From: Rubrivivax sp.
GTDB lineage: Bacteria > Pseudomonadota > Gammaproteobacteria > Burkholderiales > Burkholderiaceae_C
Reading direction: 5' to 3'
Length of the DNA stretch: 64,000 nucleotides
Assembly: GCA_027487905.1 (NCBI GenBank)
Contig: JAIYCR010000033.1
Span: forward strand, 1-64,000
Below, one piece after another: positions 1 through 64,000 of this stretch. Both the position numbers and the translations under genes were made by a program. How positions within the stretch are numbered: position 1 is the first letter of the stretch; every line of letters begins with the position of its first letter. The notes beneath the pieces were generated by a model. It did no database searches and was not told where the DNA came from. It saw only the letters and a program-made list of their open reading frames with translations.

Positions 1-180
1 CACGTGCAGGACCTCGGGCCGACCTGGCATGCGGTGGGCGCCTACCACTCGCGCACGCCGGCGCTGCAGACCCGCTACGCCAACGGCATTGCGCAGGTGC
101 TGGCGCAATGGGGGGTGATAGCCGGACATTCCGCGCCAACGACTGCCCGCGCGGCCGATGAGAAAGGGACCAAACGGTAG
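1..180 (+). CDS. Lytic transglycosylase, C-terminal fragment
   Basis: The reading frame is open from the first base of the window to TAG at 178-180, so only the last 59 residues are seen. The motif VGAYHSRTP and the following RYANGIAQVL resemble the C-terminal end of small IagB/VirB1-type SLT lytic transglycosylases, where VGAYHS.TP is common. Such enzymes locally cleave peptidoglycan, often to let a secretion, pilus or flagellar apparatus through the wall. The catalytic Glu lies upstream of the window, so activity cannot be judged. Identification is moderate because only the tail is visible. Confidence 0.6.
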   Translation, partial: HVQDLGPTWHAVGAYHSRTPALQTRYANGIAQVLAQWGVIAGHSAPTTARAADEKGTKR

Positions 181-222
181 ATCTTTGTGTCATGCCGAAT
201 GGAGATGGAACGATTTCAAATA

Positions 223-246
223 GATCAATACACTCACATTGATCAA
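223..246. promoter_or_regulatory. Inverted repeat upstream of the SodC-like lipoprotein gene
   Basis: GATCAAT (223-229), 8 bp, ATTGATC (238-244) form a perfect 7-bp dyad, and TTGATCAA (239-246) is itself palindromic. The dyad sits in an unusually AT-rich 98-bp gap, 33 bp before the ATG at 279. A regulator site is plausible. The arms resemble half an FNR box but the spacing is wrong for FNR, so no factor is named. Confidence 0.35.
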
Positions 247-278
247 ATTGGTTCATCATTCATCCACCAGGACGCGCC

Positions 279-842
279 ATGCCCGCCACTGCCCTGCGCA
301 CCACGGCCTGCTTCATCGCAGGATGGGCCAGCCTGCTCCTCGGCGCCGGGTGCGCCACCTCGCCCATTCCCGCGGGAGGCGACGGGCCGGTGTTCCATGC
401 GGTGATGCGACCGGTTCAGGGCGGACCCACGCTGGGGGTGCTGCACTTCGCCAGCCAGGACGCGCACCTGGAGGTTTCGGGCCGGTTGGTGATGTCCAGC
501 GAGAGCGAGCCGATGGCGCTGGTGGTGCTCCATGCGCCCGACTGCCCCACCGGCGAACAGCCGGGCGTGGCAGCCCGGGTGTTCGACCCCGCAGGCCGCA
601 CGCTCAAGCCCGATCGGCGGCAGGACGGCCCCGCCGCGCTGCTGGGTTGGCTCACGCCCGACGGTGGCAGCATGGACGCCGGCCACATCCGCAGCCGCCG
701 CCTGGAACTGGCCGGCGGCAGCATGTTCGACATCCGGGGCCGCCCGGTGGCGCTGTTCAGGCAGCAGCAACTGGGCGCGTCGACGCACCGCAGGGCCTTG
801 CCGCTGCCGGTGGCCTGCGGCGTGGTGACGGCGGCGGGGTGA
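279..842 (+). CDS. Putative lipoprotein with degenerate Cu/Zn-SOD-like fold
   Basis: 187 residues. A hydrophobic N-terminal stretch ends in LLLGAGC, so export with lipidation at Cys25 is likely although the lipobox is not ideal. The order of the conserved blocks recalls periplasmic SodC: VLHAPDC where SodC has HIH..GDC, a DPAGR block, LGWLTPDGG where SodC has GDLPNL...DG, then GRPVALF (SodC GRAVVVH) and a terminal VACGVV (SodC ACGVI). Only one of the expected His ligands is obvious, so copper/zinc dismutase activity is unlikely. Possible roles are a structural or chaperone-like periplasmic protein. It stands alone between the transglycosylase and a convergent gene. The fold assignment is inference from motif order; the signal sequence is seen directly. 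Confidence 0.5.
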   Translation: MPATALRTTACFIAGWASLLLGAGCATSPIPAGGDGPVFHAVMRPVQGGPTLGVLHFASQDAHLEVSGRLVMSSESEPMALVVLHAPDCPTGEQPGVAARVFDPAGRTLKPDRRQDGPAALLGWLTPDGGSMDAGHIRSRRLELAGGSMFDIRGRPVALFRQQQLGASTHRRALPLPVACGVVTAAG

Positions 843-955
843 GGCTTCGGTGTGAGGTCTCGGGCTTGAGCCTTCGGGGCTGAGGCTTCCAGGCCGGTGC
901 GGTGCGGCGGACCGCGCAAGGCCGCATTCCCGTCGGCTGCCTGCCGGCGACCTTG

Positions 956-2011
956 TCAGGCCCTGCCGCTCGTGCCGCTCCCGGCATTCCAGCGCTCGGC
1001 AAGCGCCCGCGACGCGGTCGACACGCGTCCGTGATCGACGAGCACCACGTCCAGGCCGGCATCGTCCACCCGGCCGAGGGCATGGACGATCGCGGCATCG
1101 ATCCATCCGGAGTCGTTCCCGAACGCTCCCCCACCAAGCCGGGTGAGCAGCACGGTGGCCGAGCCGCCCTGCGCCGCGCGCGCCCTGGCTGCCACCAGCG
1201 TGGCCTCGTAGGCGGCTTCGAGCACCAGCTGGGCGAACGGTGCCCAGCGGCCCGGCTCGTGCTCACCGTAGGCCACCGGCAGCGCCGAGCAGAAGGCCTG
1301 ACTCACGATGGTGCGCAGGCCCGCCGGCGCATCGGTCACCTCGACGTCCTGGTGCAGACCGATGGCCAGACGCCCGCGAAGCCGGTCACGCTCGCCCGGT
1401 GTCGCGTTGTCCAGAAGCCGCCCGATCGCATCCAGGCCGCTGGCGGTGCACAGGGCATAGCCATTGCGCAGGGTCCACAGCGCGGCGGTGGGCAGGCCGA
1501 GCGCACCGGACAAGGCCTCCCCCATCGGCGCCAAGGCGTTGAGTTGCCGATCCGCCCGCTGGCCCAGTCCGTCACCCAGCGGCACGAGGTCGTTGCGATA
1601 GATGGTGGCCGCGCCTGCGGCGATCGCGCAGGCCGGACCCTGGGTGGGATCGTCCTGGTATCGCGTGACGCCCTGTTCAGGCGTCACCTCCGGCCCGATC
1701 ATCTCCAGCAGGTTGAACTGGGAGGCCACCTGGAAGAGCGCGCCGCTCCATGCCGGATCCGCATGCAGGGCGCGCACGTCGGCAGCGAGGCAGCGCACGC
1801 GGGTGCGGGTGCGGGTGCCCGGAGCCGGCGCTGCCAGCGCCGCAGCGCGCTTGCGCAGGTCGTCCAGCGTGGGCAGCTCGAGCGTACCGATGCGCGCCAG
1901 CCGTCGGCCGTCGGCCATCGAGACGAGATGGCCGTCGATGGCCCGCAACCGTGCACGGGTGTCATCGCCCGACCGCTCCCTGAATCCCGTGATTCGTTCG
2001 AACCAGTCCAT
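956..2011 (-). CDS. Conserved protein of unknown function (macro-like Gly-rich motif)
   Basis: 351 residues from ATG at 2011 (MDWFERITGF); the frame stays open upstream but overlaps the divergent feruloyl-CoA synthase gene, so the shorter start is chosen. Conserved-looking blocks are LFQVASQFNLLEM, the TPEQGVTRYQDDPTQGPACA block, VSQAFCSALPVAY, FAQLVLEAAYEATL and LLTRLGGGAFGNDSGWIDAAI. The GGGAFGN loop followed by a beta strand recalls nucleotide or ADP-ribose loops of macro/PARG-type folds, but no catalytic signature can be assigned. No signal peptide or membrane segment is seen, so it is probably cytosolic. I recognise the family only as a bacterial conserved hypothetical. It is divergent from the feruloyl-CoA synthase gene with about 106 bp between starts. 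Confidence 0.7.
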   Translation of the reverse strand: MDWFERITGFRERSGDDTRARLRAIDGHLVSMADGRRLARIGTLELPTLDDLRKRAAALAAPAPGTRTRTRVRCLAADVRALHADPAWSGALFQVASQFNLLEMIGPEVTPEQGVTRYQDDPTQGPACAIAAGAATIYRNDLVPLGDGLGQRADRQLNALAPMGEALSGALGLPTAALWTLRNGYALCTASGLDAIGRLLDNATPGERDRLRGRLAIGLHQDVEVTDAPAGLRTIVSQAFCSALPVAYGEHEPGRWAPFAQLVLEAAYEATLVAARARAAQGGSATVLLTRLGGGAFGNDSGWIDAAIVHALGRVDDAGLDVVLVDHGRVSTASRALAERWNAGSGTSGRA

Positions 2012-2117
2012 GTCCTTCCTCAGCCGAGGCGGCCATCCCACCCTGCAGCCAAGGGCAGCCGCTGCACCAGCCCTTAGCATGCCCGTCTTCAACACCCGGA
2101 TGTGCATGGAGTCTGTC

Positions 2118-3932
2118 ATGGTCGCCCGCGATTCCGTCCCCTTCGACGACCCGCGCCTGCTCGCCCCGCCGCGGGCGGTTCGCGTGGGATTCGACGACGG
2201 CAGCTTCGTGCTGCGCTCGCCTGAGCCGCTCAAGCCCTATGCCCGCTGCACCGGCGAATGGCTGGAGCGCTGGGCCAACGAGACGCCCGACGCCCCGGCC
2301 TTCGCCGAGCGCCGGCCCGACGGCGAGTGGCGACGCCTGTCGTGGCAGCAGGTTCGCGAGCAGGTGGGCCGCATCGCGCAGGGCCTGCTCGGGCTCGGGC
2401 TTGCGCCTCAGTCGCCGCTGGTCGTGCTGTCCGACAACGCGCTGGACCACCTGCTGATCGTGCTGGCGGCCCAGCACGTGGGCATTGCCACCTGCACCGT
2501 GTCCAGCGCCTACTGCCGGCTGACCAAGGACCACAGCAAGATCCACGGCATCCTGAACACGCTGGGCCCCGCACTGGTCTATGCCGACCGTGCGGACGTC
2601 TATGGCCCGGCCCTCGCGTCGGCCGGGCTGCACGCGGTCACCGTGTTCAGCCACGGTGCCCAGACCTTCCCCGGCGCCTTGGCCTTCGAGGCGCTGGCCC
2701 GAAGTGCCGAAGGCCCGGACGTGGCCCGCGCCTTCGAGGCCATCACGCCCGACACCCACGCCAAGTACCTGCTGACCTCCGGCTCCACCGGCCATCCGAA
2801 GGTGGTCATCAACACCCACCGCATGCTGTGCGCCAACCAGCAGATGGTGGCCCAGGGCTGGCGTTTCCTGGAGCACGAGAAGCCGGTGCTCTGCGACTGG
2901 CTGCCGTGGAGCCACACCTTCGGCGGCAACCACAACCTGCATCTGGTGATGCGCAACGGCGGCACGCTCGTCATCGACGAAGGCCGGCCCGCGCCGGGGC
3001 TGGTGGAGAAGTCGCTGGCCAACCTGGTGGAGGTGCAGCCCACGCTGTACTTCAACGTGCCGCGCGGCCTGGACCTGCTGCTGCCCCTGCTGGAGGCCGA
3101 CGCCGCCGCGGCGCAGCGCTTCTTCGAACGGCTGCGCATGGTGTTCTACGCCGGTGCGGCGCTGCCGCAGGCCACCTGGGACCGGCTGCAGGCTTTGGCC
3201 CGCCGCGTGCGCGGCGCGGACGTCTGGCTCACCACCTCCTGGGGCTCGACCGAGACGGCGCCCGCCGTCACCGGCGCGCACTTCCGGCTGGATCGGGCGG
3301 GCAACATCGGCGTTCCCCTTCCCGGTGTGGAGCTGAAGTTCGTGCCCAACGGCGGCAAGCTGGAAATGCGCGTGCGCGGCGTGAACGTCACGCCCGGCTA
3401 CCGCGACGCGCCTCAGCTCACCGCACAGGCCTTCGACGCCGAGGGCTACTACTGCATCGGCGACGCGGGCCGGCTGGTCGACGACGCGGCGCCCGAGCGG
3501 GGCGTCCTCTTCGACGGCCGCGTGGCCGAGGACTTCAAGCTCACCACAGGCACCTGGGTGTCGGTGGGCACGCTGCGGGTGCGGGTGGTGTCGGCGCTGG
3601 CGCCACTCGCGCAGGACGTGGTGGTCACCGGCCACGACCGCGACCAGGTCGGCGTGCTGGTGTTCCCGTCGGCCGCGGGGGCTGCGCTGCCGCGCGAGGC
3701 ACTGCACGCCCGCATCGGCGCCGCACTCGCCAGCCTGAAGGCCGAGGGCGGTGGCTCGTCGCAGGCGCCAGTGCGGGCCCTGGTGCTCGACGAGCCGCCA
3801 AGCGTCGAGGCCGGCGAGCTTACCGACAAGGGCTACATCAACCAGGGCGCGGTGCTGCGGCGCCGCGCCGACCGGGTCGCGGCGCTCTACGCCGGTGGCC
3901 CCGAGGTCGTTCACCAGGAGTCCCTGCCATGA
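2118..3932 (+). CDS. fcs: Feruloyl-CoA synthase
   Basis: 604 residues. This ANL-superfamily ligase activates ferulate or another hydroxycinnamate to the CoA thioester with ATP. The phosphate-binding loop LLTSGSTGHPKVV is at about residue 218, the WGSTETAP motif at about 375, YYCIGDAGRL at about 445, and a C-terminal LTDKGYINQ carrying the likely catalytic Lys at about 570. ATG at 2118 is chosen because GGAG at 2108-2111 lies 6 nt upstream; ATGs at 2079, 2100 and 2106 are alternatives. The length fits feruloyl-CoA synthases (about 600) better than general acyl-CoA synthetases. The stop codon overlaps the start of the crotonase gene (ATGA), so the two are translationally coupled. Substrate specificity within hydroxycinnamates is inferred. 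Confidence 0.85.
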   Translation: MVARDSVPFDDPRLLAPPRAVRVGFDDGSFVLRSPEPLKPYARCTGEWLERWANETPDAPAFAERRPDGEWRRLSWQQVREQVGRIAQGLLGLGLAPQSPLVVLSDNALDHLLIVLAAQHVGIATCTVSSAYCRLTKDHSKIHGILNTLGPALVYADRADVYGPALASAGLHAVTVFSHGAQTFPGALAFEALARSAEGPDVARAFEAITPDTHAKYLLTSGSTGHPKVVINTHRMLCANQQMVAQGWRFLEHEKPVLCDWLPWSHTFGGNHNLHLVMRNGGTLVIDEGRPAPGLVEKSLANLVEVQPTLYFNVPRGLDLLLPLLEADAAAAQRFFERLRMVFYAGAALPQATWDRLQALARRVRGADVWLTTSWGSTETAPAVTGAHFRLDRAGNIGVPLPGVELKFVPNGGKLEMRVRGVNVTPGYRDAPQLTAQAFDAEGYYCIGDAGRLVDDAAPERGVLFDGRVAEDFKLTTGTWVSVGTLRVRVVSALAPLAQDVVVTGHDRDQVGVLVFPSAAGAALPREALHARIGAALASLKAEGGGSSQAPVRALVLDEPPSVEAGELTDKGYINQGAVLRRRADRVAALYAGGPEVVHQESLP

Positions 3933-4747
3933 CGCTGTCCCTTCGCCCCGTGGAGGGTTTGCTCGCCCAGCTGCCGCTGCTGCAGGTCGAGGCCGACGGC
4001 CCGGTGGTGCACATCCGCCTGAACCGCCCCGACAAGCGCAATGCGGTGAGCGACGCGCTGGTGCGTCAGCTGCAGACGGCCTTCGTCAACCTGCCCCAGG
4101 AGGCGCGCGTCGCGGTGCTCAGCGGCGCAGGCCGGCATTTCTGCGCCGGCCTGGACCTGTCGGAGGTGACCGAGCAGGACGTGACCCAGGGCATCCACCA
4201 CTCGCGGCTGTGGCACGCGGCTTTCGACCAGATCCAGTTCGGCCCTGTGCCGGTGATCGCGGTGCTGCACGGCGCAGTCGTCGGCGGCGGCCTGGAACTG
4301 GCGGCCACCGCCCACCTGCGCGTGGCCGAGCGCAGCGCCTTCTACGGCCTGCCCGAGGGCCAGCGCGGCATCTTCGTGGGCGGTGGCGGCTCGGTGCGCA
4401 TCGCCCGGCTGGTGGGCGTGCCGCGGATGACCGACCTGATGCTCACCGGCCGCGTGTTCGATGCCGACGAAGGCCAGGCCGCGGGCTTGTCCAACTACCT
4501 GGTCGATGACGGCCAGGGCCTGGCCCACGCACTGTCGCTGGCCGAGAAGGTGGCCTCCAACGCGCCGCTGTCCAACTACGCCATCACCCAGGCCCTGCCG
4601 CGCATCGTCGAGATGGCGCCGTCCGAGGGCCTGTTCGTCGAGGCGCTGATGTCGGCCATCGCCCAGGGCGACGAGGCCGCCAAGCAGCGCGTGCGCGACT
4701 TCCTGGAGAAGCGGGCGGGGAAGGTGGGGAAGGGGGGGAAGGAGTGA
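3929..4747 (+). CDS. Enoyl-CoA hydratase/crotonase family protein (hydroxycinnamoyl-CoA side-chain catabolism)
   Basis: 272 residues; the ATG overlaps the feruloyl-CoA synthase stop by 4 nt. Crotonase features: HFCAGLDLSEV for the oxyanion hole, GAVVGGGLELAATAH for the second oxyanion strand with the first acidic residue, and GLPEGQRGI with the second acidic residue. Both Glu positions of classical hydratases are therefore kept. It may hydrate feruloyl-CoA as part of a beta-oxidative or retro-aldol chain-shortening route. The sequence does not decide between a plain hydratase and a hydratase/lyase releasing vanillin. No aldehyde dehydrogenase or thiolase follows. The C-terminus is a Gly/Lys-rich tail (AGKVGKGGKE). 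Family assignment is firm; the reaction is inferred from the partner gene. Confidence 0.85.
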   Translation: MTLSLRPVEGLLAQLPLLQVEADGPVVHIRLNRPDKRNAVSDALVRQLQTAFVNLPQEARVAVLSGAGRHFCAGLDLSEVTEQDVTQGIHHSRLWHAAFDQIQFGPVPVIAVLHGAVVGGGLELAATAHLRVAERSAFYGLPEGQRGIFVGGGGSVRIARLVGVPRMTDLMLTGRVFDADEGQAAGLSNYLVDDGQGLAHALSLAEKVASNAPLSNYAITQALPRIVEMAPSEGLFVEALMSAIAQGDEAAKQRVRDFLEKRAGKVGKGGKE

Positions 4748-4753
4748 GGAGGG

Positions 4754-4770
4754 GCAGGGCTTCGCCCTGC
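4754..4770. terminator. Hairpin between convergent genes
   Basis: GCAGGGC-TTC-GCCCTGC is a perfect 7-bp stem with a three-base loop, placed 6 bp after the crotonase stop and 13 bp from the convergent dehydrogenase stop. It lacks a T-run on either strand, so it may act as a weak or bidirectional end signal. Confidence 0.45.
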
Positions 4771-4783
4771 GGTCACGGCCACC

Positions 4784-5668
4784 TCAGCCCGCGACCTGCC
4801 GGCGCCTGAGTTCCAGGATCACGCCGCTGTGGTCCAGGTCGCCATCGCCGTGATCGACCATCTCGGCGAAGAGCGAATCCACCACGCCCAGCACGGAGAG
4901 CTCCAGGCCGAGCGTCCTGGACAACGCCAGCGCAGTGCGCGTGTCCTTGAGTTGGTAGCGGGCGGGCCCGCCCGGCTCGAAGCGGCCCTCGACCATCCGA
5001 AGGCCATGCTGGCGCAGGATGGCCGAGTCGGCGAAGCCGCCAAGAAGCGCTTCGCGCACGCGCTGCGGGTCGGCGCCGCCCCGCTCGGCGAGCAGCAGGC
5101 CCTCGGCGACGGCGGCGATGGTCGTGGCCACCACCATCTGGTTGACGAGCTTGCTCAACTGGCCGGCGCCGGCGGGCCCGACATGGGTCGGATTGCCCAG
5201 GACCTCGAACAGGCCGCGCACGCGTTCGAAGGTTTCCAGGCGGCCACCGGCCATGATGGCCAACCGCCCGGCCTCTGCGCCCGCCTCGCCGCCCGACACC
5301 GGCGCGTCCAGGTAATCGATGCCCCTGGCCCGCGCCAGGTCCGCCTGGCGGCGCGCCGTTTCCACCGGGATGGAGCTCATCACGACCAGCGTGCTGCCCG
5401 GTCGCATGAAGGCGAGCACGCCTTGATCTCCCAGCAGCACGTCATCGCAGACCGGACCGCTGCTGAGCATGCAGACCACCACGTCTGCGCCCCGCGCCGA
5501 TTGCGCCGCGTCTGCGCACACCTGCACGCCATAGGGCAGCAGCCGCTCGGCCTTGTCGGCGGTGCGGTTCCAGGCCTGCACCGAGTGGCCGGCCTGCGCC
5601 AGCCGCCGCGCCATGTGCACGCCCATGATTCCGGTGCCGACGAAGCCCACAGCGGCCAGTGTGCTCAT
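4784..5668 (-). CDS. NAD(P)-dependent beta-hydroxyacid dehydrogenase (3-HIBDH/tartronate semialdehyde reductase family)
   Basis: 294 residues. N-terminal Rossmann motif VGFVGTGIMGVHMARRL with a following WNRTADKAE stretch, the substrate-binding block DAPVSGGEAGAEAG at about residue 120, and the catalytic Lys in GQLSKLVNQM at about 172. These mark the 3-hydroxyisobutyrate/2-hydroxy-3-oxopropionate/L-threonate dehydrogenase family, which interconverts beta-hydroxyacids and semialdehydes. It is the last gene of a three-gene leftward operon and its ATG overlaps the ABM-gene stop by 4 nt. The exact substrate is unknown; the nearby TRAP transporter and gluconokinase favour a short sugar acid. Confidence 0.85.
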   Translation of the reverse strand: MSTLAAVGFVGTGIMGVHMARRLAQAGHSVQAWNRTADKAERLLPYGVQVCADAAQSARGADVVVCMLSSGPVCDDVLLGDQGVLAFMRPGSTLVVMSSIPVETARRQADLARARGIDYLDAPVSGGEAGAEAGRLAIMAGGRLETFERVRGLFEVLGNPTHVGPAGAGQLSKLVNQMVVATTIAAVAEGLLLAERGGADPQRVREALLGGFADSAILRQHGLRMVEGRFEPGGPARYQLKDTRTALALSRTLGLELSVLGVVDSLFAEMVDHGDGDLDHSGVILELRRRQVAG

Positions 5669-5976
5669 GGCCGGGCCTCGATCAGCCGGCCCCGGCGCAA
5701 CGGTCGCTCACCGGCCAGAAGCGCGGAGCGGGCCTGCCTGAACGCTGCCAGGTGAAGGGACCGCCCGTGCAACTCGAAAGCCTCCGGGTTGTCGTAGACC
5801 TCGAAGAACAGCAGCGCAGGCGGCGTCTCGCCGATGGAGGTCACCTGGAACTGCCGACAGCCCGGCTCGAGCGCCAGGCACTGCGCCGCGAACGCCGTGG
5901 CCAGTGCGGCGAGTTTCTCGTGCTGCCCGGGCTGGGCCAGCAGTTCGGCGAGCACGACCAGAGGCCCCTCGCTCAT
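5665..5976 (-). CDS. ABM-domain protein, putative quinol monooxygenase (YgiN-like)
   Basis: 103 residues forming one antibiotic-biosynthesis-monooxygenase-type ferredoxin-like barrel: VVLAELLAQPGQHEKL, EPGCRQFQV, LLFFEVYDNPEAFELH. Small ABM proteins act as dimers, as cofactor-free monooxygenases or as sugar mutarotase-like (RhaM) enzymes, and are often encoded in sugar-acid operons. ATGA overlaps link it to the genes on both sides (5665-5668 and 5973-5976), so all three products are probably made in matched amounts. No catalytic claim can be made from sequence. Confidence 0.75.
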   Translation of the reverse strand: MSEGPLVVLAELLAQPGQHEKLAALATAFAAQCLALEPGCRQFQVTSIGETPPALLFFEVYDNPEAFELHGRSLHLAAFRQARSALLAGERPLRRGRLIEARP

Positions 5977-7334
5977 CGTTCACCCGCGCCCGGCACGACG
6001 CGGGCGGCGCGCTCCATCTCCTGACGCAGCGCGACGACGTCCAGGTCGCGGTCGAGCACCACGTCGTCGACGCACACGATGGTGTCCCGCGCCACCGCCC
6101 GCTTGAGCTTCACGTTGTGGGCCAGACCGATGGGCAATGCGCCGACCGCCAGGCTGCGGCTCGCCGGAATCGCATTGGCCCACACCGCATAGCCGCCTTC
6201 GCCATCCAGCATCTCCCCGGGCTTGAGGTCGCGCTTGGCGGTGGCCACGGCATCGCCGCGGAACTCCTTGCAGCTGCCGGTGGCCTCGCCGCGCAGCACG
6301 GCCGACAGCACGCTGATGCTGGTCTCCAGCCCGATCATGTGGAAGGGCCGCCACATCGAGCCATACCAGCCCGAAGGATCGACCAGCAGGCCGTACTGCT
6401 TGAAGCAGGCCTTCGCGTATTCGTTCGGTGCCTTGAAGGTCACGAACACGCCATAGCGGATGTTGTTGAAGACCTCCCGGCCATCCGGCTCCTGGCTGGC
6501 TGCGATGTCCACCAGGCCGCTGCGTGCGAGCCGGCCGCCATCGGCGACTGGCCGGAAGACCTTGGCCAGATCATGCAGACCGGTGGATGGAAAGGCCAGG
6601 CCGTCGTCGGGGCAATCCAGCCCCGTGCCATTGGCTACTGCCGCCATCTCGATGGCCGCCTTGGTGCCGTCGGTGAACGAGTTGTACATCTTCGGGTTGA
6701 AGTCGCCCTTGGCCACCTCCTCTTCGCTCCAGCCGAAGAAACCCCAGACCGTGTCGGGCGTGGAGTAGCGATAACGCGGCTCGAAGTTCATGCCCTTACC
6801 GGCCGAGGTGATCTCGAAGCCGCAGGCCCGTGCCCAGTCCACCAGTTCGCAGATGATGGCGGGCTGGTCGCCGTAGGCCATGCTGTAGACCAGGTTCTTC
6901 GCCCTTGCCCGGGCGGCGATCAGCGGACCGCACATCGCATCGGCTTCCACGTTCACCATCACCACGTGCTTGCCGCCGTCGATGGCAGCCAGCGCATGGC
7001 GCACGCCGGCGATGGGGTGACCGGTTGCTTCGATGATGCATTCGATCTCAGGGCAGTCGGACAGCGCCGCCGCGTTGTCCAGTACGCAGGTCCTGCCCGA
7101 CTTGACTGCGTCGCCCAGCGACCTGGCTTCGTAGCGCTCGGTGGCCCAGCCCACGCGCGCCAGAGAGGCACGCGCCTTGGCCACGTCCAGGTCGGCCACG
7201 CCGACGATGTGCAGCCCCTCGATGTGCCGGGCTTGCGACAGGATCATCGAGCCGAACTTGCCGGCGCCGATCAGGCCAACGCGGACGGGGCGACCAGCAG
7301 CCACGCGGGCGGCCAGGAGGGAGTGGAGGTTCAT
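5973..7334 (-). CDS. COG4091-type oxidoreductase: homoserine-dehydrogenase-like domain plus SAF domain
   Basis: 453 residues from ATG at 7334 (MNLHSLLAAR). The N-terminal Rossmann motif VRVGLIGAGKFGSMIL is followed by VGVADLDVAKARASL. The middle has YGDQPAIICELVDWAR and GKGMNFEPRYRYSTPDTVWG. The C-terminal third has a SAF-like stretch with LDGEGGYAVW and PIGLAHNVKLKRAVA. This family has been called predicted homoserine dehydrogenase or FlgA-like because of the SAF domain; neither name fits the context. It heads the three-gene operon with the ABM protein and the beta-hydroxyacid dehydrogenase. An NAD(P)-linked step on a polyol or sugar acid is plausible but unproven. Confidence 0.8.
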   Translation of the reverse strand: MNLHSLLAARVAAGRPVRVGLIGAGKFGSMILSQARHIEGLHIVGVADLDVAKARASLARVGWATERYEARSLGDAVKSGRTCVLDNAAALSDCPEIECIIEATGHPIAGVRHALAAIDGGKHVVMVNVEADAMCGPLIAARARAKNLVYSMAYGDQPAIICELVDWARACGFEITSAGKGMNFEPRYRYSTPDTVWGFFGWSEEEVAKGDFNPKMYNSFTDGTKAAIEMAAVANGTGLDCPDDGLAFPSTGLHDLAKVFRPVADGGRLARSGLVDIAASQEPDGREVFNNIRYGVFVTFKAPNEYAKACFKQYGLLVDPSGWYGSMWRPFHMIGLETSISVLSAVLRGEATGSCKEFRGDAVATAKRDLKPGEMLDGEGGYAVWANAIPASRSLAVGALPIGLAHNVKLKRAVARDTIVCVDDVVLDRDLDVVALRQEMERAARVVPGAGER

Positions 7335-7479
7335 GAGCGGAGTCCTTGACTGAAGGTTGGGCCGCGTGTTGGCCGCGGCGGATGCACGCATCTGCCCGAA
7401 GGCGTTCCGGGGCAGTGCGGTGGCTTCGAAGCACGGGGATGCCCGCGGCTGTCTGCCTTCAGTCTAGGAATCGAATCAG

Positions 7480-7495
7480 CTTAGAACAACTTAGA
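7480..7495. promoter_or_regulatory. AT-rich control region with phased direct repeats
   Basis: The 186-bp gap between the COG4091 gene start (7334) and the end of the LysR gene (7521) is locally AT-rich. CTTAGA occurs twice, 10 bp apart (7480-7485 and 7490-7495), i.e. on the same DNA face. This is a plausible regulator-binding stretch for the leftward catabolic operon; no clear -35/-10 pair was recognised. Confidence 0.3.
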
Positions 7496-7520
7496 TTTGC
7501 ATTCTTTATTGTTAGAAACC

Positions 7521-8438
7521 CTAATTTGAAAGCGAGCCATTGAGCGCGGGTCGCTGGTCCTGCCAGGCCGCACGTTCGGCGCGCAGCCATTCGAGAAAGA
7601 GCCGGACCTTGGGTTTGTGCAGGTGGTCGAACGGACACACGATCCACTGCGTCGTCAAGGTCACCCGAGGCGGCTGGCGCACGGGACAGACGAGCCGGCC
7701 GTCGCTCAGTTCGCGCCACATCATGAGGTTGCTTTCCAGCGCCACGCCCAGGCCATCGGCTGCGGCGTCGATGGCCATGTGGCTGCGGTCGAAAAGCAGC
7801 CGACGCCACTCGGCCGCCGGCGTCGCGCCAGCCAGGGCGAACCACTGAGGCCACTGCACCTGCGCCTTCACCGAATGGATCAGGCGGTGTTGCGGCAGAT
7901 CGCGAGCCGTCAGCGAGCCCGACGCGGCGTGCAGCGGCGCGCACACGGGCAGGAAGGATTCCTCTGCCAGTCCCTCGACGAAGACGCCGGGCCAGCGGCC
8001 TTCCCCATGGCGGATTTCCACATCGACCGCCTCGCGGCTGAAGTCGGTGGGCTCGGTGGTGCCGTTCAGCCGCAATTCGACATCCGGGTTGGCCTCCAGG
8101 AAGCCGTTCAGGCGAGGAAGCAGCCACTTGCTGCCCAGCGTGGGCGTGGTCCGCACGGTCAGCACCGAGCGTGAGCGGAACCCGCGGATGCGCTGGGTGG
8201 CCTCGCTGATGCGCTGCATGTCCTCGGAAATCATCTGGAAGTAAAGCTCGCCCTCTTCGGTCAGCACCACCCCCCGCCCGGCCCGGGTGAGCAAGGTGGT
8301 GCCCAGGTGAACCTCCAGCGTGTGGATCTGCTGGCTCACCGCCGACGGGGTGACGCACAGCTCCGCAGCCGCCTTGGACAGGCTGCGGCAGCGTGCCACG
8401 ACGTCGAAGACTGCGATGGCGCGCAAGGGAAGCGACAT
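7521..8438 (-). CDS. LysR-family transcriptional regulator
   Basis: 305 residues from ATG at 8438. N-terminal winged helix-turn-helix: AIAVFDVVARCRSLSKAAAE, LCVTPSAVSQQIHTLE, LGTTLLTRAGRGVVLTEEGE. The C-terminal effector domain resembles the GcvA/AmpR branch, including PVCAPLH and DLPQHRLIH. It is divergent from the TRAP transporter genes (147 bp between starts) and lies upstream of and co-directional with the oxidoreductase operon. It is therefore the obvious candidate to control both. Its effector is probably the TRAP substrate or an early catabolite. Confidence 0.9.
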   Translation of the reverse strand: MSLPLRAIAVFDVVARCRSLSKAAAELCVTPSAVSQQIHTLEVHLGTTLLTRAGRGVVLTEEGELYFQMISEDMQRISEATQRIRGFRSRSVLTVRTTPTLGSKWLLPRLNGFLEANPDVELRLNGTTEPTDFSREAVDVEIRHGEGRWPGVFVEGLAEESFLPVCAPLHAASGSLTARDLPQHRLIHSVKAQVQWPQWFALAGATPAAEWRRLLFDRSHMAIDAAADGLGVALESNLMMWRELSDGRLVCPVRQPPRVTLTTQWIVCPFDHLHKPKVRLFLEWLRAERAAWQDQRPALNGSLSN

Positions 8439-8477
8439 GATCAATCCGTTAGCGAAGCTTATGTGTTGGAGAGAATA

Positions 8478-8495
8478 ATTGAATGGCGCTTCAAT
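8478..8495. promoter_or_regulatory. Candidate LysR operator between regulator and TRAP genes
   Basis: ATTGAA-TGGCGC-TTCAAT is a perfect 6-bp dyad with a 6-bp spacer in the 147-bp divergent intergenic region. Position and symmetry suit LysR-type binding upstream of both start codons. Binding is inferred. Confidence 0.45.
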
Positions 8496-8585
8496 GACGA
8501 GGCCCCTATCCTCCGGACCGATCGTTCGATTTCGATGAGCCCCTGAAGAGGGCCTGGTCCCACCACAACGTCCGGAGACAAACCC

Positions 8586-9581
8586 ATGCACACCTTCCGC
8601 TCACTGCTTCTGGGCGCCGCGCTCGTGCTGGCCGGCCAGGCCCACGCAGCCACCACCACCTTCAACCTGTCGACGCCCGATCCCGACAACGCCGAGATCA
8701 CCGTGGCCGCTCGCAAGTTCGCTGAGCTGGTGACGGCCAAGACCGGCGGGCAAGTCGAGGTGAAGGTGTTCCCGAGCGGTCAGCTTTATGGCGGTGACCC
8801 CTCCGCAGCCGTTCGCCAGCTGTCCGGCGGCTCGCTGGACATGCTGCTGCTGTCCTCGTCGCTGTACGCGAACTTCAACCCGAAGTTCACCGCTGTCTCG
8901 GTGCCTTACCTGTTCGACGACACCGCGCAGCTGCGCGGCTACCTGGCCGGGCCGCTCGGCCAGGAGCTGCTGTCCGACCTGAATGCCATCGGCATCCGCG
9001 GACTGGGCCTGTGGCAGCGGCCGTTTCGCCAGATGACCAACTCGCGGCGCCCGATTACCGGTCCGCAGGATCTGGCGGGCATGAAGTTCCGGGTGCCCAA
9101 CAACCCGCTGTGGGTGGACTTCTTCGGCAAGGCCGGTGCCGTGCCCACACCCATGGCCTTCGGCGAGGTCTACAACGCGCTGCAGCTGAAGGTGGTCGAT
9201 GGCCAGGAGAACCCGATCAACATCCCCGTGACGGCCAAGTTCTACGAAGTCCAGAAGTTCGCGACGCTGTCCAACCACATGGCCGACGCCTGGGTGCTGG
9301 GCATCAACCCGGCCAAGTTCAATGCGCTTCCCGAGGCGCAGAAGCAGGCCCTGCAGGCCGCCGCGACCGAGGCCGAGGCCTGGAAGTTCGCCAACGACAG
9401 TGCGGACCATGCCAAGTCGGTGGAGTTCCTCAAGGGCAAGGGCATGCAGATCAACACGCTCACCCCCGAGCAGCAGCAGAGCTTCGTCAAGCTCTCGCGG
9501 GAGTTGTACCCGCGATTCGCAACCTTGGTGAAGGACGCCGCCTTCTTCGACAAGACGCTGAACAGCGTCGGCAAGAAGTAG
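8586..9581 (+). CDS. dctP: TRAP transporter periplasmic substrate-binding protein (DctP family)
   Basis: 331 residues. A signal peptide ends near AHA-AT (about residue 22). Family blocks: ELVTAKTGGQVEVKVFPSGQ, a GMKFRVPNNPLW segment carrying the conserved carboxylate-binding Arg, and GEVYNALQLKVVDGQENP. It captures a carboxylate in the periplasm and delivers it to the DctQ/DctM permease encoded next. GGAG lies about 8 nt before the ATG. The substrate is unknown: the gluconokinase three genes on suggests a gluconate-like sugar acid. It is the first gene of a four-gene rightward operon, divergent from the LysR gene. Confidence 0.93.
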   Translation: MHTFRSLLLGAALVLAGQAHAATTTFNLSTPDPDNAEITVAARKFAELVTAKTGGQVEVKVFPSGQLYGGDPSAAVRQLSGGSLDMLLLSSSLYANFNPKFTAVSVPYLFDDTAQLRGYLAGPLGQELLSDLNAIGIRGLGLWQRPFRQMTNSRRPITGPQDLAGMKFRVPNNPLWVDFFGKAGAVPTPMAFGEVYNALQLKVVDGQENPINIPVTAKFYEVQKFATLSNHMADAWVLGINPAKFNALPEAQKQALQAAATEAEAWKFANDSADHAKSVEFLKGKGMQINTLTPEQQQSFVKLSRELYPRFATLVKDAAFFDKTLNSVGKK

Positions 9582-9589
9582 GCCGCTGA

Positions 9590-10189
9590 GTGACCAGCCT
9601 GATGCCGTCGCACCGGGTGGCGCCTTCGCCGGCGCAAGCTCCCGGCCCCGCGCCCTCGTCCATTCCCCACGTCCTCCCAATGAACGCCGACACCTGCACG
9701 CCAGCCCCAGCGGCCTGGCCCTCCCGGGTCATGGAGTGGGTGCTGCGCCTGAGCATGGCCGGCATCGTGCTCGTAGTGCTGCTTCAGATCGCTGGCCGGC
9801 TGGGTGGTCGCCCCTTTCCCTGGACCGAGGAGCTGACGCGCGCACTCTTCATCTGGATGGTGTTCATCGGCATGGCGGCCAGCATGCGTCGAGCCGATGC
9901 GGCCCGCGTGACGGTGGTGCTGCAGTGGCTGAAGCGCCCCATCCGGCGTCTGGCCCTGCCCGTCTACGCGGTGGCCTGCATCGGCTTCTTCTCGCTGATG
10001 GGCTGGACCGGCATCGGCATGGTCCGCCAGCAGGTGATGATGAACGAGACCATCGCGACGCTCGGCTGGCCGAGCTGGGTCATCGGGGCGGTGATCCCGG
10101 TGTCGGCGCTGGTGGCCATCGTCTGCACGCTGGCGTCGCTTCGCGACAGCGGTGCCGTCATTGCCGGCGAAGAGGAGGGCGCGCCATGA
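9590..10189 (+). CDS. dctQ: TRAP transporter small permease (DctQ family)
   Basis: 199 residues from GTG at 9590; ATG at 9602 or 9680 are alternatives, the last giving 169 residues, a more typical DctQ length. Four hydrophobic segments are seen, at about residues 50-70, 85-105, 128-145 and 160-180, with the DctQ-like block FPWTEELTRALFIWMVFIG. The first ~45 residues are Pro/Ala-rich and may be untranslated. The 3' end overlaps dctM by 4 nt (ATGA), so translation is coupled. Confidence 0.85.
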   Translation: MTSLMPSHRVAPSPAQAPGPAPSSIPHVLPMNADTCTPAPAAWPSRVMEWVLRLSMAGIVLVVLLQIAGRLGGRPFPWTEELTRALFIWMVFIGMAASMRRADAARVTVVLQWLKRPIRRLALPVYAVACIGFFSLMGWTGIGMVRQQVMMNETIATLGWPSWVIGAVIPVSALVAIVCTLASLRDSGAVIAGEEEGAP

Positions 10190-11466
10190 GCATCACCCTG
10201 CTGCTGGTCTTCCTGGCGCTGGCCGCGCTGGGCGTGCCCCTGGCCATCGGGCTGGGGCTTGCGAGCGTGTGCGCCATCGTTATGTTCAGCTCCACGCCGG
10301 TCAGCGTGTTGTCCGAGAGCATGTTCTCGGCGATGAATTCCTTCCTGCTCGTGGCGGTGCCCTTGTTCCTGCTGGTGGGCCAGCTGATGGAGCGCGGCGG
10401 CGTGGCCGACCGCATCTTCGATTTCGCCCATGCGGCAGTGGGCTGGCTGCCCGGCGGCATGGGGCATGTGAACGTCGCCTCGTCGGTCGTGTTCGGCGGC
10501 ATCTCCGGGTCGTCCGTGGCCGACATCGCCTCGCTGGGCGCGGTGGAGATCAACGCCATGGTCAAGCATGGCTATGACAAGGGCTATGCGGTGGGCATGA
10601 CGCTGGCGACGTCGACGCTGTCGTCCATCATCCCGCCCTCCATCCTGATGGTGCTGGCGGGCTCAATCGCGAGCCAGTCCATCGGCTTGCTGCTCATCGG
10701 CGGCCTGGTGCCAGGCCTGTTCATCGCTGCCATGCTGATGGCCTACAACCACCTCTACAGCGTGCGCCGTGGCGTGGCGCCGCCGACGCCCTTCGTCATG
10801 GCCCGGCTGCTTCGCGCGGGCCTGCGGGCGATCCTGCCGATGCTGACCCCGGTCATCCTGATGGTGGGCATCCTCGACGGGTTCTTCACGCCCACCGAAG
10901 CCGCCGTGATCGCGGTGGTCTACACCGCGGTCATCGCTGGGGTGTTCTACCGCACGATCAAGCTGCCGGACATCGGACCGATGCTGTCGGAGACCGCCCG
11001 CACCGCGGGCAACATCCTCTTCATCGCCGCCACCGCCAAGCTGGCGGCCTGGGTGTTCGCCTTCGACGGCCTGCCGGTCAAGGTGGCCGAGGGCCTGTCG
11101 GTGCTGACCTCAAGCCCCACCGTGGTGATGCTGCTGATCTTCCTGTTCCTGATCGTGGTGGGCATGTTCATGGATGCCATCGCGGCCATGTTCATCCTGA
11201 TCCCGGTGCTGCTGCCGCCCGCCGTGTCGCTGGGCGTGGACCCCATCCACATGCTGGTGGTGATGGTCATCACGCTGACGCTCGGGCTGGTGACGCCGCC
11301 GGTGGGGGTATGCCTCTTCGCCGTGTCCAAGGTCTCGGGGCTGAGCATCGAGCAGGTGGTGCGCGGCTCCACCGGGCCGGTGTCCATCCTGGTGGTGGCC
11401 ATCCTGGCGCTGGTGCTGTTTCCGGCGCTGGTGATCGGGCCGCTGAAGCTGCTCGGCCTTTACTGA
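10186..11466 (+). CDS. dctM: TRAP transporter large permease (DctM family)
   Basis: 426 residues, about 11-12 hydrophobic segments, the usual DctM length. Characteristic blocks: GVPLAIGLGLASV, FGGISGSSVADIASLGAVEI, the IIPPSILMVLAG turn, DGFFTPTEAAVIAVVYT and LGLVTPPVGVCLF. It forms the ion-driven transport channel with DctQ, using a sodium gradient in characterised relatives. The ATGA overlap with dctQ supports one transporter unit. Confidence 0.93.
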   Translation: MSITLLLVFLALAALGVPLAIGLGLASVCAIVMFSSTPVSVLSESMFSAMNSFLLVAVPLFLLVGQLMERGGVADRIFDFAHAAVGWLPGGMGHVNVASSVVFGGISGSSVADIASLGAVEINAMVKHGYDKGYAVGMTLATSTLSSIIPPSILMVLAGSIASQSIGLLLIGGLVPGLFIAAMLMAYNHLYSVRRGVAPPTPFVMARLLRAGLRAILPMLTPVILMVGILDGFFTPTEAAVIAVVYTAVIAGVFYRTIKLPDIGPMLSETARTAGNILFIAATAKLAAWVFAFDGLPVKVAEGLSVLTSSPTVVMLLIFLFLIVVGMFMDAIAAMFILIPVLLPPAVSLGVDPIHMLVVMVITLTLGLVTPPVGVCLFAVSKVSGLSIEQVVRGSTGPVSILVVAILALVLFPALVIGPLKLLGLY

Positions 11467-11487
11467 AGCGTGGATGGCGCGGTGAAC

Positions 11488-12009
11488 ATGAAGCTGGTCG
11501 TGATGGGCGTGGCGGGTTGCGGCAAGTCGAGCCTCGCTGCTGCCTTCGCCCGCGCCGGGGGCCTGTCGATGGTCGAGGGCGACGCCTTCCACAGCGCCGC
11601 GAGCGTGGACAAGATGCGCGGCGGCATCGCCCTCACCGATGAAGACCGTGCAGAGTGGCTGGTCCGTCTGGGGGCGGAGCTGGGCTCGCGCGACGAAAGT
11701 GTCGTGCTCACCTGCTCGGCGCTTCGCCGCAGCTACCGCGACCGCCTGCGAGCCGCCTCACCGGGGCTGCAGTTCGCCTACCTCGAGATCGACCCGGCTA
11801 CTGCCCTCTCCAGGGTGATGTCCAGGGAGTCGGAGCACTTCTTCTCTCCGGGGCTGGTGGACAGCCAGTTCGCCGCGCTCGAGCCCCCAGTCGGGGAAGA
11901 CGGCGTGCTGCGCCTGCAGGCCACCCAACCGCTGGCCGAGCTGCTGGTGCAGCTGCGGGCGTGGTGCGACTTGAAGGGAGTGGCACTGCAGAGTGCTCGG
12001 GGCGATTGA
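11488..12009 (+). CDS. gntK: Gluconokinase (GntK family)
   Basis: 173 residues. P-loop MGVAGCGKSS, then EGDAFHSAASVDKMRGGIAL, DEDRAEWL, LTCSALRRSYRDRLR and EHFFSPGLVDSQFAALEPP: the full set of bacterial GntK motifs. It phosphorylates gluconate (or a closely similar sugar acid) to the 6-phosphate with ATP. ATG at 11488 is used; an in-frame GTG at 11470 is possible. The 21-bp gap to dctM places it in the TRAP operon, suggesting that the imported compound, or one derived from it, is the kinase substrate. Confidence 0.9.
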   Translation: MKLVVMGVAGCGKSSLAAAFARAGGLSMVEGDAFHSAASVDKMRGGIALTDEDRAEWLVRLGAELGSRDESVVLTCSALRRSYRDRLRAASPGLQFAYLEIDPATALSRVMSRESEHFFSPGLVDSQFAALEPPVGEDGVLRLQATQPLAELLVQLRAWCDLKGVALQSARGD

Positions 12010-12066
12010 GTGGTGGGGGGTGAACGGCGCGCGTGCGGTCTTGGCGGTGGTGACCCCCCGACCCGC

Positions 12067-13278
12067 TCAGGTGAACGACCTCAGCGCCTTCCCCGGATCG
12101 CAGGCGTCGGCCGGCTGCGGATGCCGGCCAAGCTCGATCAGCCTGCGTGCGGCCATGTGATCGACCGGTGCGTTCACGCTCTCGACACACACGAGGCGAT
12201 TGCCCTCGTAATGCAGCAGCGAGAAGCTGGACGGACCCGCGCCGGGGCGTCGGTGGGTCACGGCGCTGGGATCCAGCAGACCGACCATCTGCAGCCGTAG
12301 AGCCCCCTGCTCGGACCAGAACCAGGGTACTGGCCTGTAGTCCAGCTCGCCGCCCAGGATCGAGGATGCTGCCACCCGGGCCTGGTCGTTGGCGTTCTGC
12401 ACCGACTCAAGCCGAATGCGCGCCTCGCGTCGGACCCAGGGGAATGCCGCCACATCGCCGATGGCAAGGATTCTTGGATCGCTTGTGCGCATCCGAGCGT
12501 CGACCTCAATGCCGTTGCCGCAGACAAGCCCCGCCTGCTGGGCCAACGCCTGCGCCGGGATGGCCCCCATGCCCAGCACGAGCAGTTCCACCGGCTCCAG
12601 TCGCCCGTCGGTCTCGACCGCGGTCACCCGCCCGCCGGCGACCGTGAAGCCACGGGCGGCTTCCCCCAATCGCACGTCGATGCCAGCAGCGCGGTGCACC
12701 TGCAGCACGTGCTCGGACAGCGTCGCGGACACCGATCGCATCAGCAGTCTCGGCGCGGCTTCGAGCACCGTGACCGCCTTGCCGAGCATCCGTGCAGTGG
12801 CCGCCACCTCCAGACCGATGAAGCCGCCTCCCAGCACGGTCACCGACGATGCGGCCACGAGCTGCTCGCGCAAGGACCGCGCATCGGCCGCCGTGCGCAG
12901 CACCGCCACATTGGCGATCCCGGGGGCCAGCGCCGCCGGCCGGCGCGGCTCGGCGCCGGGGGCCAGCACCAGCCAGTCGTACGGCAGGTCACCCCCCGAC
13001 GTCAGCCGCACCCGACTCCGGACCCGGTCGATCGACGTCACCGCATCACCCAGGTGCAACGTGATGCCGGACTGTTCGAACCAGCCGGCCGCACGGTGGA
13101 GCGAGGCGACTTCCCCGTCCTGCTTCAGGAACGATTTCGACAGCGGCGGCCGCTGATAGGGCAGCTCGGGCTCGGCGCACACCAGATGAATGCGGGTGCC
13201 CTGCCCTGCGTCCACCAGCGCGGCACACAGCTGGACGCCGGCGTGCCCCCCGCCGACGATGACGATGGGTCCGTCCAT
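12067..13278 (-). CDS. FAD-dependent ferredoxin reductase for the P450 system
   Basis: 403 residues. FAD-binding GxGxxG as IVIVGGGHAGVQ at residue 6, the PYQRPPLSKSFL block, NAD-binding VTVLGGGFIGLEVAA near 150 with TVLEAAPR, and ILAIGDVAAF near 270. This is the putidaredoxin-reductase/palustrisredoxin-reductase class that moves electrons from NADH to a [2Fe-2S] ferredoxin. It is the last gene of the operon, 8 bp after the MarR gene, which is unusual in separating reductase from ferredoxin. Partner assignment is by context. Confidence 0.9.
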   Translation of the reverse strand: MDGPIVIVGGGHAGVQLCAALVDAGQGTRIHLVCAEPELPYQRPPLSKSFLKQDGEVASLHRAAGWFEQSGITLHLGDAVTSIDRVRSRVRLTSGGDLPYDWLVLAPGAEPRRPAALAPGIANVAVLRTAADARSLREQLVAASSVTVLGGGFIGLEVAATARMLGKAVTVLEAAPRLLMRSVSATLSEHVLQVHRAAGIDVRLGEAARGFTVAGGRVTAVETDGRLEPVELLVLGMGAIPAQALAQQAGLVCGNGIEVDARMRTSDPRILAIGDVAAFPWVRREARIRLESVQNANDQARVAASSILGGELDYRPVPWFWSEQGALRLQMVGLLDPSAVTHRRPGAGPSSFSLLHYEGNRLVCVESVNAPVDHMAARRLIELGRHPQPADACDPGKALRSFT

Positions 13279-13286
13279 GTCGGACT

Positions 13287-13862
13287 TCAGACGGGCTCGT
13301 CGGCCGCAGCACCCCGGGCGCGCCGACGGCGACCCGCAGGCAGGTGCTGCACGACGTAGTCGGCAGTGGCCGTCTCGACCGCGGGCAGGTTCTCGTGCAG
13401 CCTGCGCAGCAAGCCGATCAGCGTCTCACGCTCGCGGTCGTCCAGCACCGACAGGAAGGCGGCTTCGCGAGCGAGTGCCACGCCGCGGATCTTGTCGTGC
13501 AGCGCCCGGCCCTTGCGGGTGAGCGTGGCCATGCGCACGCGCCCGTCGCTCGCATCCAGCGTCACGGCGATCAGGCCCTTGGCCTGCATGCTCTTGAAAC
13601 AGCGGCTGACCGACGCCTTGTCCATGCCGATCACGCGCGACACCTGCTGTGCGGAGATCGATCCCTGGATGGCGAGAAGCACCAGGCACCGCCAGGTCTC
13701 GATGCCGACGTCGAACAACTCCAGGTAGGCCTGCGAAGCCCCGCGGGAGAGCTTGTTGGCAATCCAGGTCAGGAAGCCCGGGACATAGCGTTCAAGGTCA
13801 ATGACGCCGGAGTCCGGCACGGGTGCTTCGTCCTCGGGATCGGCGGCTGCCGTGGCAATCAC
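13287..13862 (-). CDS. MarR-family transcriptional regulator
   Basis: 191 residues from GTG at 13862. The stop of the ferredoxin gene overlaps this start (GTGA), and GGAGAG lies 6 nt upstream; ATG at 13925 would run 67 bp into the ferredoxin gene. The winged helix-turn-helix is clear: SISAQQVSRVIGMDKASVSRCFKSMQAKGLI, then the wing DASDGRVRMATLTRKGRAL. MarR proteins sensing aromatic acids or their CoA esters (e.g. CouR) repress transport and catabolic operons. This one is embedded in the operon it probably controls and may be autoregulated. Confidence 0.88.
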   Translation of the reverse strand: MIATAAADPEDEAPVPDSGVIDLERYVPGFLTWIANKLSRGASQAYLELFDVGIETWRCLVLLAIQGSISAQQVSRVIGMDKASVSRCFKSMQAKGLIAVTLDASDGRVRMATLTRKGRALHDKIRGVALAREAAFLSVLDDRERETLIGLLRRLHENLPAVETATADYVVQHLPAGRRRRARGAAADEPV

Positions 13863-14182
13863 TGCTGGCTCTCCGGCAGTTGCACGGTCAGCCCGTCGAG
13901 GTCGGCGCGGAGCTTGATCTGGCATGACAGGCGGCTGGTGGGTCGACGCTCGCTGGACGTGCACTCGAGCATTTCCAGCTCGTTGGCCAGCGGCGGCGCG
14001 AGTTTGCCAGCCCAGGCCGGGTCGACGTAAACGTGGCAGGTGGCGCACATGGCCGATCCGCCGCATTCGGCCACGATGCTTCGTACGCCGGCACCGGTGG
14101 CGACCTGCATCAGCGACACGCCGACCGGTGCCTCCAGTCGCTGGAGCTTGCCATCGGGGTGCATCAAGACGATTTCGAGCAT
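13859..14182 (-). CDS. [2Fe-2S] ferredoxin, P450 redox partner
   Basis: 107 residues from ATG at 14182. Cluster ligands follow the adrenodoxin/putidaredoxin pattern C-X5-C-X2-C...C: ECGGSAMCATCHVYV near residues 40-54 and LSCQIKL near 88. It carries single electrons from the reductase to the P450 encoded 30 bp upstream in the operon. Similar proteins (palustrisredoxin, HaPux) serve CYP199A enzymes. It overlaps the MarR gene by 4 nt. Confidence 0.9.
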   Translation of the reverse strand: MLEIVLMHPDGKLQRLEAPVGVSLMQVATGAGVRSIVAECGGSAMCATCHVYVDPAWAGKLAPPLANELEMLECTSSERRPTSRLSCQIKLRADLDGLTVQLPESQQ

Positions 14183-14212
14183 GGTCGGGTGCAAGGGGAT
14201 TTCAGGCGGAAG

Positions 14213-15415
14213 TCACGCCGGTGTGAGGCGCAATGGCAAGGTGTCCAGTGCGCGCAACGTGTTGTTGAGACGTCGGGTGTGCGGACCGGTCGGTTCGATG
14301 CGGGCGACGCGCCGCGCGATGACCGAGAGGATGAGTTCGCCTTCGAGGCGTGCCACCGCCTGACCGACGCAACCATGGATGCCCGAGCCAAGCGCCATGT
14401 GACCAGTGGGACGGCGCTCGATGTCGTAGCGGTCAGGGTCGGGCCATTTGCGTGGGTCACGGTTCGCTGCAGCCAGCATGCACAGCACCTTGGTGTCCTC
14501 GGCCACCGCGTGGCCCGCGATCGTGGTGTCGCGCGCGGCGGTGCGGAAGAAGGTCTGGGCGGTGGACTCCCAGCGCAGCGCCTCCTCGAAGGCCGGGCGC
14601 GCGAGCGTCGGGTCGGCGCGCAGTTTCGCGTACTGGTCTGGGTTCTGCGCCAGCGCAAACAGCGCATTGCCCAGGCCGTTGATCGTGGTGTCGACTCCGG
14701 CCGACAGGAATGACCTCACCAGCATCGGCGCCTGCTCGTGGGTGATCTCGCCGGCGTCGGCGGCCTGCCAGATCTGGTCGCCGAAGCCACCGGGGCGCAG
14801 GTGTTCGCGCTGGCAGTGCGCCATGATCCAGGCGGTGACCGATGCGAACCGGGCGGCGCTCTTCTCGAACAAGGCGTTGCGAGGCCCCATCGAGTTGAAC
14901 ACCATGTCGCCGTAGACCAGCAGGTTCTCGCGACCGTCGTCGCCTACGCCCACTGCGTCCGGGAAGACCTTGAGCGGATAGCGCTGGGCGAGGTCACCGA
15001 TGCCGTCGATCGTGCCCTGCTGCACGCAGGCGTCCACCAGCCGCTCGGCCTCTGCGGCGAACACCGGCCGGATCTGCTGCATGACCTTGGGGCTCAGGAT
15101 GCGCGAGAGCACTGCCCGTGTGGTGGTGTGCAGCGGCGGATCCGCTTCCAGGATGAGGCTGCGAGGACGGAACGGCGTCTCGCGGTTGAAGTTCGCGAGG
15201 CCCACGCCCGCGCCCGAGATGAAGGTGTCGTGATCGTTGAGCACCGCATGCACCTGTTCGTGACGCGCGCAGGCCACCAGCGTCGGGTAGCCCGCCAGCC
15301 GCACCACGGGTCCGGCCTCGCGCATGCGTTCGTGCATCGGATACGGGTCGGTCAGGTTCTCCGGTGCGTAGGGATCGACGCCCAGAACCGGGATGTCGAC
15401 GACAGGATCAGCCAT
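14213..15415 (-). CDS. Cytochrome P450, CYP199A-like (para-substituted benzoate oxidase)
   Basis: 400 residues. I-helix SAGVDTTING, ExxR as EALRWES, and heme ligand loop ALGSGIHGCVGQAVARLEGE. From memory of CYP199A4, the match is close throughout: RPRSLILEADPPLHT, YPLKVFPDAVG, VFNSMGPRN, LVRSFLSAGVDTT and the end NNTLRALDTLPLRLTPA. The Arg and Ser of RPxS and the RS before the I helix, which hold the substrate carboxylate in CYP199A4, are kept. CYP199A enzymes O-demethylate 4-methoxybenzoate and oxidise related acids, so this one probably makes a 4-hydroxybenzoate-type acid plus formaldehyde. GAGGAG precedes the ATG. It lies between the ABC importer genes and its ferredoxin. Confidence 0.9.
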   Translation of the reverse strand: MADPVVDIPVLGVDPYAPENLTDPYPMHERMREAGPVVRLAGYPTLVACARHEQVHAVLNDHDTFISGAGVGLANFNRETPFRPRSLILEADPPLHTTTRAVLSRILSPKVMQQIRPVFAAEAERLVDACVQQGTIDGIGDLAQRYPLKVFPDAVGVGDDGRENLLVYGDMVFNSMGPRNALFEKSAARFASVTAWIMAHCQREHLRPGGFGDQIWQAADAGEITHEQAPMLVRSFLSAGVDTTINGLGNALFALAQNPDQYAKLRADPTLARPAFEEALRWESTAQTFFRTAARDTTIAGHAVAEDTKVLCMLAAANRDPRKWPDPDRYDIERRPTGHMALGSGIHGCVGQAVARLEGELILSVIARRVARIEPTGPHTRRLNNTLRALDTLPLRLTPA

Positions 15416-15463
15416 GGCGGCTCCTCGGGAAGGCAGTGGGGAATGGGGTGCTGGTGTCGCGCG

Positions 15464-16168
15464 TCAGTGCACCGCGACGCCGACCAGGCGTTCGAGAGTC
15501 GCGTGGTCGTTCGCGAGCGCAGTGGCATCGTCTTCGTGCGCGACCGTGCCGCGCTCGAGAACAACGGCACGGTCGGCGTAGCCCAGGGCCTCCTGCACCT
15601 GCTGCTCCACGATGACGACGGTCATGCCCTGGATGCGCCGGAAGGCGACGAGGAGTTCCCCTCGGATCAGCGGTGCCAGACCCTCCAGCGGCTCGTCGAG
15701 CAGCAGCAGGCGGGGCTGGCCCAGCAGCGCCCGCGCCACCGACAGCATCTGCTGCTCGCCGCCGGACAACTGCATGCCGCCATTGCGGCGCCGCTCGGCC
15801 AGGCGCGGGAAGAGCGCGTACGCTTCTTCGACGGCGGAGCGGGGGCGCCCCTTGAGCCCGGCGACCAGGTTCTCCTCGACGGTGAGCGACGGAAAGACGT
15901 CGCGGGTCTGCGGCACGTAGCCGATCCCCAGATGGGCCCGCTCGTGCGGCTGCAGCCGCGCCAGGTCTCGGCCGTCGAACCGGATGGTGCCTGCGCGCAT
16001 CGATGCCAGACCCATCACCGCGCGCAGCATCGTGGTCTTGCCGACACCGTTGCGGCCGATCACCGCCAGCCGGTCGCCGGTCCTGACCTGCAGGTCCAGG
16101 CGATCGAGCACGGTGACCGGGCCGTATCCCGCAACGACACCCGACAGGGTCAGCAACGCGTCGGCCAT
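15464..16168 (-). CDS. livF: Branched-chain-type ABC transporter ATPase (LivF-like)
   Basis: 234 residues. Walker A IGRNGVGKTT, signature LSGGEQQML, Walker B LLLLDEPLEGLAP, and the H-loop replaced: VVIVEQQVQEAL is the usual LivF form with Gln. It energises import with LivG across the inner membrane. It is followed after 48 bp by the P450 gene, which suggests the cargo is the P450 substrate rather than an amino acid. Confidence 0.9.
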   Translation of the reverse strand: MADALLTLSGVVAGYGPVTVLDRLDLQVRTGDRLAVIGRNGVGKTTMLRAVMGLASMRAGTIRFDGRDLARLQPHERAHLGIGYVPQTRDVFPSLTVEENLVAGLKGRPRSAVEEAYALFPRLAERRRNGGMQLSGGEQQMLSVARALLGQPRLLLLDEPLEGLAPLIRGELLVAFRRIQGMTVVIVEQQVQEALGYADRAVVLERGTVAHEDDATALANDHATLERLVGVAVH

Positions 16169-16170
16169 GG

Positions 16171-16908
16171 TCAGTGCCCCAGGTAGGCCGCGCGCACGCG
16201 GTCGTCGCGTCGGATGGCGTCCGGCGGGCCATCGGCGAGCACGGCCCCCTCGGCGAGCACGACGATGCGGCGTGCGAAGCGGAACACCAGGTCCATGTCG
16301 TGCTCGATCAGCAGCACCGCGAGCTGCGCCGGCAGTGCATCGAGCGCGGACAGCAGCCGCTCGCCGTCGCCCTTGGGCACGCCCGCCATCGGCTCGTCCA
16401 GCAGCAGCACCGACGGCTTGAGCGCGAGGGCCAGCGCCATCTCGACCAGTCGCTGCTCGCCGTAGGCCAGTTGCTGCGTCGGCGTGGCGGCCACCGCACC
16501 CAAGCCCAGCGAGCCGAGGATGAAGCGGGCCTCGTCGGAGAGGGCCGGATAGCCGTCGATCGACCGCCAGGCCCGGCCAGTGAGGCCTTCGCGCTCGAAG
16601 AGCGCGAGCTCCACCTGGCGCTGCAACGGCAGGTGCTGCGCGAGCGTCGTGATCTGGAAGGTGCGGGCCAGCCCAGCACGCACCCGCTGCGCCTGGTCGA
16701 GCCGGGTGATGTCCCGGCTGCCCAGGTGGATGGTCCCGGCCGACGGGGCGAGCGCACCGCTGATCAGGTTGATCAACGTCGTCTTGCCCGCGCCGTTGGG
16801 GCCGATCAGGGCCAGGCGGTCGCCCGGCTGCAGGGCGAGCGAGACGTCGCGCGTGACGTGCAATCCGCCGAAGCGCTTGTCCAGGCGTTCGATGCGCAGC
16901 GCGGTCAT
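16171..16908 (-). CDS. livG: Branched-chain-type ABC transporter ATPase (LivG-like)
   Basis: 245 residues from ATG at 16908, which overlaps the LivM stop by 4 nt. Walker A IGPNGAGKTTLINL, Walker B VLLLDEPMAGV, H-loop LLIEHDMDLVF. The signature is LAYGEQRLVEMA, as in LivG proteins. Second ATPase of the HAAT-type importer, 2 bp from the LivF start. Confidence 0.9.
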   Translation of the reverse strand: MTALRIERLDKRFGGLHVTRDVSLALQPGDRLALIGPNGAGKTTLINLISGALAPSAGTIHLGSRDITRLDQAQRVRAGLARTFQITTLAQHLPLQRQVELALFEREGLTGRAWRSIDGYPALSDEARFILGSLGLGAVAATPTQQLAYGEQRLVEMALALALKPSVLLLDEPMAGVPKGDGERLLSALDALPAQLAVLLIEHDMDLVFRFARRIVVLAEGAVLADGPPDAIRRDDRVRAAYLGH

Positions 16909-17909
16909 GAACGCCCCCGTGCCGCCAGCGCGGGCACGCGGCCGCGCAGCCAGGCCCATGCCTTGCCGGGCGGCAGCAGCACGACGGCCATCAGCGCACC
17001 GCCCACCACGAACAGCCAGTGGTAGGGGTTGATGGACGAGGCCGTGTGATGCAACAGGGTGAACACCAGCGCGCCGACGAGGGCGCCGTGGAGCCGCCCC
17101 GCGCCGCCCAGCACCAGCATCACCAGCAGCTCGGCCGACAGCGCGAACGACAGGCTGTCGAGACCGACGATGGCGTTCGTCTGCGCCGACAACGCGCCCG
17201 CCGCGCCAGCCAGTGCGCCGGCCAGGGTGTAGACCGCCAGCAGGCGCGCGATGACAGGCGTGCCGAGGGCTGCCATGCGTGCCCTGTTCTCGTGGATGCC
17301 GCGCACCGCAAGGCCGAACGGCGAGTCCACCACACGGCGGGCGACGTAGTAGCCGATCACCAGCACGATGAGCGCGTACAGGGCTCCGGTGCGACCGAAC
17401 AGGTCAAACTCGAAGCGCCCCAGAAGCGGCGCCATCGTGAATCCCGACAGCCCGTCGTCGCCGCCGGTGATGCCGCGGAAGGTGTGTGCCAGTTGCAGCA
17501 CGATCTGGCCCACGGCGACCGTGAGCATCAGGAAGCTGAAGCCTTGGTAGCGCAGCAGGAAGGCACCCGACGCGAGCGCCGTCACGGCGCCTGTGCCGAT
17601 GGCGGCGACCATGCCCACCAGCGGGTCGGCCGTGACGCGCAGCGCCAGGATGCCCGCGGTGTAGGCCCCCACGCCGAAGAGCGCGGCATGGCCGAGCGTG
17701 GGGAGACCGGCGACACCCACCACCAGGTCCAGCGACAGGACCAGCAGCATCATGATCGCGATTCGGGTCAGCAGGCCGAGTTGGTCGGGCAGCAGCCACC
17801 AGGCTACGAGGCCCGCGACGAGCAGCACCAGCGGGGCCCGCCAGGCGGGTGCACATCGCGGCGCGCTGGCGACATCGCCGAGCCGGTTGGCGGCAGGATC
17901 GAGACTCAT
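16905..17909 (-). CDS. livM: Branched-chain-type ABC transporter permease (LivM-like)
   Basis: 334 residues, around nine to ten hydrophobic segments. LivM blocks: LDLVVGVAGLPTLGHAALFGVGAYTAG near residue 65, RYQGFSFLMLTVAVGQIV, and VRGIHENRARMAALG, the cytoplasmic loop that contacts the ATPases. Start ATG 17909 overlaps the LivH stop (ATGA), and the stop overlaps livG, so three transporter genes are coupled. Confidence 0.9.
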   Translation of the reverse strand: MSLDPAANRLGDVASAPRCAPAWRAPLVLLVAGLVAWWLLPDQLGLLTRIAIMMLLVLSLDLVVGVAGLPTLGHAALFGVGAYTAGILALRVTADPLVGMVAAIGTGAVTALASGAFLLRYQGFSFLMLTVAVGQIVLQLAHTFRGITGGDDGLSGFTMAPLLGRFEFDLFGRTGALYALIVLVIGYYVARRVVDSPFGLAVRGIHENRARMAALGTPVIARLLAVYTLAGALAGAAGALSAQTNAIVGLDSLSFALSAELLVMLVLGGAGRLHGALVGALVFTLLHHTASSINPYHWLFVVGGALMAVVLLPPGKAWAWLRGRVPALAARGRS

Positions 17910-18763
17910 CGGCGAAGCAGTCCATTGGGACGCCAGGCGAGCAGCACCGCCATGGCGACGAAGAAGGGCAGACTTCCCCAGCCGGAGGCCAGGTACTTGC
18001 TCGCTGTCTCGACCGTACCCAGCAGAACTGCCGCAGCCAGTGAGCCGCCGATGCTGCCCATGCCGCCCACCGCCACCACCACGAGCACCAGCACCAGGTA
18101 CTTCAGCGCGTAGTAGGGCTCCAGCGGCATCAACTCGGCACCGAGTACGCCGCCAAGGCCTGCCAGGCCGGCACCCACGGCGAAGCTCAGGCACTGCACG
18201 CGGCGGATCGGTATGCCGAGGGTGCCCGCGGTGTCGGGGTTGTCGACCGCCGCCCGAAGCCAGACGCCAAACCGTGTCCGACCGACGACCCAAGTCGCTG
18301 CGATGGCAACGGCGACGCCCGCGCCAATGACGAGCAGCCGCTGCGCCGGCAGCGTGCGAAAGCCCAGGTCCACCGGCTGCACGAGCGACGGCGGCAGCGG
18401 GATCAGCTGCACCTGTGGCCCGGCGATCGCGTTGATGCTCGCGATCAGAAAGAAGCTCAGCCCGATGGTGAATAGCACCTGCTCGAGCTCTGGTCGGCGG
18501 TACAGGTGGCGCAGCACCAGCGCCTCCAGCGCCGCGCCCAGCGCAGCCACCGCCAGCACGCCCGCCACCAGTGCGGCGGCGAAGTGCAGGCCGGCCTCCC
18601 TCGCGAGCCAGGCGGTGGCATACCCGCCGATCATCGCGAACGCCCCGTGGGCGAGGTTCACGAAACGCATGAGCCCGAGCGTGACCGACATGCCCACGGC
18701 GATCACGAACAGCACCATGCCGTAGGCCAGGCCGTCGATCGCGATGTTGGCGAGCAGCTGCAT
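17906..18763 (-). CDS. livH: Branched-chain-type ABC transporter permease (LivH-like)
   Basis: 285 residues with eight or so hydrophobic segments. LivH blocks: VGMSVTLGLMRFVNLAHGAFAMIGGY near residue 25 and TAGTLGIPIRRVQCLSFAVGAGLAGLGG near 180. It pairs with LivM. It follows the binding-protein gene after 38 bp. Confidence 0.9.
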   Translation of the reverse strand: MQLLANIAIDGLAYGMVLFVIAVGMSVTLGLMRFVNLAHGAFAMIGGYATAWLAREAGLHFAAALVAGVLAVAALGAALEALVLRHLYRRPELEQVLFTIGLSFFLIASINAIAGPQVQLIPLPPSLVQPVDLGFRTLPAQRLLVIGAGVAVAIAATWVVGRTRFGVWLRAAVDNPDTAGTLGIPIRRVQCLSFAVGAGLAGLGGVLGAELMPLEPYYALKYLVLVLVVVAVGGMGSIGGSLAAAVLLGTVETASKYLASGWGSLPFFVAMAVLLAWRPNGLLRR

Positions 18764-18801
18764 TGGCCGGTCCGTGGATGAAGGGGCTCTGGCTGGGCGG
18801 C

Positions 18802-19980
18802 TTACTTCACGTCGAAGCCGTGATCGGTCTGCTGACCGAAGTTCTGCACCTCGCGGTTGACCAGCAGGCCACCCGCGCGCTCCACTTTGCGCAGGTAGAC
18901 GTTCTGGGTCATGTGGCGCGTGCGTGGGTCAATGCTGACCGGCCCCCGCGGGCTTTCCCACTGCAGGCCCTTGGCAGCGACGATCGCCTTGGCGCCGTCG
19001 CGCTGGCCGCCGGTGGCCTCGATCATCTTGTGGATCACGAACATTCCGTCCCACGCGCCGACGGTGGCGTAGTTGACGATGCCTTGCGGATCGCGCTTGC
19101 GCACGGCGTCGACGAAGGTCTTGTTGGCGGGCGAATCGCGGGCGCCGCTGTAGTGGAAGGCGGTGGTCAGACCGAGGGCACCGTCGCCGAACTTCTGCAG
19201 GTCGAACTCATCGGTCTCGGCGGTGCCAAGGAACTCGATGCCGGCCTGGCGCAGGCCATTCTCGTTGTAGGCCTTGACGAAGCCGAGGTTGGGCGGACCG
19301 CCTGGCAGGAAGGTGTAGACCGCTTGCGCGCCCGAGGCCTTGATGCGCTGCACGAACGGGCCGAAGTCGGTGGTGCCGATCGGCATGCGGATGCTCTCGA
19401 CCACCGTGCCGCCCTGCCTGGCGAACTCGGCCTTGAAGGCGTTCTCGCCGTCGATGCCCGGGCCGTAGTCAGTGACGGCCGTCACCACGCGGCGGATGTT
19501 CTGCTTGGCCGCCCACTGCGCCAGCGGCACTGTCACCTGCCACAGCGTGTAGGAGGTGCGGATGCAGTATTCGCACTTCTCGGTGATGCTGGAGGTCGCG
19601 GCATTGAAGATCACCGTCGGTGTCTTGGACTGGTCGGCCAGCGGCGCGGCCGCGAGCGCATTGGGCGTGAAGACGAAGCCACCGAGGTAGTCCACCTTCT
19701 CGCGCACGATGAGCTCCTGCACGAGCGTGCGGGTCTGCGCCGGGTTGGGACCGCCCGTGTCACGGTAGACGAACTCGATGTCACGCCCGGCCAGCTTGCC
19801 TCCTTGAGACGCCACGTAGGCTTCTGCCCCGTTGCGGAACAGCGTTCCGTAGTGGGCAAAGGGCCCCGAGAACGGGCCCACGATGCCGACCTTGATCGTC
19901 TGCGCCACGACCGGTGTCGCGACGGTGAAGGCCATGGCGGTTCCAGCTGCCAGGGCGGCGAAGCGTGCTGTCAAGTTCAT
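18802..19980 (-). CDS. ABC transporter substrate-binding protein, aromatic-acid type (Peripla_BP_6)
   Basis: 392 residues. Signal peptide ends near VVA-QT (residue 27). Type I periplasmic-binding fold with VGIVGPFSGPFAHYG at the start of the mature protein. A CEYC pair at about residue 138 may form a disulfide, followed by IRTSYTLWQ. RBS GGAGA sits 7 nt before the ATG. First gene of the P450 operon. Liv-type systems bind amino acids, urea, or aromatic acids (for example the coumarate-binding CouP); the P450/ferredoxin genes behind it favour an aromatic acid. Ligand is inferred. Confidence 0.88.
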   Translation of the reverse strand: MNLTARFAALAAGTAMAFTVATPVVAQTIKVGIVGPFSGPFAHYGTLFRNGAEAYVASQGGKLAGRDIEFVYRDTGGPNPAQTRTLVQELIVREKVDYLGGFVFTPNALAAAPLADQSKTPTVIFNAATSSITEKCEYCIRTSYTLWQVTVPLAQWAAKQNIRRVVTAVTDYGPGIDGENAFKAEFARQGGTVVESIRMPIGTTDFGPFVQRIKASGAQAVYTFLPGGPPNLGFVKAYNENGLRQAGIEFLGTAETDEFDLQKFGDGALGLTTAFHYSGARDSPANKTFVDAVRKRDPQGIVNYATVGAWDGMFVIHKMIEATGGQRDGAKAIVAAKGLQWESPRGPVSIDPRTRHMTQNVYLRKVERAGGLLVNREVQNFGQQTDHGFDVK

Positions 19981-20035
19981 CGGTCGTCTCCGGGTTGCCG
20001 TCTCTGTGCTTTGGACGGTCTGTCAGGGTCGCCGG

Positions 20036-20065
20036 ATGATCAAGCCCACGTGGTTGAGTTGTCAA
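20036..20065 (-). promoter_or_regulatory. Candidate sigma-70 promoter of the ABC/P450 operon
   Basis: On the minus strand TTGACA (20065-20060) is a perfect -35 box; after 18 bp comes GATCAT (20041-20036), a 4/6 match to the -10 consensus. It would start transcription about 50 nt upstream of the ATG at 19980. The -35 box lies inside one of the two dyads described separately. Confidence 0.5.
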
Positions 20066-20083
20066 CTGGTTGGCATGCCAACC
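20053..20083. promoter_or_regulatory. Paired dyads, probable MarR operators
   Basis: Two TTG-N6-CAA dyads lie next to each other: 20054-20065 (within GTTGA-GTTG-TCAAC) and 20070-20081 (within the perfect 16-bp palindrome GGTTGGCATGCCAACC, 20068-20083). Centres are 16 bp apart. The first covers the -35 box of the predicted promoter, so occupancy would block polymerase. The MarR protein of the same operon is the natural candidate binder. Confidence 0.6.
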
Positions 20084-20321
20084 GTAGTCGGTGCTTTCCC
20101 TCCCCGGTGGGCCAGTGCTTGCTGCGGATCTCGGACTTCGCCTCGGGCTCGCGGTGATGGATCAGGACGTGCGAATGCACGCACGCACGCACCCGCTCGG
20201 GATGCGACGCCTGCACGGCGGCTTCTGCCGCGAGCGACAAAGCAAAACGCCCCGGCGAGCGTGACGTCTGGTGCTTCAACAGGCGCTGCGATGCGCTGGC
20301 CTGTCTTTTCCTGGTTGTTTC
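20084..20321. other. Intergenic stretch without recognised gene
   Basis: Together with 19981-20083 this makes a 341-bp gap between the ABC operon and tRNA-Thr. Beyond the promoter and dyads I see no credible coding region, hairpin with T-run, or insertion sequence end here. Confidence 0.6.
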
Positions 20322-20397
20322 TGGTGCCGGTGAGAGGAGTCGAACCCCCGACCTTCGCATTACGAATGCGCTGCTCTACCAACTGAGCTACACCGGC
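20322..20397 (-). tRNA. thrT: tRNA-Thr (CGT anticodon)
   Basis: Read on the minus strand, GCCGGTG pairs with CACCGGC as the acceptor stem, with D loop AGCTCAGTTGGTAGAGC, anticodon loop TTCGTAA (anticodon CGT, reading ACG) and T loop GGTTCGACTCC. The discriminator A is at 20325 and CCA is encoded at 20324-20322. 76 nt with CCA. No integrase gene lies nearby. Confidence 0.97.
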
Positions 20398-20429
20398 ACG
20401 AAGCCCGAAAGTCTAGCAGACGCCCGCTT

Positions 20430-21848
20430 TCACACCGGCTCGTCGCGAACCAGCGCGCGCAGGGCGTCCAGGCAGTCAGGGTCCAGGGCGGTGCCCACCT
20501 GGGCCTGCATGATCTCGAGCGTCCGGTCGATGGGCGTGGCGCCGCGGTAGGGGCGTTCGGCGTTGATGGCGTCGAAGATGTCGGCGGTGGTGATGATGCG
20601 GGTGGGCAGGGCGATCTGCTCGGCGCGCAGGCCCAGCGGGTAGCCACCGCCGTCCAGCCGCTCGTGGTGGGCCGCGGCCATGCGGGCCATGGCGCGCATG
20701 GGGCCGATGCGTCCCAGGATGGCTTCGGTGTACTCGGCGTGGCGGCGCACGGCGGCCCATTCTTCGGCGTCGAGCTTGCCGGGCTTGTCCAGGATGGCGT
20801 TGCTCACGCCGAGCTTGCCCACGTCGTGCAGCAGGGCGCCGCGGCGCAGGCTGCGGCGTTCGGCCTCGTCCAGGCCCAGGCGGCGGGCCATGCCATCGGC
20901 GATGCGGCCCACGCGGGCGCTGTGGCCGGCGGTGTAGGGGCTCTTGGCGTCGACGATGGAGCCGAAGGCCCGGGCGATGTCGTCCAGGTAGTCCTCGTCC
21001 AGCGGCCGCTCCTCGCGGGCCGGGTCCAGCGACAGCACATGCGCCTCCAGGTCGTCGCAGGGGCTGCCCAGCAGGGTCCAGAACCCGGGGTCGGCGGCGG
21101 CCTGGTCGAACGCGTCGCACAGGGCGGGGTCGAACCAGCGGCCCCGGCGGCGCTTCACTTCCTCGCGTGCGGCCTCGGGTCCGCCCCCGGTGTGGAAGAC
21201 GTCCGCCACCTGGGCGAGCAGGGCCATGCGCGCGGCCAGCGGAATCGCCTCGCCGCTCAGGTGGCCGGGCCGGCCCGAGCCGTCCCAGTGTTCGTCCAGC
21301 GCATAGACGCCCTGGGCCACCGCATCGTCGAAGCGCAGCTGCCGGGCGATGTCCGCGCCCCGGCTGCAGCGGGTGACGATGAGCTCCTGGGCCATGTCGC
21401 CGCCATGGCGCAGCACCTGGCCGATGGCGCGCAGCTTGTCGGCCCAGCCGGCGGTGCGGCCGGTTTCGCGGAAGACGAAGCCCAGGGTGGACGGGAGGTC
21501 GGCGCCCACCGTCTTGAAGCGCTGCTTGAAGGCGAGGTCGTCGGTGAGGTAGAGCTCGCAGATGCGCGCGGCGTTGCTGCTGCAGCCCAGGTCCTTGAGC
21601 AGCAGCGTGTAGTAGAGCGTGCGGCGTTCCGCCGCCGCAAGGCCCAGCACCTCGGCCACCCGCATGCCGATGAAGCAGCAGCGCACGCAGTGGCCTTCGG
21701 GCTGGCCCTCGGTCATGTCCAGCGCATGGCTGAGCGCGGCCATCAGCTCGGCCAGGCGCAGGCCGGGCGCACCCGGGGCGGGCGGGTCGCAGCGGGGGGC
21801 GTCTGCAACGCCGGTGGAGGGCGAGGATTCGATCGCGGCGAGGCTCAT
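20430..21848 (-). CDS. Tandem HD / HD-GYP phosphodiesterase-type protein
   Basis: 472 residues. The C-terminal half is a canonical HD-GYP domain: HSARVGRIADGMARRLGL, the HD pair in GALLHDVGKLGV, a KPGKL loop, and HHERLDGGGYP, so the metal site for cyclic-di-GMP hydrolysis looks intact. The N-terminal half repeats the fold in degenerate form: LLLKDLGCS replaces the HD pair, while DEHWDGSGRPGHLSG keeps the downstream motif. The first domain is therefore probably regulatory. No transmembrane or receiver domain. A predicted sigma-28 promoter at 21914-21940 links it to flagellar gene expression. Paired-HD proteins of this kind are known in proteobacteria. Confidence 0.88.
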   Translation of the reverse strand: MSLAAIESSPSTGVADAPRCDPPAPGAPGLRLAELMAALSHALDMTEGQPEGHCVRCCFIGMRVAEVLGLAAAERRTLYYTLLLKDLGCSSNAARICELYLTDDLAFKQRFKTVGADLPSTLGFVFRETGRTAGWADKLRAIGQVLRHGGDMAQELIVTRCSRGADIARQLRFDDAVAQGVYALDEHWDGSGRPGHLSGEAIPLAARMALLAQVADVFHTGGGPEAAREEVKRRRGRWFDPALCDAFDQAAADPGFWTLLGSPCDDLEAHVLSLDPAREERPLDEDYLDDIARAFGSIVDAKSPYTAGHSARVGRIADGMARRLGLDEAERRSLRRGALLHDVGKLGVSNAILDKPGKLDAEEWAAVRRHAEYTEAILGRIGPMRAMARMAAAHHERLDGGGYPLGLRAEQIALPTRIITTADIFDAINAERPYRGATPIDRTLEIMQAQVGTALDPDCLDALRALVRDEPV

Positions 21849-21913
21849 GGACGCAGGGCCCGGCGCGCCGTGGCCGTCGACCGCGGAACACGCTGCAAGG
21901 GCAGATCGACGGG

Positions 21914-21940
21914 TTATCGGCCGTCTGCTGCGGACCTTGA
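21914..21940 (-). promoter_or_regulatory. Predicted sigma-28 (FliA) promoter of the HD-GYP gene
   Basis: Minus strand: TCAAGGTC (21940-21933), 11 bp, GCCGATAA (21921-21914). The -10 box matches the FliA consensus exactly, the spacing is the standard 11 bp, and the -35 box agrees with those found before fliD and fliS here. It lies 66 bp before the ATG at 21848. Confidence 0.7.
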
Positions 21941-21953
21941 ATCGGGAGCGCGG

Positions 21954-22901
21954 TCAGACCGCGCGGCCATGCGCCACGCGGGCCACTTCGAGCACAGCCT
22001 CGGCGAAGGCCTCGGGTGCCTCCTGGGGCAGGTTGTGGCCGGCCCCGGCGACCACCCGGTGCGCCACGAGGCGGGTGAAGCGTCCGGTGGGCGGCTCGGT
22101 CGAGGGCAGCACCACGCCGTCGTCTGCGCCGTCCAGCGTGACCGCTGGCACCGGGATGGCCGGCTGCCGGGCGAGTGCAGCCTCCAGCGCGTCGTGGGCC
22201 GGGTCGCCCGCCACCACGCCATAGCGGTGTCGGTAGGAGTGCAGCGCGACGGCAACGAAGTCGGGGTGGTCCCAGGCGGGGGCGCTGCGCTGGAAGCTTG
22301 CCTCGTCGAAGGCCCAGGTGGGCGACCACAGCGACCAGCAGTAGCGGATGAAGGCCCGGCGGTCCTCGGCCAGCCCGCGCGCCCCGCGCTCGGTGTGCAG
22401 CCAGTACTGGTACCAGCGGCGGTGCTCCTCGTCGGGTGAGGCGGGCCGCGCCGAGCCGGGAATGTCCTGGATGTTGTACCGGTTGCAGCTCACCAGCCCA
22501 CCCAGGCGCTCGGGCCACAGCGCCGCGGCCACGCAGGCGGCCCGCCCGCCCCAGTCGTAGCCGGCCACCACCGGGCGGTCCAGGCCGAGCGCGTCGATCA
22601 AGGCCAGCAGATCGGCCCCGAGGGCCGCCTGCTGCCCGGAGCGCATGGTCGTGGCGTCGACGAAGGCGGTGCCGCCGAACCCGCGCAGATGGGGCACCAC
22701 AACGTCCAGCCCGGCGGCCGCCAGGCGCGGCGCGACCTCGCCGTAGGCGTGGACGTCATAGGGAAAGCCGTGCAGCAGCACGACCGGTGCGCCCCCCCGC
22801 GGCCCCAGCCGATGAAAGGCCACCTCCAGAACCCCTGCCCTCACCCGCTGCGGCGGGCCCAGGGGCTTGTCGTCGGGTGCGGGCTGGGGGAGGGGTGTCA
22901 C
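21954..22901 (-). CDS. Alpha/beta hydrolase (epoxide-hydrolase/haloalkane-dehalogenase-like)
   Basis: 315 residues from GTG at 22901, which is 8 bp after the fbp stop and has GAGG upstream; no suitable ATG exists near it. Oxyanion motif LLHGFPYDV, nucleophile Asp in VAGYDWGGRAA at about residue 120, and catalytic His in GAGHNLPQEAPEAF near the C-terminus. The Asp nucleophile places it with epoxide hydrolases and dehalogenases rather than Ser esterases. Co-directional with fbp, so probably co-transcribed. Substrate unknown. Confidence 0.85.
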   Translation of the reverse strand: MTPLPQPAPDDKPLGPPQRVRAGVLEVAFHRLGPRGGAPVVLLHGFPYDVHAYGEVAPRLAAAGLDVVVPHLRGFGGTAFVDATTMRSGQQAALGADLLALIDALGLDRPVVAGYDWGGRAACVAAALWPERLGGLVSCNRYNIQDIPGSARPASPDEEHRRWYQYWLHTERGARGLAEDRRAFIRYCWSLWSPTWAFDEASFQRSAPAWDHPDFVAVALHSYRHRYGVVAGDPAHDALEAALARQPAIPVPAVTLDGADDGVVLPSTEPPTGRFTRLVAHRVVAGAGHNLPQEAPEAFAEAVLEVARVAHGRAV

Positions 22902-22909
22902 GGCGGGCC

Positions 22910-23911
22910 TCAGCCCTGGTGATAGCCGGTGACGCGCTCGACTTCGTTCTTCGAGCCGAGCATCACGCTCACCCGCTCGTGCAGCTTGCCCGGCTGGATG
23001 TCCAGGATGCGTTGCTTGCCGTTGGTGGCCGCACCGCCCGCCTGCTCGACGATGAAGGCCATCGGGTTGGCCTCGTACATCAGGCGCAGCTTGCCGGGCT
23101 TCTCGGGCTCGCGCTGGTCCCAGGGGTAGAGGAAGACGCCGCCACGCGAGAGGATGCGGTGCACGTCGGCCACCATGCTGGCGATCCAGCGCATGTTGAA
23201 GTCCTTGCCGCGCGGGCCTTCCTTGCCGGCCAGGCATTCGTCGATGTAGCGGCGCACGGGCGGTGCCCAGTGGCGCATGTTGCTCATGTTGATCGAGAAC
23301 TCCTTGGTGTCCTCGGGGATCTTCACGTCGCGCTCGGTGAGCAGCCAGGAGCCGGTCTCGCGGTCGAGGGTGAACATCGACACGCCGTCGCCCACGGTGA
23401 GCACCAGCGTGGTCTGCGGCCCGTAGACGCAGTAGCCGGCGGCGGCCTGCTGTCGGCCGGGCTGCAGGAAGTCCTCTTCGGCCACGCCGCGGCCGTGCCC
23501 CACCTTGCGCAGCACGCTGAAGATGGTGCCGATGCTCACGTTCACGTCGATGTTGCTGCTGCCGTCCAGCGGGTCGAACAGCAGCATGTACTCGCCCTGG
23601 GGATAGCGGTTGGGCACCACGTGGATGGAGTCCATCTCCTCGCTGGCCATGGCGGCCAGGTGCCCGCCCCATTCGTTGGCTTCGATCAGCACCTCGTTGG
23701 CGATGACGTCCAGCTTCTTCTGCACCTCGCCCTGCACGTTCTCGCTGCCTGCAGTGCCCAGCACGTCGCCCAGCGCGCCCTTGTTCACCTGGATGGCGAT
23801 GTGCTTGCAGGCGCGGGCCACCACCTCGATGAGCAGGCGCAGCTGCGCGGGGATGTGGCCGTGGTCGCGCTGCTGCTCGACGAGGTACTGGGTGAGGCTG
23901 ATGCGTTTCAT
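22910..23911 (-). CDS. fbp: Fructose-1,6-bisphosphatase, class I
   Basis: 333 residues. Metal-site blocks [24 protein letters not shown] near residue 115, [12 protein letters not shown] near 205, and [37 protein letters not shown] near 255. Hydrolyses fructose 1,6-bisphosphate to fructose 6-phosphate in gluconeogenesis and pentose regeneration. Length and motifs are normal. It lies between pepN and the alpha/beta hydrolase, all leftward. Confidence 0.97.
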
Positions 23912-24017
23912 GGCGTTCGCGGGCGGCGGGTAAATGCGTGGGCCGGGGCGTGGGCCGGGGCGTGGGCGGGTTGCGGAGACGATGCTGGCAGAAAGGCAGC
24001 GCTCGCGGGCGGCGGCC

Positions 24018-26765
24018 TCAGTCGGCCAGGGCCCGATTCAGGATTTCCTGCACGTCGGCGGACAGCCCCGGCGTGGCGGCAGCGCCCTGCAGCGCGCTGC
24101 GCGCGGCGCTGCGCCAGGGCTCGGCCAGCCGGGCCCAGCGGTCCATGGCGCGTGCCAGGCGTGCGGCCAGTTGAGGGTTGAGGGCGTCGATGGCCAGCAG
24201 CTGCTCGGCCCACAGGCGGTAGCCGGCGCCGTCGCGCCGGTGGAAGGCCGCCGGGTTGCCGTTGCACAGGGCCAGCACCAGGCTGCGCGCGCGGTTCGGG
24301 TTGCGCAGGCTGAAGTCCGGGTGCTGCAGCAGGGCCTTCACCCGATCGAACACCCGGCCTTCCTGCTCGGGCGCCTGCGCCTGCAGCGCGAACCACTTGT
24401 CGATCACCAGCGCCTCCTCGCGGAAGAGCGCGTGGAAACGTTCGAGCGCCGCGGCGGCCAGGTCGGCGTGGCAAGCCAGCAAGGCCTGCAGCGCGCCCTG
24501 GCGGTCGCTCATGTTGGCGGCGTCCTTGACCCGCTGGTAGGCGCGGCCGGGCCAGACGGGGTCGCCGCCGGCCACGCCGTGGCGGCACAGCAAGGCCAGT
24601 GCGAGGTTGGCCAGCGCCCGGCGCCCGGCGCTGTCCGGATCGGGTGAATAAGGGCCGCGCACTTCATGGGTGGCGAAGGCCTGCGCCCAGTCGGCGGCCA
24701 GCCGGGCGGCCAGTTCGTCCAGCGCGGCCTCGCGCACCTCGTGCAGGCCTTGCGGGTCGACCACCTCGCACTGCTCGGCGAGATAGGACTCGGACGGCAG
24801 CGTGAGGGCCAGCTCCTTCAGCGCCGGCGCCAGGTGCGGGTGCTGCAGGACGCCGCGCAGGCCGTCCAGCAGGTCGTCGCCCAGCACGGGCCCGTCCTCG
24901 CCGCGGGTGGCCCGGTCCGCCGCGGCCAGCAGGCGGCGCGTCATCAGGCGCTGGCCCGCCTCCCAGCGGTTGAACGCGTCGGCGTCGTGCGCCAGCAGCA
25001 CCAGCAGGTCGGCATCGGACAGGCCGTCGTCCAGCCGAACCGGGGCGGAAAACCCGCGCAGCAGCGAAGGCACCGGCGCTTCGTCCAGGCCGGTGAAGGT
25101 CCAGCGGGCCGTGGCGGCGTCCAGCACCAGCAGGCGCTCGTGCGGGGGTGCGGCGTCGGCGGGGGCGTCGGTCGGGTCGTCGGCCAGTCGCAGCGGCAGC
25201 GAGCGGCCGCTGCGCCCGACCAGGCCGATCGTCACCGGGATCACCCAGGGCGCCTTGGCGGGCTGGCCGGGAGAAGGCTCGCCGTGCTGGCTGAGCTCCA
25301 GCGTGTAGCGGCCTTCCGCGGCGTCCCATTCGCCCCGGGCGCTCAGGCGCGGCGTGCCGGCCTGCGAATACCAGCGCGAGAAGGTGGGCAGCGTGCGGGC
25401 CAGCGCGCTTTCCGGGTTGGCATCGGCCACCGACTGCGCAAAGTCGTCCACCGTCACGGCCTGGCCGTCGTGGCGCTCGAAGTAGCGGGTCATGCCGCGG
25501 GCGAAGCCGTCGCGGCCCACCAGCGTCTGCATCATCCGCACCACCTCCGCGCCCTTCTCGTAGACGGTGGCGGTGTAGAAGTTGTTGATCTCCACGTAGC
25601 TGTCCGGCCGCACCGGGTGGGCCATGGGGCCCGCGTCCTCGGGGAACTGCATCGCGCGCAGCGAGCGCACGTCCTGGATGCGGCACACCGCCCGGGCGCT
25701 GGCGCCGGCGTCGAAGGGGTTGCCGTCGGTGGGCATGCGGCCGGCCATGTCCTGGCTGAACTCCTGGTCGCGGAAGACGGTCAGGCCTTCCTTCAGGCTC
25801 AGCTGGAACCAGTCGCGGCAGGTGATGCGGTTGCCCGTCCAGTTGTGGAAATACTCGTGCGCCACCACGCTCTCGATGCCGGCGTAGTCGGCGTCGGTGG
25901 CGGTGGCAGGGTTGGCCAGGACGTACTTCGTGTTGAAGATGTTCAGGCCCTTGTTCTCCATCGCGCCCATGTTGAAGTCGCCCACGGCGACGATCATGAA
26001 GCGCTCCAGATCGAGCGGCAGGCCGAAGCGGGCCTCGTCCCAGACGAGGGAGGCCACCAGCGAACGCATCGCGTGCTCGGTCTTGTCCAGGTCGCCGCGC
26101 CGCACCCAGATCTGCAGCAGGTGGTCGCGCCCGGCGCGGCTCCTGATGTGCTGCTCGCGGGCCACGAGATCAGCCGCCACCAGCGCGAAGAGGTAGCTCG
26201 GCTTGGGGAAGGGGTCGTGCCACTTGGCATAGTGCCGCCCGCCGTCCAGCTCGCCCTGCTCGACCAGGTTGCCGTTGCTCAGCAGCACCGGGTAGGCCTT
26301 TCGGTCGGCGCGCAGCGTGACGGTGTAGACGGCCATCACGTCGGGCCGGTCGAGGAAGAAGGTGATGCGCCGGAAGCCCTCGGCCTCGCACTGGGTGAAC
26401 AGGCCCCCGCCGCTGGTGTAGAGGCCCGACAGCGCGGTGTTCTTCTGCGGGCAGCAGGTGTTGCGGATCTCCAGCTGGAACGGCCCTTCGGGCACGCCTT
26501 GCAGCGAGTCGATCACCAGTTCGTCGCCCTCATGGCGGAAGCTCACGCTCTCGCCGTTGACGAGCACGCGCATCAGGTTGAGCCCCTCGCCGTGCAGCCG
26601 CAGCGGCTGCGGCGCCACCGACGGGTTGCGCTCCAGCGTCATGCGGTTGATGACCACCGTCTTGGCCGCGTCCAGGTCGAAGCTCAGGTCGGCCGAGCGG
26701 ATCCAGTAGGCCGGCGCGACATAGTCCTCGCGGCGGATCAGGGGGGCAGCGCCTTCACGGGCCAT
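24018..26765 (-). CDS. pepN: Aminopeptidase N (M1 family)
   Basis: 915 residues from ATG at 26765 with AGGAGA upstream. Substrate motif [11 protein letters not shown] near residue 275, and zinc site [14 protein letters not shown] with the second Glu in SLKEGLTVF near 310-335. C-terminal helical domain ends in [11 protein letters not shown]. Slightly longer than E. coli PepN (870). Cytosolic broad-specificity aminopeptidase. The 25-bp gap to the upstream prfB stop suggests co-transcription. Confidence 0.97.
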
Positions 26766-26790
26766 GTCGTTCTCCTCTTCGGGCGTCGGC

Positions 26791-27895
26791 TCAGACGCCC
26801 TGCTTAAGGCTGGCGTGGATGAAGGGGTCGAGGTCCCCGTCCAGCACCTTCTGGGTGTTGCTGATCTCCACGCCCGTGCGCAGGTCCTTGATGCGGCTCT
26901 GGTCGAGCACGTAGCTCCGGATCTGGTGGCCCCAGCCGACGTCGGTCTTGGTGTCCTCCAGCTTCTGCTGGGCTTCACGCTGCTTGCGCATCTCGTGCTC
27001 GTACAGGCGGCTTCGCAGCACCTTCCAGGCCTCGTCGCGGTTGCTGTGCTGGCTGCGGCTGCTCTGGCACTGCACGACGATGCCGGTGGGTATGTGGGTC
27101 AGGCGCACCGCCGAGTCGGTCTTGTTGATGTGCTGGCCGCCCGCGCCGCTGGCACGGAAGGTGTCGGTGCGCACGTCGGCCGGGTTGATGTCGATCTCGA
27201 TGGTGTCGTCCACCTCGGGATAGACGAAGAGGCTGGCGAAGCTGGTGTGCCGGCCGCCCGCGCTGTCGAAGGGGCTCTTGCGCACCAGGCGGTGCACGCC
27301 GGTCTCGGTGCGCAGGTGGCCGAAGGCATAGTCGCCCTCGACCTTGATGGTGGCGCTGCGGATGCCCGCGCTGTCGCCTTCGCTTTCCTCGAGCACCTCG
27401 GTCTTGTAGCCCTTGCGCTCGCAGTACTTGAGCACCTGGCGCAGCAGCATGCTGGCCCAGTCGCAGGCCTCGGTGCCACCGGCGCCGGCCTGGATGTCGA
27501 TGAAGCAGTTGGACGGGTCGGCCGGCTGGTTGAACATCCGGCGGAACTCGAGTTCCTCGACCTTGGCGGTGAGCGCCTTGACCTCGTCCTCGATGGCGGC
27601 GATGCCGTCGAAGTCGTCGTCGGCCCGGCTCATCTCGAAGAGCTCGGTGTTGTCCGACAGGTTGGATTCCAGGTGGTCGATGGTGCCGACCACGGTCTCC
27701 AACGTCTTCTTCTCGCGGCCCAGTTCCTGCGCCCGCTTGGGCTCGTTCCAGATGGCCGGGTTCTCCAGCGCCGCGTTGACCTCGTTCAGCCGAAGCGATT
27801 TGCGGTCGTAGTCAAAGATACCCCCGAAGAGCCTGCGTGCGCTGGCTCAGATCGACGAGGGCGTGGCCGATGGCGTTGATGTGTTCGATGTCCAT
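26791..27895 (-). CDS. prfB: Peptide chain release factor 2, with programmed +1 frameshift
   Basis: Translation starts at ATG 27895 ([13 protein letters not shown]), reads to LRGYL and meets an in-frame TGA at 27814-27812. A +1 shift continues as [12 protein letters not shown] and the rest of RF2 to the stop at 26791. The shift site CTTCGGGGGTATCTTTGAC has the internal Shine-Dalgarno-like G-run and the CTT TGA slip site of classical prfB autoregulation. RF2 marks are present: anticodon-like SPF ([12 protein letters not shown]) and catalytic GGQ in [14 protein letters not shown]2 releases at TGA and TAA. The full product is about 367 residues. This is a regulatory break, not a pseudogene. Confidence 0.97.
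27812..27825 (-). promoter_or_regulatory. prfB recoding site
   Basis: Minus-strand GGGGGTATCTTTGA: a G-run acting as internal Shine-Dalgarno, spacer TAT, slippery CTT and the TGA stop. When RF2 is scarce the ribosome shifts +1 on CTT and makes more RF2. Confidence 0.93.
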
Positions 27896-28304
27896 GGCGG
27901 TGGGCTCTTGGCGGTGCAGGGGCGCGGACGGCGCCGAACCCACGAGTTTCTCACGCGGGCCAGACCCGCCCGGATGCACGTCGCAACCGGCCGCCATCGC
28001 GGCGGCACACCCCGCCTCGCTTTGTGCGCAGAGCCCCTGCTGGCCGTGGGGCGGGCGCCGGAGTGTGGTGGGCCGGGGGTAAGCCCGGGGGAGGTTTGCC
28101 CGTGAACAAGTCCACGTTGTCAGAGAGTCGTAAGCCCGTCTGAAAAGAGTCTCCTAGTCCCGAAGTACCCAGGTTACAGATGTCATGGGGACTGTCCACG
28201 TGCTGCCGTTCCAGGGGTTCTTTCGCAGTATCCCAGCGCGGTTTCATCTTTCATCCCGTGCGTTGCCGCGATCTGGCCGCGCCTCTTGACTCTTCTCGTC
28301 TCCC
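27896..28304. other. 409-bp intergenic region, unusual composition
   Basis: Between divergent prfB and a small membrane-protein gene. The stretch 28100-28260 is clearly less GC-rich than its surroundings and shows no codon bias. GTCCACGT occurs twice (28110-28117 and 28194-28201), the second just after a GGAC-T-GTCC dyad (28189-28197). Short reading frames here have no recognisable features. It may hold promoters for both sides or an eroded mobile-element end; nothing decisive is seen. Confidence 0.5.
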
Positions 28305-28607
28305 ATGTTGCTGGTCGCCGCCGCCGTCAAGCTCATCGCCGAGATCGCCCTGATGGCGCTGCTCGGCCAGGGGCTGCTCGCCGTGCTCGCGGGCGACCGA
28401 CGGCACGACAACTTCTTCTACAAGACCTTGCAGGTCATCACCCGCCCCTTCACCAGCCTGGCGCGCCTGATCACGCCGCGCGTGGTCGTGGACCGCCACA
28501 TTCCCTTCGCTGCCTTCGCGATGGTGCTGGGCGCCTGGGTGTTCGCCACGATGGGCAAGGTGTCGCTGTGCGTGGACATCGCGCTGGCCTCTCAGATCTG
28601 CCGCTGA
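28305..28607 (+). CDS. Small membrane protein of unknown function
   Basis: 100 residues with hydrophobic segments at about 5-25 and 67-88 joined by a basic loop (FFYKTLQVITRPFTSLARLITPRVVVDRHIP). Two-pass topology with both ends on the same side is likely. The pattern recalls a conserved Burkholderiales family of unknown role next to TPR genes; YggT-like at best. Followed after 28 bp by the TPR gene, so probably one operon. Confidence 0.7.
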   Translation: MLLVAAAVKLIAEIALMALLGQGLLAVLAGDRRHDNFFYKTLQVITRPFTSLARLITPRVVVDRHIPFAAFAMVLGAWVFATMGKVSLCVDIALASQICR

Positions 28608-28635
28608 ACACCGAACCTCACCCCGGGATGCCGCC

Positions 28636-29214
28636 ATGACCCTCTCCGAACGCCTGGACCACCTGATGCTCAAGTGGCGGGCCATGGGCTGGCTGCTCGT
28701 GGGCCGTCCGGCTCAGGCCGAAGAAACGATGGGCGAGATGCTGCGGCGCTGGCCGGACGACGCCTATGCGCTGGCCAGCCGCGTGCATGTGCGCGCCCAG
28801 CGCGGCGACGCCGACGGCGCCATCGCCGACGCGCAGCGCCTGGTCGCCGCGCACCCGGCGCGCAGCGCCGCCGACTGGTTCAACCTCGGCTTCATGCTCG
28901 AGGCGCGCGGAGACCTGGACGCCGCCGAGCCCGCCTTCCGCCGCGCGGTCGAACTCGACCCCAAGCTCGACCGCGCCTGGTACGGCCTGGGCCTGGCGCT
29001 CATCCGCCAGCGCCGCTTCGACGACGCGGTGGCTGCGCTCAAGCGCACCACGCAGCTGCAGCCGATGAGCCCCTACGGCTGGTACCAGCTGGCCCGCGTC
29101 CACATGGACCGCGCCGAGCCCGACGAGACCCGCAAGATCATCCGCCACCTGAAGGACTTCGAGCCCAAGGTGGCCGCCCAGCTCGAACGCGAGACCGGCC
29201 TGACCGCCGGTTGA
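28636..29214 (+). CDS. Tetratricopeptide-repeat protein
   Basis: 192 residues. About four TPR-like units can be followed: GRPAQAEETMGEMLRRWPD, RGDADGAIADAQRLVAAHP, DWFNLGFMLEARGDLDAAEPAFRRAVELDP and AWYGLGLALIRQRRFDDAVAALKRTTQLQP, plus a final GWYQLARVHMD unit. No signal peptide. Probably a cytosolic protein-protein adaptor. Partner unknown; the small membrane protein upstream is a candidate. Confidence 0.85.
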   Translation: MTLSERLDHLMLKWRAMGWLLVGRPAQAEETMGEMLRRWPDDAYALASRVHVRAQRGDADGAIADAQRLVAAHPARSAADWFNLGFMLEARGDLDAAEPAFRRAVELDPKLDRAWYGLGLALIRQRRFDDAVAALKRTTQLQPMSPYGWYQLARVHMDRAEPDETRKIIRHLKDFEPKVAAQLERETGLTAG

Positions 29215-29348
29215 ACCAAGAGGCCGGGGCTCGCGCTCCGGCTGAGACGAAGGACCGGCAGACCGCCGGACGACGACCCGAGCGGCCTTGCGGCCGCATC
29301 CACCGAGCCGGCGCCCTGCCGGGTATGACATTCAACAGGAGATGACTG

Positions 29349-29609
29349 ATGCAGCTGACTGAGCGACATCACGAGTACTGGCGCAAGAACCTGAGGCTCA
29401 CCTCAGTGCTTCTGGGCATCTGGTTCATCGTGTCCTTCGTCATGGTTTATTTCGCCCGCGACCTGAGCTTTTCCTTCTTCGGCTGGCCTTTCAGCTTCTG
29501 GATGGCCGCTCAGGGTTCGCTTCTGGTCTACATGGCCATCATCTGGTACTACGCGCGGACCATGAACCGCATGGACCAGGAACACGGCGTCGCCGAACTG
29601 GAGGCCTGA
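29349..29609 (+). CDS. DUF4212 membrane protein, small partner of the symporter
   Basis: 86 residues with two hydrophobic segments (about 18-38 and 50-70) and the family block FGWPFSFWMAAQGSLLVYMAIIWYYARTMN. DUF4212 genes almost always precede a VC_2705-type sodium:solute symporter, as here with a 1-bp gap, and probably encode an accessory subunit. GGAG lies in the sequence just before the ATG. The 134-bp gap upstream should carry the promoter. Confidence 0.9.
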   Translation: MQLTERHHEYWRKNLRLTSVLLGIWFIVSFVMVYFARDLSFSFFGWPFSFWMAAQGSLLVYMAIIWYYARTMNRMDQEHGVAELEA

Positions 29610-29610
29610 C

Positions 29611-31740
29611 ATGGCTGGAATGGCACCTGAATCGGGCGGTGGATTCATCACCGCCTCCGCGAACGCGGATTTCAAGAAGCAGCTGAACAAGGTCTACGCC
29701 TGGTACACCGGCGGCTTCTTCGCGTTCATCGTCGTCCTGGCCATCCTCGAGCAGATGGGTCTGCCCCGGAACTGGATCGGCCTGATCTTCCTGATCGCCA
29801 CCGTCGGCCTGTACGCCGGCATCGGCATCATGAGCCGCACCTCGGATGCGTCCGAGTACTACGTGGCGGGTCGCCGGGTTCCGGCGATCTACAACGGCAT
29901 GGCCACCGGCGCCGACTGGATGAGCGCAGCCTCGTTCATCGGCATGGCCGGCACGCTGTACCTCACCGGCTACGGCGGCCTGGCCTTCATCATGGGCTGG
30001 ACCGGCGGCTACTGCCTGGTGGCGCTGTTCCTCGCGCCCTACCTGCGCAAGTTCGGCCAGTTCACCATCCCTGACTTCCTGGGCGCCCGCTACGGCGGCA
30101 ACCTGCCGCGCTTCATCGGCATCCTGGCGGCCATCCTGGTGTCCTTCGTGTATGTGGTCGCGCAGATCTACGGCGTGGGCCTCATCACTGCCCGTCTGAC
30201 GGGCCTGGACTTCACGGTGGGCGTGTTCGTCGGCCTGGGCGGCATCCTGGTGTGCTCCTTCCTGGGTGGCATGCGCGCGGTCACCTGGACCCAGGTGGCC
30301 CAGTACATCATCCTGATCGTGGCCTACCTGATCCCGGTGGTGTGGCTGTCCATCAAGCACACCGGTGTTCCCGTGCCCCAGGTGATCTACGGCCAGCAGC
30401 TGGCCAAGGTGACCGAGCGCGAGAAGCAGCTGCGCACCGACCCGAAGGAACTGGAAGTCATCCAGATCTTCAAGGACCGTGCCGCCGCCGCGGATGCCAA
30501 GCTGAAGGACGTGCCGGCCGCCATGGCCGCCGACCGTGCCGCCGCCGAGAAGAAGCTCGCGGACCTGCAGGCCGCCGGCGCCCCGGTGAAGGAAGTCCAG
30601 GACGCCGAGAAGGCGCTGGGCGCCCTGCCCAAGACCGAGGCCGACGCGCGCAAGGCCTACGCGGCCGCCAAGAGCGCCGCCGAGGCCCGCGCCCGACCGC
30701 TGGGTGGCATGCCCGCCCACGGCCAGGCGTTCGCCGGCAACCCGGACGGCACGCCGGCCGAGCAGAAGGCCTTCAACGACTCGCGTCGCAACTTCCTGGG
30801 CCTGGTGTTCTGCCTGATGGTGGGCACGGCCGCGCTGCCGCACATCCTGATGCGCTACTACACCACGCCGTCGGTGAAGGAAGCACGGGAGTCGGTGACC
30901 TGGTCGCTGTTCTTCATCTGCCTGCTGTACCTGACCGCCCCGGCCCTGGCCGTGCTGGTGAAGTACGAGGTCTTCAACGTGCTGGTGGGCACACCTTTCG
31001 ACAAGTTGCCAGCGTGGGTGGGCAGCTGGGCGAAGGTCGACCCGAGCCTGCTGAGCATTGCCGACATCAACAAGGACGGCCTGCTGCAGCTGGGTGAAAT
31101 GCGCCTGGGCGGTGACATCATCGTGCTGGCCACCCCGGAGATCGCAGGCCTGCCCTACGTGATCTCGGGCATGGTGGCCGCCGGTGGCCTGGCCGCTGCG
31201 CTGTCCACCGCGGACGGCCTGCTGCTGACCATCGCCAACGCGCTGTCGCACGACCTGTACTACAAGATGATCGACCCGAATGCGAGCACCTCGCGCCGGG
31301 TGGCCATCTCCAAGGGTCTGCTGCTCGTGGTGGCGCTGGCTGCGGCCTACGTGGCTTCGCTGAAGATCGCCGACATCCTGTTCCTGGTGTCTGCGGCCTT
31401 CTCGCTGGCTGCGGCGTCCTTCTTCCCGGCCCTCGTCTGCGGGGTGTTCTGGAAGCGCGCCAACAAGTGGGGTTGCGTGCTGGGCATGGTCTCCGGCCTG
31501 GTCATCACCTTCTACTACATGGCCACCACCCAGCCGTGGATGCGCGGCCTGTTCGGCGTGGAAGGCCCGATCGCCGACTACACCTGGTTCGGCATGGCCC
31601 CCATCGCCGCCGGCGTCTTCGGCGTGCCCCTGGCCTTCGCGGTGACCATCATCGTGAGCCTGTTGACCCCGGCCCCGAACAAGGAAGTTCAGGACCTGGT
31701 CGAGCACGTCCGCTACCCGGACCTCAAGCCCGCTCGCTGA
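29611..31740 (+). CDS. Sodium:solute symporter (acetate/ActP-like, VC_2705 subfamily) with large inserted loop
   Basis: 709 residues. SSS-family blocks: YYVAGRRVPAIYNGMATGADWMSAASFIGMAG near residue 85, FTIPDFLGARYGG near 150, and ISGMVAAGGLAAALSTADGLLLTIANALSHDLYY near 520. Related acetate/monocarboxylate symporters are about 550-590 residues. The extra length is a hydrophilic Ala/Lys/Glu-rich segment at about residues 258-390, probably a coiled coil between two membrane helices. Works with the DUF4212 protein in the inner membrane. Substrate is likely acetate or another short monocarboxylate, inferred from family. A strong terminator follows. Confidence 0.9.
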   Translation: MAGMAPESGGGFITASANADFKKQLNKVYAWYTGGFFAFIVVLAILEQMGLPRNWIGLIFLIATVGLYAGIGIMSRTSDASEYYVAGRRVPAIYNGMATGADWMSAASFIGMAGTLYLTGYGGLAFIMGWTGGYCLVALFLAPYLRKFGQFTIPDFLGARYGGNLPRFIGILAAILVSFVYVVAQIYGVGLITARLTGLDFTVGVFVGLGGILVCSFLGGMRAVTWTQVAQYIILIVAYLIPVVWLSIKHTGVPVPQVIYGQQLAKVTEREKQLRTDPKELEVIQIFKDRAAAADAKLKDVPAAMAADRAAAEKKLADLQAAGAPVKEVQDAEKALGALPKTEADARKAYAAAKSAAEARARPLGGMPAHGQAFAGNPDGTPAEQKAFNDSRRNFLGLVFCLMVGTAALPHILMRYYTTPSVKEARESVTWSLFFICLLYLTAPALAVLVKYEVFNVLVGTPFDKLPAWVGSWAKVDPSLLSIADINKDGLLQLGEMRLGGDIIVLATPEIAGLPYVISGMVAAGGLAAALSTADGLLLTIANALSHDLYYKMIDPNASTSRRVAISKGLLLVVALAAAYVASLKIADILFLVSAAFSLAAASFFPALVCGVFWKRANKWGCVLGMVSGLVITFYYMATTQPWMRGLFGVEGPIADYTWFGMAPIAAGVFGVPLAFAVTIIVSLLTPAPNKEVQDLVEHVRYPDLKPAR

Positions 31741-31830
31741 ACGGTGCCCAGCGCCCCCGGGCGCTGGACGCTGGACTCAGACGGCCCCCGGCTGCGCCCC
31801 TGGCGCGGTCGGCACCGGCCGAGCACACTC

Positions 31831-31863
31831 AAGCCCTGACCGGCAACGGTCAGGGCTTTTTCC
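31831..31863 (+). terminator. Rho-independent terminator after the symporter gene
   Basis: AAGCCCTGACCG (31831-31842), loop GCAA, CGGTCAGGGCTT (31847-31858) make a perfect 12-bp stem followed by TTTCC, giving a run of five T. It lies 90 bp after the symporter stop. Confidence 0.92.
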
Positions 31864-31925
31864 TTTCCGGCTGAACCTTGCGGCCGAGCTTTCCGGCTGA
31901 GCTTTCCGGCCGAAGCTTGCCGCCC
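31864..31925. repeat. Imperfect short tandem repeats before the DUF294 gene
   Basis: Variants of CTTTCCGGCTGAG recur three to five times with length changes (13-15 bp) between the terminator and the DUF294-CBS start. Confidence 0.5.
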
Positions 31926-31952
31926 GGGCCAACCTGCATCGACGCGCCTGCC

Positions 31953-34058
31953 ATGAGCTCCGAGCCTCCCCCGCCCCCCAGGCCCGGCCTGCCCGGCCCG
32001 GTCGCTGCCATCGGCCCGGCCCAGGCCTTGCGGCCGGAACTGATGCGCTTCCTGCCCTTCTCGCAGATGCCGCCCGAGCAGGTGGACCGGTGGATCGCCG
32101 CGTCGCGGCTGGCCTATTTCGCGCCGGGCGAGGTGCTGCTGTCGCCCGCTCAGGGCGCCGTGGCCGAACTCTTCTGGGTGCGGCGTGGCGAGGTGAGCGG
32201 CCAGCGTGGTCCGGCCGATGCGGCCGGTGCCTTCTCCCTGGGAGCGGGTGACGCCTTTCCGGTGGGAGCGCTCTTGGGGGCGCGGCCCGTCACCGCCACC
32301 TACACCGCACGCGAGGACGTGATGTGCCTGCTCACGCCGGCCGCCGCCGTGCGGGCCCTGGCCGACGAGTGCCCGGCACTGGCCGACTTCCTGACGCGAC
32401 GCGTCCAGCAGTTCCTGGCGCTGTCCCAGCAGGCCTTGCAGGCGGCGTATGCGTCGCAGGCGCTGAGCGGGCAGTCGCTGGAGGCGCCGCTGTCAAACCT
32501 TACCCGCAAGACCCCGCTGTGCGTGCCGCCGCACACGCCGCTGGTCGACGCGCTGCGCGCGATGCAGCAGCGCCGGGTGGGCTCGGTGCTGGTGAGCGGC
32601 GGTGCGATAGCTGCGGGGGGAGGCAGCGCCGCCGAGGGCGAGCTCGCGGCGTCGGGCAGCGCCGCCGAGGGCGAGCCTGCGGCTCCGGGCCCTGTGGCGG
32701 GCATCCTCACGCGCCACGACATCCTCGAGCGGGTGACGCTGGCCGGTGTGCCGCTTCACCGGCCCATCGCCACGGTGATGAGCCAGCCGGTGCAGGTGCT
32801 GTCGGAGCGCCACACCGCGCTGGATGCTGCGCTGCTGATGGCCCGCCAGGGCATACGCCACCTGCCCATCGTCGACGACGCGGGCGCCCTGGTGAGCATC
32901 GTCTCCGAACGCGATCTCTTCGCCCTGCAGCGGCTTAGCCTGCAGCACCTGGGCGGCGCCTTGCGCTCGGCCTGCGACCTGCCCGCGCTCGTCTCGCTGG
33001 CGACGGACATCCGCCGCTATGCCCGACAGTTGCTCGGGCAGGGCGTGAGCTCGGCCCAGTTGACCGGCTTCATCAGCCACCTGAACGACACCCTGACCGA
33101 GCGCTGGGTCACGCTGGTGGCGACGCGCCACGGCCTGGACCTGTCGAGGGCCTGCTGGCTGGCCTTCGGTTCCGAAGGCCGCGAGGAACAGACGGTGTCC
33201 ACCGACCAGGACAACGGGCTGATCTTCGAGCCCGATGTCGCCGATCTCCCCGATGTCTCCGATGTCCCCGGTGCGCCCGGTGCACCGGTCACCCCCGGCG
33301 CGGCCGCCGCAGACCCGGTCGAGGCGCAGCGCCAGCGCTGGCTCGCGATGGCCCGGGAGGTCAACCAGGGCCTGGCCGAATGCGGCTACCCGCTGTGTCG
33401 CGGCGGCATCATGGCGTCCAACCCCGAGTGCTGCCTGACCCCCGCCGAATGGTCCGACCGCTTCAGTGGCTGGATGGCCCACGGCGCGCCGGATGACCTG
33501 CTCAAGGCCAACATCTTCTTCGACCTGCGGGCGGTGACCGGCCGCGTGGAACTGGCCACCGCGCTGCGCGCCCAGTGGATGCGGGAGGCCGCGGCCTTGC
33601 CGCGCTTCATCAAGCAGATGGCCGACAACACCCTGCGCAACCGCATCCCGCTGCACTGGCACGGCGGCATCGACACCCAGCGCCTGGCAGGGCGCGAGGC
33701 GCTCGACCTCAAGCACCAGGGCAGTGCGCTTTTCGTCGATGTGGCGCGTCTTTATGCGCTGGCGCGGGGGCTGGCCGCCACCGGAACCGCGCAGCGGCTG
33801 CTGCAGGCGGGCCAGGCGCTGGGCGTGGCGGCCCATGAGCGCGAGGCCTGGGTCAGTGCCTTCGAGTTCGTGCAGGCCCTGCGCCTGCGGGTGCAGCTGC
33901 CGTCGGTCGAGGCGACGACCGACCTTCCCGACGGGGCCGGGCCGAACACGCTCTTCCTGGACGGGCTCAACGACATCGACCAGCGCATGCTGAAGGAGTC
34001 GCTGCGGGTGGCCCGCCGACTGCACCAGCGCGTGGCACTCGACCATGGGCGACTCTGA
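31953..34058 (+). CDS. DUF294/CBS-domain putative nucleotidyltransferase
   Basis: 701 residues from ATG at 31953. Order: cyclic-nucleotide-binding-like domain (about 35-150, LAYFAPGEVLLSPAQG), two CBS motifs (about 185-330, the second with HLPIVDDAGALVSIVSERDL), a DUF294 nucleotidyltransferase-like domain with GSEGREEQTVSTDQDNGLIF (Gly-Ser then Asp-x-Asp) near 405, and a helical C-terminal domain. The family resembles GlnD-type transferases, but its reaction is unknown. CBS1 carries an Ala/Gly/Glu insertion made by a 33-bp tandem duplication. The 3' end overlaps the exonuclease gene by 14 nt. This pair regularly follows the DUF4212/symporter genes and may regulate them. Confidence 0.88.
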   Translation: MSSEPPPPPRPGLPGPVAAIGPAQALRPELMRFLPFSQMPPEQVDRWIAASRLAYFAPGEVLLSPAQGAVAELFWVRRGEVSGQRGPADAAGAFSLGAGDAFPVGALLGARPVTATYTAREDVMCLLTPAAAVRALADECPALADFLTRRVQQFLALSQQALQAAYASQALSGQSLEAPLSNLTRKTPLCVPPHTPLVDALRAMQQRRVGSVLVSGGAIAAGGGSAAEGELAASGSAAEGEPAAPGPVAGILTRHDILERVTLAGVPLHRPIATVMSQPVQVLSERHTALDAALLMARQGIRHLPIVDDAGALVSIVSERDLFALQRLSLQHLGGALRSACDLPALVSLATDIRRYARQLLGQGVSSAQLTGFISHLNDTLTERWVTLVATRHGLDLSRACWLAFGSEGREEQTVSTDQDNGLIFEPDVADLPDVSDVPGAPGAPVTPGAAAADPVEAQRQRWLAMAREVNQGLAECGYPLCRGGIMASNPECCLTPAEWSDRFSGWMAHGAPDDLLKANIFFDLRAVTGRVELATALRAQWMREAAALPRFIKQMADNTLRNRIPLHWHGGIDTQRLAGREALDLKHQGSALFVDVARLYALARGLAATGTAQRLLQAGQALGVAAHEREAWVSAFEFVQALRLRVQLPSVEATTDLPDGAGPNTLFLDGLNDIDQRMLKESLRVARRLHQRVALDHGRL
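32622..32687 (+). repeat. 33-bp tandem duplication in the CBS domain
   Basis: Two adjacent 33-bp units (32622-32654, 32655-32687) share their first 21 bases exactly and most of the rest, encoding GSAAEGELAAS and GSAAEGEPAAP. The frame is kept. Confidence 0.85.
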
Positions 34059-34830
34059 AGGCCCCACCATCCCCGGTCCCGGCCCGGATTCCGGTGCCAT
34101 CCCGGATGCCGGCGGCTGGTGGCGACGCTGGATGCGGCCGTCGCCCGAAGGCGCGGCCACCCGGGCCGTGTCGGCGCCGACGCGCTGGGTGGTGCTGGAT
34201 GTCGAGGCCACGGGGCTGGATGCCCACCGCGACCGCCTGCTCGCGGTGGCGGCCGTGGCGGTGCGGGTGCCGGGCCCTGGCAGCGGCAGCGGCGGCCAGG
34301 GGCGTGCGGAGATCGTTCTCGGCGATGCCTTCGAATGCGTGCTGCGCGAAGACCCGTCGGCACAGCCGCCGCTGGGCGACCAGGCCCGCGCGAACATCCT
34401 GCTGCACGGCATCGGCCTGGGAGAACGTCGCCGCGGGGTCGATCCACTGCAGGCCATGCAGGCGCTGCAAGGCTGGCTGGCCGGCGCACCCGTGCTCGGC
34501 TTTCACGTGGCCTTCGACGAGACGCTGCTGCAGCGCCAGCGGCGGGTTCTGGGCCTGCCGCCGCTGCGACAGCCCTTCGTCGATCTCGAGCATGTCGCGC
34601 AGGCGCTGATGCCGCAGGCGGGCGGCCGCTCGCTGGACGACTGGATGGCGCGCCTGGGGGTGCAGTGCGCCGAACGCCACCGGGCCGCGGCCGACGCACT
34701 GGCCACCGCCGAGGTGCTGCTGCACCTGTGGCCCGCGCTGCGGCGCGAGCAAAGGGGCCCGGCCGTCGGTCTGGCTGACCTGCAGCGCCTGGCGCGGGCA
34801 CGCAAGTGGCTGGCCGGGCCCGCGCGTTGA
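34045..34830 (+). CDS. DEDDh 3'-5' exonuclease (DNA polymerase III epsilon-like)
   Basis: 261 residues. ExoI VLDVEATGLD near residue 50, ExoII LGFHVAFDETLL near 152, and ExoIII with His and Asp in AERHRAAADALATAE near 215 give all catalytic acids and His. The N-terminal 40 residues are low complexity (Gly/Pro/Ser). It is too short and divergent for the replicative DnaQ; a separate nuclease is likely. The ATG lies 14 nt inside the DUF294 gene, so translation is coupled. Confidence 0.85.
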   Translation: MGDSEGPTIPGPGPDSGAIPDAGGWWRRWMRPSPEGAATRAVSAPTRWVVLDVEATGLDAHRDRLLAVAAVAVRVPGPGSGSGGQGRAEIVLGDAFECVLREDPSAQPPLGDQARANILLHGIGLGERRRGVDPLQAMQALQGWLAGAPVLGFHVAFDETLLQRQRRVLGLPPLRQPFVDLEHVAQALMPQAGGRSLDDWMARLGVQCAERHRAAADALATAEVLLHLWPALRREQRGPAVGLADLQRLARARKWLAGPAR

Positions 34831-34876
34831 CCACCGGGTCGACACGCCGCGGCACCGGCCGAGCCTGCCGGCTGCC

Positions 34877-35842
34877 TCAGCGGTCCAGGAAGGTGTCGAT
34901 CAACGCAGCCAGTGCCTCGGGCTGGTCGTGGTGCAGCATGTGGCCGGCGGGAGCCAGGCGATGCCGCTCGACCTGCCGGACCACCGCCAGTCGGACCTCG
35001 AACTCGTGTCGCAGGTAGCGGCTGCCCCACCACTGGCCCATGTCGGTGAGGTCGCCATCCACCCACAGCGTGGGCGCTTCGATGCGCGCCCAGGTGGCCA
35101 GCACCTCCTCGACCCGGTACAGCGTGGGGTTCACATGCTTGTGGGCGGCCTCGCCCAGGATGTGCCAGCGGGTTCGGCCTTGCTCGTCGGTGCGCGCTTC
35201 CGACCAGCGGCCGGCCAGCCACAGCGCACGGTCGGTTCGCAGGCGCGGGTTGTTCTGCCGCAGCCAGTCGGCCACCGCTTCGAGCGAGGCGTAGTGGCGC
35301 ATGCGGGCCGGGTTGCGCAGTTCGTCCAGCCAGCGCGACAGCCGCTCGGGCGCCTGCTCGGGCCGCGTGGCCGGCATGCCGAAGCCCTCCAGGTTCACCA
35401 GCCGCCTGACCCGCGCGGGGCGCACGCCCGCGTAGATCATGGCCACATTGCCGCCCATGCTGTGGCCGAGCAGGTCCGCCGGTGCATCCGGGCTCACCTC
35501 GGCCAGCCAGGCGTCCAGGTCGCCCAGGTAGTCGGGGAACCAGAAGGTGTCCGCACCGCTGTGGCTGTGTCCGAAGCCCCGCCAGTCGAGTGCGACCACG
35601 CGCACGCCGGGCTGCAGCGAATCGACGACGAACTGGAAGGAGGCCGCCACGTCCATCCAGCCGTGCAGCATCACCAGCGTGGGGCGATGGGCGTGGGCCG
35701 GGCCTTCGGCGGGCCATTCGAGCCAGTGCTGGCGCAGGCCGCGCAGCATGCTGAAGCGGGATCGGGCGGGGCGGCGCACCTGCAGCGGCGGCGCCGGCTG
35801 AGCGTCAGTCCCGGCTGAGGGTTCCGGTGAGGGTTCGGGCAT
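34877..35842 (-). CDS. Alpha/beta hydrolase
   Basis: 321 residues from ATG at 35842. VMLHGWMDVAASF for the oxyanion hole, nucleophile elbow LLGHSMGGNVAM (Ser), and catalytic His in APAGHMLHHDQPEAL near the end. An Asp in WVDGDLTDMG is a possible third member. Serine hydrolase of unknown substrate. The first ~28 residues (PEPSPEPSAG) are low complexity, and MLRGLRQHW could be the true start. Divergent from the aldo/keto reductase gene. Confidence 0.85.
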   Translation of the reverse strand: MPEPSPEPSAGTDAQPAPPLQVRRPARSRFSMLRGLRQHWLEWPAEGPAHAHRPTLVMLHGWMDVAASFQFVVDSLQPGVRVVALDWRGFGHSHSGADTFWFPDYLGDLDAWLAEVSPDAPADLLGHSMGGNVAMIYAGVRPARVRRLVNLEGFGMPATRPEQAPERLSRWLDELRNPARMRHYASLEAVADWLRQNNPRLRTDRALWLAGRWSEARTDEQGRTRWHILGEAAHKHVNPTLYRVEEVLATWARIEAPTLWVDGDLTDMGQWWGSRYLRHEFEVRLAVVRQVERHRLAPAGHMLHHDQPEALAALIDTFLDR

Positions 35843-35939
35843 GCCGGCACTGTAGCGAGGCGAGGGACGGTCCTGGAAACGCTGGCGATGCGCTGCAAGG
35901 CCCGCGGCTATCCTTGAACCCTCGATCACAGGACAGACG

Positions 35940-37055
35940 ATGACTGCAGCCACCTCCTCCATTCGCGACCGTCGCGTCGCCCTGGGCACCAGCGACCTGC
36001 GCGTCACACCCATCTGCCTGGGCACCATGACTTTCGGCGAGCAGGTCGACGAGGCCACCGCCTTCGGCATCCTCGACCGGGCCGTCGAGCGTGGCATCGA
36101 CTTCATCGACACCGCCGAGATGTATTCGGTGCCGGCCCGCCGCGAAACCTTCGGCGCCACCGAGACCATCCTGGGCCGCTGGTTCGCCGCCCGCCCGGGC
36201 GTGCGCCAGCGCGTGGTGCTGGCCACCAAGGTGGCCGGCCCGTCGCGCAACATGGACTGGATCCGCGACGGTGCGTCCGACCTCCGCCCCGAGCACATCC
36301 GGCAGGCCTGCGAGGCGAGCCTGGTGCGGTTGAAGACCGACGTCATCGACCTCTATCAGATCCACTGGCCCAACCGCAACGCGCCCATCTTCGGCGGCAT
36401 CTACTTCGACCCCGCCAAGGACCGCGAGCAGACCTCCATCCTGCTGCAGCTCGAGGCTCTGGGCGCGCTGGTGCGCGAAGGCAAGGTGCGCCATGTGGGC
36501 CTGTCCAACGAGACGCCCTGGGGCGTGTGCGAGTTCGTGCGCCTGGCCGAGCAGCACGGCCTGCCGCGGGTGGCCACGGTGCAGAACGCCTATGCGTTGA
36601 ACTGCCGCACGCCCGACAACGGGCTGGATGAGACGATGCACCGGGCCCGGGTGTCGCTCATCGCCTACTCCCCGCTGGCCTTCGGTGCGCTCACCGGCAA
36701 GTACGACGACACCGGTGTCGACCCCGCCGCCGCCCAGGGCCCGAAGGCGGGAAGCGACGCGGCCGAGGGGCGGCTGGCGAAGTTCGATTCCATGCGGCAG
36801 CAGCGCTGGTGCCGCCCCGAGGCCCTGCAGGCGGCGCGTCGCTACAACGCGCTGGCCCGCGAGCACGGTCTGAGCCCGGCGCGCATGGCGCTGGCCTTCT
36901 GCTACACCAGCTGGCGCGTGGCCAGCACCATCATCGGCGTGACCAGCCGCGCCCAGCTCGACGACAACCTGGACGCCTGGGGCACCACGCTGTCCCCGGA
37001 GCTGCTCAAGGCCATCGACGCCATCCGCTGGGAGCTTCGCGACCCGGCGCAGTGA
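35940..37055 (+). CDS. Aldo/keto reductase (Tas-like)
   Basis: 371 residues. Tetrad visible: Asp and Tyr in GIDFIDTAEMY, Lys in LATKVAG, His in LYQIHWP. NADPH site near SNETPWG and IIGVTSRAQLDDNL. The WNMD-type segment SRNMDWIRDG and length match the E. coli Tas/YajO group. Reduces unknown carbonyls with NADPH. 51 bp upstream of ybaK. Confidence 0.92.
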   Translation: MTAATSSIRDRRVALGTSDLRVTPICLGTMTFGEQVDEATAFGILDRAVERGIDFIDTAEMYSVPARRETFGATETILGRWFAARPGVRQRVVLATKVAGPSRNMDWIRDGASDLRPEHIRQACEASLVRLKTDVIDLYQIHWPNRNAPIFGGIYFDPAKDREQTSILLQLEALGALVREGKVRHVGLSNETPWGVCEFVRLAEQHGLPRVATVQNAYALNCRTPDNGLDETMHRARVSLIAYSPLAFGALTGKYDDTGVDPAAAQGPKAGSDAAEGRLAKFDSMRQQRWCRPEALQAARRYNALAREHGLSPARMALAFCYTSWRVASTIIGVTSRAQLDDNLDAWGTTLSPELLKAIDAIRWELRDPAQ

Positions 37056-37106
37056 ACGCGCCCGCGCCCCACGCCCGACGTTGAACATCCACGAGGACCA
37101 GCTTCG

Positions 37107-37598
37107 ATGGGACGCAAGGACCACGCCTCCGAGACCCCCGCCACCCAGCGGCTGCGCCAGCAGGGCGTCGCCTTCACCGAGCACCTGTACGACTATGTCG
37201 AGCACGGTGGCACGGCCGAATCGGCCCGCCAGCTCGGCGTGGACGAGCACCAGGTCGTCAAGACCCTGGTGATGGAGGACGATGCCGGCAAGCCCCTGAT
37301 CGTGCTGATGCACGGCGACCGGCAGGTGAGCACCAAGGCGCTGGCCCGCGCCATCGGCGTGAAGCGGGTGCAGCCTTGCAAGCCCGATGTGGCCCAACGC
37401 CACAGCGGCTTCCTGGTGGGTGGCACCTCGCCCTTCGGCACCCGCAAGGTGATGCCCGTCTATGTGGAGCGCAGCGTGCTCGCGCTGCCGGGCATCTACA
37501 TCAACGGCGGGCGCCGCGGCTATCTGGTGGGGCTTGACCCGCAAGTGCTGGTGCGCCTGCTGGGTGCCACGGCGGTCGATGCCGCGGGTGTCGAGTGA
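37107..37598 (+). CDS. ybaK: Cys-tRNA(Pro) deacylase, YbaK/EbsC family
   Basis: 163 residues. YbaK-like order: QVVKTLVMEDDAGKPLIVLMHGDRQV with the conserved Lys of VVKT, KPDVAQRHSGFLVGGTSPFGT, and YINGGRRGYLVGLDP. It edits misacylated Cys-tRNA(Pro) and related species in the cytosol. Lies behind the aldo/keto reductase gene. Confidence 0.93.
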   Translation: MGRKDHASETPATQRLRQQGVAFTEHLYDYVEHGGTAESARQLGVDEHQVVKTLVMEDDAGKPLIVLMHGDRQVSTKALARAIGVKRVQPCKPDVAQRHSGFLVGGTSPFGTRKVMPVYVERSVLALPGIYINGGRRGYLVGLDPQVLVRLLGATAVDAAGVE

Positions 37599-37693
37599 AT
37601 GATTCGATGCGTCCCGGCGGGCCGGCCTCCCATCGCTGCCGCGGCTAAGCTCTCGGCCCGTCCCTCCCCGCAGCCCCGCCTGAAGACCCTTCC

Positions 37694-38386
37694 ATGACGC
37701 CCGTCCTGCCGACCGCTCCTGCCTGGCTGCCCTGGGCGGCCGTGTTCGCGTCCTACCTCATCGGCTCCCTGTCCTTCGCCGTCATCGTCAGCCGCGCCAT
37801 GGGGCTGACCGATCCGCGCAGCTACGGCTCGGGCAACCCCGGCGCCACCAATGTGCTGCGGTCGGGGCGCCGGTCGGCCGCGGTACTCACGCTGATGCTG
37901 GATGCGTTGAAGGGCTATCTGCCGGTCTTCGCGGTGCTGGTGTTCGCGCCCCGCCTGGGCCTGGCCCCCGGCGTGGCCGAGACGACCGCGGCGGCGGCGG
38001 GGCTGGCGGCCTTCCTGGGCCACCTGTGGCCGGTGTTCTTCCGCTTCCAGGGCGGCAAGGGCGTGGCCACCGCGGCGGGTGTGCTGCTGGCGCTGAACCC
38101 CTGGCTGGGCCTGGCCACGCTGGCTTCCTGGCTGCTGGTGGCCTTCTTCTTCCGTTATTCGTCGCTCGCGTCCATCGTGGCGGCGGTGTTCGCGCCCTTC
38201 TACCAGCTGCTCATCTGGGAGGCCGGCTGGACGGCCGCTGCCATCGTCGTGATGAGCCTGCTGCTGGTGTGGAAGCACGCGGCCAACATCAACAAGTTGC
38301 TGGCCGGCACCGAAAGCCGGCTGGGCCAGAAGGCTGCGCCGCCGGCTGCAGCCACCCCTGCCAAACCCCGGGAGCGTCAACCATGA
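37694..38386 (+). CDS. plsY: Acyl-phosphate:glycerol-3-phosphate acyltransferase PlsY
   Basis: 230 residues, five to six membrane segments. PlsY motifs: SYLIGSLSFAVIVSR, SYGSGNPGATNVLR, LWPVFFRFQGGKGVATAAG. Makes 1-acyl-glycerol 3-phosphate in the first step of phospholipid synthesis. A Pro/Ala-rich tail (APPAAATPAKPRERQP) extends beyond the usual ~200 residues. The stop overlaps the RidA-family start (ATGA). Confidence 0.95.
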   Translation: MTPVLPTAPAWLPWAAVFASYLIGSLSFAVIVSRAMGLTDPRSYGSGNPGATNVLRSGRRSAAVLTLMLDALKGYLPVFAVLVFAPRLGLAPGVAETTAAAAGLAAFLGHLWPVFFRFQGGKGVATAAGVLLALNPWLGLATLASWLLVAFFFRYSSLASIVAAVFAPFYQLLIWEAGWTAAAIVVMSLLLVWKHAANINKLLAGTESRLGQKAAPPAAATPAKPRERQP

Positions 38387-38742
38387 GCCCTGCTGTCCAG
38401 CGTTTCCATGTGGGCGATCGCCTGTCGGAGATTGCCGTGCACCGCGGCACCGTCTACCTGGCCGGGCAGGTGCCCGACGATGCGAGCCTGGACATCGGCG
38501 GACAGACCGCGCAGGTGCTGGCCCATGTGGACCGGCTGCTCGCCGAGGCCGGCAGCGACCGGGCCCACATCCTGATGGCGCAGATCTTCCTGGCCGACCT
38601 GGCCGATTTCGACGGCATGAACGCGGTGTGGGACGACTGGGTGTCGCCCGGCGATGCACCGCCCCGGGCCACGGTCCAGGCCCGGCTCGCACGCCCGGGC
38701 TGGCGCATCGAGGTCGTGGTGACCGCCGCGCAGGTGGCCTGA
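38383..38742 (+). CDS. RidA/YjgF-family protein
   Basis: 119 residues. VHRGTVYLAGQVPDDASLDIGGQTAQVLAHVD, and near the C-terminus PPRATVQARLARPGWRIEV with the Arg that contacts substrate carboxylates in RidA. Probably deaminates reactive enamine/imine intermediates or is a relative with another small-molecule role. Translationally coupled to plsY by a 4-nt overlap. Confidence 0.9.
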   Translation: MSPAVQRFHVGDRLSEIAVHRGTVYLAGQVPDDASLDIGGQTAQVLAHVDRLLAEAGSDRAHILMAQIFLADLADFDGMNAVWDDWVSPGDAPPRATVQARLARPGWRIEVVVTAAQVA

Positions 38743-38752
38743 GCGGGCGTCG

Positions 38753-38784
38753 TCAGGCCATCAGGCCCTCAGGCCCTCAGGCCA
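38753..38784. repeat. 4 x 8-bp tandem repeat at convergent gene ends
   Basis: TCAGGCC followed by A, C, C, A: four units at 38753-38760, -38768, -38776 and -38784. The last unit contains the stop codon of the convergent YciO-family gene. Confidence 0.8.
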
Positions 38785-39406
38785 CCAGACCCAGGGCCTG
38801 CAGCGAACCGCGGCCCTCGCGCACGACGACCGGTTCATCGTCGGTGAGGTCGATCACCGTGGTGGGCTGCATCGGGCAGGCGCCGGCGTCCACCACGGCG
38901 GCGACCTGCCGCTGCAGGCGGTCGCGGATGTCGGCCGGGTCGTTCAGCGGCTCGGTCTCGCCGGGCAGGATGAGGGTGGTGGCCAGCAGCGGCTGGCCCA
39001 TCTGCTCGAGCAGTGCCTGCGTGCAGCGGTGGTCGGGCACGCGCAGGCCGATGGTGCGGCGCGAGGGGTGGCTCAGCCGGCGCGGCACTTCCTTGGTGGC
39101 TTCCAGGATGAAGGTGTAGGCGCCGGGCGTGCCCAGCTTGAGCAGCCGGAAGCGCGCGTTGTCCACCCGGGCGTAGCTCGCCAGTTCGGACAGGTCGCGG
39201 CACAGCAGCGTCAGGTGGTGTCGCTCGTCTACCTGGCGGATGCGGCGCAGCGACTCGGCCGCGGCCTTGTCGTCCAGGCGGCACACCAGCGCATAGCTGG
39301 AGTCGGTGGGAACGGCCACCACGCCGCCGGCGGCCAGGGCCTGCACGGCCTGCTTGATCAGCCGGGGCTGGGGGTTGTCCGGGTGGACTTCGAGCAACTG
39401 GGCCAT
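38777..39406 (-). CDS. L-threonylcarbamoyladenylate synthase family protein (YciO type)
   Basis: 209 residues from ATG at 39406. YrdC-fold motifs: AGGVVAVPTDSSYALVC, HHLTLLCRDLSELA, TFILEATKEVPRRL and RTIGLRVPDHR. The family includes TsaC/Sua5 for tRNA t6A synthesis and the less active YciO branch; KxR-type residues suggest YciO but cannot decide. Cytosolic. Converges with the RidA-family gene. Confidence 0.88.
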   Translation of the reverse strand: MAQLLEVHPDNPQPRLIKQAVQALAAGGVVAVPTDSSYALVCRLDDKAAAESLRRIRQVDERHHLTLLCRDLSELASYARVDNARFRLLKLGTPGAYTFILEATKEVPRRLSHPSRRTIGLRVPDHRCTQALLEQMGQPLLATTLILPGETEPLNDPADIRDRLQRQVAAVVDAGACPMQPTTVIDLTDDEPVVVREGRGSLQALGLVA

Positions 39407-39434
39407 GGGGGCATTGTGCCGACGGCTGCTGTCG

Positions 39435-40412
39435 TCAATCGGCTGAGGTGTCGGCCTCGACCACGGAGCGGGGGCGTGCCGCCGGGCCTCCCCGCAGGTT
39501 GAGCCAGGCCCCCAGGGCACCGCAGGCCGCCACCACCGCCATGCCGGCCAGCGCCCAGGCGTCCGGGCGGTGGTTGAAGACCAGCCAGCCGCTCAGGCCG
39601 GCCACGCCGATCTGCAGGTACATGAAGGGCATCAGCTTGGAGGCGGGTGCCAGGCCAAGCGCGAGGATCAGGAAGAGGTGGCCCACCGTGCCGGTGGCGC
39701 CGGCCAGCAGCAGCAGCGCCCACTGCGCACCGTCGAGCCCGCGCAGCAGGGCCCACAGGTCCAGCTCGCCGAAGGCGGCCCAGGCCAGCAGCGGCGGCAA
39801 CGCAAGCGCCGTGCCCACAAGACCCGTCCAGCAGTGGGTGGTGAAGGGGCTTTCCAGCGTGGACAGCTTGCTCGTCAGCACCTGGAACACCGCATAGCTC
39901 AGGGCCGCGGCCAGCGGCAGCAAGGCGCCCCAGCCGAAGACGCCGCCCCCGGGGCGCACCATGATGAGCGCGCCCGCGAAGCCGCCCGCCACTGCCGCCC
40001 AGCGCAGCAGCGACACCGGCTCGCGCAGCACCCAGCCGGCCAGCAGGGTGACCAGCAGCGGCGTGAGCAGGATGAGCGCGGTGAACTCGGCCATTGGCAG
40101 CACCTGCACCGCCCAGAAGCTCAGCGCCGAGGTGGTGAGCAGCAGGGTTCCGCGCGCGATCTGGAAGCGCGGGTGGGCGCTGCGAAAGCCCGCCCCACCC
40201 GGCCGCCGCCGCGACACGGCCAGCCACAGCGCCATCGCGGCGGCCTGGAAGGCGTAGCGGAAGGCCAGGATGAAGAGCACCGGCAGCCCGGCGCCCAGCA
40301 GCTTCACGCTGCTGTCCAGCGTGACGAAGCACACCGCCATCAGCGCGATGAACAGCACGCCCAGCCCGGCCCGTTCCGGGCGCGGCGCGGCCAGTGCCGC
40401 CCCCGTGCTCAA
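39435..40412 (-). CDS. EamA-family (DMT superfamily) transporter
   Basis: 325 residues from TTG at 40412, which overlaps the PHP-gene stop (TTGA); GTG at 40358 is an alternative giving 307 residues, and no ATG lies before the first membrane helix. Ten hydrophobic segments in two EamA halves; LLTPLLVTLLAGWVLREPVSLLRW is the hallmark of the first half. Likely exports a metabolite or amino acid; substrate unknown. Confidence 0.85.
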   Translation of the reverse strand: MSTGAALAAPRPERAGLGVLFIALMAVCFVTLDSSVKLLGAGLPVLFILAFRYAFQAAAMALWLAVSRRRPGGAGFRSAHPRFQIARGTLLLTTSALSFWAVQVLPMAEFTALILLTPLLVTLLAGWVLREPVSLLRWAAVAGGFAGALIMVRPGGGVFGWGALLPLAAALSYAVFQVLTSKLSTLESPFTTHCWTGLVGTALALPPLLAWAAFGELDLWALLRGLDGAQWALLLLAGATGTVGHLFLILALGLAPASKLMPFMYLQIGVAGLSGWLVFNHRPDAWALAGMAVVAACGALGAWLNLRGGPAARPRSVVEADTSAD

Positions 40413-41269
40413 GCGACGGCGACCGGGTGCTGCACGCGGTGCGCGAGCAGCTCCCACACGGGCGTGAGCGGCGAGGGCAGCGGGGGCAGGCGGCCCAGGT
40501 CGGTGTGGCTTTCGTCGGGGCTGTGGAAATCGCTGCCGCGGCTGGCCGCCAGGCCGAACTCCTGCGCCATGGCCGCGTACTTGGCGTAGTCGGCCTGGCT
40601 GTGGCTGCCGGTGACCACCTCCACCGCCCGGCCGCCATGCCCGATGAACTCGGTGAAGAGGGCGTATTCCTGGGTGGCGGTGAGCCGATATCGCCCTGGG
40701 TGGGCGATCACGGCCACGCCGCCGGCATCGTGGATCCAGCGCACGGCGTCGCCCAGCGAGGCCCACACGGTGGGCACGAAGCCGGGCTTGCCGTCGGTGA
40801 GGAACTTGCGGAACACCTCGGAGGTGTCCGAGCACACGCCCGTCTCGACCAGGAAGCGGGCGAAATGGGTGCGCGAGATCAGGTCGGGGTTGCCCACGTA
40901 CCGCAGCGCGCCTTCGAAGGCGCCTCGGATGCCCACCTTGGCCAGGCCGTCGGCCATCGCCTGCGCGCGCTCACGGCGCCCGCCGCGGGTGGCGGCCAGG
41001 CCCCGGTGCAGCTCGGCATCGTCGGCGTCGAAGCCCAGGCCGACGATGTGGACCGTCACGTCGCAGAAGCTCACCGACACCTCGGTGCCGGTGAGATAGG
41101 CCATGCCCTGGGCATGGGCGGCGTCGCGGGCGCGCGATTGCCCGCCGATCTCGTCGTGGTCGGTCAGGGCCCAGAGTTCAACGCCATTGGCACGGGCGCG
41201 GGCGGCCAGCGCCTCCGGCGTGAGGGTGCCGTCGGAGACGACCGAATGGCAGTGCAGGTCGGCGTTCAT
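40409..41269 (-). CDS. PHP-domain phosphoesterase (RNase AM/TrpH-like)
   Basis: 286 residues from ATG at 41269 (MNADLHCHSVVSDGT); a GTG at 41293 would add eight residues. PHP metal ligands: DLHCHS, LTDHDE, GTEVS, VIAHPGRY and GSDFHSPDE. Homologues (E. coli YciV) degrade 3'-phosphorylated nucleotides and trim 5' ends of rRNA. Upstream of, and coupled to, the EamA gene. Confidence 0.9.
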   Translation of the reverse strand: MNADLHCHSVVSDGTLTPEALAARARANGVELWALTDHDEIGGQSRARDAAHAQGMAYLTGTEVSVSFCDVTVHIVGLGFDADDAELHRGLAATRGGRRERAQAMADGLAKVGIRGAFEGALRYVGNPDLISRTHFARFLVETGVCSDTSEVFRKFLTDGKPGFVPTVWASLGDAVRWIHDAGGVAVIAHPGRYRLTATQEYALFTEFIGHGGRAVEVVTGSHSQADYAKYAAMAQEFGLAASRGSDFHSPDESHTDLGRLPPLPSPLTPVWELLAHRVQHPVAVA

Positions 41270-41398
41270 CCAGAGCAGGGGGATTTCAGACACGGGTCAG
41301 GGCAAACACTGAGCGATTGTCAGGCCAGGCGACCGCAGGCGGCGTCTCCGCCGCGTCAGCCCCGGCCCGCGGGTGAAGGGCGTCACGCGGTCATGCGG

Positions 41399-42643
41399 TC
41401 ACGGTGCCGTCTGCAGGCGCAGCAGCGCGCCATCGCGCGCGTCGGTGAGCAGGTAGATGAAGCCGTCCGGGCCTTGGCGAACGTCGCGGATGCGGGCCTG
41501 GCCCTCAAGCAGACGCTCCTCGCGCAGCACCTGTCGCCCGTCGAGCACCAGTCGCACCAGCATCTCCCCGCGCAGCGCGCCGATCAGGAGACTGCCCTGC
41601 CAGCCTGGGTAGCGATCGCTGGTGACGAAGGCCATGCCGCTCGGGGCGATGGAGCGTGGCACCCAGTTCCTCAGCGGCGGCTCGATACCGGCGCGTTCGG
41701 TGCCCTCGCCGATGGTGGTGCCGATCACGTATTCCCGTGCGGTGGTGATCACCGGCCAGCCGTGGTTCGCACCTCGCCGGGCGATGTTGAGTTCATCGCC
41801 GCCCTGGGCTCCATGCTCGTGGGCCCACAACTCGCCCGTCTGCGGGTGCAGGGCCGCGCCCTGGACGTTTCGGTGGCCCAGGCTCCAGATCTCCGGCCGC
41901 GCGCCGCTGCGCCCCACGAAGGGGTTGTCGGCGGGCACGCCCCCGTCCGCGTCGATGCGCACGATCTTGCCGTTGTGGTTGTCCAGGCCCTGCGCGTCGT
42001 CGCGCCGGCTGAAGCGGTCGCCCAGCGTGACGAAGAGCCGCCCGTCGCGGTCCCACACCAGGCGGGAGCCGAAGTGGTGGCTGCTGGACACCCGGGGCAT
42101 CTGCCGGAAGACGACCTGCAGGTCGGTCAGCCGGTTGCCATCCAGGCGGGCGCGCGCCACGGCGGTGCTGTTGGTGGACGGGGCCTGGGCATCCGGTTCC
42201 GAGTAGCTGAGGTAGACGAGCCGGTTGCTCGCGAATTGGGGGTGAAGGCTCACATCGAGCAGACCGCCCTGGCCGCGGGCGGCCACGGCCGGCACGCCTT
42301 CGACCGGCGGGCCGATGCGACCGCTGCGGGTGTCCACGATGCGCAGACGACCGGGCCGCTCGGTCACCAGCACGCGGCCTTCGCGCTCGAAATCGGGCAG
42401 GAAGGCCAGGCCCCAGGGGTGCTCCAGGCCGGTGGCCAGGCTGACCGTGCTGACGGTGGCGGCGGCTCGGGGTGAGGTGGTGGCGGATGTGGCGGCGGCG
42501 GTGGCGTTGGCGGGGGCCACCTGGGCGGCCAGCATGCCGGGCGGGGCGCTCAGGGCGCAGGCCAGGGCCAGCACGGCGGCAAGCCGACGGGTCGCCGAAC
42601 GGCGGGGCGGAAGGCCGTGGGTGCTTGGGAGGGGGTGGGTCAT
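41399..42643 (-). CDS. PQQ-dependent sugar dehydrogenase-like protein (Asd/YliI type), exported
   Basis: 414 residues from ATG at 42643. Signal sequence RRLAAVLALACALSAPPGMLA. Beta-propeller motifs: LEHPWGLAFLPDF, GQGGLLDVSLHPQF, SSSHHFGSRLVWDRDGRLFVTLGDR (candidate catalytic His), and ELWAHEHGAQGGDELN, RRGANHGWP. Soluble aldose dehydrogenases of this fold oxidise sugars in the periplasm with PQQ. No PQQ synthesis genes are in the window. Downstream of a second, lipoprotein-type copy. Confidence 0.88.
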   Translation of the reverse strand: MTHPLPSTHGLPPRRSATRRLAAVLALACALSAPPGMLAAQVAPANATAAATSATTSPRAAATVSTVSLATGLEHPWGLAFLPDFEREGRVLVTERPGRLRIVDTRSGRIGPPVEGVPAVAARGQGGLLDVSLHPQFASNRLVYLSYSEPDAQAPSTNSTAVARARLDGNRLTDLQVVFRQMPRVSSSHHFGSRLVWDRDGRLFVTLGDRFSRRDDAQGLDNHNGKIVRIDADGGVPADNPFVGRSGARPEIWSLGHRNVQGAALHPQTGELWAHEHGAQGGDELNIARRGANHGWPVITTAREYVIGTTIGEGTERAGIEPPLRNWVPRSIAPSGMAFVTSDRYPGWQGSLLIGALRGEMLVRLVLDGRQVLREERLLEGQARIRDVRQGPDGFIYLLTDARDGALLRLQTAP

Positions 42644-42853
42644 GCGCGTTCCGTGGGGGTCTGGGCGACGGCACTGGCGGATGGGCCGCGGTGCGGGCGG
42701 GCATTCGGCAAGGCGAAGGCCCGGGAACCGACCCGGCTTGCGCCACGCCTTGATCGACGGAGTGTGCCGATGCCTGGCTGGCAGCGGCTGCAACGCCAGG
42801 GCTCAACCCTCGGCCCCGGCTGGTCTTGCCGCCCGTGTCGACGATTGCCTGGC

Positions 42854-44194
42854 TCAACGATCCAGCCGCACGATGCGGCCGTCGTCCGTGGCCAGGTACA
42901 CCCAGCCGTCCGGCCCCTGGGCCAGGTCGCGCACCCGGCCCAGGCTTTGCAGCAGCTGCGAGCGGCTGACCGCGCCGGTGTGCTCGTCCACCGCCACCCG
43001 CCACAGGCCGGTGCCGGCCAGCGCGCCGATCAGCAGCTGGCCGTCCCACTCCGGGAAGCCGCTGCCGCGCAGCACGATGAGGTTGCTGGGCGCGGTGGAT
43101 GTGGGAACCCAGGCGGTCACCGGTTCGGTGAAGCTCAGCCCGTTCAGCGGCGAGTGAAGCCCGCCGCCGGCCCGGCAGTCCGGCCCCACCGGGGCGCCGT
43201 AGGCGCAGCCGTAGCTTCGGAGCGGCCAGCCGTAGTTGCGCCCGGGCAGGATGCGGTTGAGCTCGTCGCCGCCCTGCGGACCGTGCTCGGTGGACCACAC
43301 CGCGCCGGTGGCGCGGTCCACGGCCAGGCCCTGCGGGTTGCGGTGCCCGAGGCTCCACAGCTGGGGCAGGGCCCCCGCGCCGAAGGCCGGATTGCCCGCC
43401 GGCGTGGACCCGTCGCGCGCCACGCGCATCAGCTTGCCCAGAGACATCGCCGGATTCTGCGCAAAGCGTGAATCGGGGGCGCTCGGGCTGTCCTGGCCGC
43501 GGTCGCCCAGCGAGACCAGCAGGGTGCGGTCGGGCAGGAAGGCCAGTCGCGAACCGAAATGGACGCCGTCCTGGGCCACCTTGGGCTGCTGCTGCAGCAG
43601 CCGCTCGAAGCCGCTCAGCGTGCTGCCCTGCAGCCGCAGGCGGGCAACGGCGGTGCCCGACAGGCCGTTCGTTCCGGGCTCCTGATAGGCGATGTAGACA
43701 TGGGGGCTGGTGGTGGCGAAATCAGGGTCGACCGCCAGACCGAGCAGGCCGCCCTGGCCGCCGTCGCGGATCTGCGGGCCGGGGCTGGGCCAGGCGAGCG
43801 TGCTGCGGCTTCGACCGTCGGCCGACACCTGCAGCAAGGCGCCGCCCTTCTGCGCCACCAGCAGCCGTCCATCGGGCAACCAGGCGATGGACCAGGGGCT
43901 TGCGAACCCGCTGGCGAAGGTGCTGCTGCGGGGGATGAGCGAGCCGGGCGCGGCGGGCGGGTTCAGTGCCGCGGGGACGATGGCGGGGGTGGAGGTGGAG
44001 GCGGGTTCGGAAGCCGCGCCGGGAGCTGACACGCCGGCGCCACCGCAGCCCGAAAGCACGAGGCTGGCCAGCAGTGCGCCGGCCGCCGCGCGGCGGGCGA
44101 GCGCCGCGTGCAGGGCGTGCACGGCAGGGGCGGCCGCCGGGGCTGCAGCAGCGCCGGACGGACGTTCAGCGGTTTGGCGGTGGGATCGGGGCAT
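42854..44194 (-). CDS. PQQ-dependent sugar dehydrogenase-like lipoprotein
   Basis: 446 residues from ATG at 44194. The lipobox LVLSGC at about residue 50 implies a lipid anchor, after an unusually long Ala-rich N-terminus. Propeller motifs parallel the neighbour: FASPWSIAWLPDGRLLV, GQGGLLGLAVDPDF, DGVHFGSRLAFLPDRTLLVSLGDR, EHGPQGGDELN, LPGRNYGWP. Extra Cys residues (YGCAYGAPVGPDC) may form a disulfide. The 210-bp gap to the next copy shows no feature. Same fold, probably different localisation or substrate. Confidence 0.88.
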   Translation of the reverse strand: MPRSHRQTAERPSGAAAAPAAAPAVHALHAALARRAAAGALLASLVLSGCGGAGVSAPGAASEPASTSTPAIVPAALNPPAAPGSLIPRSSTFASGFASPWSIAWLPDGRLLVAQKGGALLQVSADGRSRSTLAWPSPGPQIRDGGQGGLLGLAVDPDFATTSPHVYIAYQEPGTNGLSGTAVARLRLQGSTLSGFERLLQQQPKVAQDGVHFGSRLAFLPDRTLLVSLGDRGQDSPSAPDSRFAQNPAMSLGKLMRVARDGSTPAGNPAFGAGALPQLWSLGHRNPQGLAVDRATGAVWSTEHGPQGGDELNRILPGRNYGWPLRSYGCAYGAPVGPDCRAGGGLHSPLNGLSFTEPVTAWVPTSTAPSNLIVLRGSGFPEWDGQLLIGALAGTGLWRVAVDEHTGAVSRSQLLQSLGRVRDLAQGPDGWVYLATDDGRIVRLDR

Positions 44195-44316
44195 GGCGCG
44201 CTCGCGAACGGGACTCGGGCCTGGGCGGCCGGAGCGGAACACCGGATCGACCCCGCGAGTGTGGTGCGCGCCGGCCGTACCGGACGCATCCGTTTGCAAC
44301 CGCCGGTGTCCGCCCT

Positions 44317-44386
44317 CAGCGCCCCCCCTTCGGCGCTTCCCCTTCGGTGCTCCCCCCTCCGCGCTCCCCCCTACGTGCTCCCCCTC
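44317..44386. repeat. C-rich 14-bp imperfect tandem repeats at the recJ 3' end
   Basis: Five units of about 14 bp, variants of CGGTGCTCCCCCCT, run from 44317 to 44386 and reach the recJ stop codon (44385-44387). Confidence 0.75.
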
Positions 44387-46139
44387 AGCCGGCCGCCTCC
44401 ACCACCATCTGAACCCGTTCCCGTCCGTTCCACTCGTCCACCGTCAGGCGGTAGGCCAGGCGCACCCGGTCGGCCAGGGGCTCGGTGCGGCCGAACCAGA
44501 TGGCTTCGCGCAAGGTGCCGTGGTGCCGCAGCGACAGCTTCAGGTGGCGCTCGCCCACCAGGCGCTGGCTCACCACGTCGACCTCGTCGCAGAACAGCGG
44601 CGGCTCGAAGGAAGGGCCCCAGACCTGGGCGTCCAGCGTTCGCACCAGCGTGGCATCGAAGGCATCCGCGCCGAGCGGGCCGTCCACCCACACGGTGCGT
44701 TGCAGCGTGGCGGCGTCCAGGCCCTGGGCGGCCACCGCCTGCAGGGCCTGGGTGAAGGTTTCCAGCCCCGCCTCGTCCAGCGTGCAGCCCGCGGCCATCG
44801 CATGGCCACCGAAGCGGTGCACCAGCCCCGGGTGGCGCTTGACCACCAGGTCCAGCGCGTCGCGCAGGTGAAAGCCGGGAATGGACCGACCCGAACCCTT
44901 GAGCAGGCCGTCCTGGCCGCGGGCGAACACGAAGGTCGGCCGGTGCAGCTGGTCCTTCAAGCGGGCGGCGACGATGCCCACCACGCCCTCGTGGAAGCTC
45001 GGGTCGAACAGCACCAGCGCGGGCGGCGGCTCGCCGCGCGTGGCCGGGTCGAGCAGCGCGCCCAGCGCGGCCTCGGCCTGCGCGCGCATGCCGGCCTCCA
45101 CATCGCGGCGCTCGCGGTTGATGGCGTCCAGCTGGCGGGCCAGTTCGGCGGCGCGGGCGGGGTCGTCAGCGGTCAGGCATTCGATGCCCAGCGACATGTC
45201 CGACAGCCGGCCGGCCGCGTTCAGGCGCGGGCCGATGGCGAAGCCGAAGTCCTGTGCGCTGGCCGTGGCCAGCGGCCGCCCGGCCACCGCGAAGAGCGCC
45301 TCCACCCCCGGCTGCAGCCGGCCCTGCCGGATGCGCTTGAGCCCCTGGGCCACCAGCCGGCGGTTGTTCGCATCGAGCCGGACGACATCGGCCACCGTGC
45401 CCAGCGCGACCAGGTCGAGCAGTGCGTCCAGCCGGGGCTGGGTGGCCGCGCTGAAGCGGCCGGACTCGCGCAGCCGCTGCCGGGTGGCCAGCAGCACATA
45501 GAACATCACGCCCACGCCGGCCAGGTGCTTGCTCTGGAAGCCGCAGCCCGGCTGGTTCGGGTTGACGATGACCGTGGCGTCGGGCAGCGGCACCCGGCCG
45601 TCCGGCCCCGCCGCCGCGGGCAGGTGGTGGTCGGTGACCAGCACGTCCAGCCCGCGCGCGCGGGCCGCGGCCACGCCTTCCAGGCTGGCGATGCCGTTGT
45701 CCACCGTGATCAGCAGCGCCAGGTCCGGCTGGGCGGCGAGCGCCAGCTCGACGATGGCCGGCGTGAGCCCGTAGCCATGCACCGTGCGGTCGGGCACCAC
45801 ATAGCGCACCTGGCCGGGGGCGGCACCGAGCAGCTTCAGCCCGCGCACCGCCACCGCGCAGGCGGTGGCGCCGTCGCAGTCGTAGTCGGCCACGATCACC
45901 AGGGGCCGCCCGCGTTGCAGCGCGTCGGCCAGCAGCGTGGCGGCCGCATCGGCGCCGGCCAGGCCGGCCGGGTCGAGCAGTCGACCGAGGGAATCGTCGA
46001 TGTCCTCGGCGCTGCGCACACCGCGCGCGGCCAGCAGCCGCGCCAGCAGCGGGTGGATGCCGGCCTGCTCGAGCGCATAGGCCGAGCGGGGGGCGGCGGC
46101 GCGAAGCGCGAGGGTGGGGGCTGCGGCGGGAGTGGGCAT
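44385..46139 (-). CDS. recJ: Single-stranded-DNA exonuclease RecJ
   Basis: 584 residues. DHH-phosphoesterase motifs: VIVADYDCDGATACAVAVRGL, LITVDNGIAS, VTDHHLPA, VIVNPNQPGCGF with FQSKHLAGVGVMFYVLLA, then GPRLNAAGRLSDM and the DHHA1-like RFGGHAMAAGCTL. 5'-3' exonuclease in recombination and mismatch repair. Complete and of normal length (E. coli 577). Confidence 0.96.
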   Translation of the reverse strand: MPTPAAAPTLALRAAAPRSAYALEQAGIHPLLARLLAARGVRSAEDIDDSLGRLLDPAGLAGADAAATLLADALQRGRPLVIVADYDCDGATACAVAVRGLKLLGAAPGQVRYVVPDRTVHGYGLTPAIVELALAAQPDLALLITVDNGIASLEGVAAARARGLDVLVTDHHLPAAAGPDGRVPLPDATVIVNPNQPGCGFQSKHLAGVGVMFYVLLATRQRLRESGRFSAATQPRLDALLDLVALGTVADVVRLDANNRRLVAQGLKRIRQGRLQPGVEALFAVAGRPLATASAQDFGFAIGPRLNAAGRLSDMSLGIECLTADDPARAAELARQLDAINRERRDVEAGMRAQAEAALGALLDPATRGEPPPALVLFDPSFHEGVVGIVAARLKDQLHRPTFVFARGQDGLLKGSGRSIPGFHLRDALDLVVKRHPGLVHRFGGHAMAAGCTLDEAGLETFTQALQAVAAQGLDAATLQRTVWVDGPLGADAFDATLVRTLDAQVWGPSFEPPLFCDEVDVVSQRLVGERHLKLSLRHHGTLREAIWFGRTEPLADRVRLAYRLTVDEWNGRERVQMVVEAAG

Positions 46140-46202
46140 GGGCGGATGCTGGGAAACGGACGAGCGAGGAGGGCGGGCTGGCGTGCGGCAGCAGGGCCTG
46201 GT

Positions 46203-47138
46203 TCAGAGCGACACCAGCAGCGCCCCGGTGTCCGGCGAGGCCTGCAGCCTGCGTTTCCAGCGGGCCAGCCGGCCCTCGATCGGGCACAGCGCCACGCTGC
46301 GCCGCTCGCCGCACAGGCTGATGCGAATCGGCTCGCCCCGCCGCTCGTGCTCGAGGGCCTGGGCCAGCGGGCCGGCGTCCAGCGCCTGCCAGGCCTCGGC
46401 CCAGGCGGTCCAGTCGGCTTGCAGCGCCGGGCCGTGCAGCGCATCGAGCACCTGCGGTCCTGGGCCCGTGGCCGGCTGCAGCACGCCGCAGCCGCTGAGC
46501 CAGAAGGAGTTCATCGGCAGCCGCCCGGCGGCCACCCGCTCGTCGTGCAGCGGGTGCTGGTAGAGCAGCATCTGCACTTCCTGCTGCAGCCGGCGCAGCA
46601 GCCGGGCGCCGCGGTCGTAGGGCAGGAAGGGGTCGATGTTGCGGCCCACCACCCGATCGGGCGACGCGGTGCGCAGCGTGGCCAGCGACGGGTGGGCGAG
46701 GTACCAGCGCCCGGGGCTGCCCCACTCGAACGCGAAGCCTTCGTCCACGAACAGCGGACGCAAGGCGTCGAAAAGGGTTCGGGCCTCGTCGGGCTGCAGG
46801 TCCAGCGCGGCCGGGTCGGACAAGGTGACCTGGTCGCGTCCGGCGTGCCAGTGCGCGGGGGTCAGCTCGCCCCAGGCGAGGTCGCCCACGTCGATGCCGT
46901 CGGCCTGAGCCCGCCAGGCCGCCAGCGGCAGGCAACCATCGCCGCCGCTCCAGCCCAGCGCGCGGGCCAGGGCCCGCTCGTGCGGCGGGCTGAAGCTGTC
47001 CGGGCCGGGGATGGGCCCGGGCTCGTCGAGGACGCACAGGCGGGCCAGCAGGCGGGACAGGTGGGGCAGGGGGGTGTCGCGCGCCACCTGCAGCGCCGCT
47101 TCGGACAGTCCGCTCGCGAAGGGAATCAGCAGGTGCAT
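46203..47138 (-). CDS. COG4255-type protein of unknown function
   Basis: 311 residues. N-terminal HLLIPFASGLSEAALQVARDTPLPHLSRLLARL, mid-region WYLAHPSLATLRTASPDRVVGRNIDPFLPYDRGARLLRRLQQEVQMLL, and LPMNSFWLSGCGVL. Such proteins are often labelled cofactor-independent phosphoglycerate mutase; I see no alkaline-phosphatase-superfamily metal motifs that would support that label. Regular neighbour of recJ in Burkholderiales. No signal peptide; function unknown. Confidence 0.75.
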   Translation of the reverse strand: MHLLIPFASGLSEAALQVARDTPLPHLSRLLARLCVLDEPGPIPGPDSFSPPHERALARALGWSGGDGCLPLAAWRAQADGIDVGDLAWGELTPAHWHAGRDQVTLSDPAALDLQPDEARTLFDALRPLFVDEGFAFEWGSPGRWYLAHPSLATLRTASPDRVVGRNIDPFLPYDRGARLLRRLQQEVQMLLYQHPLHDERVAAGRLPMNSFWLSGCGVLQPATGPGPQVLDALHGPALQADWTAWAEAWQALDAGPLAQALEHERRGEPIRISLCGERRSVALCPIEGRLARWKRRLQASPDTGALLVSL

Positions 47139-47186
47139 CGCCGCATTATCGAAGCGGCGCGCCGGGCGGCCCCGCGGCGCTGGCTT

Positions 47187-47813
47187 TCAGAAGTCCATCG
47201 CCGCGAGCAAGGCGTCCACGTCGTCCTGCTTCAGGGCCTTGTCCGGCACCTGCGGGCCCTGCAGCTGGGCATCGGCCTGGATCAAGGCGGCCAGGTGCTC
47301 GGGCTTGCTGTCCATCAGCAGCCCCAGCAGCTGGGTCTCGGTCTGGCTGATGATGCCGATGACCTTCTTGATGACCTGGCCGGACAGGTCCTGGAAATCC
47401 TGGGCCAGCATGATCTGCGACAGGTGCGAGGCCTGGGCCAGCGCGAAGGCCGCCTGCTCGCGCTGGGCGCGGGCGGCGCGCTGCAGGGCCTGGGCGGCGT
47501 GCGGGTCGGTGCTGGCGGCAGCCGCGGCTTCCAGCTCGGCGGCCAGGGCCTCGGCTTCCGATTCGCGGGTCGCGCAGGCGGGGGTGGCCTCGTCGACGAG
47601 GTTGAGCACGCGGTGGGCAGCCGACTCGGTCATCTGGCCCACGTAGGACAGGCGGTCGCGCGCATCGGGGATCTCGCCGGCGACCCGCCGGATGTGGGCG
47701 TCAAGGCCGAGCTCGACCACTGCCTCGTGCAGCTGGCGGGTGATGCGGCCCAGCCGCTCGATGGTGTCTTCAGGGTGCGGGGAGCCTTCCGCGCCGATGG
47801 GGGGATTCGACAT
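47187..47813 (-). CDS. cheZ: Chemotaxis phosphatase CheZ
   Basis: 208 residues. Long helical bundle with the catalytic region ILAQDFQDLSGQ-type segment (MLAQDFQDLSGQVIKKV near 135, Gln nucleophile-positioning residue) and the C-terminal CheY-binding peptide QDDVDALLAAMDF. Removes phosphate from CheY-P. Placed downstream of fliR, with its own weak predicted sigma-28 promoter. Confidence 0.95.
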   Translation of the reverse strand: MSNPPIGAEGSPHPEDTIERLGRITRQLHEAVVELGLDAHIRRVAGEIPDARDRLSYVGQMTESAAHRVLNLVDEATPACATRESEAEALAAELEAAAAASTDPHAAQALQRAARAQREQAAFALAQASHLSQIMLAQDFQDLSGQVIKKVIGIISQTETQLLGLLMDSKPEHLAALIQADAQLQGPQVPDKALKQDDVDALLAAMDF

Positions 47814-47875
47814 CGACTGATCCTCAGGGGGTGGACGGGCAGCGGGCCGGGGCTGCCTCGATGGAACTGCCTGTC

Positions 47876-47903
47876 ATATCGGCTTGCCGCCATGCGGGCT
47901 TGA
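47876..47903 (-). promoter_or_regulatory. Possible sigma-28 promoter of cheZ
   Basis: Minus strand: TCAAGCCC (47903-47896), 12 bp, GCCGATAT (47883-47876). One base longer spacing and one -10 mismatch compared with the fliD site. It lies 63 bp before the cheZ ATG, inside the fliR-cheZ gap. Confidence 0.45.
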
Positions 47904-47939
47904 GCGCAGCGCGCGGGCGTCCAAGCACGGGCGGCGGTT

Positions 47940-48701
47940 TCAACGGAAGTGGGTGAGCATGCGCTCCAGGGCCATGGTGAAGGGCGTCTGCATCAGCGGC
48001 AGCGTGAGCAAGGCGCCCAGCAGGCCCACGGTGAGGGTGACGGGGAATCCGATGGCGAAGATGTTCATCTGCTGGGCCACCCGGGAGATGATGCCCAGCA
48101 CCAGGTTCACGAACAGCAGCATGGCCACCAGCGGCAGCGCGATCCACAGCCCCATGTGGAAGATCTCGCTGCCCCAGACCTCCGGGCGCACCGCGCGGAT
48201 GAAGCCCAGCGGCTCGGGCCCCACCGGGAAGGCCTCGAAGCTGCGCACCAGCGCGGCCACCACCAGCAGGTGCCCGTTGATGACGATGAACAGCCACGCC
48301 ACCGAGGTGCCGAAGAAGCGGCTCACCGCAGTGGTCTGCCCGCCGGTGGAGGGGTCGAAGAAGCCGGCGTAGTTCAGGCCCATCTGCAGGCCGACGATCT
48401 CGCCGGCGAACTCCACCGCGGCGAACACGATGCGCACCGCGAAGCCCAGCGTCAGGCCGATGAACAGTTGCTGCAGCAGCACCATCAGCGCGATGCCCGA
48501 GTCGAGTGGCACCACCGGCATGGCCGGCAGCGCGGGCTGGGCGCACAGGGTGATCAGGAAGGCCAGCGCGATGCGAAGGCGCACCGGCACCGCGCGTTGC
48601 GACAGGATGGGCAGCGAGGTGAAGACCGCCAGCGTGCGGATGAAGGGCCACAGCAGCGGGCTCAGCCAGGCCCAGACCTGCGCTTCGGTGAAGGTGAGCA
48701 T
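47940..48701 (-). CDS. fliR: Flagellar export protein FliR
   Basis: 253 residues from ATG at 48701, about six membrane segments. Blocks: FIRTLAVFTSLPILSQRAVPVRLRIALAF, GFAVRIVFAAVEFAGEIVGLQMGL, ALPLVAMLLFVNLVLGIISRVAQQMNIFAIGFPV. Part of the FliPQR export gate in the flagellar type III secretion apparatus. Last fli gene of the run. Confidence 0.95.
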   Translation of the reverse strand: MLTFTEAQVWAWLSPLLWPFIRTLAVFTSLPILSQRAVPVRLRIALAFLITLCAQPALPAMPVVPLDSGIALMVLLQQLFIGLTLGFAVRIVFAAVEFAGEIVGLQMGLNYAGFFDPSTGGQTTAVSRFFGTSVAWLFIVINGHLLVVAALVRSFEAFPVGPEPLGFIRAVRPEVWGSEIFHMGLWIALPLVAMLLFVNLVLGIISRVAQQMNIFAIGFPVTLTVGLLGALLTLPLMQTPFTMALERMLTHFR

Positions 48702-48721
48702 GCCCGGCCCTGCTGCGGCCC

Positions 48722-48991
48722 TCAGCCGACCACGGTGGGGATGGAGGCGATCGTGCGCTGCAGGTACTCGACCAGCGAGTTGAGCATCCACGGGCCGGCC
48801 ACCGCCAGCACCGCGACGGCGGCAATGATCTTGGGCACGAAGGACAGCGTCTGCTCGTTGATCTGCGTGGCCGCCTGGAAGATGCTCACCAGCAGGCCGA
48901 CGGCCAGGATGGTGAGCAGCACGGGCGCACTCACGAGCAGCAGCAGGTACAGGCCCTGCTGGCCGAGTGTGAAGACCTGGGTGGCATCCAT
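48722..48991 (-). CDS. fliQ: Flagellar export protein FliQ
   Basis: 89 residues, two membrane helices; VLLTILAVGLLVSIFQAATQINEQTLSFVPKI is the family core. Export gate subunit. Gaps of 26 bp to fliP and 20 bp to fliR. Confidence 0.95.
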   Translation of the reverse strand: MDATQVFTLGQQGLYLLLLVSAPVLLTILAVGLLVSIFQAATQINEQTLSFVPKIIAAVAVLAVAGPWMLNSLVEYLQRTIASIPTVVG

Positions 48992-49017
48992 GGGGGGGTC
49001 GCGCCGGTGCGGCGGTT

Positions 49018-49815
49018 TCAGGTGACGAAGCTCGCCGCGAGCGACCCGAGCAGCAGGTTCCAGCCGTCGGCGAGCACGAAGAGCATGAGCTTGAAGGGCA
49101 GGGCCACCAGCACCGGGCTGAGCATCATCATGCCCAGGCTCATCAGCACGCTGGCGACGATCATGTCGATGACCAGGAAGGGAATGAAGATCAGGAAGCC
49201 GATCTGGAAGGCGCTCTTGAGCTCGCTGGTGACGAAGGCCGGCACCAGCACCTTGAAGGGCACCTCCGCGGCCGGCACCGACGGGTCCACCTTGGCCAGG
49301 CGCGAGAAGAGCGCCACGTCGCTCTGGCGCGTCTGCTTGAGCATGAACTCGCGCATGGGCACCTCGCCGCGCTTGAGCGCTTCGTCGAAGGCGATCTGCC
49401 CGGCCGCATAGGGCGCGTAGGCGGTGTCGTGCACGCGGTCCAGCGTGGGCCCCATGACGAAGAAGGTGAGGAACAGGCTCAGCCCGATGATCACCTGGTT
49501 GGGAGGCGCGGACTGCGTGCCCAGCGCCTGGCGCAGCAGGCTGAGCACGATGACGATGCGGGTGAAGGCCGTCATCAGCAGCAGCACCGCGGGCAGGAAG
49601 CTCAGCGCGGTGAAGAACAGCAGCGTCTGGATGGGCACCGAATAGCTGGCACCGCCCGCCCCCTGGCCGATGATGAGCGGCAGGCCCGGCCCGGTGGGCG
49701 CGGGGCCCGCCTGGGCGAAGGCGGCGCCGGCCGCCAGGCCCAAGGTCAGGACCGCCAGGCCGGCCAGCCACCGGACGCCGGCACGCCGGACTTGTCTGCC
49801 AGGCGCATCAGTCAC
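49018..49815 (-). CDS. fliP: Flagellar export protein FliP
   Basis: 265 residues from GTG at 49815, which overlaps the fliO stop region by 8 nt. Cleavable N-terminal signal [19 protein letters not shown], then [42 protein letters not shown] and [24 protein letters not shown]. Export gate subunit with FliQ and FliR. Confidence 0.95.
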
Positions 49816-50236
49816 GCGGCGCCTCCGAGGGGGGCGTGCGGGGCCGGGACACGGCCGGCATGAAGCGCGCCAGCAGCTGGGCGAACGCCGGGTTCGCCGC
49901 GCCCGGGGCGGCACCGGCGGTCGCGCCGGCGAAGGCCTGTGCCTGCGCCGGTGCGGGCTGCGGGCCCGGTTGCAGCTGGTGCAGCGTGCTGATGCTGCCC
50001 GGGGTGACGCCCAGCACCAGCCAGCGTCGCTCCGTGCCTTCGCCCACCTCGATGGTGACTACGCGCTGGCTGGGTGACAGGGCCAGGCTGGACACGGTGC
50101 GCAAGGGCAGCTCGGCCCCGCCCGGACGCAGGCCATGCAGGCGGCCCAGGGGCGATTGCCGCAGCAGCCACAGCAGCGCCGGGATCGCGATGAGGATCGC
50201 GATGAACCACAGCAGCGAGGACAGGGAGGGGGTCAT
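49808..50236 (-). CDS. fliO: Flagellar biosynthesis protein FliO
   Basis: 142 residues. One N-terminal membrane helix ([19 protein letters not shown]), then the FliO domain with [21 protein letters not shown] and [17 protein letters not shown]; the C-terminal third is Pro/Ala/Gln rich. Helps assemble the FliPQR gate. Position between fliN and fliP agrees. Confidence 0.9.
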
Positions 50237-50272
50237 GGGCGCAGGGTGGAAGGCCGGCTCGGGGTTGTCGGC

Positions 50273-50698
50273 TCAGGCGTTTCGGCTCAGCCGGCGCATG
50301 CGCTCGCTGGGCGTGACGATGTCGGTGAGGCGGATGCCGAACTTCTCGTTGACCACCACCACCTCGCCCTGGGCGATGAGGTAGCCGTTGACCAGCACGT
50401 CCATCGGCTCGCCGGCCAGGGCGTCAAGCTCGACCACCGAGCCCTGGGCGAGCTGCAGGATGTGCTTGATCGGAATGCGCGTGCGGCCGAGCTCCACCGT
50501 CAGCTGGACCGGGATGTCCAGGATCATGTTGATGTCGTTGCCCGCGTTCGTTGCCCCGGTGGGCGAGAAGTTGGTGAACGACGCCGGCGACACCTGCTCG
50601 GCGGTCTGCAGATCGCCGCCGGCCGTCTTGCTCTCGGCCAGCGCCGCCGCCCACTCGGCGGCCATCGCGTCGTCGTCTTGCGCGTTGTCAGCGGACAT
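50273..50698 (-). CDS. fliN: Flagellar motor switch protein FliN
   Basis: 141 residues. C-terminal SpoA domain: DIPVQLTVELGRTRIPIKHILQLAQGSVVELDALAGEPMDVLVNGYLIAQGEVVVVNEKFGIRLTDI. Forms the C-ring with FliM and FliG. ATG lies 11 nt inside fliM. Confidence 0.96.
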   Translation of the reverse strand: MSADNAQDDDAMAAEWAAALAESKTAGGDLQTAEQVSPASFTNFSPTGATNAGNDINMILDIPVQLTVELGRTRIPIKHILQLAQGSVVELDALAGEPMDVLVNGYLIAQGEVVVVNEKFGIRLTDIVTPSERMRRLSRNA

Positions 50699-51692
50699 TG
50701 CTTTCTCCCATCCAGCTCAGCGAGGAGCTGGTCAACAGCTGTTCGACCTTCAGGGCGTAGCGCCCGTTGGAGGTCCCGTAGTTCGCCTCGAAGACGGGCA
50801 CGCCCATCACCTTGGCTTCGATGAAGGGGGCCATGTCCAGCTCCAGGAAATCGCCCGGCTTGAGCGAGAGCAGCTGCTCCACGGTGGCCGGCGCATGGGC
50901 CAGCTCGGCCACGATCTCCACGTCGGCCGACTGGATCTGCTGCTTGAGCAGGTTCACCCAGCGGCGGTCGGGCTCGGAGCTGTCGCCCTGGATCGTCGAA
51001 TACAGCACGTCGCGGATCGGCTCGAGCGTGCTGTAGGGAATGCAGAAGTGGATGGTGCCGCTGGTGTCGCCGATCTCCAGCGTGAAGGAGGTGGCCACCA
51101 CCACCTCGCTGGGCGTGGCCACGGTGGCGAACTGCGGCTGCATCTCGCTGCGCTGGTATTCCAGCTCCAGCGGGTAGATGCCCGACCAGGCCTTGCGGTA
51201 TTCGGTGGCCACCACCTCGACCAGCCGGGTGATGATGCGCTGCTCGGTGGGCGAGAAATCGCGCCCCTCGATGCGGGTGTGGTACTTGCCGCTGCCGCCG
51301 AACAGCGCGTCGATGACGCTGAACACCAGCGTGGGGTCGCACACCACCAGGCCGCTTCCGCGCAGCGGCCGCACGCTCATGATGTTGAAGTTGGTGGGCA
51401 CCACGATCTCGCGCAGGAAGGCGCTGTACTTCTGCACCTTGATGCCGCCGATGGCCACTTCCGGGCTCTTGCGGATGAAGTTGAACAGGCCGATGCGGAT
51501 GTTCCGGGCGAAGCGCTCGTTGATGATCTCCATCGTGGGCATGCGCCCGCGGACGATGCGTTCCTGGCTCGCGATGTCGTAGTCGCGGATGCTGCCGGTG
51601 GGCGTCTCTTCCTGCTCGAGCTTCTGGCTCTCGCCGGTGATGCCCTGCAGCAGGGCATCGACTTCGTCCTGTGAAAGGATCTGGTCGGACAT
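50688..51692 (-). CDS. fliM: Flagellar motor switch protein FliM
   Basis: 334 residues. N-terminal CheY-P-binding segment ILSQDEVDALLQGI, middle domain RGMPTMEIINERFARN (here GRMPTMEIINERFARNIR), and C-terminal SpoA domain VPVFEANYGTSNGRYALKVEQLL. C-ring protein that receives the CheY-P signal. Starts 21 bp after fliL. Confidence 0.96.
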   Translation of the reverse strand: MSDQILSQDEVDALLQGITGESQKLEQEETPTGSIRDYDIASQERIVRGRMPTMEIINERFARNIRIGLFNFIRKSPEVAIGGIKVQKYSAFLREIVVPTNFNIMSVRPLRGSGLVVCDPTLVFSVIDALFGGSGKYHTRIEGRDFSPTEQRIITRLVEVVATEYRKAWSGIYPLELEYQRSEMQPQFATVATPSEVVVATSFTLEIGDTSGTIHFCIPYSTLEPIRDVLYSTIQGDSSEPDRRWVNLLKQQIQSADVEIVAELAHAPATVEQLLSLKPGDFLELDMAPFIEAKVMGVPVFEANYGTSNGRYALKVEQLLTSSSLSWMGESNVR

Positions 51693-51713
51693 GTTCGGTC
51701 GCGGCTCAGCGGC

Positions 51714-52325
51714 TCACTGGACGATGAAGCTGGAGAAGAGCACCGCCTGCACCGGGTTCTTCGGTCCTGCGGCCTTGCGCTTCTTCTTCTTGGGCGCGTC
51801 CTCGACATCCTCTTCGGGTGGCTCGATGTGGATGCCCATGGGCCGCACCGCCTCGCGGGCGATCTCCTCGGCGAGCTTTTCCTTGCCCTGGCGGTCCAGC
51901 AGCTGGCTGGAGGTCTTGTGCGCCAGGATCATCAGGATGTTGTTGCGGATGGCCGGCATGAACGGCTTCATCTTCTCGGCGAAGGCCGGGTCGTCCACTT
52001 CCAGCGTGATGCCGATCTGGGCGAAGCGGTCGCTGTCGCGGTCGGCCAGGTTGACGACGAAGGGGTCCAGCGGCACGAAGGCCGGCGGCTTGGCCGGATC
52101 GACCTTGGCGTGGGCCTTGCCGGTGGCCGGCTCGCCGCCTTCCTCCTCGGCAGCGGCCTCGGCGGCGGCCTTGTCGGAGGCCTTCTTCATCATGAACAGC
52201 GCCCCACCGCCGCCAGCGAGCAGCAGCACGAGCACGATGCCCACGATGAGCAGCAGCTTCTTCTTGCCGCCCTTCTTCGGGGCGGCGTCGGTGGCGTTGG
52301 CGGCTGGGGCGGCGGCGGATGCCAT
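51714..52325 (-). CDS. fliL: Flagellar basal-body protein FliL
   Basis: 203 residues. Cytoplasmic Lys-rich N-terminus, one membrane helix (LLLIVGIVLVLLLAGGGGALFMM), an acidic linker, then the periplasmic domain PFVVNLADRDSDRFAQIGITLEV. A Lys-rich insert (PKKKKRKAAGPK) precedes the C-terminal NPVQAVLFSSFIVQ. Stator-associated. A 219-bp gap to fliK lies upstream. Confidence 0.93.
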   Translation of the reverse strand: MASAAAPAANATDAAPKKGGKKKLLLIVGIVLVLLLAGGGGALFMMKKASDKAAAEAAAEEEGGEPATGKAHAKVDPAKPPAFVPLDPFVVNLADRDSDRFAQIGITLEVDDPAFAEKMKPFMPAIRNNILMILAHKTSSQLLDRQGKEKLAEEIAREAVRPMGIHIEPPEEDVEDAPKKKKRKAAGPKNPVQAVLFSSFIVQ

Positions 52326-52544
52326 TCAGATCTCCTGAGGTCGACCACCCCGTGGGGGCCGTGGAATCACGACACGCGGGGGCTTCGGTTCTCGGAAATT
52401 CTGGGTGGGGCTTGAGGGTGCCGATTCGCCGATAAGGGACGGGAAAGCGGCCCGCCACCGGGCATGCGGCCTGCGGCTTCGCTGTCTTGCCGGCTGGCCC
52501 GTGCAGGGCCTGGACGGGCCTGGAAGGGCTGGGGCGCCTTTGCC
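52326..52544. other. 219-bp gap between fliK and fliL
   Basis: Holds a good RBS (CAGGAG) for fliL. GCCGATAA occurs at 52428-52435, but on the plus strand and without a matching -35 box. No hairpin with T-run was found. Confidence 0.5.
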
Positions 52545-54242
52545 TCAGGCGTACAGGTCGACCGCACCCAGCGCCGTGCGGCGGACCGCGGGGTGGGTGG
52601 AAAGCCCGTCCAGTGCGGTGTCGCCACCGAGCCCCGCACGGCCGCGGCTGCGCTCGCCCTGTTGCTCGCCCGGGCGGTCGGAACCCGCACGACCGCCGCT
52701 GGGTTGCTGGAAGACGCCGCCGCCGCCGAGCGTGAAGCCGGCCTCGCGCAAGGCCGCTGCGAGTTGCGGCAGGCTCGCTTCAAGGGCCGATCGGGTGGGG
52801 GCCTGCTCGGCGGTGAATTCCACCCGGGCGATCTGGCCATCAAGCTGGATCTGCACCGAGACCGGCCCGAGCTCGGCCGGGTTGAGCCGGATCTCGGCGC
52901 GCTCGATGCCGTCGCGGGTGAGCACGCTGACCTGCTGGGCGAGCGAGGGCGCGAAGCCGGGCGAGTCCGGGTGCTCCTGGATGAAGGCGCTGGGCAGGCC
53001 GCTCGAGGCCTGGGCTTCGGGGTTGGCCAGCGTCGGCGCGGCCAGCCCGGGGGCCATCGCCAGGCCGCTGAAGGCCCCGGTCGTTGCCGCAGCGGAGCCA
53101 ACCCCGCCCGGGGAGGATGCGGATGCGGATGCGGACAGGAGTTCGGTGCGCTCGGCCTTGGCGCTCGGCTCCAGGCCGTCGGCCGCCTGAGCACCGGACG
53201 CACCCGCGGTGTGAGCGCCCGCCACGCCGGCGCCCTGCAGGGCGCCGGCGGCGGTGAAGGCCGAGGCGCTGCGGGCGGACCGATCCAAGGCGGCCTGGCC
53301 CGCCGCAGGGCCGGTTCGACCGAGGCCGGCGCCGGTCTGTGTCGCGGCGCCAGTGGCCTCGCTGCTGGCCGCAGCGCTGGCGTCCAGGCCACCATCCAGG
53401 CGTCCATCCAGAACTTCGCCCAGCGCCTGCACGCCCGCTGCGGGGGTTGCGCCCACCGGGCCGGGGGGGACCACCCCGGTCGCCCTGTCAGCTGCCGCCG
53501 CATCGAGCCGCAAGGCCTGCGACGAAGCGTCCACCGCGGCGGTGGTCGCTGCAGCCCCCGGCACCGCGCCGGCCGCCAGGCCGGACGAAGCCGCCGGCCA
53601 CGGCGAGCCGTCCGCGGCGGCGTCCGCTGCCGCTGCCCGGTCTTCGCTGGCGGTGGCCCGACGCTGGGCGGTGGTGGGGTCGGCGGGGTTCAGGTCTGTG
53701 CTTGGCGCGGCGCTCGATGCGGCATCCGCGACCGGCTCGGCCGGGCGGCTGCGCGCCGCGGCGCCCCGGCCCGGTGCGGTGCCCGCCCGACGCTCGGCCG
53801 GCCCGCTGGTGGTGGTGGTGGGTTTGCCCGCGCCGGGACCATCCCCGTCGGCGTTTGAACCCTGGGCCTGCCGATCCCGAAGCTGCCGATCGCGCAGCCG
53901 GGCCTCGTCGCCTCGTCGCTCGGCCGCACGGGCCTGCGCTGCACGGTCGGCGCCCGAACGGGGGCCTTCGGGGCGCGGCGGCGCCGGTGATCGCTCCGGT
54001 TCGCCCTGCGCTGGCGCGGCCCGCTCGATGGACGGCGCCAAGGCGCGCTCGGGCCGCTCGGTGAGACGGTCGCGGCTGCGGTCCAGCAGCCGGGCGAAGG
54101 GGCTGTCGCCGGGCGCTGCCGTGGGGGTGCTCGCGGCCCGGTCGGCTCCGCGCTGGGGGCCCGCGTCGGGTCCGGTCGTCGGCGCCTGCAGCCGGGTCAG
54201 CCAGGGCAGGGACGCCAGCGGCGATGAAGCGCTCGTCGTCAT
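52545..54242 (-). CDS. fliK: Flagellar hook-length control protein FliK
   Basis: 565 residues from ATG at 54242. A long low-complexity Ala/Gly/Ser/Arg-rich ruler region occupies residues 1-420; the conserved C-terminal domain at about 440-530 has LAQQVSVLTRDGIERAEIRLNPAELGPVSVQIQLDGQIARVEFTAEQ and LPQLAAALREAGFTL. Measures hook length and switches export specificity. Runs 7 bp from fliJ. Confidence 0.92.
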   Translation of the reverse strand: MTTSASSPLASLPWLTRLQAPTTGPDAGPQRGADRAASTPTAAPGDSPFARLLDRSRDRLTERPERALAPSIERAAPAQGEPERSPAPPRPEGPRSGADRAAQARAAERRGDEARLRDRQLRDRQAQGSNADGDGPGAGKPTTTTSGPAERRAGTAPGRGAAARSRPAEPVADAASSAAPSTDLNPADPTTAQRRATASEDRAAAADAAADGSPWPAASSGLAAGAVPGAAATTAAVDASSQALRLDAAAADRATGVVPPGPVGATPAAGVQALGEVLDGRLDGGLDASAAASSEATGAATQTGAGLGRTGPAAGQAALDRSARSASAFTAAGALQGAGVAGAHTAGASGAQAADGLEPSAKAERTELLSASASASSPGGVGSAAATTGAFSGLAMAPGLAAPTLANPEAQASSGLPSAFIQEHPDSPGFAPSLAQQVSVLTRDGIERAEIRLNPAELGPVSVQIQLDGQIARVEFTAEQAPTRSALEASLPQLAAALREAGFTLGGGGVFQQPSGGRAGSDRPGEQQGERSRGRAGLGGDTALDGLSTHPAVRRTALGAVDLYA

Positions 54243-54249
54243 CGGGGCC

Positions 54250-54735
54250 TCAGAAGCCGGAGGCAGTAGAGAGGCTGCCGGCGCCGCCCTGCGCCTGCAA
54301 TCGGGCCCAGGCCACCCGGGAGGCGAACTCGTCGCTCTGCTTCTGGTCGCGGCGGTCCTGGCTGCGCTGGGCATCGGCCCGGCGGCGTTCGATGAGCTTG
54401 CGCACCGAGGCCACCCGCAGCTCGTGCTCGGTCAGCCGGACCCGCTCGCGCTCGGTGCGCTGGGTGGCCAGGCGGGCCGTGCGCTGCTGCTGCTCCACCG
54501 CCTGGCTCAGCCGGACGGTGAAGCCCTGGTAGCAATGCACCACATCCATCGTGCCCTGCTGGCGGAACTGCTCCCCCCAGCGGGTCTCGTAGTCGCGCCG
54601 GTAGCCCAGCAGCTGCTCGAGCTGCTGCTCGGCCTGCCGCTGCGCGACGGCGGCCCGTTGGACCTCGGCCTGCACCGCATCGCGCTCGCGCTCGGTCTGG
54701 GCCAGCAGGGTCAGCAAGGGTTCGATCGGGTTCAT
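54250..54735 (-). CDS. fliJ: Flagellar export chaperone FliJ
   Basis: 161 residues, nearly all helical coiled coil: LLTLLAQTERERDAVQAEVQRAAVAQRQAEQQLEQLLGYRRDYETR and LIERRRADAQRSQDRRDQKQSDEFASR. Central stalk of the FliI ATPase ring. Between fliI (62-bp gap) and fliK. Confidence 0.92.
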   Translation of the reverse strand: MNPIEPLLTLLAQTERERDAVQAEVQRAAVAQRQAEQQLEQLLGYRRDYETRWGEQFRQQGTMDVVHCYQGFTVRLSQAVEQQQRTARLATQRTERERVRLTEHELRVASVRKLIERRRADAQRSQDRRDQKQSDEFASRVAWARLQAQGGAGSLSTASGF

Positions 54736-54797
54736 GGGGTGTCAGGCGATCGCGGCGAGAAAGTGGATGAGGGGATGCAGGATGAAGGACGCGGGGC

Positions 54798-56228
54798 TCA
54801 GCCGCCCACCACCTGGGCCAGGCGGGCCACGCTGGCGTCCAGCATCGAGCGCTCGTGCATGCCCTGCTGGAAGAGCGTGGCCAGCTGCGGATGCAGCCGC
54901 ACGGCGGCATCGAGTTCGGCATCGTGGCCCGGCGCATAGGCGCCCAGCTGGATGAGGTCGCGGGCGCGGCCGTGCCGGGCCCACAGCTGGCGTGCACGAC
55001 GCGCGGCGGCCAGGTGCGGCTCGCCGGCCACGTTGGTCATCACCCGCGAGATCGAGCGCTCGATGTCGATGGCCGGGTAGTGGCCGGCCTCGGCCAGTTC
55101 GCGCGACAGCACGATGTGGCCGTCCAGGATGCCGCGCGCGGCGTCGGCGATGGGGTCCTGCTGGTCGTCGCCTTCGCTGAGCACGGTGTAGAAGGCGGTG
55201 ATGGAGCCGCCGCCGCGGGCGGCGTTGCCGCTGCGTTCGACCAGTTGCGGCAGCTTGGCGAAGCAGCTGGGCGGGTAGCCCTTGGTGGCCGGCGGCTCGC
55301 CGATGGCCAGCGCGATCTCGCGCTGCGCCATGGCGTAGCGGGTGAGGCTGTCCATCAACAGCAGCACGTGGCGGCCTTCGTCGCGGAAATGCTCGGCCAC
55401 GGCGGTCGCGTAGTGCGCGCCCTGCAGGCGCACCAGCGGCGGCGCATCGGCCGGCGCGGCCACCACCACCGAGCGCGCGCGGCCCTCGGCACCGAGGATG
55501 TCCTCGATGAACTCCTTGACCTCGCGCCCCCGCTCGCCGATGAGCCCGACCACGATGACGTCGGCGGCGGTGTAGCGGGCCATCATGCCCAGCAGCACCG
55601 ACTTGCCCACGCCGGTGCCGGCGAACAGGCCGATGCGCTGGCCGCGGCCCACGGTGAGCATGGCGTTGATGGCGCGCACGCCGGTGTCCAGCGGTTCGCG
55701 GATGGGCTCGCGGTCCATCGCGTTGATCGGGCGGCGCACCAGCGGCTCGGTGTGCACCCCGTGCAGCGGCCCCTGGCGGTCCAGGGGTTCGCCATGGGCG
55801 TCCACCACCCGGCCGAGCAGGCCGTCGCCCACCGGCAAGTGCAGCGTGCGGTCCTCACGGCGGCGCCAGCGCTGCAGCGGCTGGCCGAAGCTGAGCACCG
55901 GCGCCGGCAGGGGGCGCGGCACCACCGTCGCACCGCTGGCCAGCCCGTGCACCTCGCCGGTGGGCATGAGGAAGGCGCGATCGCCGTCGAAGCCCACCAC
56001 CTCGGCCGGCACCGGCGGGCCGCCGGGGCTGCGCACCTCGCACACCGAACCCACGGGAACGCGCAGCCCGGCCGCTTCCAGCACCAGGCCGGCGGCGCGC
56101 ACCAGGCGACCCTGGGGCTCCAGCGGCAGCGGCTCGCGCACCGCAGCCGACAGGTCGGTGAGGTAGCGCTGCCAGTGGGCGGCGCGGGCCACGCTTCGGG
56201 CCTGGACGGGCAGGGCGGGCTCGCTCAT
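54798..56228 (-). CDS. fliI: Flagellum-specific ATPase FliI
   Basis: 476 residues. Walker [20 protein letters not shown] near 180, [16 protein letters not shown], Walker [35 protein letters not shown] near 275. Energises type III export with FliH and FliJ. ATG overlaps the fliH stop by 4 nt. Confidence 0.96.
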
Positions 56229-57112
56229 GGTGTCGGGGCGCCGTCTTCGGCCTGGGGCTGGGTATCGCTTCGGGTATCGGTCCGGGTATCGGTCCAGGTA
56301 TCGGTGACGATGTCGGCATCGGCATCGGCATCGGCATCGGCATCGGCATCGCCGGAGGTCCAGGCCACGTTCTCGCGCCCGAGCAGCGCGGCAGCGCCGC
56401 GCCAGCGTTCGCCCAGCGAGGCGTCGAGCTGGCCGATGTCGCTGGACACGCGGCAGCCGCCGCGCTCCAGCGTGGCATCGGCCACCACGCGCACGCTGCG
56501 GCGCTCGAGCACCTCGGCTGCGCCCTCGGCGATCAGCGCGGCATCGTCGGGGTGCACCGTCAGCTCGATGCGCCGTGCGCTGGCCAGCAGTGCCTCCACC
56601 GCCTCGCGGGCGACGGCGGCCACCTGCTGCGGATGCAGCTTCAGCTCGGCGCGGATGACCTGCCGGGCCAGCTGCACCGCGGTGTCGGCCACCGCCTCGG
56701 CCAGGCGCGTCTGCAGCGACAGCAGCTGCGCGTCGCAGGCTTCGAGCAGCTGGCCGACTTCGGCGGTGGTCTGGCGGGCGAAGCTCTGCTTGAAGCTTTC
56801 CAGCGCCACCAGACCGTCGCGGTAGCCATCCTGGTAGCCCGCCTGGCGCGCCGCCTTCAGGGCCAGCGCCTGCTCGGCAAGCAGCGCCTCGGGGCTGGGC
56901 GGGGGCGGGGGTGGCGCTGCCTGCTGGCGGCGGTCGCCGTTGGCGCTGCGGCGCTCGACCTCGCCGAAGGCATGCGGGCTCCAGGCCGTCACCGAGCGCA
57001 CCTCCTCGCGGGGGATGAAGCGCGCGTAGGCATGACCGCCCGGCGTGGCCGACGACGGCTCGCCCTGGGGCGGCGGAACCGGTCGCGGCGAGCGGCGGTC
57101 AGACGAAGTCAT
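56225..57112 (-). CDS. fliH: Flagellar assembly protein FliH with repeat-rich tail
   Basis: 295 residues from ATG at 57112, 14 nt inside fliG. Core blocks: [36 protein letters not shown] (glycine repeat region), [40 protein letters not shown], and the C-terminal domain [31 protein letters not shown]. FliI regulator/stator. After the usual end, about 40 residues of Asp-Ala and TDTR repeats are added, encoded by hexamer and 12-mer DNA repeats; most FliH proteins stop earlier. Confidence 0.93.
56261..56350 (-). repeat. Hexamer and 12-mer tandem repeats in the fliH 3' end
   Basis: Plus strand: four 12-bp units based on GGTATCGGTCCG (56261-56308) followed shortly by six exact GGCATC hexamers (56315-56350). 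They encode TDT-Trp/Arg units and a Asp-Ala run. Unit lengths are multiples of 3, so copy-number change would not shift the frame. Confidence 0.92.
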
Positions 57113-58109
57113 CGCCGGCTCCGGTGGGCAGCACGATCTGGCCTTCATCCATCAGGCGGCGAACGATCTTCAGCAGTTCCTTCTGCTCGGCCTCGACCTC
57201 CGACACACGCACCGGGCCACGGGACTCCAGGTCCTCGCGCAGCGTCTCGGCCGCCCGGGTGGACATGCAGCGGAAGATCTTCTCGCGCATCTCTGGCGTG
57301 GCGCCCTTGAGCGCCAGCACCAGCGACTCGGACTGCACTTCCTTGAGCAGCGACTGCATGCCCTTGTCGTCCAGCTTCTCCAGGTCGTCGAAGGTGAACA
57401 TGTTGTCCATGATCTTCTGCGCCAGCTCGCCGTCGGCCTGACGGATGTAGTCGAGCACCGAGGTCTCCACGCTCGAGCCCATCAGGTTGATGATCTCCGC
57501 GGCCGGCTTGATGCCGCCGAGCGTGGCCTTCTTGAGCTTCTCGCCACCGGCGAGCACGCGGCTCATCACCTCGTTGAGGTCCTTCAGCGCCGCGGGCTGG
57601 ATGCCGTCCAGGGTGGCGATGCGCATCATCACCTCGTTGCGGTGGCGCTCGGAGAACACGCCCATCACGCCGGCCGCCTGCTCCGACTCCAGGTGCACCA
57701 GGATGGCTGCGACGATCTGCGGATGCTCGTTGCGCAGCAGTTCGCCCACCGAGCCAGGGTCCATCCACTTGAGGCTTTCGATGCCGCTCACGTCGCTGCC
57801 CTGCAGGATGCGGTCGATCAGCAGGTTGGCCTTGTCGTCGCCCAGCGCCTTGCGCAGCACCGACTTCACATAGGCATCGGTGTCGTCCACCAGGTGGCTC
57901 TGGGTGGCGGCCACGCCGGTGAAGCTCTCCAGCACCTCGTCCACCCGCTCGCGCGGGATCGACTTCAGCCGGGCGATGGTCTCGCCCAGGCGCTGTACCT
58001 CCTTGGGCGACAGGTGCCGGAAGACGCCCGCGGCCTCTTCCTCGCCCAGGGACATGAGCAGGATGGCCGCGTTCTCCAGGCCCCGCTCGTCGAGCTTGCT
58101 CTCAGCCAC
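57099..58109 (-). CDS. fliG: Flagellar motor switch protein FliG
   Basis: 336 residues. Blocks: AAILLMSLGEEEAAGVFRHLSPKEVQRLGE near residue 13, QTFG-like loop region, ESLKWMDPGSVGELLRNEHPQIVAAIL near 125, VMGVFSERHRNEVMMRIATLD, and the charged torque helix region LVLALKGATPEMREKIFRCMSTRAAETLREDLESRGPVRVSEVE near 265. Rotor protein linking the MS ring to the stator. 47 bp after fliF. Confidence 0.96.
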   Translation of the reverse strand: MAESKLDERGLENAAILLMSLGEEEAAGVFRHLSPKEVQRLGETIARLKSIPRERVDEVLESFTGVAATQSHLVDDTDAYVKSVLRKALGDDKANLLIDRILQGSDVSGIESLKWMDPGSVGELLRNEHPQIVAAILVHLESEQAAGVMGVFSERHRNEVMMRIATLDGIQPAALKDLNEVMSRVLAGGEKLKKATLGGIKPAAEIINLMGSSVETSVLDYIRQADGELAQKIMDNMFTFDDLEKLDDKGMQSLLKEVQSESLVLALKGATPEMREKIFRCMSTRAAETLREDLESRGPVRVSEVEAEQKELLKIVRRLMDEGQIVLPTGAGDDFV

Positions 58110-58155
58110 GGATTTCGCTCTCGGTTGTTGGACTGCGCAGGCGGATTGCAGCGGC

Positions 58156-59901
58156 TCAGGCCGGCGCGCCGCTCACCCAGTCGCGCAGGATGCCGGCCAC
58201 GGCGGCGGGGTTGTCCTTGGCGAGCTGCCGGGCGCGCTCCAGCCGCTCGTCCGATTGCGGTGCTTCCAGCGCAGGTAGCCGGCTTGGGACGGGCAGTGCT
58301 TCGGCATCGGCCACCACCGTGTCCAGGCGTCCTCCCGGGCCCAGCGGCGTGAGTTCGGCCGCGGGCGGCGGGGGCGGCGCGATGGCGGCCTTCAGCGCCG
58401 GGCGCACCAGGCCGAAGAACACCAGCAGCGCGACCAGCACGGCGGCGGCCGGCACGGCCATGGAGCGCAGCAGGTCGAGCAGCCAGGGCTGCTTCCACAG
58501 CGGCACCTTGACCTCCTCGACCACCTCGATCTTGAAGGGCGCGTTGATCACGCGGACCGAGTCGCCGCGGTCTTCCTTGAAGCCCATCGACTCCTTCACC
58601 AGCGCGGTGAGCTTTTCGATTTCCTCGTTGCCCAGCGGCTGCTGCTGGACCTTGCCGTTCTTGTCGGTGCTGCTGCGGTGGTTGATGACCACCGCCGCAT
58701 TCAACCGGCGCACCACGCCGGTGGCCGCCCGCGTGACCCGCACCGTCTTGTCGACCTCGAAGTTGGTCACCGCGTCGCGGCGGCTGCTGCCGCCGGCACC
58801 GGCGGCGCCGGGCGCGCCCTGCAGGGCCTGGGCCGGTCCGTTGACCGGGGCGGTGGCCGGCGTGGGCGGCTGGTTGCTGGCCGCACCCGGCACGCCGCTG
58901 GCCGTGGCGGTGCCGGGCCCCTGCATCTCGCTGCTCTGCTGGCTGCGCACCGCCGGCTGGGCGTTGGCGCCCTGGTTGGGCTTGAACTCCTCGAAGGTGG
59001 CCTCGGTCTGGGAGAAGTCCACATCGGCGGTGACGGCCGCGCGCAGGTTGTCTCGGCCGATCACCGGCTCGAGCAGCTCGGTGATGCGCTTGACGTAGCG
59101 TGCCTCGATCTGCTGCACGTACTGCAGCTGCTGCGCGTCCAGCCCGTTGGCCGGGGAATCGGCGGCGCCCGACAGCAGCGCGCCGGTCTGGTCGAGCACG
59201 CTCACCGCCTTGGGGTTCAGGTCGGGCACGCTGGAGGCCACCAGGTGCACGATGCCGGCGAGCTGGGCGCGGTCCAGCGTGCGCCCCGGGTGCAGCTGCA
59301 GCAGCACCGACGCGCTGGGCTTTTGCTGCTCGCGGAAGAAGCCGTTCTGGTTGGGCAGCGCCAGGTGCACCCGCGCCGACTGCACCGCCGCCAGCGCGCC
59401 GATGGAGCGGGTGAGCTCGCCCTCCAGGCCGCGCTGGAAGTTCAGCCGCTCCTGGAACTGGGTGATGCCGAAGCGGGCGTTTTCGGTGAGCTCGAAGCCC
59501 ACGGTGGAGCCCTTGGGCAGCCCGGCGGCGGCCAGCTTCAGGCGCACGTCGTGCACCTGCGTTGCCGGCACCAGGATGGCCGCGCCGCCGTCGGCGTGCT
59601 TGTAGGGAACGTTCAGCTGCGACAACTGGGCGATGATGGCCCCGCCGTCCTTGTCCGACAGGTTGGCATAGAGCACGCGGTAGTCGCCCTGGCCACCCCA
59701 CATCACCAGGCTCATCACGATGGCCAGCAGGGCGGCCAGGCCACCGGCCAGCGCCACCTTGCTGCGCGCGGGCAGGGCCACCAGGCGATCGGCGAAGCCC
59801 GAGCCCGCGGCGAGGGGCGAGTTGTTCACGACTGCGACAGCTTGGGTCATGGCTTGCGTTGCGAGGCGGCCGGCGGGTGCAGGCTGCGGGGTTGCGGCCA
59901 T
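58156..59901 (-). CDS. fliF: Flagellar MS-ring protein FliF
   Basis: 581 residues. First membrane helix at about 47-66 (VALAGGLAALLAIVMSLVMWG), ring-building motif block DYRVLYANLSDKDGGAIIAQL, LPKGSTVGFELTENARFGITQFQERLNFQRGLEGELTRSI near 130, a Pro/Gly/Ala linker near 310-350, second helix near 470-490, and a FliG-binding C-terminus (ARQLAKDNPAAVAGILRDWVSG). First gene of the fliF-fliR run; divergent from fliE with 99 bp between starts. Confidence 0.96.
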   Translation of the reverse strand: MAATPQPAPAGRLATQAMTQAVAVVNNSPLAAGSGFADRLVALPARSKVALAGGLAALLAIVMSLVMWGGQGDYRVLYANLSDKDGGAIIAQLSQLNVPYKHADGGAAILVPATQVHDVRLKLAAAGLPKGSTVGFELTENARFGITQFQERLNFQRGLEGELTRSIGALAAVQSARVHLALPNQNGFFREQQKPSASVLLQLHPGRTLDRAQLAGIVHLVASSVPDLNPKAVSVLDQTGALLSGAADSPANGLDAQQLQYVQQIEARYVKRITELLEPVIGRDNLRAAVTADVDFSQTEATFEEFKPNQGANAQPAVRSQQSSEMQGPGTATASGVPGAASNQPPTPATAPVNGPAQALQGAPGAAGAGGSSRRDAVTNFEVDKTVRVTRAATGVVRRLNAAVVINHRSSTDKNGKVQQQPLGNEEIEKLTALVKESMGFKEDRGDSVRVINAPFKIEVVEEVKVPLWKQPWLLDLLRSMAVPAAAVLVALLVFFGLVRPALKAAIAPPPPPAAELTPLGPGGRLDTVVADAEALPVPSRLPALEAPQSDERLERARQLAKDNPAAVAGILRDWVSGAPA

Positions 59902-60000
59902 TGTTCGACGCGGCCCTGCGGCCGGAAGACCCGAACAGCCGCCCGAAGACGGTGCACTTCACCACCACGGCACGGGCTCCCCTGCCTAGCATCCGCTTCC

Positions 60001-60333
60001 ATGAACGTGACGCTCAAGCCCTTCAACTTCGCGCAGGCGGCGGCCCGTGCCGGCCTGGCTCCGGACGGTCAACCCCTGGGGCGGGCCCGTGGCCCCGCCG
60101 GCGGCGAGGGTGTGGGCTTCCAGCAGGCCCTGTCCAGCGCCTTGAAGGACGTGAGCCGGGCGCAGGCCGATGCGAGCCGCATGCAGCGCGAGGTGCAGCT
60201 GGACAACCCGACGGTGAGCCTGGAGGAGACGATGGTGGCCATGCAGAAGGCCCAGATCGGCTTCCAGGCGACGGTGCAGGTGCGCAACCGCCTGGTGCAG
60301 GCTTATTCGGACATCATGAACATGCAGGTGTGA
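60001..60333 (+). CDS. fliE: Flagellar hook-basal-body protein FliE
   Basis: 110 residues. C-terminal family core: FQQALSSALKDVSRAQADASRMQREVQLDNPTVSLEETMVAMQKAQIGFQATVQVRNRLVQAYSDIMNMQV. Joins the MS ring to the rod. Only rightward gene of the flagellar region; its stop lies 31 bp from the convergent PilZ gene stop. Confidence 0.95.
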   Translation: MNVTLKPFNFAQAAARAGLAPDGQPLGRARGPAGGEGVGFQQALSSALKDVSRAQADASRMQREVQLDNPTVSLEETMVAMQKAQIGFQATVQVRNRLVQAYSDIMNMQV

Positions 60334-60363
60334 TGCAGCGCATCGCCCCCCGGGGCGGACCCG

Positions 60364-61122
60364 TCATCCCAGGTTCATCAGGCGCCGCTGGCGCTGGCTC
60401 TGATCGAGGTAGCGCTGCAGTATCCGCGCCGCATCGCCGCTCAGGGACTGGAAGGCGCAGCCCAGGCGCAGGCCCGGAGCCTCCGGGCCCAGCGTGCTCA
60501 CATGCTGCACTCGAAGCCCCGCCTCCAGGCGCGTCATCGGGTCGAGGTCGATGACCACGCGCTGCAGCTGCGTGCCGGCTTCCAGCTTGGGAAGGTCGTG
60601 GGGCAGCAGCAGGGCGCAGCCGCCCAGGCTGATGTCGATCAGGCGCAGCTCGGTGGCCACGTCCGGCAGGTGCGGCAGCCGCACGCGGGCGCGCGTGCCG
60701 GTGCGCAGACCGGTCTTGACCCGGAAGGCCGAGCGGCGCTGGAAGCGGTAGATCAGCTGCGGAAAGGGCGAGCGCAGCGTGGCCGACTGCGAGCCGCGCA
60801 CCAGGGTGATCTGCGACACGTCGAACTGCAGCTTGACATTGTCCAGGTAGGCCACGGCCACGCACTCCATGGACTCGACGATGCCGTTGAGGCCCTGCTC
60901 GTCGCCCTCGGCAGCGAAGTTCACCGTCTCCATCTGGCTGTCCACCGTCCACACGGTGGTGGTGTAGACCGTGCCGTTGTCGGCGTTCAGGTGCACCCGG
61001 GCCGCGCTGTCCTGCAGCGAGCGCATCAGGTTGCGGATCTCGATGCGGGCGTCCACCCTGAACTCGCGCAGGCCGCCGTGTTGGGCGGCCAGCGAGTCCA
61101 GCGGCATCGGTTGAGTGTCCAT
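60364..61122 (-). CDS. ycgR: PilZ-domain flagellar brake protein (YcgR-like)
   Basis: 252 residues from ATG at 61122. An N-terminal YcgR-type domain (FRVDARIEIRNLMRSLQDSAARVHLN) is followed by a PilZ domain with QRRSAFRVKT (RxxxR-type arginines) near 132 and DISLGGCAL (D-x-S-x-x-G) near 172. Binds cyclic-di-GMP and slows the motor. It follows fliT by 64 bp and is probably read from the fliS promoter. A direct functional link to the HD-GYP protein at 20430 is possible. Confidence 0.9.
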   Translation of the reverse strand: MDTQPMPLDSLAAQHGGLREFRVDARIEIRNLMRSLQDSAARVHLNADNGTVYTTTVWTVDSQMETVNFAAEGDEQGLNGIVESMECVAVAYLDNVKLQFDVSQITLVRGSQSATLRSPFPQLIYRFQRRSAFRVKTGLRTGTRARVRLPHLPDVATELRLIDISLGGCALLLPHDLPKLEAGTQLQRVVIDLDPMTRLEAGLRVQHVSTLGPEAPGLRLGCAFQSLSGDAARILQRYLDQSQRQRRLMNLG

Positions 61123-61186
61123 GACCGGATTGTCTGCGCGGCGATGGGGCCTTCGCCCCCGTGGAATGACGAGGCGGCGTTGGCCT

Positions 61187-61564
61187 TCAGTGCAGGGTCT
61201 TGGGCGAGCCGGACAGCATCTGGTCCAGATCGTCCAGCCAGGGCTCGGCCAGCGTGCGGATCTCCGCATCGTTGACCAGGATGCGCTGCATGATGCGCGA
61301 CTTCAGCTGGGCCTCTTCCGGCGCCAGCGGCTGGCGGGCTGCGGTGCTCTTGAGCTGGGAGATCAACACCGCGCAGGCGCCTTCGAGCTTGACGACCTGG
61401 TCCCAGTGGCCGCGGCGGGCGGCCTCGAGCATGTCCGCGCTCGCACGCTCGATGGCCTCGTAGTAGTTGAGCAATTCGCCGCGGGAGGTCGGAGCGGCGC
61501 CCAGCGTCTCGGCGGCAACAGGCTGGAGCTCGGTGTTCACGGGCTTGGACGGCTTGATCGGCAT
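61187..61564 (-). CDS. fliT: FliT-like flagellar chaperone
   Basis: 125 residues from ATG at 61564. Mostly helical: LLNYYEAIERASADMLEAARRGHWDQVVKLEGACAVLISQLK, then SRIMQRILVNDAEIRTLAEPWLDDLDQML. Typical of FliT, the FliD export chaperone. The call relies on helical pattern and position 8 bp after fliS. Confidence 0.8.
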   Translation of the reverse strand: MPIKPSKPVNTELQPVAAETLGAAPTSRGELLNYYEAIERASADMLEAARRGHWDQVVKLEGACAVLISQLKSTAARQPLAPEEAQLKSRIMQRILVNDAEIRTLAEPWLDDLDQMLSGSPKTLH

Positions 61565-61572
61565 GGCAGGCC

Positions 61573-62007
61573 TCAGGCGTCGGAGCGAAGGGATTGAGCC
61601 GGGGCGATGGCCGACCAGGCCTCGCGCAGCGTGCCCACAAGGCGCAGGCATTCGGCCAGCGCAGCCGGGTCGTTGCGCAGGTTGGCCTGGGTGAGCCGAA
61701 GCGTCAGGTAGGCGTACAGGTCGCGCAGGTCCTGCGCCAGCGAGCCGCCCTCGCTGAGGTTCAGGCCCGGCTTCAGGCCCTCGTCGATGATGCGCACGGC
61801 GCGCCCGATGGCGCGGCCCTTCTCGCTCGTGTCGCCGCGCTGCAGGGCGCTGGAGGCATGCACGATGGCCTCGGCGAGCCCATCGAACAGCATGGACACC
61901 AGCCGGTGGGGTGTCGCATCCACGAGGCCCGTCTCCAGCGAGACGGTGCGGTACATCTGGCCGAAGGCGGCTGCGCCTTTCTGGGGGCCGGGTCGGGTGC
62001 TGAACAT
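61573..62007 (-). CDS. fliS: Flagellin export chaperone FliS
   Basis: 144 residues. YRTVSLETGLVDATPHRLVSMLFDGLAEAIVHASSALQRGD, KGRAIGRAVRIIDEGLKPGLNLSEGGSLAQDLRDLYAYLTLRLTQANLRND: the full FliS pattern. Keeps flagellin unpolymerised before export. A predicted sigma-28 promoter lies 64-90 bp upstream. Confidence 0.96.
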   Translation of the reverse strand: MFSTRPGPQKGAAAFGQMYRTVSLETGLVDATPHRLVSMLFDGLAEAIVHASSALQRGDTSEKGRAIGRAVRIIDEGLKPGLNLSEGGSLAQDLRDLYAYLTLRLTQANLRNDPAALAECLRLVGTLREAWSAIAPAQSLRSDA

Positions 62008-62070
62008 GGGTCGTGAGGCCTTGTGCTGGACTGCCGGAGCAGGCGGTGGATGCGCTGCCGTGTCCCTTCT

Positions 62071-62097
62071 GTATCGGCCCCTGTGACAGGGACTTGA
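62071..62097 (-). promoter_or_regulatory. Predicted sigma-28 promoter of fliS
   Basis: Minus strand: TCAAGTCC (62097-62090), 11 bp, GCCGATAC (62078-62071). One -10 mismatch. Would drive fliS-fliT-pilZ independently of fliD. Confidence 0.65.
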
Positions 62098-62124
62098 GCC
62101 GCCCGCAGGCCTCTTGCGGGCGGC
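62098..62124. repeat. GC-rich hairpin between fliS and fliD
   Basis: GCCGCCCGCA-GGCCTCT-TGCGGGCGGC is a perfect 10-bp stem followed by TTTT on the plus strand. For the leftward fliD transcript no T-run follows the stem, so it is at best a weak terminator or pause site between fliD and the fliS promoter. Confidence 0.6.
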
Positions 62125-62134
62125 TTTTCCGGCT

Positions 62135-63580
62135 TCAGGACTGGCGGTTCGCGCTGAGCGCGGCCAGCTGCGCCGACATGAAGGCGTTCAGCCCGCTGAG
62201 CTTGCTCACCGCCGTGTCCATCGCGGTGTACTGGGCGATCAGCCGCTTCTCGGTGGCCTCCGCCTTGGCGGTCACCTTGTCCTGGTCGGCCCGGTTGTTG
62301 GCCAGGGCCTTCTGCAAGCCGCTGGTGCGGTTGGTGATGGCGCCGTCCGCGCCCAGCAGCACGTTGGCCAGGTCGGAGAAGCGCCGCACCAGCCCCGCGT
62401 TCTGCGGTTCGGCGGTGTTCATCGCCGAGAGCGCGGTGCGCAGTTCGCCCAGGCGGCCCAGCGCGCTGTCCAGCCGGGCGTTGTTCACCGACATGCTGCC
62501 GTCGCGCTGAAGCGTCAGGCCGATGTCGGAGAGACGGCTGAAGGTGGCCGATGCGCCGCTGGGGGTGTTGATCAGCGCGCGCATGCGGCTGAGCAGCCCC
62601 ACGGTGACGCTGTCGCCCTGCAGCGGGCCGCCGGTCTTGGTGCTGGGGTCGTAGCGGGTCATGTCCCCGATGGACTTGGCCAGCTCGCTGTAGGCGGTGG
62701 CAAAGCCGGTGATGGCCGTGCGGATGGCGTCGGTGTCGCGGGTGACGCCCACGCTCACCGGCGCGGTGGTCACCCGGTTGAGGGTGAGGTTCAGGCCCTC
62801 GAGCACGCCGCTGAGCGAGTTGCCCGCCGAAGACACCTCGATGCCGTTGATGGTGGCCAGCGAGTTGGCGCCGGCCTGCATCAGCTGCATCTGGCCGGCC
62901 CCGGCGGCCGGGTCGTAGGCGAAGCGCGACAGGCCCAGAGCGTCGGTGCTCGAGCCGTCGCTGTCGGTGGCGCGCACGCGAAAGCCGGCGGTGGCGCCGG
63001 TTTCGCTGGAGCTGTAGGTCAGGCGAGCGCCGGTGCTGTCGGTGACGATGGACGCGGTGATGCCCGCGCCGGCCGAGTTGATGCGGTCGCGCATCGTGGC
63101 CAGGGTGTCGTCGGCCGTGATGACGATGGACACCGGATTGCCGCCGGCCCGCGCGGTGAAGCTCGTGCCGCCGGCGCTCCAGCTGCCGATCTCGATGGTC
63201 AGGCTTCCGGTGCCCGGGGCGGCGCCGCTGCTGGGCAGCGCCGTGGGTGCGAGCACGCTTTGTGCGCTGGCCAGGCGCTGGACGCTCACCTGGTAGCTGC
63301 CCACCGGGGCGCCGTTGCTGGCCGTCACCGCCACCGAGGTGGCGTCCGAGCTGCTGGACTGCACCGAGTTCCACACCTGCGTGCCGGTGAGCGCCGAGGC
63401 CGCGTCCTGCAGCTTGGCGAACTGCGACTGGATGGTGCCCACCGACGACATCTGCGTCTGGATGGAGCGGGCGTTTTGTTGAAGCTGGGTGAGCGGCTTC
63501 TTCTCCAGCGCGACGAGCTGGGACACGATGCCGTTGAGATCGACGCCGCTGCCGATGCCGAGCGATGAGATGGTGGCCAT
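62135..63580 (-). CDS. fliD: Flagellar filament cap protein FliD
   Basis: 481 residues. N-terminal ISSLGIGSGVDLNGIVSQLVALEKKPLTQLQQNARSIQTQMSSVGTIQSQFAKLQDA and C-terminal GLQKALANNRADQDKVTAKAEATEKRLIAQYTAMDTAVSKLSGLNAFMSAQLAAL are typical coiled ends of FliD; the middle is variable. Caps the filament and folds flagellin on arrival. Promoter predicted 36-62 bp upstream. Confidence 0.95.
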   Translation of the reverse strand: MATISSLGIGSGVDLNGIVSQLVALEKKPLTQLQQNARSIQTQMSSVGTIQSQFAKLQDAASALTGTQVWNSVQSSSSDATSVAVTASNGAPVGSYQVSVQRLASAQSVLAPTALPSSGAAPGTGSLTIEIGSWSAGGTSFTARAGGNPVSIVITADDTLATMRDRINSAGAGITASIVTDSTGARLTYSSSETGATAGFRVRATDSDGSSTDALGLSRFAYDPAAGAGQMQLMQAGANSLATINGIEVSSAGNSLSGVLEGLNLTLNRVTTAPVSVGVTRDTDAIRTAITGFATAYSELAKSIGDMTRYDPSTKTGGPLQGDSVTVGLLSRMRALINTPSGASATFSRLSDIGLTLQRDGSMSVNNARLDSALGRLGELRTALSAMNTAEPQNAGLVRRFSDLANVLLGADGAITNRTSGLQKALANNRADQDKVTAKAEATEKRLIAQYTAMDTAVSKLSGLNAFMSAQLAALSANRQS

Positions 63581-63615
63581 GGCGGGCCCTCCGGTCGGGA
63601 GATGAACGTGATCGG

Positions 63616-63642
63616 TTATCGGCCCTCGTTCGGAAGACTTGA
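63616..63642 (-). promoter_or_regulatory. Predicted sigma-28 promoter of fliD
   Basis: Minus strand: TCAAGTCT (63642-63635), 11 bp, GCCGATAA (63623-63616). Exact FliA -10 box and spacing; in the 128-bp fliC-fliD gap. Confidence 0.75.
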
Positions 63643-63708
63643 GCGCTCAATGGAGGGCTGTGTCGCCCGCCGGGGCCTGCGGCCCCTCCCGGCCGGGGTG
63701 GGCAGCGC

Positions 63709-64000
63709 TCAGTTGCGCAGCAGCGACAGCACCTGCTGGGGCAGCTGGTTGGCCTGCGCCACCATGGCGTTGCCCGCCTGCTGCAGGATCTGCGCGCGCG
63801 ACAGGTTGGCCGTCTCGGCCGCGTAGTCGGCGTCCATGATCCGCGCGCGCGCGGCGGCCTGGTTCTCGGTGGCGATCTGCAGGTTGCTGACGATGGCCTC
63901 GAAGCGGTTCTGGATGGCGCCGTAGGTGGCGCGCTGCGAGTTGACGACGTCGATGGCGCCGTCGATGTAGCCCAGCGCCGAGGTGGCCGTGCCGATGCTC
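63709..64000 (-). CDS. fliC: Flagellin, C-terminal fragment
   Basis: The frame runs from the window edge to the stop at 63711-63709, about 97 residues. The conserved D0/D1 C-terminus is clear: [31 protein letters not shown], then [50 protein letters not shown]. The 5' part lies beyond position 64000. Same direction as fliD. Confidence 0.95.

Follow-up and report, generated by a model that had tools for sequence, protein, structure and literature searches.

A block of nine genes on the minus strand of the window (the whole 64-kb stretch of Rubrivivax DNA analysed here) probably forms a catabolic operon for para-methoxylated benzoates, combining their uptake, their O-demethylation and repression by a MarR-family regulator. 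From the sequences we put the probability of this reading at roughly three in four. The gene content of the block, its conservation, the key P450 residues, the operator motif and the partner genes in the genome were established computationally.

In the proposed scheme, a periplasmic solute-binding protein (SBP) would capture the acid, most probably lignin-derived 4-methoxybenzoate (p-anisate) along with similar para-substituted benzoates, for uptake into the cell by the LivHMGF ABC transporter. NADH would supply electrons to the reductase, and the [2Fe-2S] ferredoxin would carry them on to the P450, whose Arg/Ser set would hold the carboxylate while the 4-O-methyl group is removed, yielding 4-hydroxybenzoate and formaldehyde. 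PobA would then convert 4-hydroxybenzoate to protocatechuate, and the formaldehyde would be cleared via the glutathione-dependent pathway. The operon-encoded MarR protein would repress the operon at a GTTGA-N4-TCAAC site lying over the -35 box, until released by an aromatic ligand.

Organisation and conservation of the gene block

The genes run in the order SBP-LivH-LivM-LivG-LivF-P450-[2Fe-2S] ferredoxin-MarR-reductase across positions 12067-19980, a span of about 8 kb (Table 1); the protein families of their products were assigned with Pfam/NCBIfam. The sequence-only reading had described nine leftward genes with overlaps or gaps below 50 bp, and so they proved to be: the widest gap is 48 bp and the overlaps are of 4 bp. 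The range that it gave, 13287-20083, omits the minus-strand reductase gene at 12067-13278, which belongs to the block. No terminator-like sites were found on the minus strand inside the nine-gene block.

Table 1. Predicted genes and regulatory sites of the block, in order of transcription, with the junction of each gene to the one before it
Feature	Position	Strand	Junction	Basis or remark
Second, weaker operator copy GTTGGCATGCCAAC	20069..20082	-		8/10 match; tandem, 16 bp upstream of the main copy
Predicted MarR operator GTTGACAACTCAAC	20053..20066	-		GTTGA-N4-TCAAC; overlaps -35 box; conserved in orthologous promoters
Predicted sigma-70 promoter (TTGACA, 18, GATCAT)	20036..20065	-		promoter-like site upstream of SBP; -35 box inside operator
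SBP, periplasmic (Peripla_BP_6), likely benzoate-type ligand	18802..19980	-		PF13458, 240 bits; best solved relatives 4evs, 4f06
LivH-type permease	17906..18763	-	38-bp gap	PF02653
LivM-type permease	16905..17909	-	start overlaps LivH stop, 4 bp	PF02653
LivG-type ATPase	16171..16908	-	start overlaps LivM stop, 4 bp	PF00005 + PF12399
LivF-type ATPase	15464..16168	-	2-bp gap	PF00005; UrtE/LivF-like
CYP199-family cytochrome P450	14213..15415	-	48-bp gap	54.8% identity to CYP199A4; residue matches
[2Fe-2S] ferredoxin, putidaredoxin type	13859..14182	-	30-bp gap	PF00111; best solved relative 4ltu
MarR-family regulator	13287..13862	-	GTG start overlaps ferredoxin stop, 4 bp	PF12802, PF01047; PDB relatives
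FAD ferredoxin reductase	12067..13278	-	8-bp gap	PF07992 + PF14759; best solved relative 3fg2

A search for the same gene order in other genomes, which that reading had proposed, was made as a census of the best 80 CYP199 loci fetched. All nine genes are present in 40 of these and all nine are co-oriented in 38, a degree of conservation that rules out chance adjacency. The block occurs mainly in Burkholderiales, and also in marine Alphaproteobacteria and in Chromohalobacter; in the last, the nine genes are arranged as two divergent arms, importer on one side and P450 on the other.

Importer, P450 and pathway partners

With genes for an SBP, two permeases and two ATPases side by side, the block has the components of a Liv/HAAT-type ABC importer. 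Comparison of the SBP with 4evs gives 54% identity over 366 positions (E 2.8e-132), with 4f06 also close, and by sequence the protein is of the RPA0985/RPB_2270 type, the benzoate-type binder of Rhodopseudomonas. RPA0985 is stabilised by 29.5 °C on addition of 4-hydroxybenzoate (PMC3223731) and, because solved relatives bind that compound, the preferred ligand of the importer could be the product of the P450 rather than its substrate. A urea or branched-chain amino acid importer was considered and rejected: all five subunits fall under the curated LivK-F / UrtA-E equivalog cut-offs, and the nearest solved SBPs bind aromatic acids.

The P450 is identical to CYP199A4 at 216 of 394 positions (54.8%). 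Since the usual naming line for membership of subfamily A is >55% identity, assignment by sequence is clear for family CYP199 and at the line for the subfamily. Residues R83, S86, R234, S235, S238, D242, T243 and C349 align with R92, S95, R243, S244, S247, D251, T252 and C358 of CYP199A4. The heme-ligating Cys (C349) and the acid-alcohol pair (D242/T243) are thereby kept, as is the entire Arg/Ser set that binds the benzoate carboxylate (R83, S86, R234 and S235), the role of which has been shown in PbdA, an enzyme that O-demethylates 4-methoxybenzoate and veratrate (PMC11530827). Two differences, F185M and V295A in CYP199A4 numbering, which fall at M176 and A286 of this P450, affect the pocket and might favour other para-substituents. 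In P450s of the window's subclade, position 185 is Met and position 295 is mostly Ala; operon P450s outside it mostly keep F185/V295.

PobA scores over the cut-off in all 24 operon genomes, as against 37 of 300 genomes of the order; the association is partly one of ancestry, because eight other genomes of the same family also have PobA. The window's genome encodes PobA elsewhere, and encodes FrmA. In two Comamonas (loci L023 and L024), pobA-pobR lies on one side of the operon and the ligK/ligAB genes of protocatechuate 4,5-cleavage on the other, next-step genes whose proximity makes the whole route testable in one cultured strain. Cultured carriers of the operon include Comamonas badia DSM 17552 and Ottowia thiooxydans DSM 14619. 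Of the genes for formaldehyde detoxification, FrmA adjoins 8 of 48 importer loci, where about 0.16 would be expected, and FrmB adjoins 4; FrmA is also adjacent at 2 of 32 importer-less CYP199 loci. Other clusters of flanking genes, namely tripartite tricarboxylate receptors and, in Pusillimonas and relatives, GTPase and MFS neighbours, were uninformative.

The candidate operator

Within 11900-20300, a promoter-like site occurs only upstream of the SBP gene, and its -10 box is a weak match. A palindromic candidate operator overlaps this promoter, over the -35 box, and is conserved: among 44 regions upstream of SBP genes, 42 match GTTGA-N4-TCAAC with a score of 9/10 or better, compared with 1.6% of controls, and where sites are in tandem across the orthologues 16 bp is the commonest spacing. 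The copy at 20053..20066 is the only match with one mismatch or fewer in the 64-kb window. Exact copies number only two in the window's 4.35-Mb genome, one upstream of the nine-gene operon and the other upstream of a second CYP199 gene. In Chromohalobacter, the stretch that separates the two divergent arms carries two exact copies. No match was found upstream of the SBP gene at one locus (L015), nor likewise upstream of the Chromohalobacter SBP gene, the operator there lying between the arms. The motif was also sought, and not found, in the CYP199A4 promoter of R. palustris HaA2, and is therefore not general to all CYP199A loci.

The MarR protein of the operon has a winged-helix MarR domain, and we infer that it binds GTTGA-N4-TCAAC. 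On balance, it seems probable that in this self-contained module, conserved in beta-, alpha- and gammaproteobacteria, a single MarR repressor and a single palindromic operator govern both a dedicated ABC importer and a complete class I P450 system, and that the same operator also controls the second CYP199 gene in the window's genome; the two operons there would then constitute a P450 regulon for methoxylated benzoates.

Alternative readings and related systems

The importer might instead serve hydroxylated benzoates broadly (4-hydroxybenzoate, vanillate, protocatechuate), the P450 being a side branch; the two would then be linked because lignin aromatics induce both, rather than because they handle one substrate. 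This is conceivable, though we doubt it: solved SBP relatives do bind 4-hydroxybenzoate (PMC3223731), and in R. palustris HaA2 an SBP of the same type and Liv genes adjoin a Rieske oxygenase, away from CYP199A4, yet widely separated lineages keep importer and P450 linked, and the two arms in Chromohalobacter flank two exact operator copies. That the importer half and the P450 half are transcribed separately and merely lie side by side appears quite improbable. The 48-bp LivF-P450 gap could hold a second transcription start, and the Chromohalobacter arms are divergent, but those arms still share the same operator between them, and the lone promoter-like site and the lack of an internal minus-strand terminator favour the single transcript that we infer.

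It is also unlikely that the main task of the operon is hydroxylation of para-alkylbenzoates (4-methyl-, 4-ethyl- and 4-isopropylbenzoate) instead of O-demethylation. CYP199A4 and PbdA hydroxylate or desaturate 4-ethylbenzoate, Phe185 playing a role (PMC11530827), and the Met and Ala of the window's subclade would suit such a task; against this, F185/V295 are kept in most operon P450s beyond the subclade, the recurrent formaldehyde-detoxification genes beside the operon fit demethylation, and synteny with pobA calls for 4-hydroxybenzoate as product. A role for 4-methoxycinnamate or another phenylpropenoid, which stems only from the comparison with CouPSTW/CouR in the sequence-only reading, is scarcely credible as the operon has neither CoA ligase nor hydratase, the CYP199A carboxylate-binding set is retained and CouP does not respond to 4-hydroxybenzoate (PMC3610893). 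Because the SBP groups with one-carboxyl benzoate binders of the RPA0985 type, not with CouP, a benzoate is the likelier ligand; the para-methoxylated aromatic acids proposed earlier thus stand as benzoates, with the cinnamates disfavoured. The likeness to CouR is loose: a MarR regulator is common to both, but CouR answers to p-coumaroyl-CoA and the operon has no CoA ligase. The wider proposal of a self-contained unit for uptake, demethylation and sensing gains computational support from the carboxylate-binding residues, SBP type, PobA co-occurrence, Comamonas synteny, formaldehyde genes and operator.

Each part of the operon is of a known kind; what is new is their combination, which is conserved and probably co-regulated. 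A search of the open-access literature found no importer-P450 operon of this type described, and within that scope the earlier claim that the linkage was undescribed held, except that CYP199A4 of HaA2 also has an SBP gene, of another lineage, just downstream. CYP199A P450s are well-studied biocatalysts, and little was found in the open literature on substrate import and gene switching for them. O-demethylation has been called a critical, rate-limiting step of lignin valorisation (PMC11530827). Here a single block of about 8 kb offers a matching importer, native ferredoxin and reductase, and a candidate repressor with its 14-bp site, which suggests a biosensor.

The CYP199A4 system of HaA2 resembles the operon in P450 family, in ferredoxin type and in having MarR and SBP genes nearby. 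Unlike the operon, its MarR gene is divergent, its promoter is without GTTGA-N4-TCAAC, its SBP is only 26% identical, LivHMGF are missing from its operon and no reductase gene lies within the 20-kb stretch examined. PbdA-PbdB of Rhodococcus jostii RHA1 likewise includes a CYP199A P450 for 4-methoxybenzoate and veratrate with the same carboxylate-binding set, but employs a single partner reductase rather than ferredoxin plus reductase; the text of that paper mentions no transporter or MarR gene (PMC11530827). The p-coumarate system CouPSTU / CouR of R. palustris shares an ABC importer for lignin aromatics and a MarR regulator, differing in its phenylpropenoid ligands, its CoA-thioester pathway and inducer and its lack of a P450 (PMC3610893). 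The benzoate-type importer of HaA2 has genes for a Rieske oxygenase, a glutamine-synthetase-like protein and an IclR-like regulator as its neighbours, and not a P450; nevertheless, RPA0985 / RPB_2270 of the R. palustris Liv-type importer (PMC3223731) are the closest SBPs, and the HaA2 LivH and LivF are 49% and 55% identical, respectively, to those of the operon.

The operon and its predicted control

The window is part of contig 34 of a draft genome of 4.35 Mb (98.5% complete). Its minus strand carries, from 19980 down to 12067, nine genes in the order periplasmic solute-binding protein (SBP), LivH, LivM, LivG, LivF, P450, ferredoxin, MarR regulator and reductase, the junctions being either gaps (38 bp at the first, 2, 48 and 30 bp at the fourth to sixth, 8 bp at the last) or 4-bp overlaps (at the second, third and seventh). 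The sequence-only reading of a nine-gene leftward block with overlaps or gaps below 50 bp is confirmed, 48 bp being the widest gap; its range of 13287-20083 captured a real block but omitted the reductase gene (12067-13278). A sequence scan of 11900-20300 found a single promoter-like site, directly upstream of the SBP gene, and no minus-strand terminator-like site within the nine-gene block. The neighbouring plus-strand genes (8586-12009) encode, judged by eye, a TRAP-transporter-like binding protein with small and large permeases, then a gluconokinase-like protein.

Features adjoining the operon
Feature	Position	Strand	Remark
tRNA-Thr	20322-20397		upstream of operon
Convergent ORF, gluconokinase-like (named by eye)	11470-12009	plus	downstream, meets operon end
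Predicted operator, exact copy	20053-20066		sole match within one mismatch in the 64-kb window
Predicted operator, weaker copy	20069-20082		

Upstream of the SBP gene lies the predicted operator GTTGA-N4-TCAAC, whose best match reaches 9 or 10 of 10 positions in 42 of 44 upstream regions, compared with 1.6% of random 300-base segments of the same loci. Sites are often in tandem, by far most commonly spaced by 16 bp. The predicted promoter takes its -35 box, TTGACA, from the exact copy, a placement that fits repression through blocking of RNA polymerase, and the operon's own MarR protein would be the one that binds. Perfect copies number exactly two in the whole genome, the second preceding a CYP199-like P450-ferredoxin-MarR cluster on contig 67, and one to four in each of ten other carrier genomes; in Chromohalobacter two occupy the region from which the importer and P450 arms diverge.

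The contig-67 cluster (G000:C67:30732-33079; 10733-13079 of locus L109) encodes a P450 58% identical to that of the operon and a MarR protein 46% identical to its counterpart, making cross-talk between the two regulators possible. It is divergent from a LigXa-like Rieske oxygenase gene and near CoA-transferase-like genes. Elsewhere in the genome (G000:C52:100347-104425, locus L133) a P450 gene whose product is 31% identical to the operon's comes after pobA in the same direction, and an IclR-type regulator is divergent from pobA.

Conservation of the block

Searched with the P450 as query, GTDB genomes yielded 219 relatives, of which the 80 best were taken for locus comparison. The same gene order, which it had been proposed to seek elsewhere, was found: 40 of these 80 loci contain all nine genes, on one strand in 38 of the 40, several of the remaining loci being interrupted by contig ends. 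Order is almost fixed. Some loci have MarR and reductase exchanged, Azohydromonas (L022) has MarR and the SBP gene in divergent orientation, and an importer-MarR arm diverges from a P450-ferredoxin-reductase arm in Chromohalobacter (L081). In the P450 tree the importer linkage occupies 39 of 49 rows of a Burkholderiales clade (several of the rest being incomplete loci), four of five rows of a Paracoccus/Oceanicola/Poseidonocella/Hoeflea group, and Chromohalobacter, a spread compatible with either a single origin with losses or several transfers. CYP199-like genes (E<=1e-100) are rare within the order (4/399 sampled genomes).

Azohydromonas australica DSM 1124 has the importer-P450 block twice, on different contigs (L022 and L075), with MarR divergent from the SBP gene in one. 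In most of the Bradyrhizobium and related CYP199 loci (L053-L064) the reductase directly follows the P450, and in most no ferredoxin was recognised using the window's ferredoxin as query; theirs may be of another kind.

Substrate and metabolic context

The nearest solved relatives of the P450 are 2fr7 (CYP199A2) and 4dnz (CYP199A4), identity to CYP199A4 being 54.8% (216/394). Those of the ferredoxin and reductase are 4ltu and 3fg2, which we take to be HaPux and PuR, both of R. palustris. The carboxylate-binding residues of PbdA, the CYP199A enzyme of Rhodococcus jostii RHA1, are R84, S87, R236 and S237 (PMC11530827). By alignment all are kept, as R83, S86, R234 and S235, and this Arg/Ser set is almost invariant across 82 P450s. 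CYP199A4 residues S247, A248, D251, T252, F182, F298 and C358 are likewise conserved; the pocket differs at two positions, F185 being replaced by Met and V295 by Ala, substitutions that mark, among those 82, most of the subclade to which the operon's P450 belongs.

The SBP is closest to the solved structures 4evs (54% identity) and 4f06, then 4ey3; the 4f06 sequence is encoded by the R. palustris HaA2 genome. Here 4evs is regarded as the structure of RPA0985, and all three solved proteins as binders of aromatic acids. The melting point of RPA0985 rises by 29.5 C with 4-hydroxybenzoate (PMC3223731).

O-demethylation of 4-methoxybenzoate needs PobA and removal of formaldehyde, which matches the genes observed. 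PobA (TIGR02360, above cut-off) occurs in 24 of 24 operon-bearing genomes, this one included, against 37 of 300 drawn from the order; eight other same-family genomes of that sample also have it, so the association is partly ancestry. Two Comamonas genomes (sp. SCN 65-56 and C. badia) have the operon flanked by pobA-pobR (TIGR02360, TIGR02431) on one side and protocatechuate 4,5-cleavage genes on the other. Among the latter, curated models assign LigK, LigA and LigB, while an amidohydrolase, a dehydrogenase and a relative of lactone hydrolases are consistent with the remaining steps of the route. FrmA (S-(hydroxymethyl)glutathione dehydrogenase, TIGR02818) is encoded beside eight of the 48 importer loci, compared with about 0.16 expected if a genome has 1.5 copies per 5 Mb, and beside two of the 32 importer-less CYP199 loci; in this genome it is on a contig other than the operon's. 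S-formylglutathione hydrolase (TIGR02821) is found in 4 of the 48 and VanA-like Rieske oxygenases in five flanks.

Computation supports the proposed uptake, demethylation and sensing unit for para-methoxylated aromatic acids, benzoates being favoured over cinnamates: from its sequence, the operon would work as a class I P450 pathway for O-demethylation, served by a dedicated importer and governed by a repressor of its own.

Comparison with known systems

The sequence-only reading did not recognise an importer and P450 in one unit as described, and we likewise found no description of such an operon in the open-access literature searched, so novelty is provisional. Every part is of a known kind, what is provisionally new being the conserved and probably co-regulated combination.

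R. palustris HaA2, whose genome contains CYP199A4 (100% match), differs in that CYP199A4 and a ferredoxin gene are followed by an SBP of another lineage, with MarR divergent, while the Liv genes beyond have their own SBP and run in the opposite direction. This SBP placement and divergent MarR are shared by HaA2 and nine near relatives (L108, 6171-9623, and L092-L101), apparently a second, independent tie of CYP199 to a binding protein. The RPB_2270-type importer of HaA2 is at a separate place, beside a Rieske oxygenase; there (L127, 4623-13227) its SBP and Liv genes follow the oxygenase and a glutamine-synthetase-like gene, with an IclR-like regulator divergent, an instance of this importer type serving another pathway. 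HaA2 therefore has both halves of the operon, but apart, and their combination in the window is a distinct arrangement.
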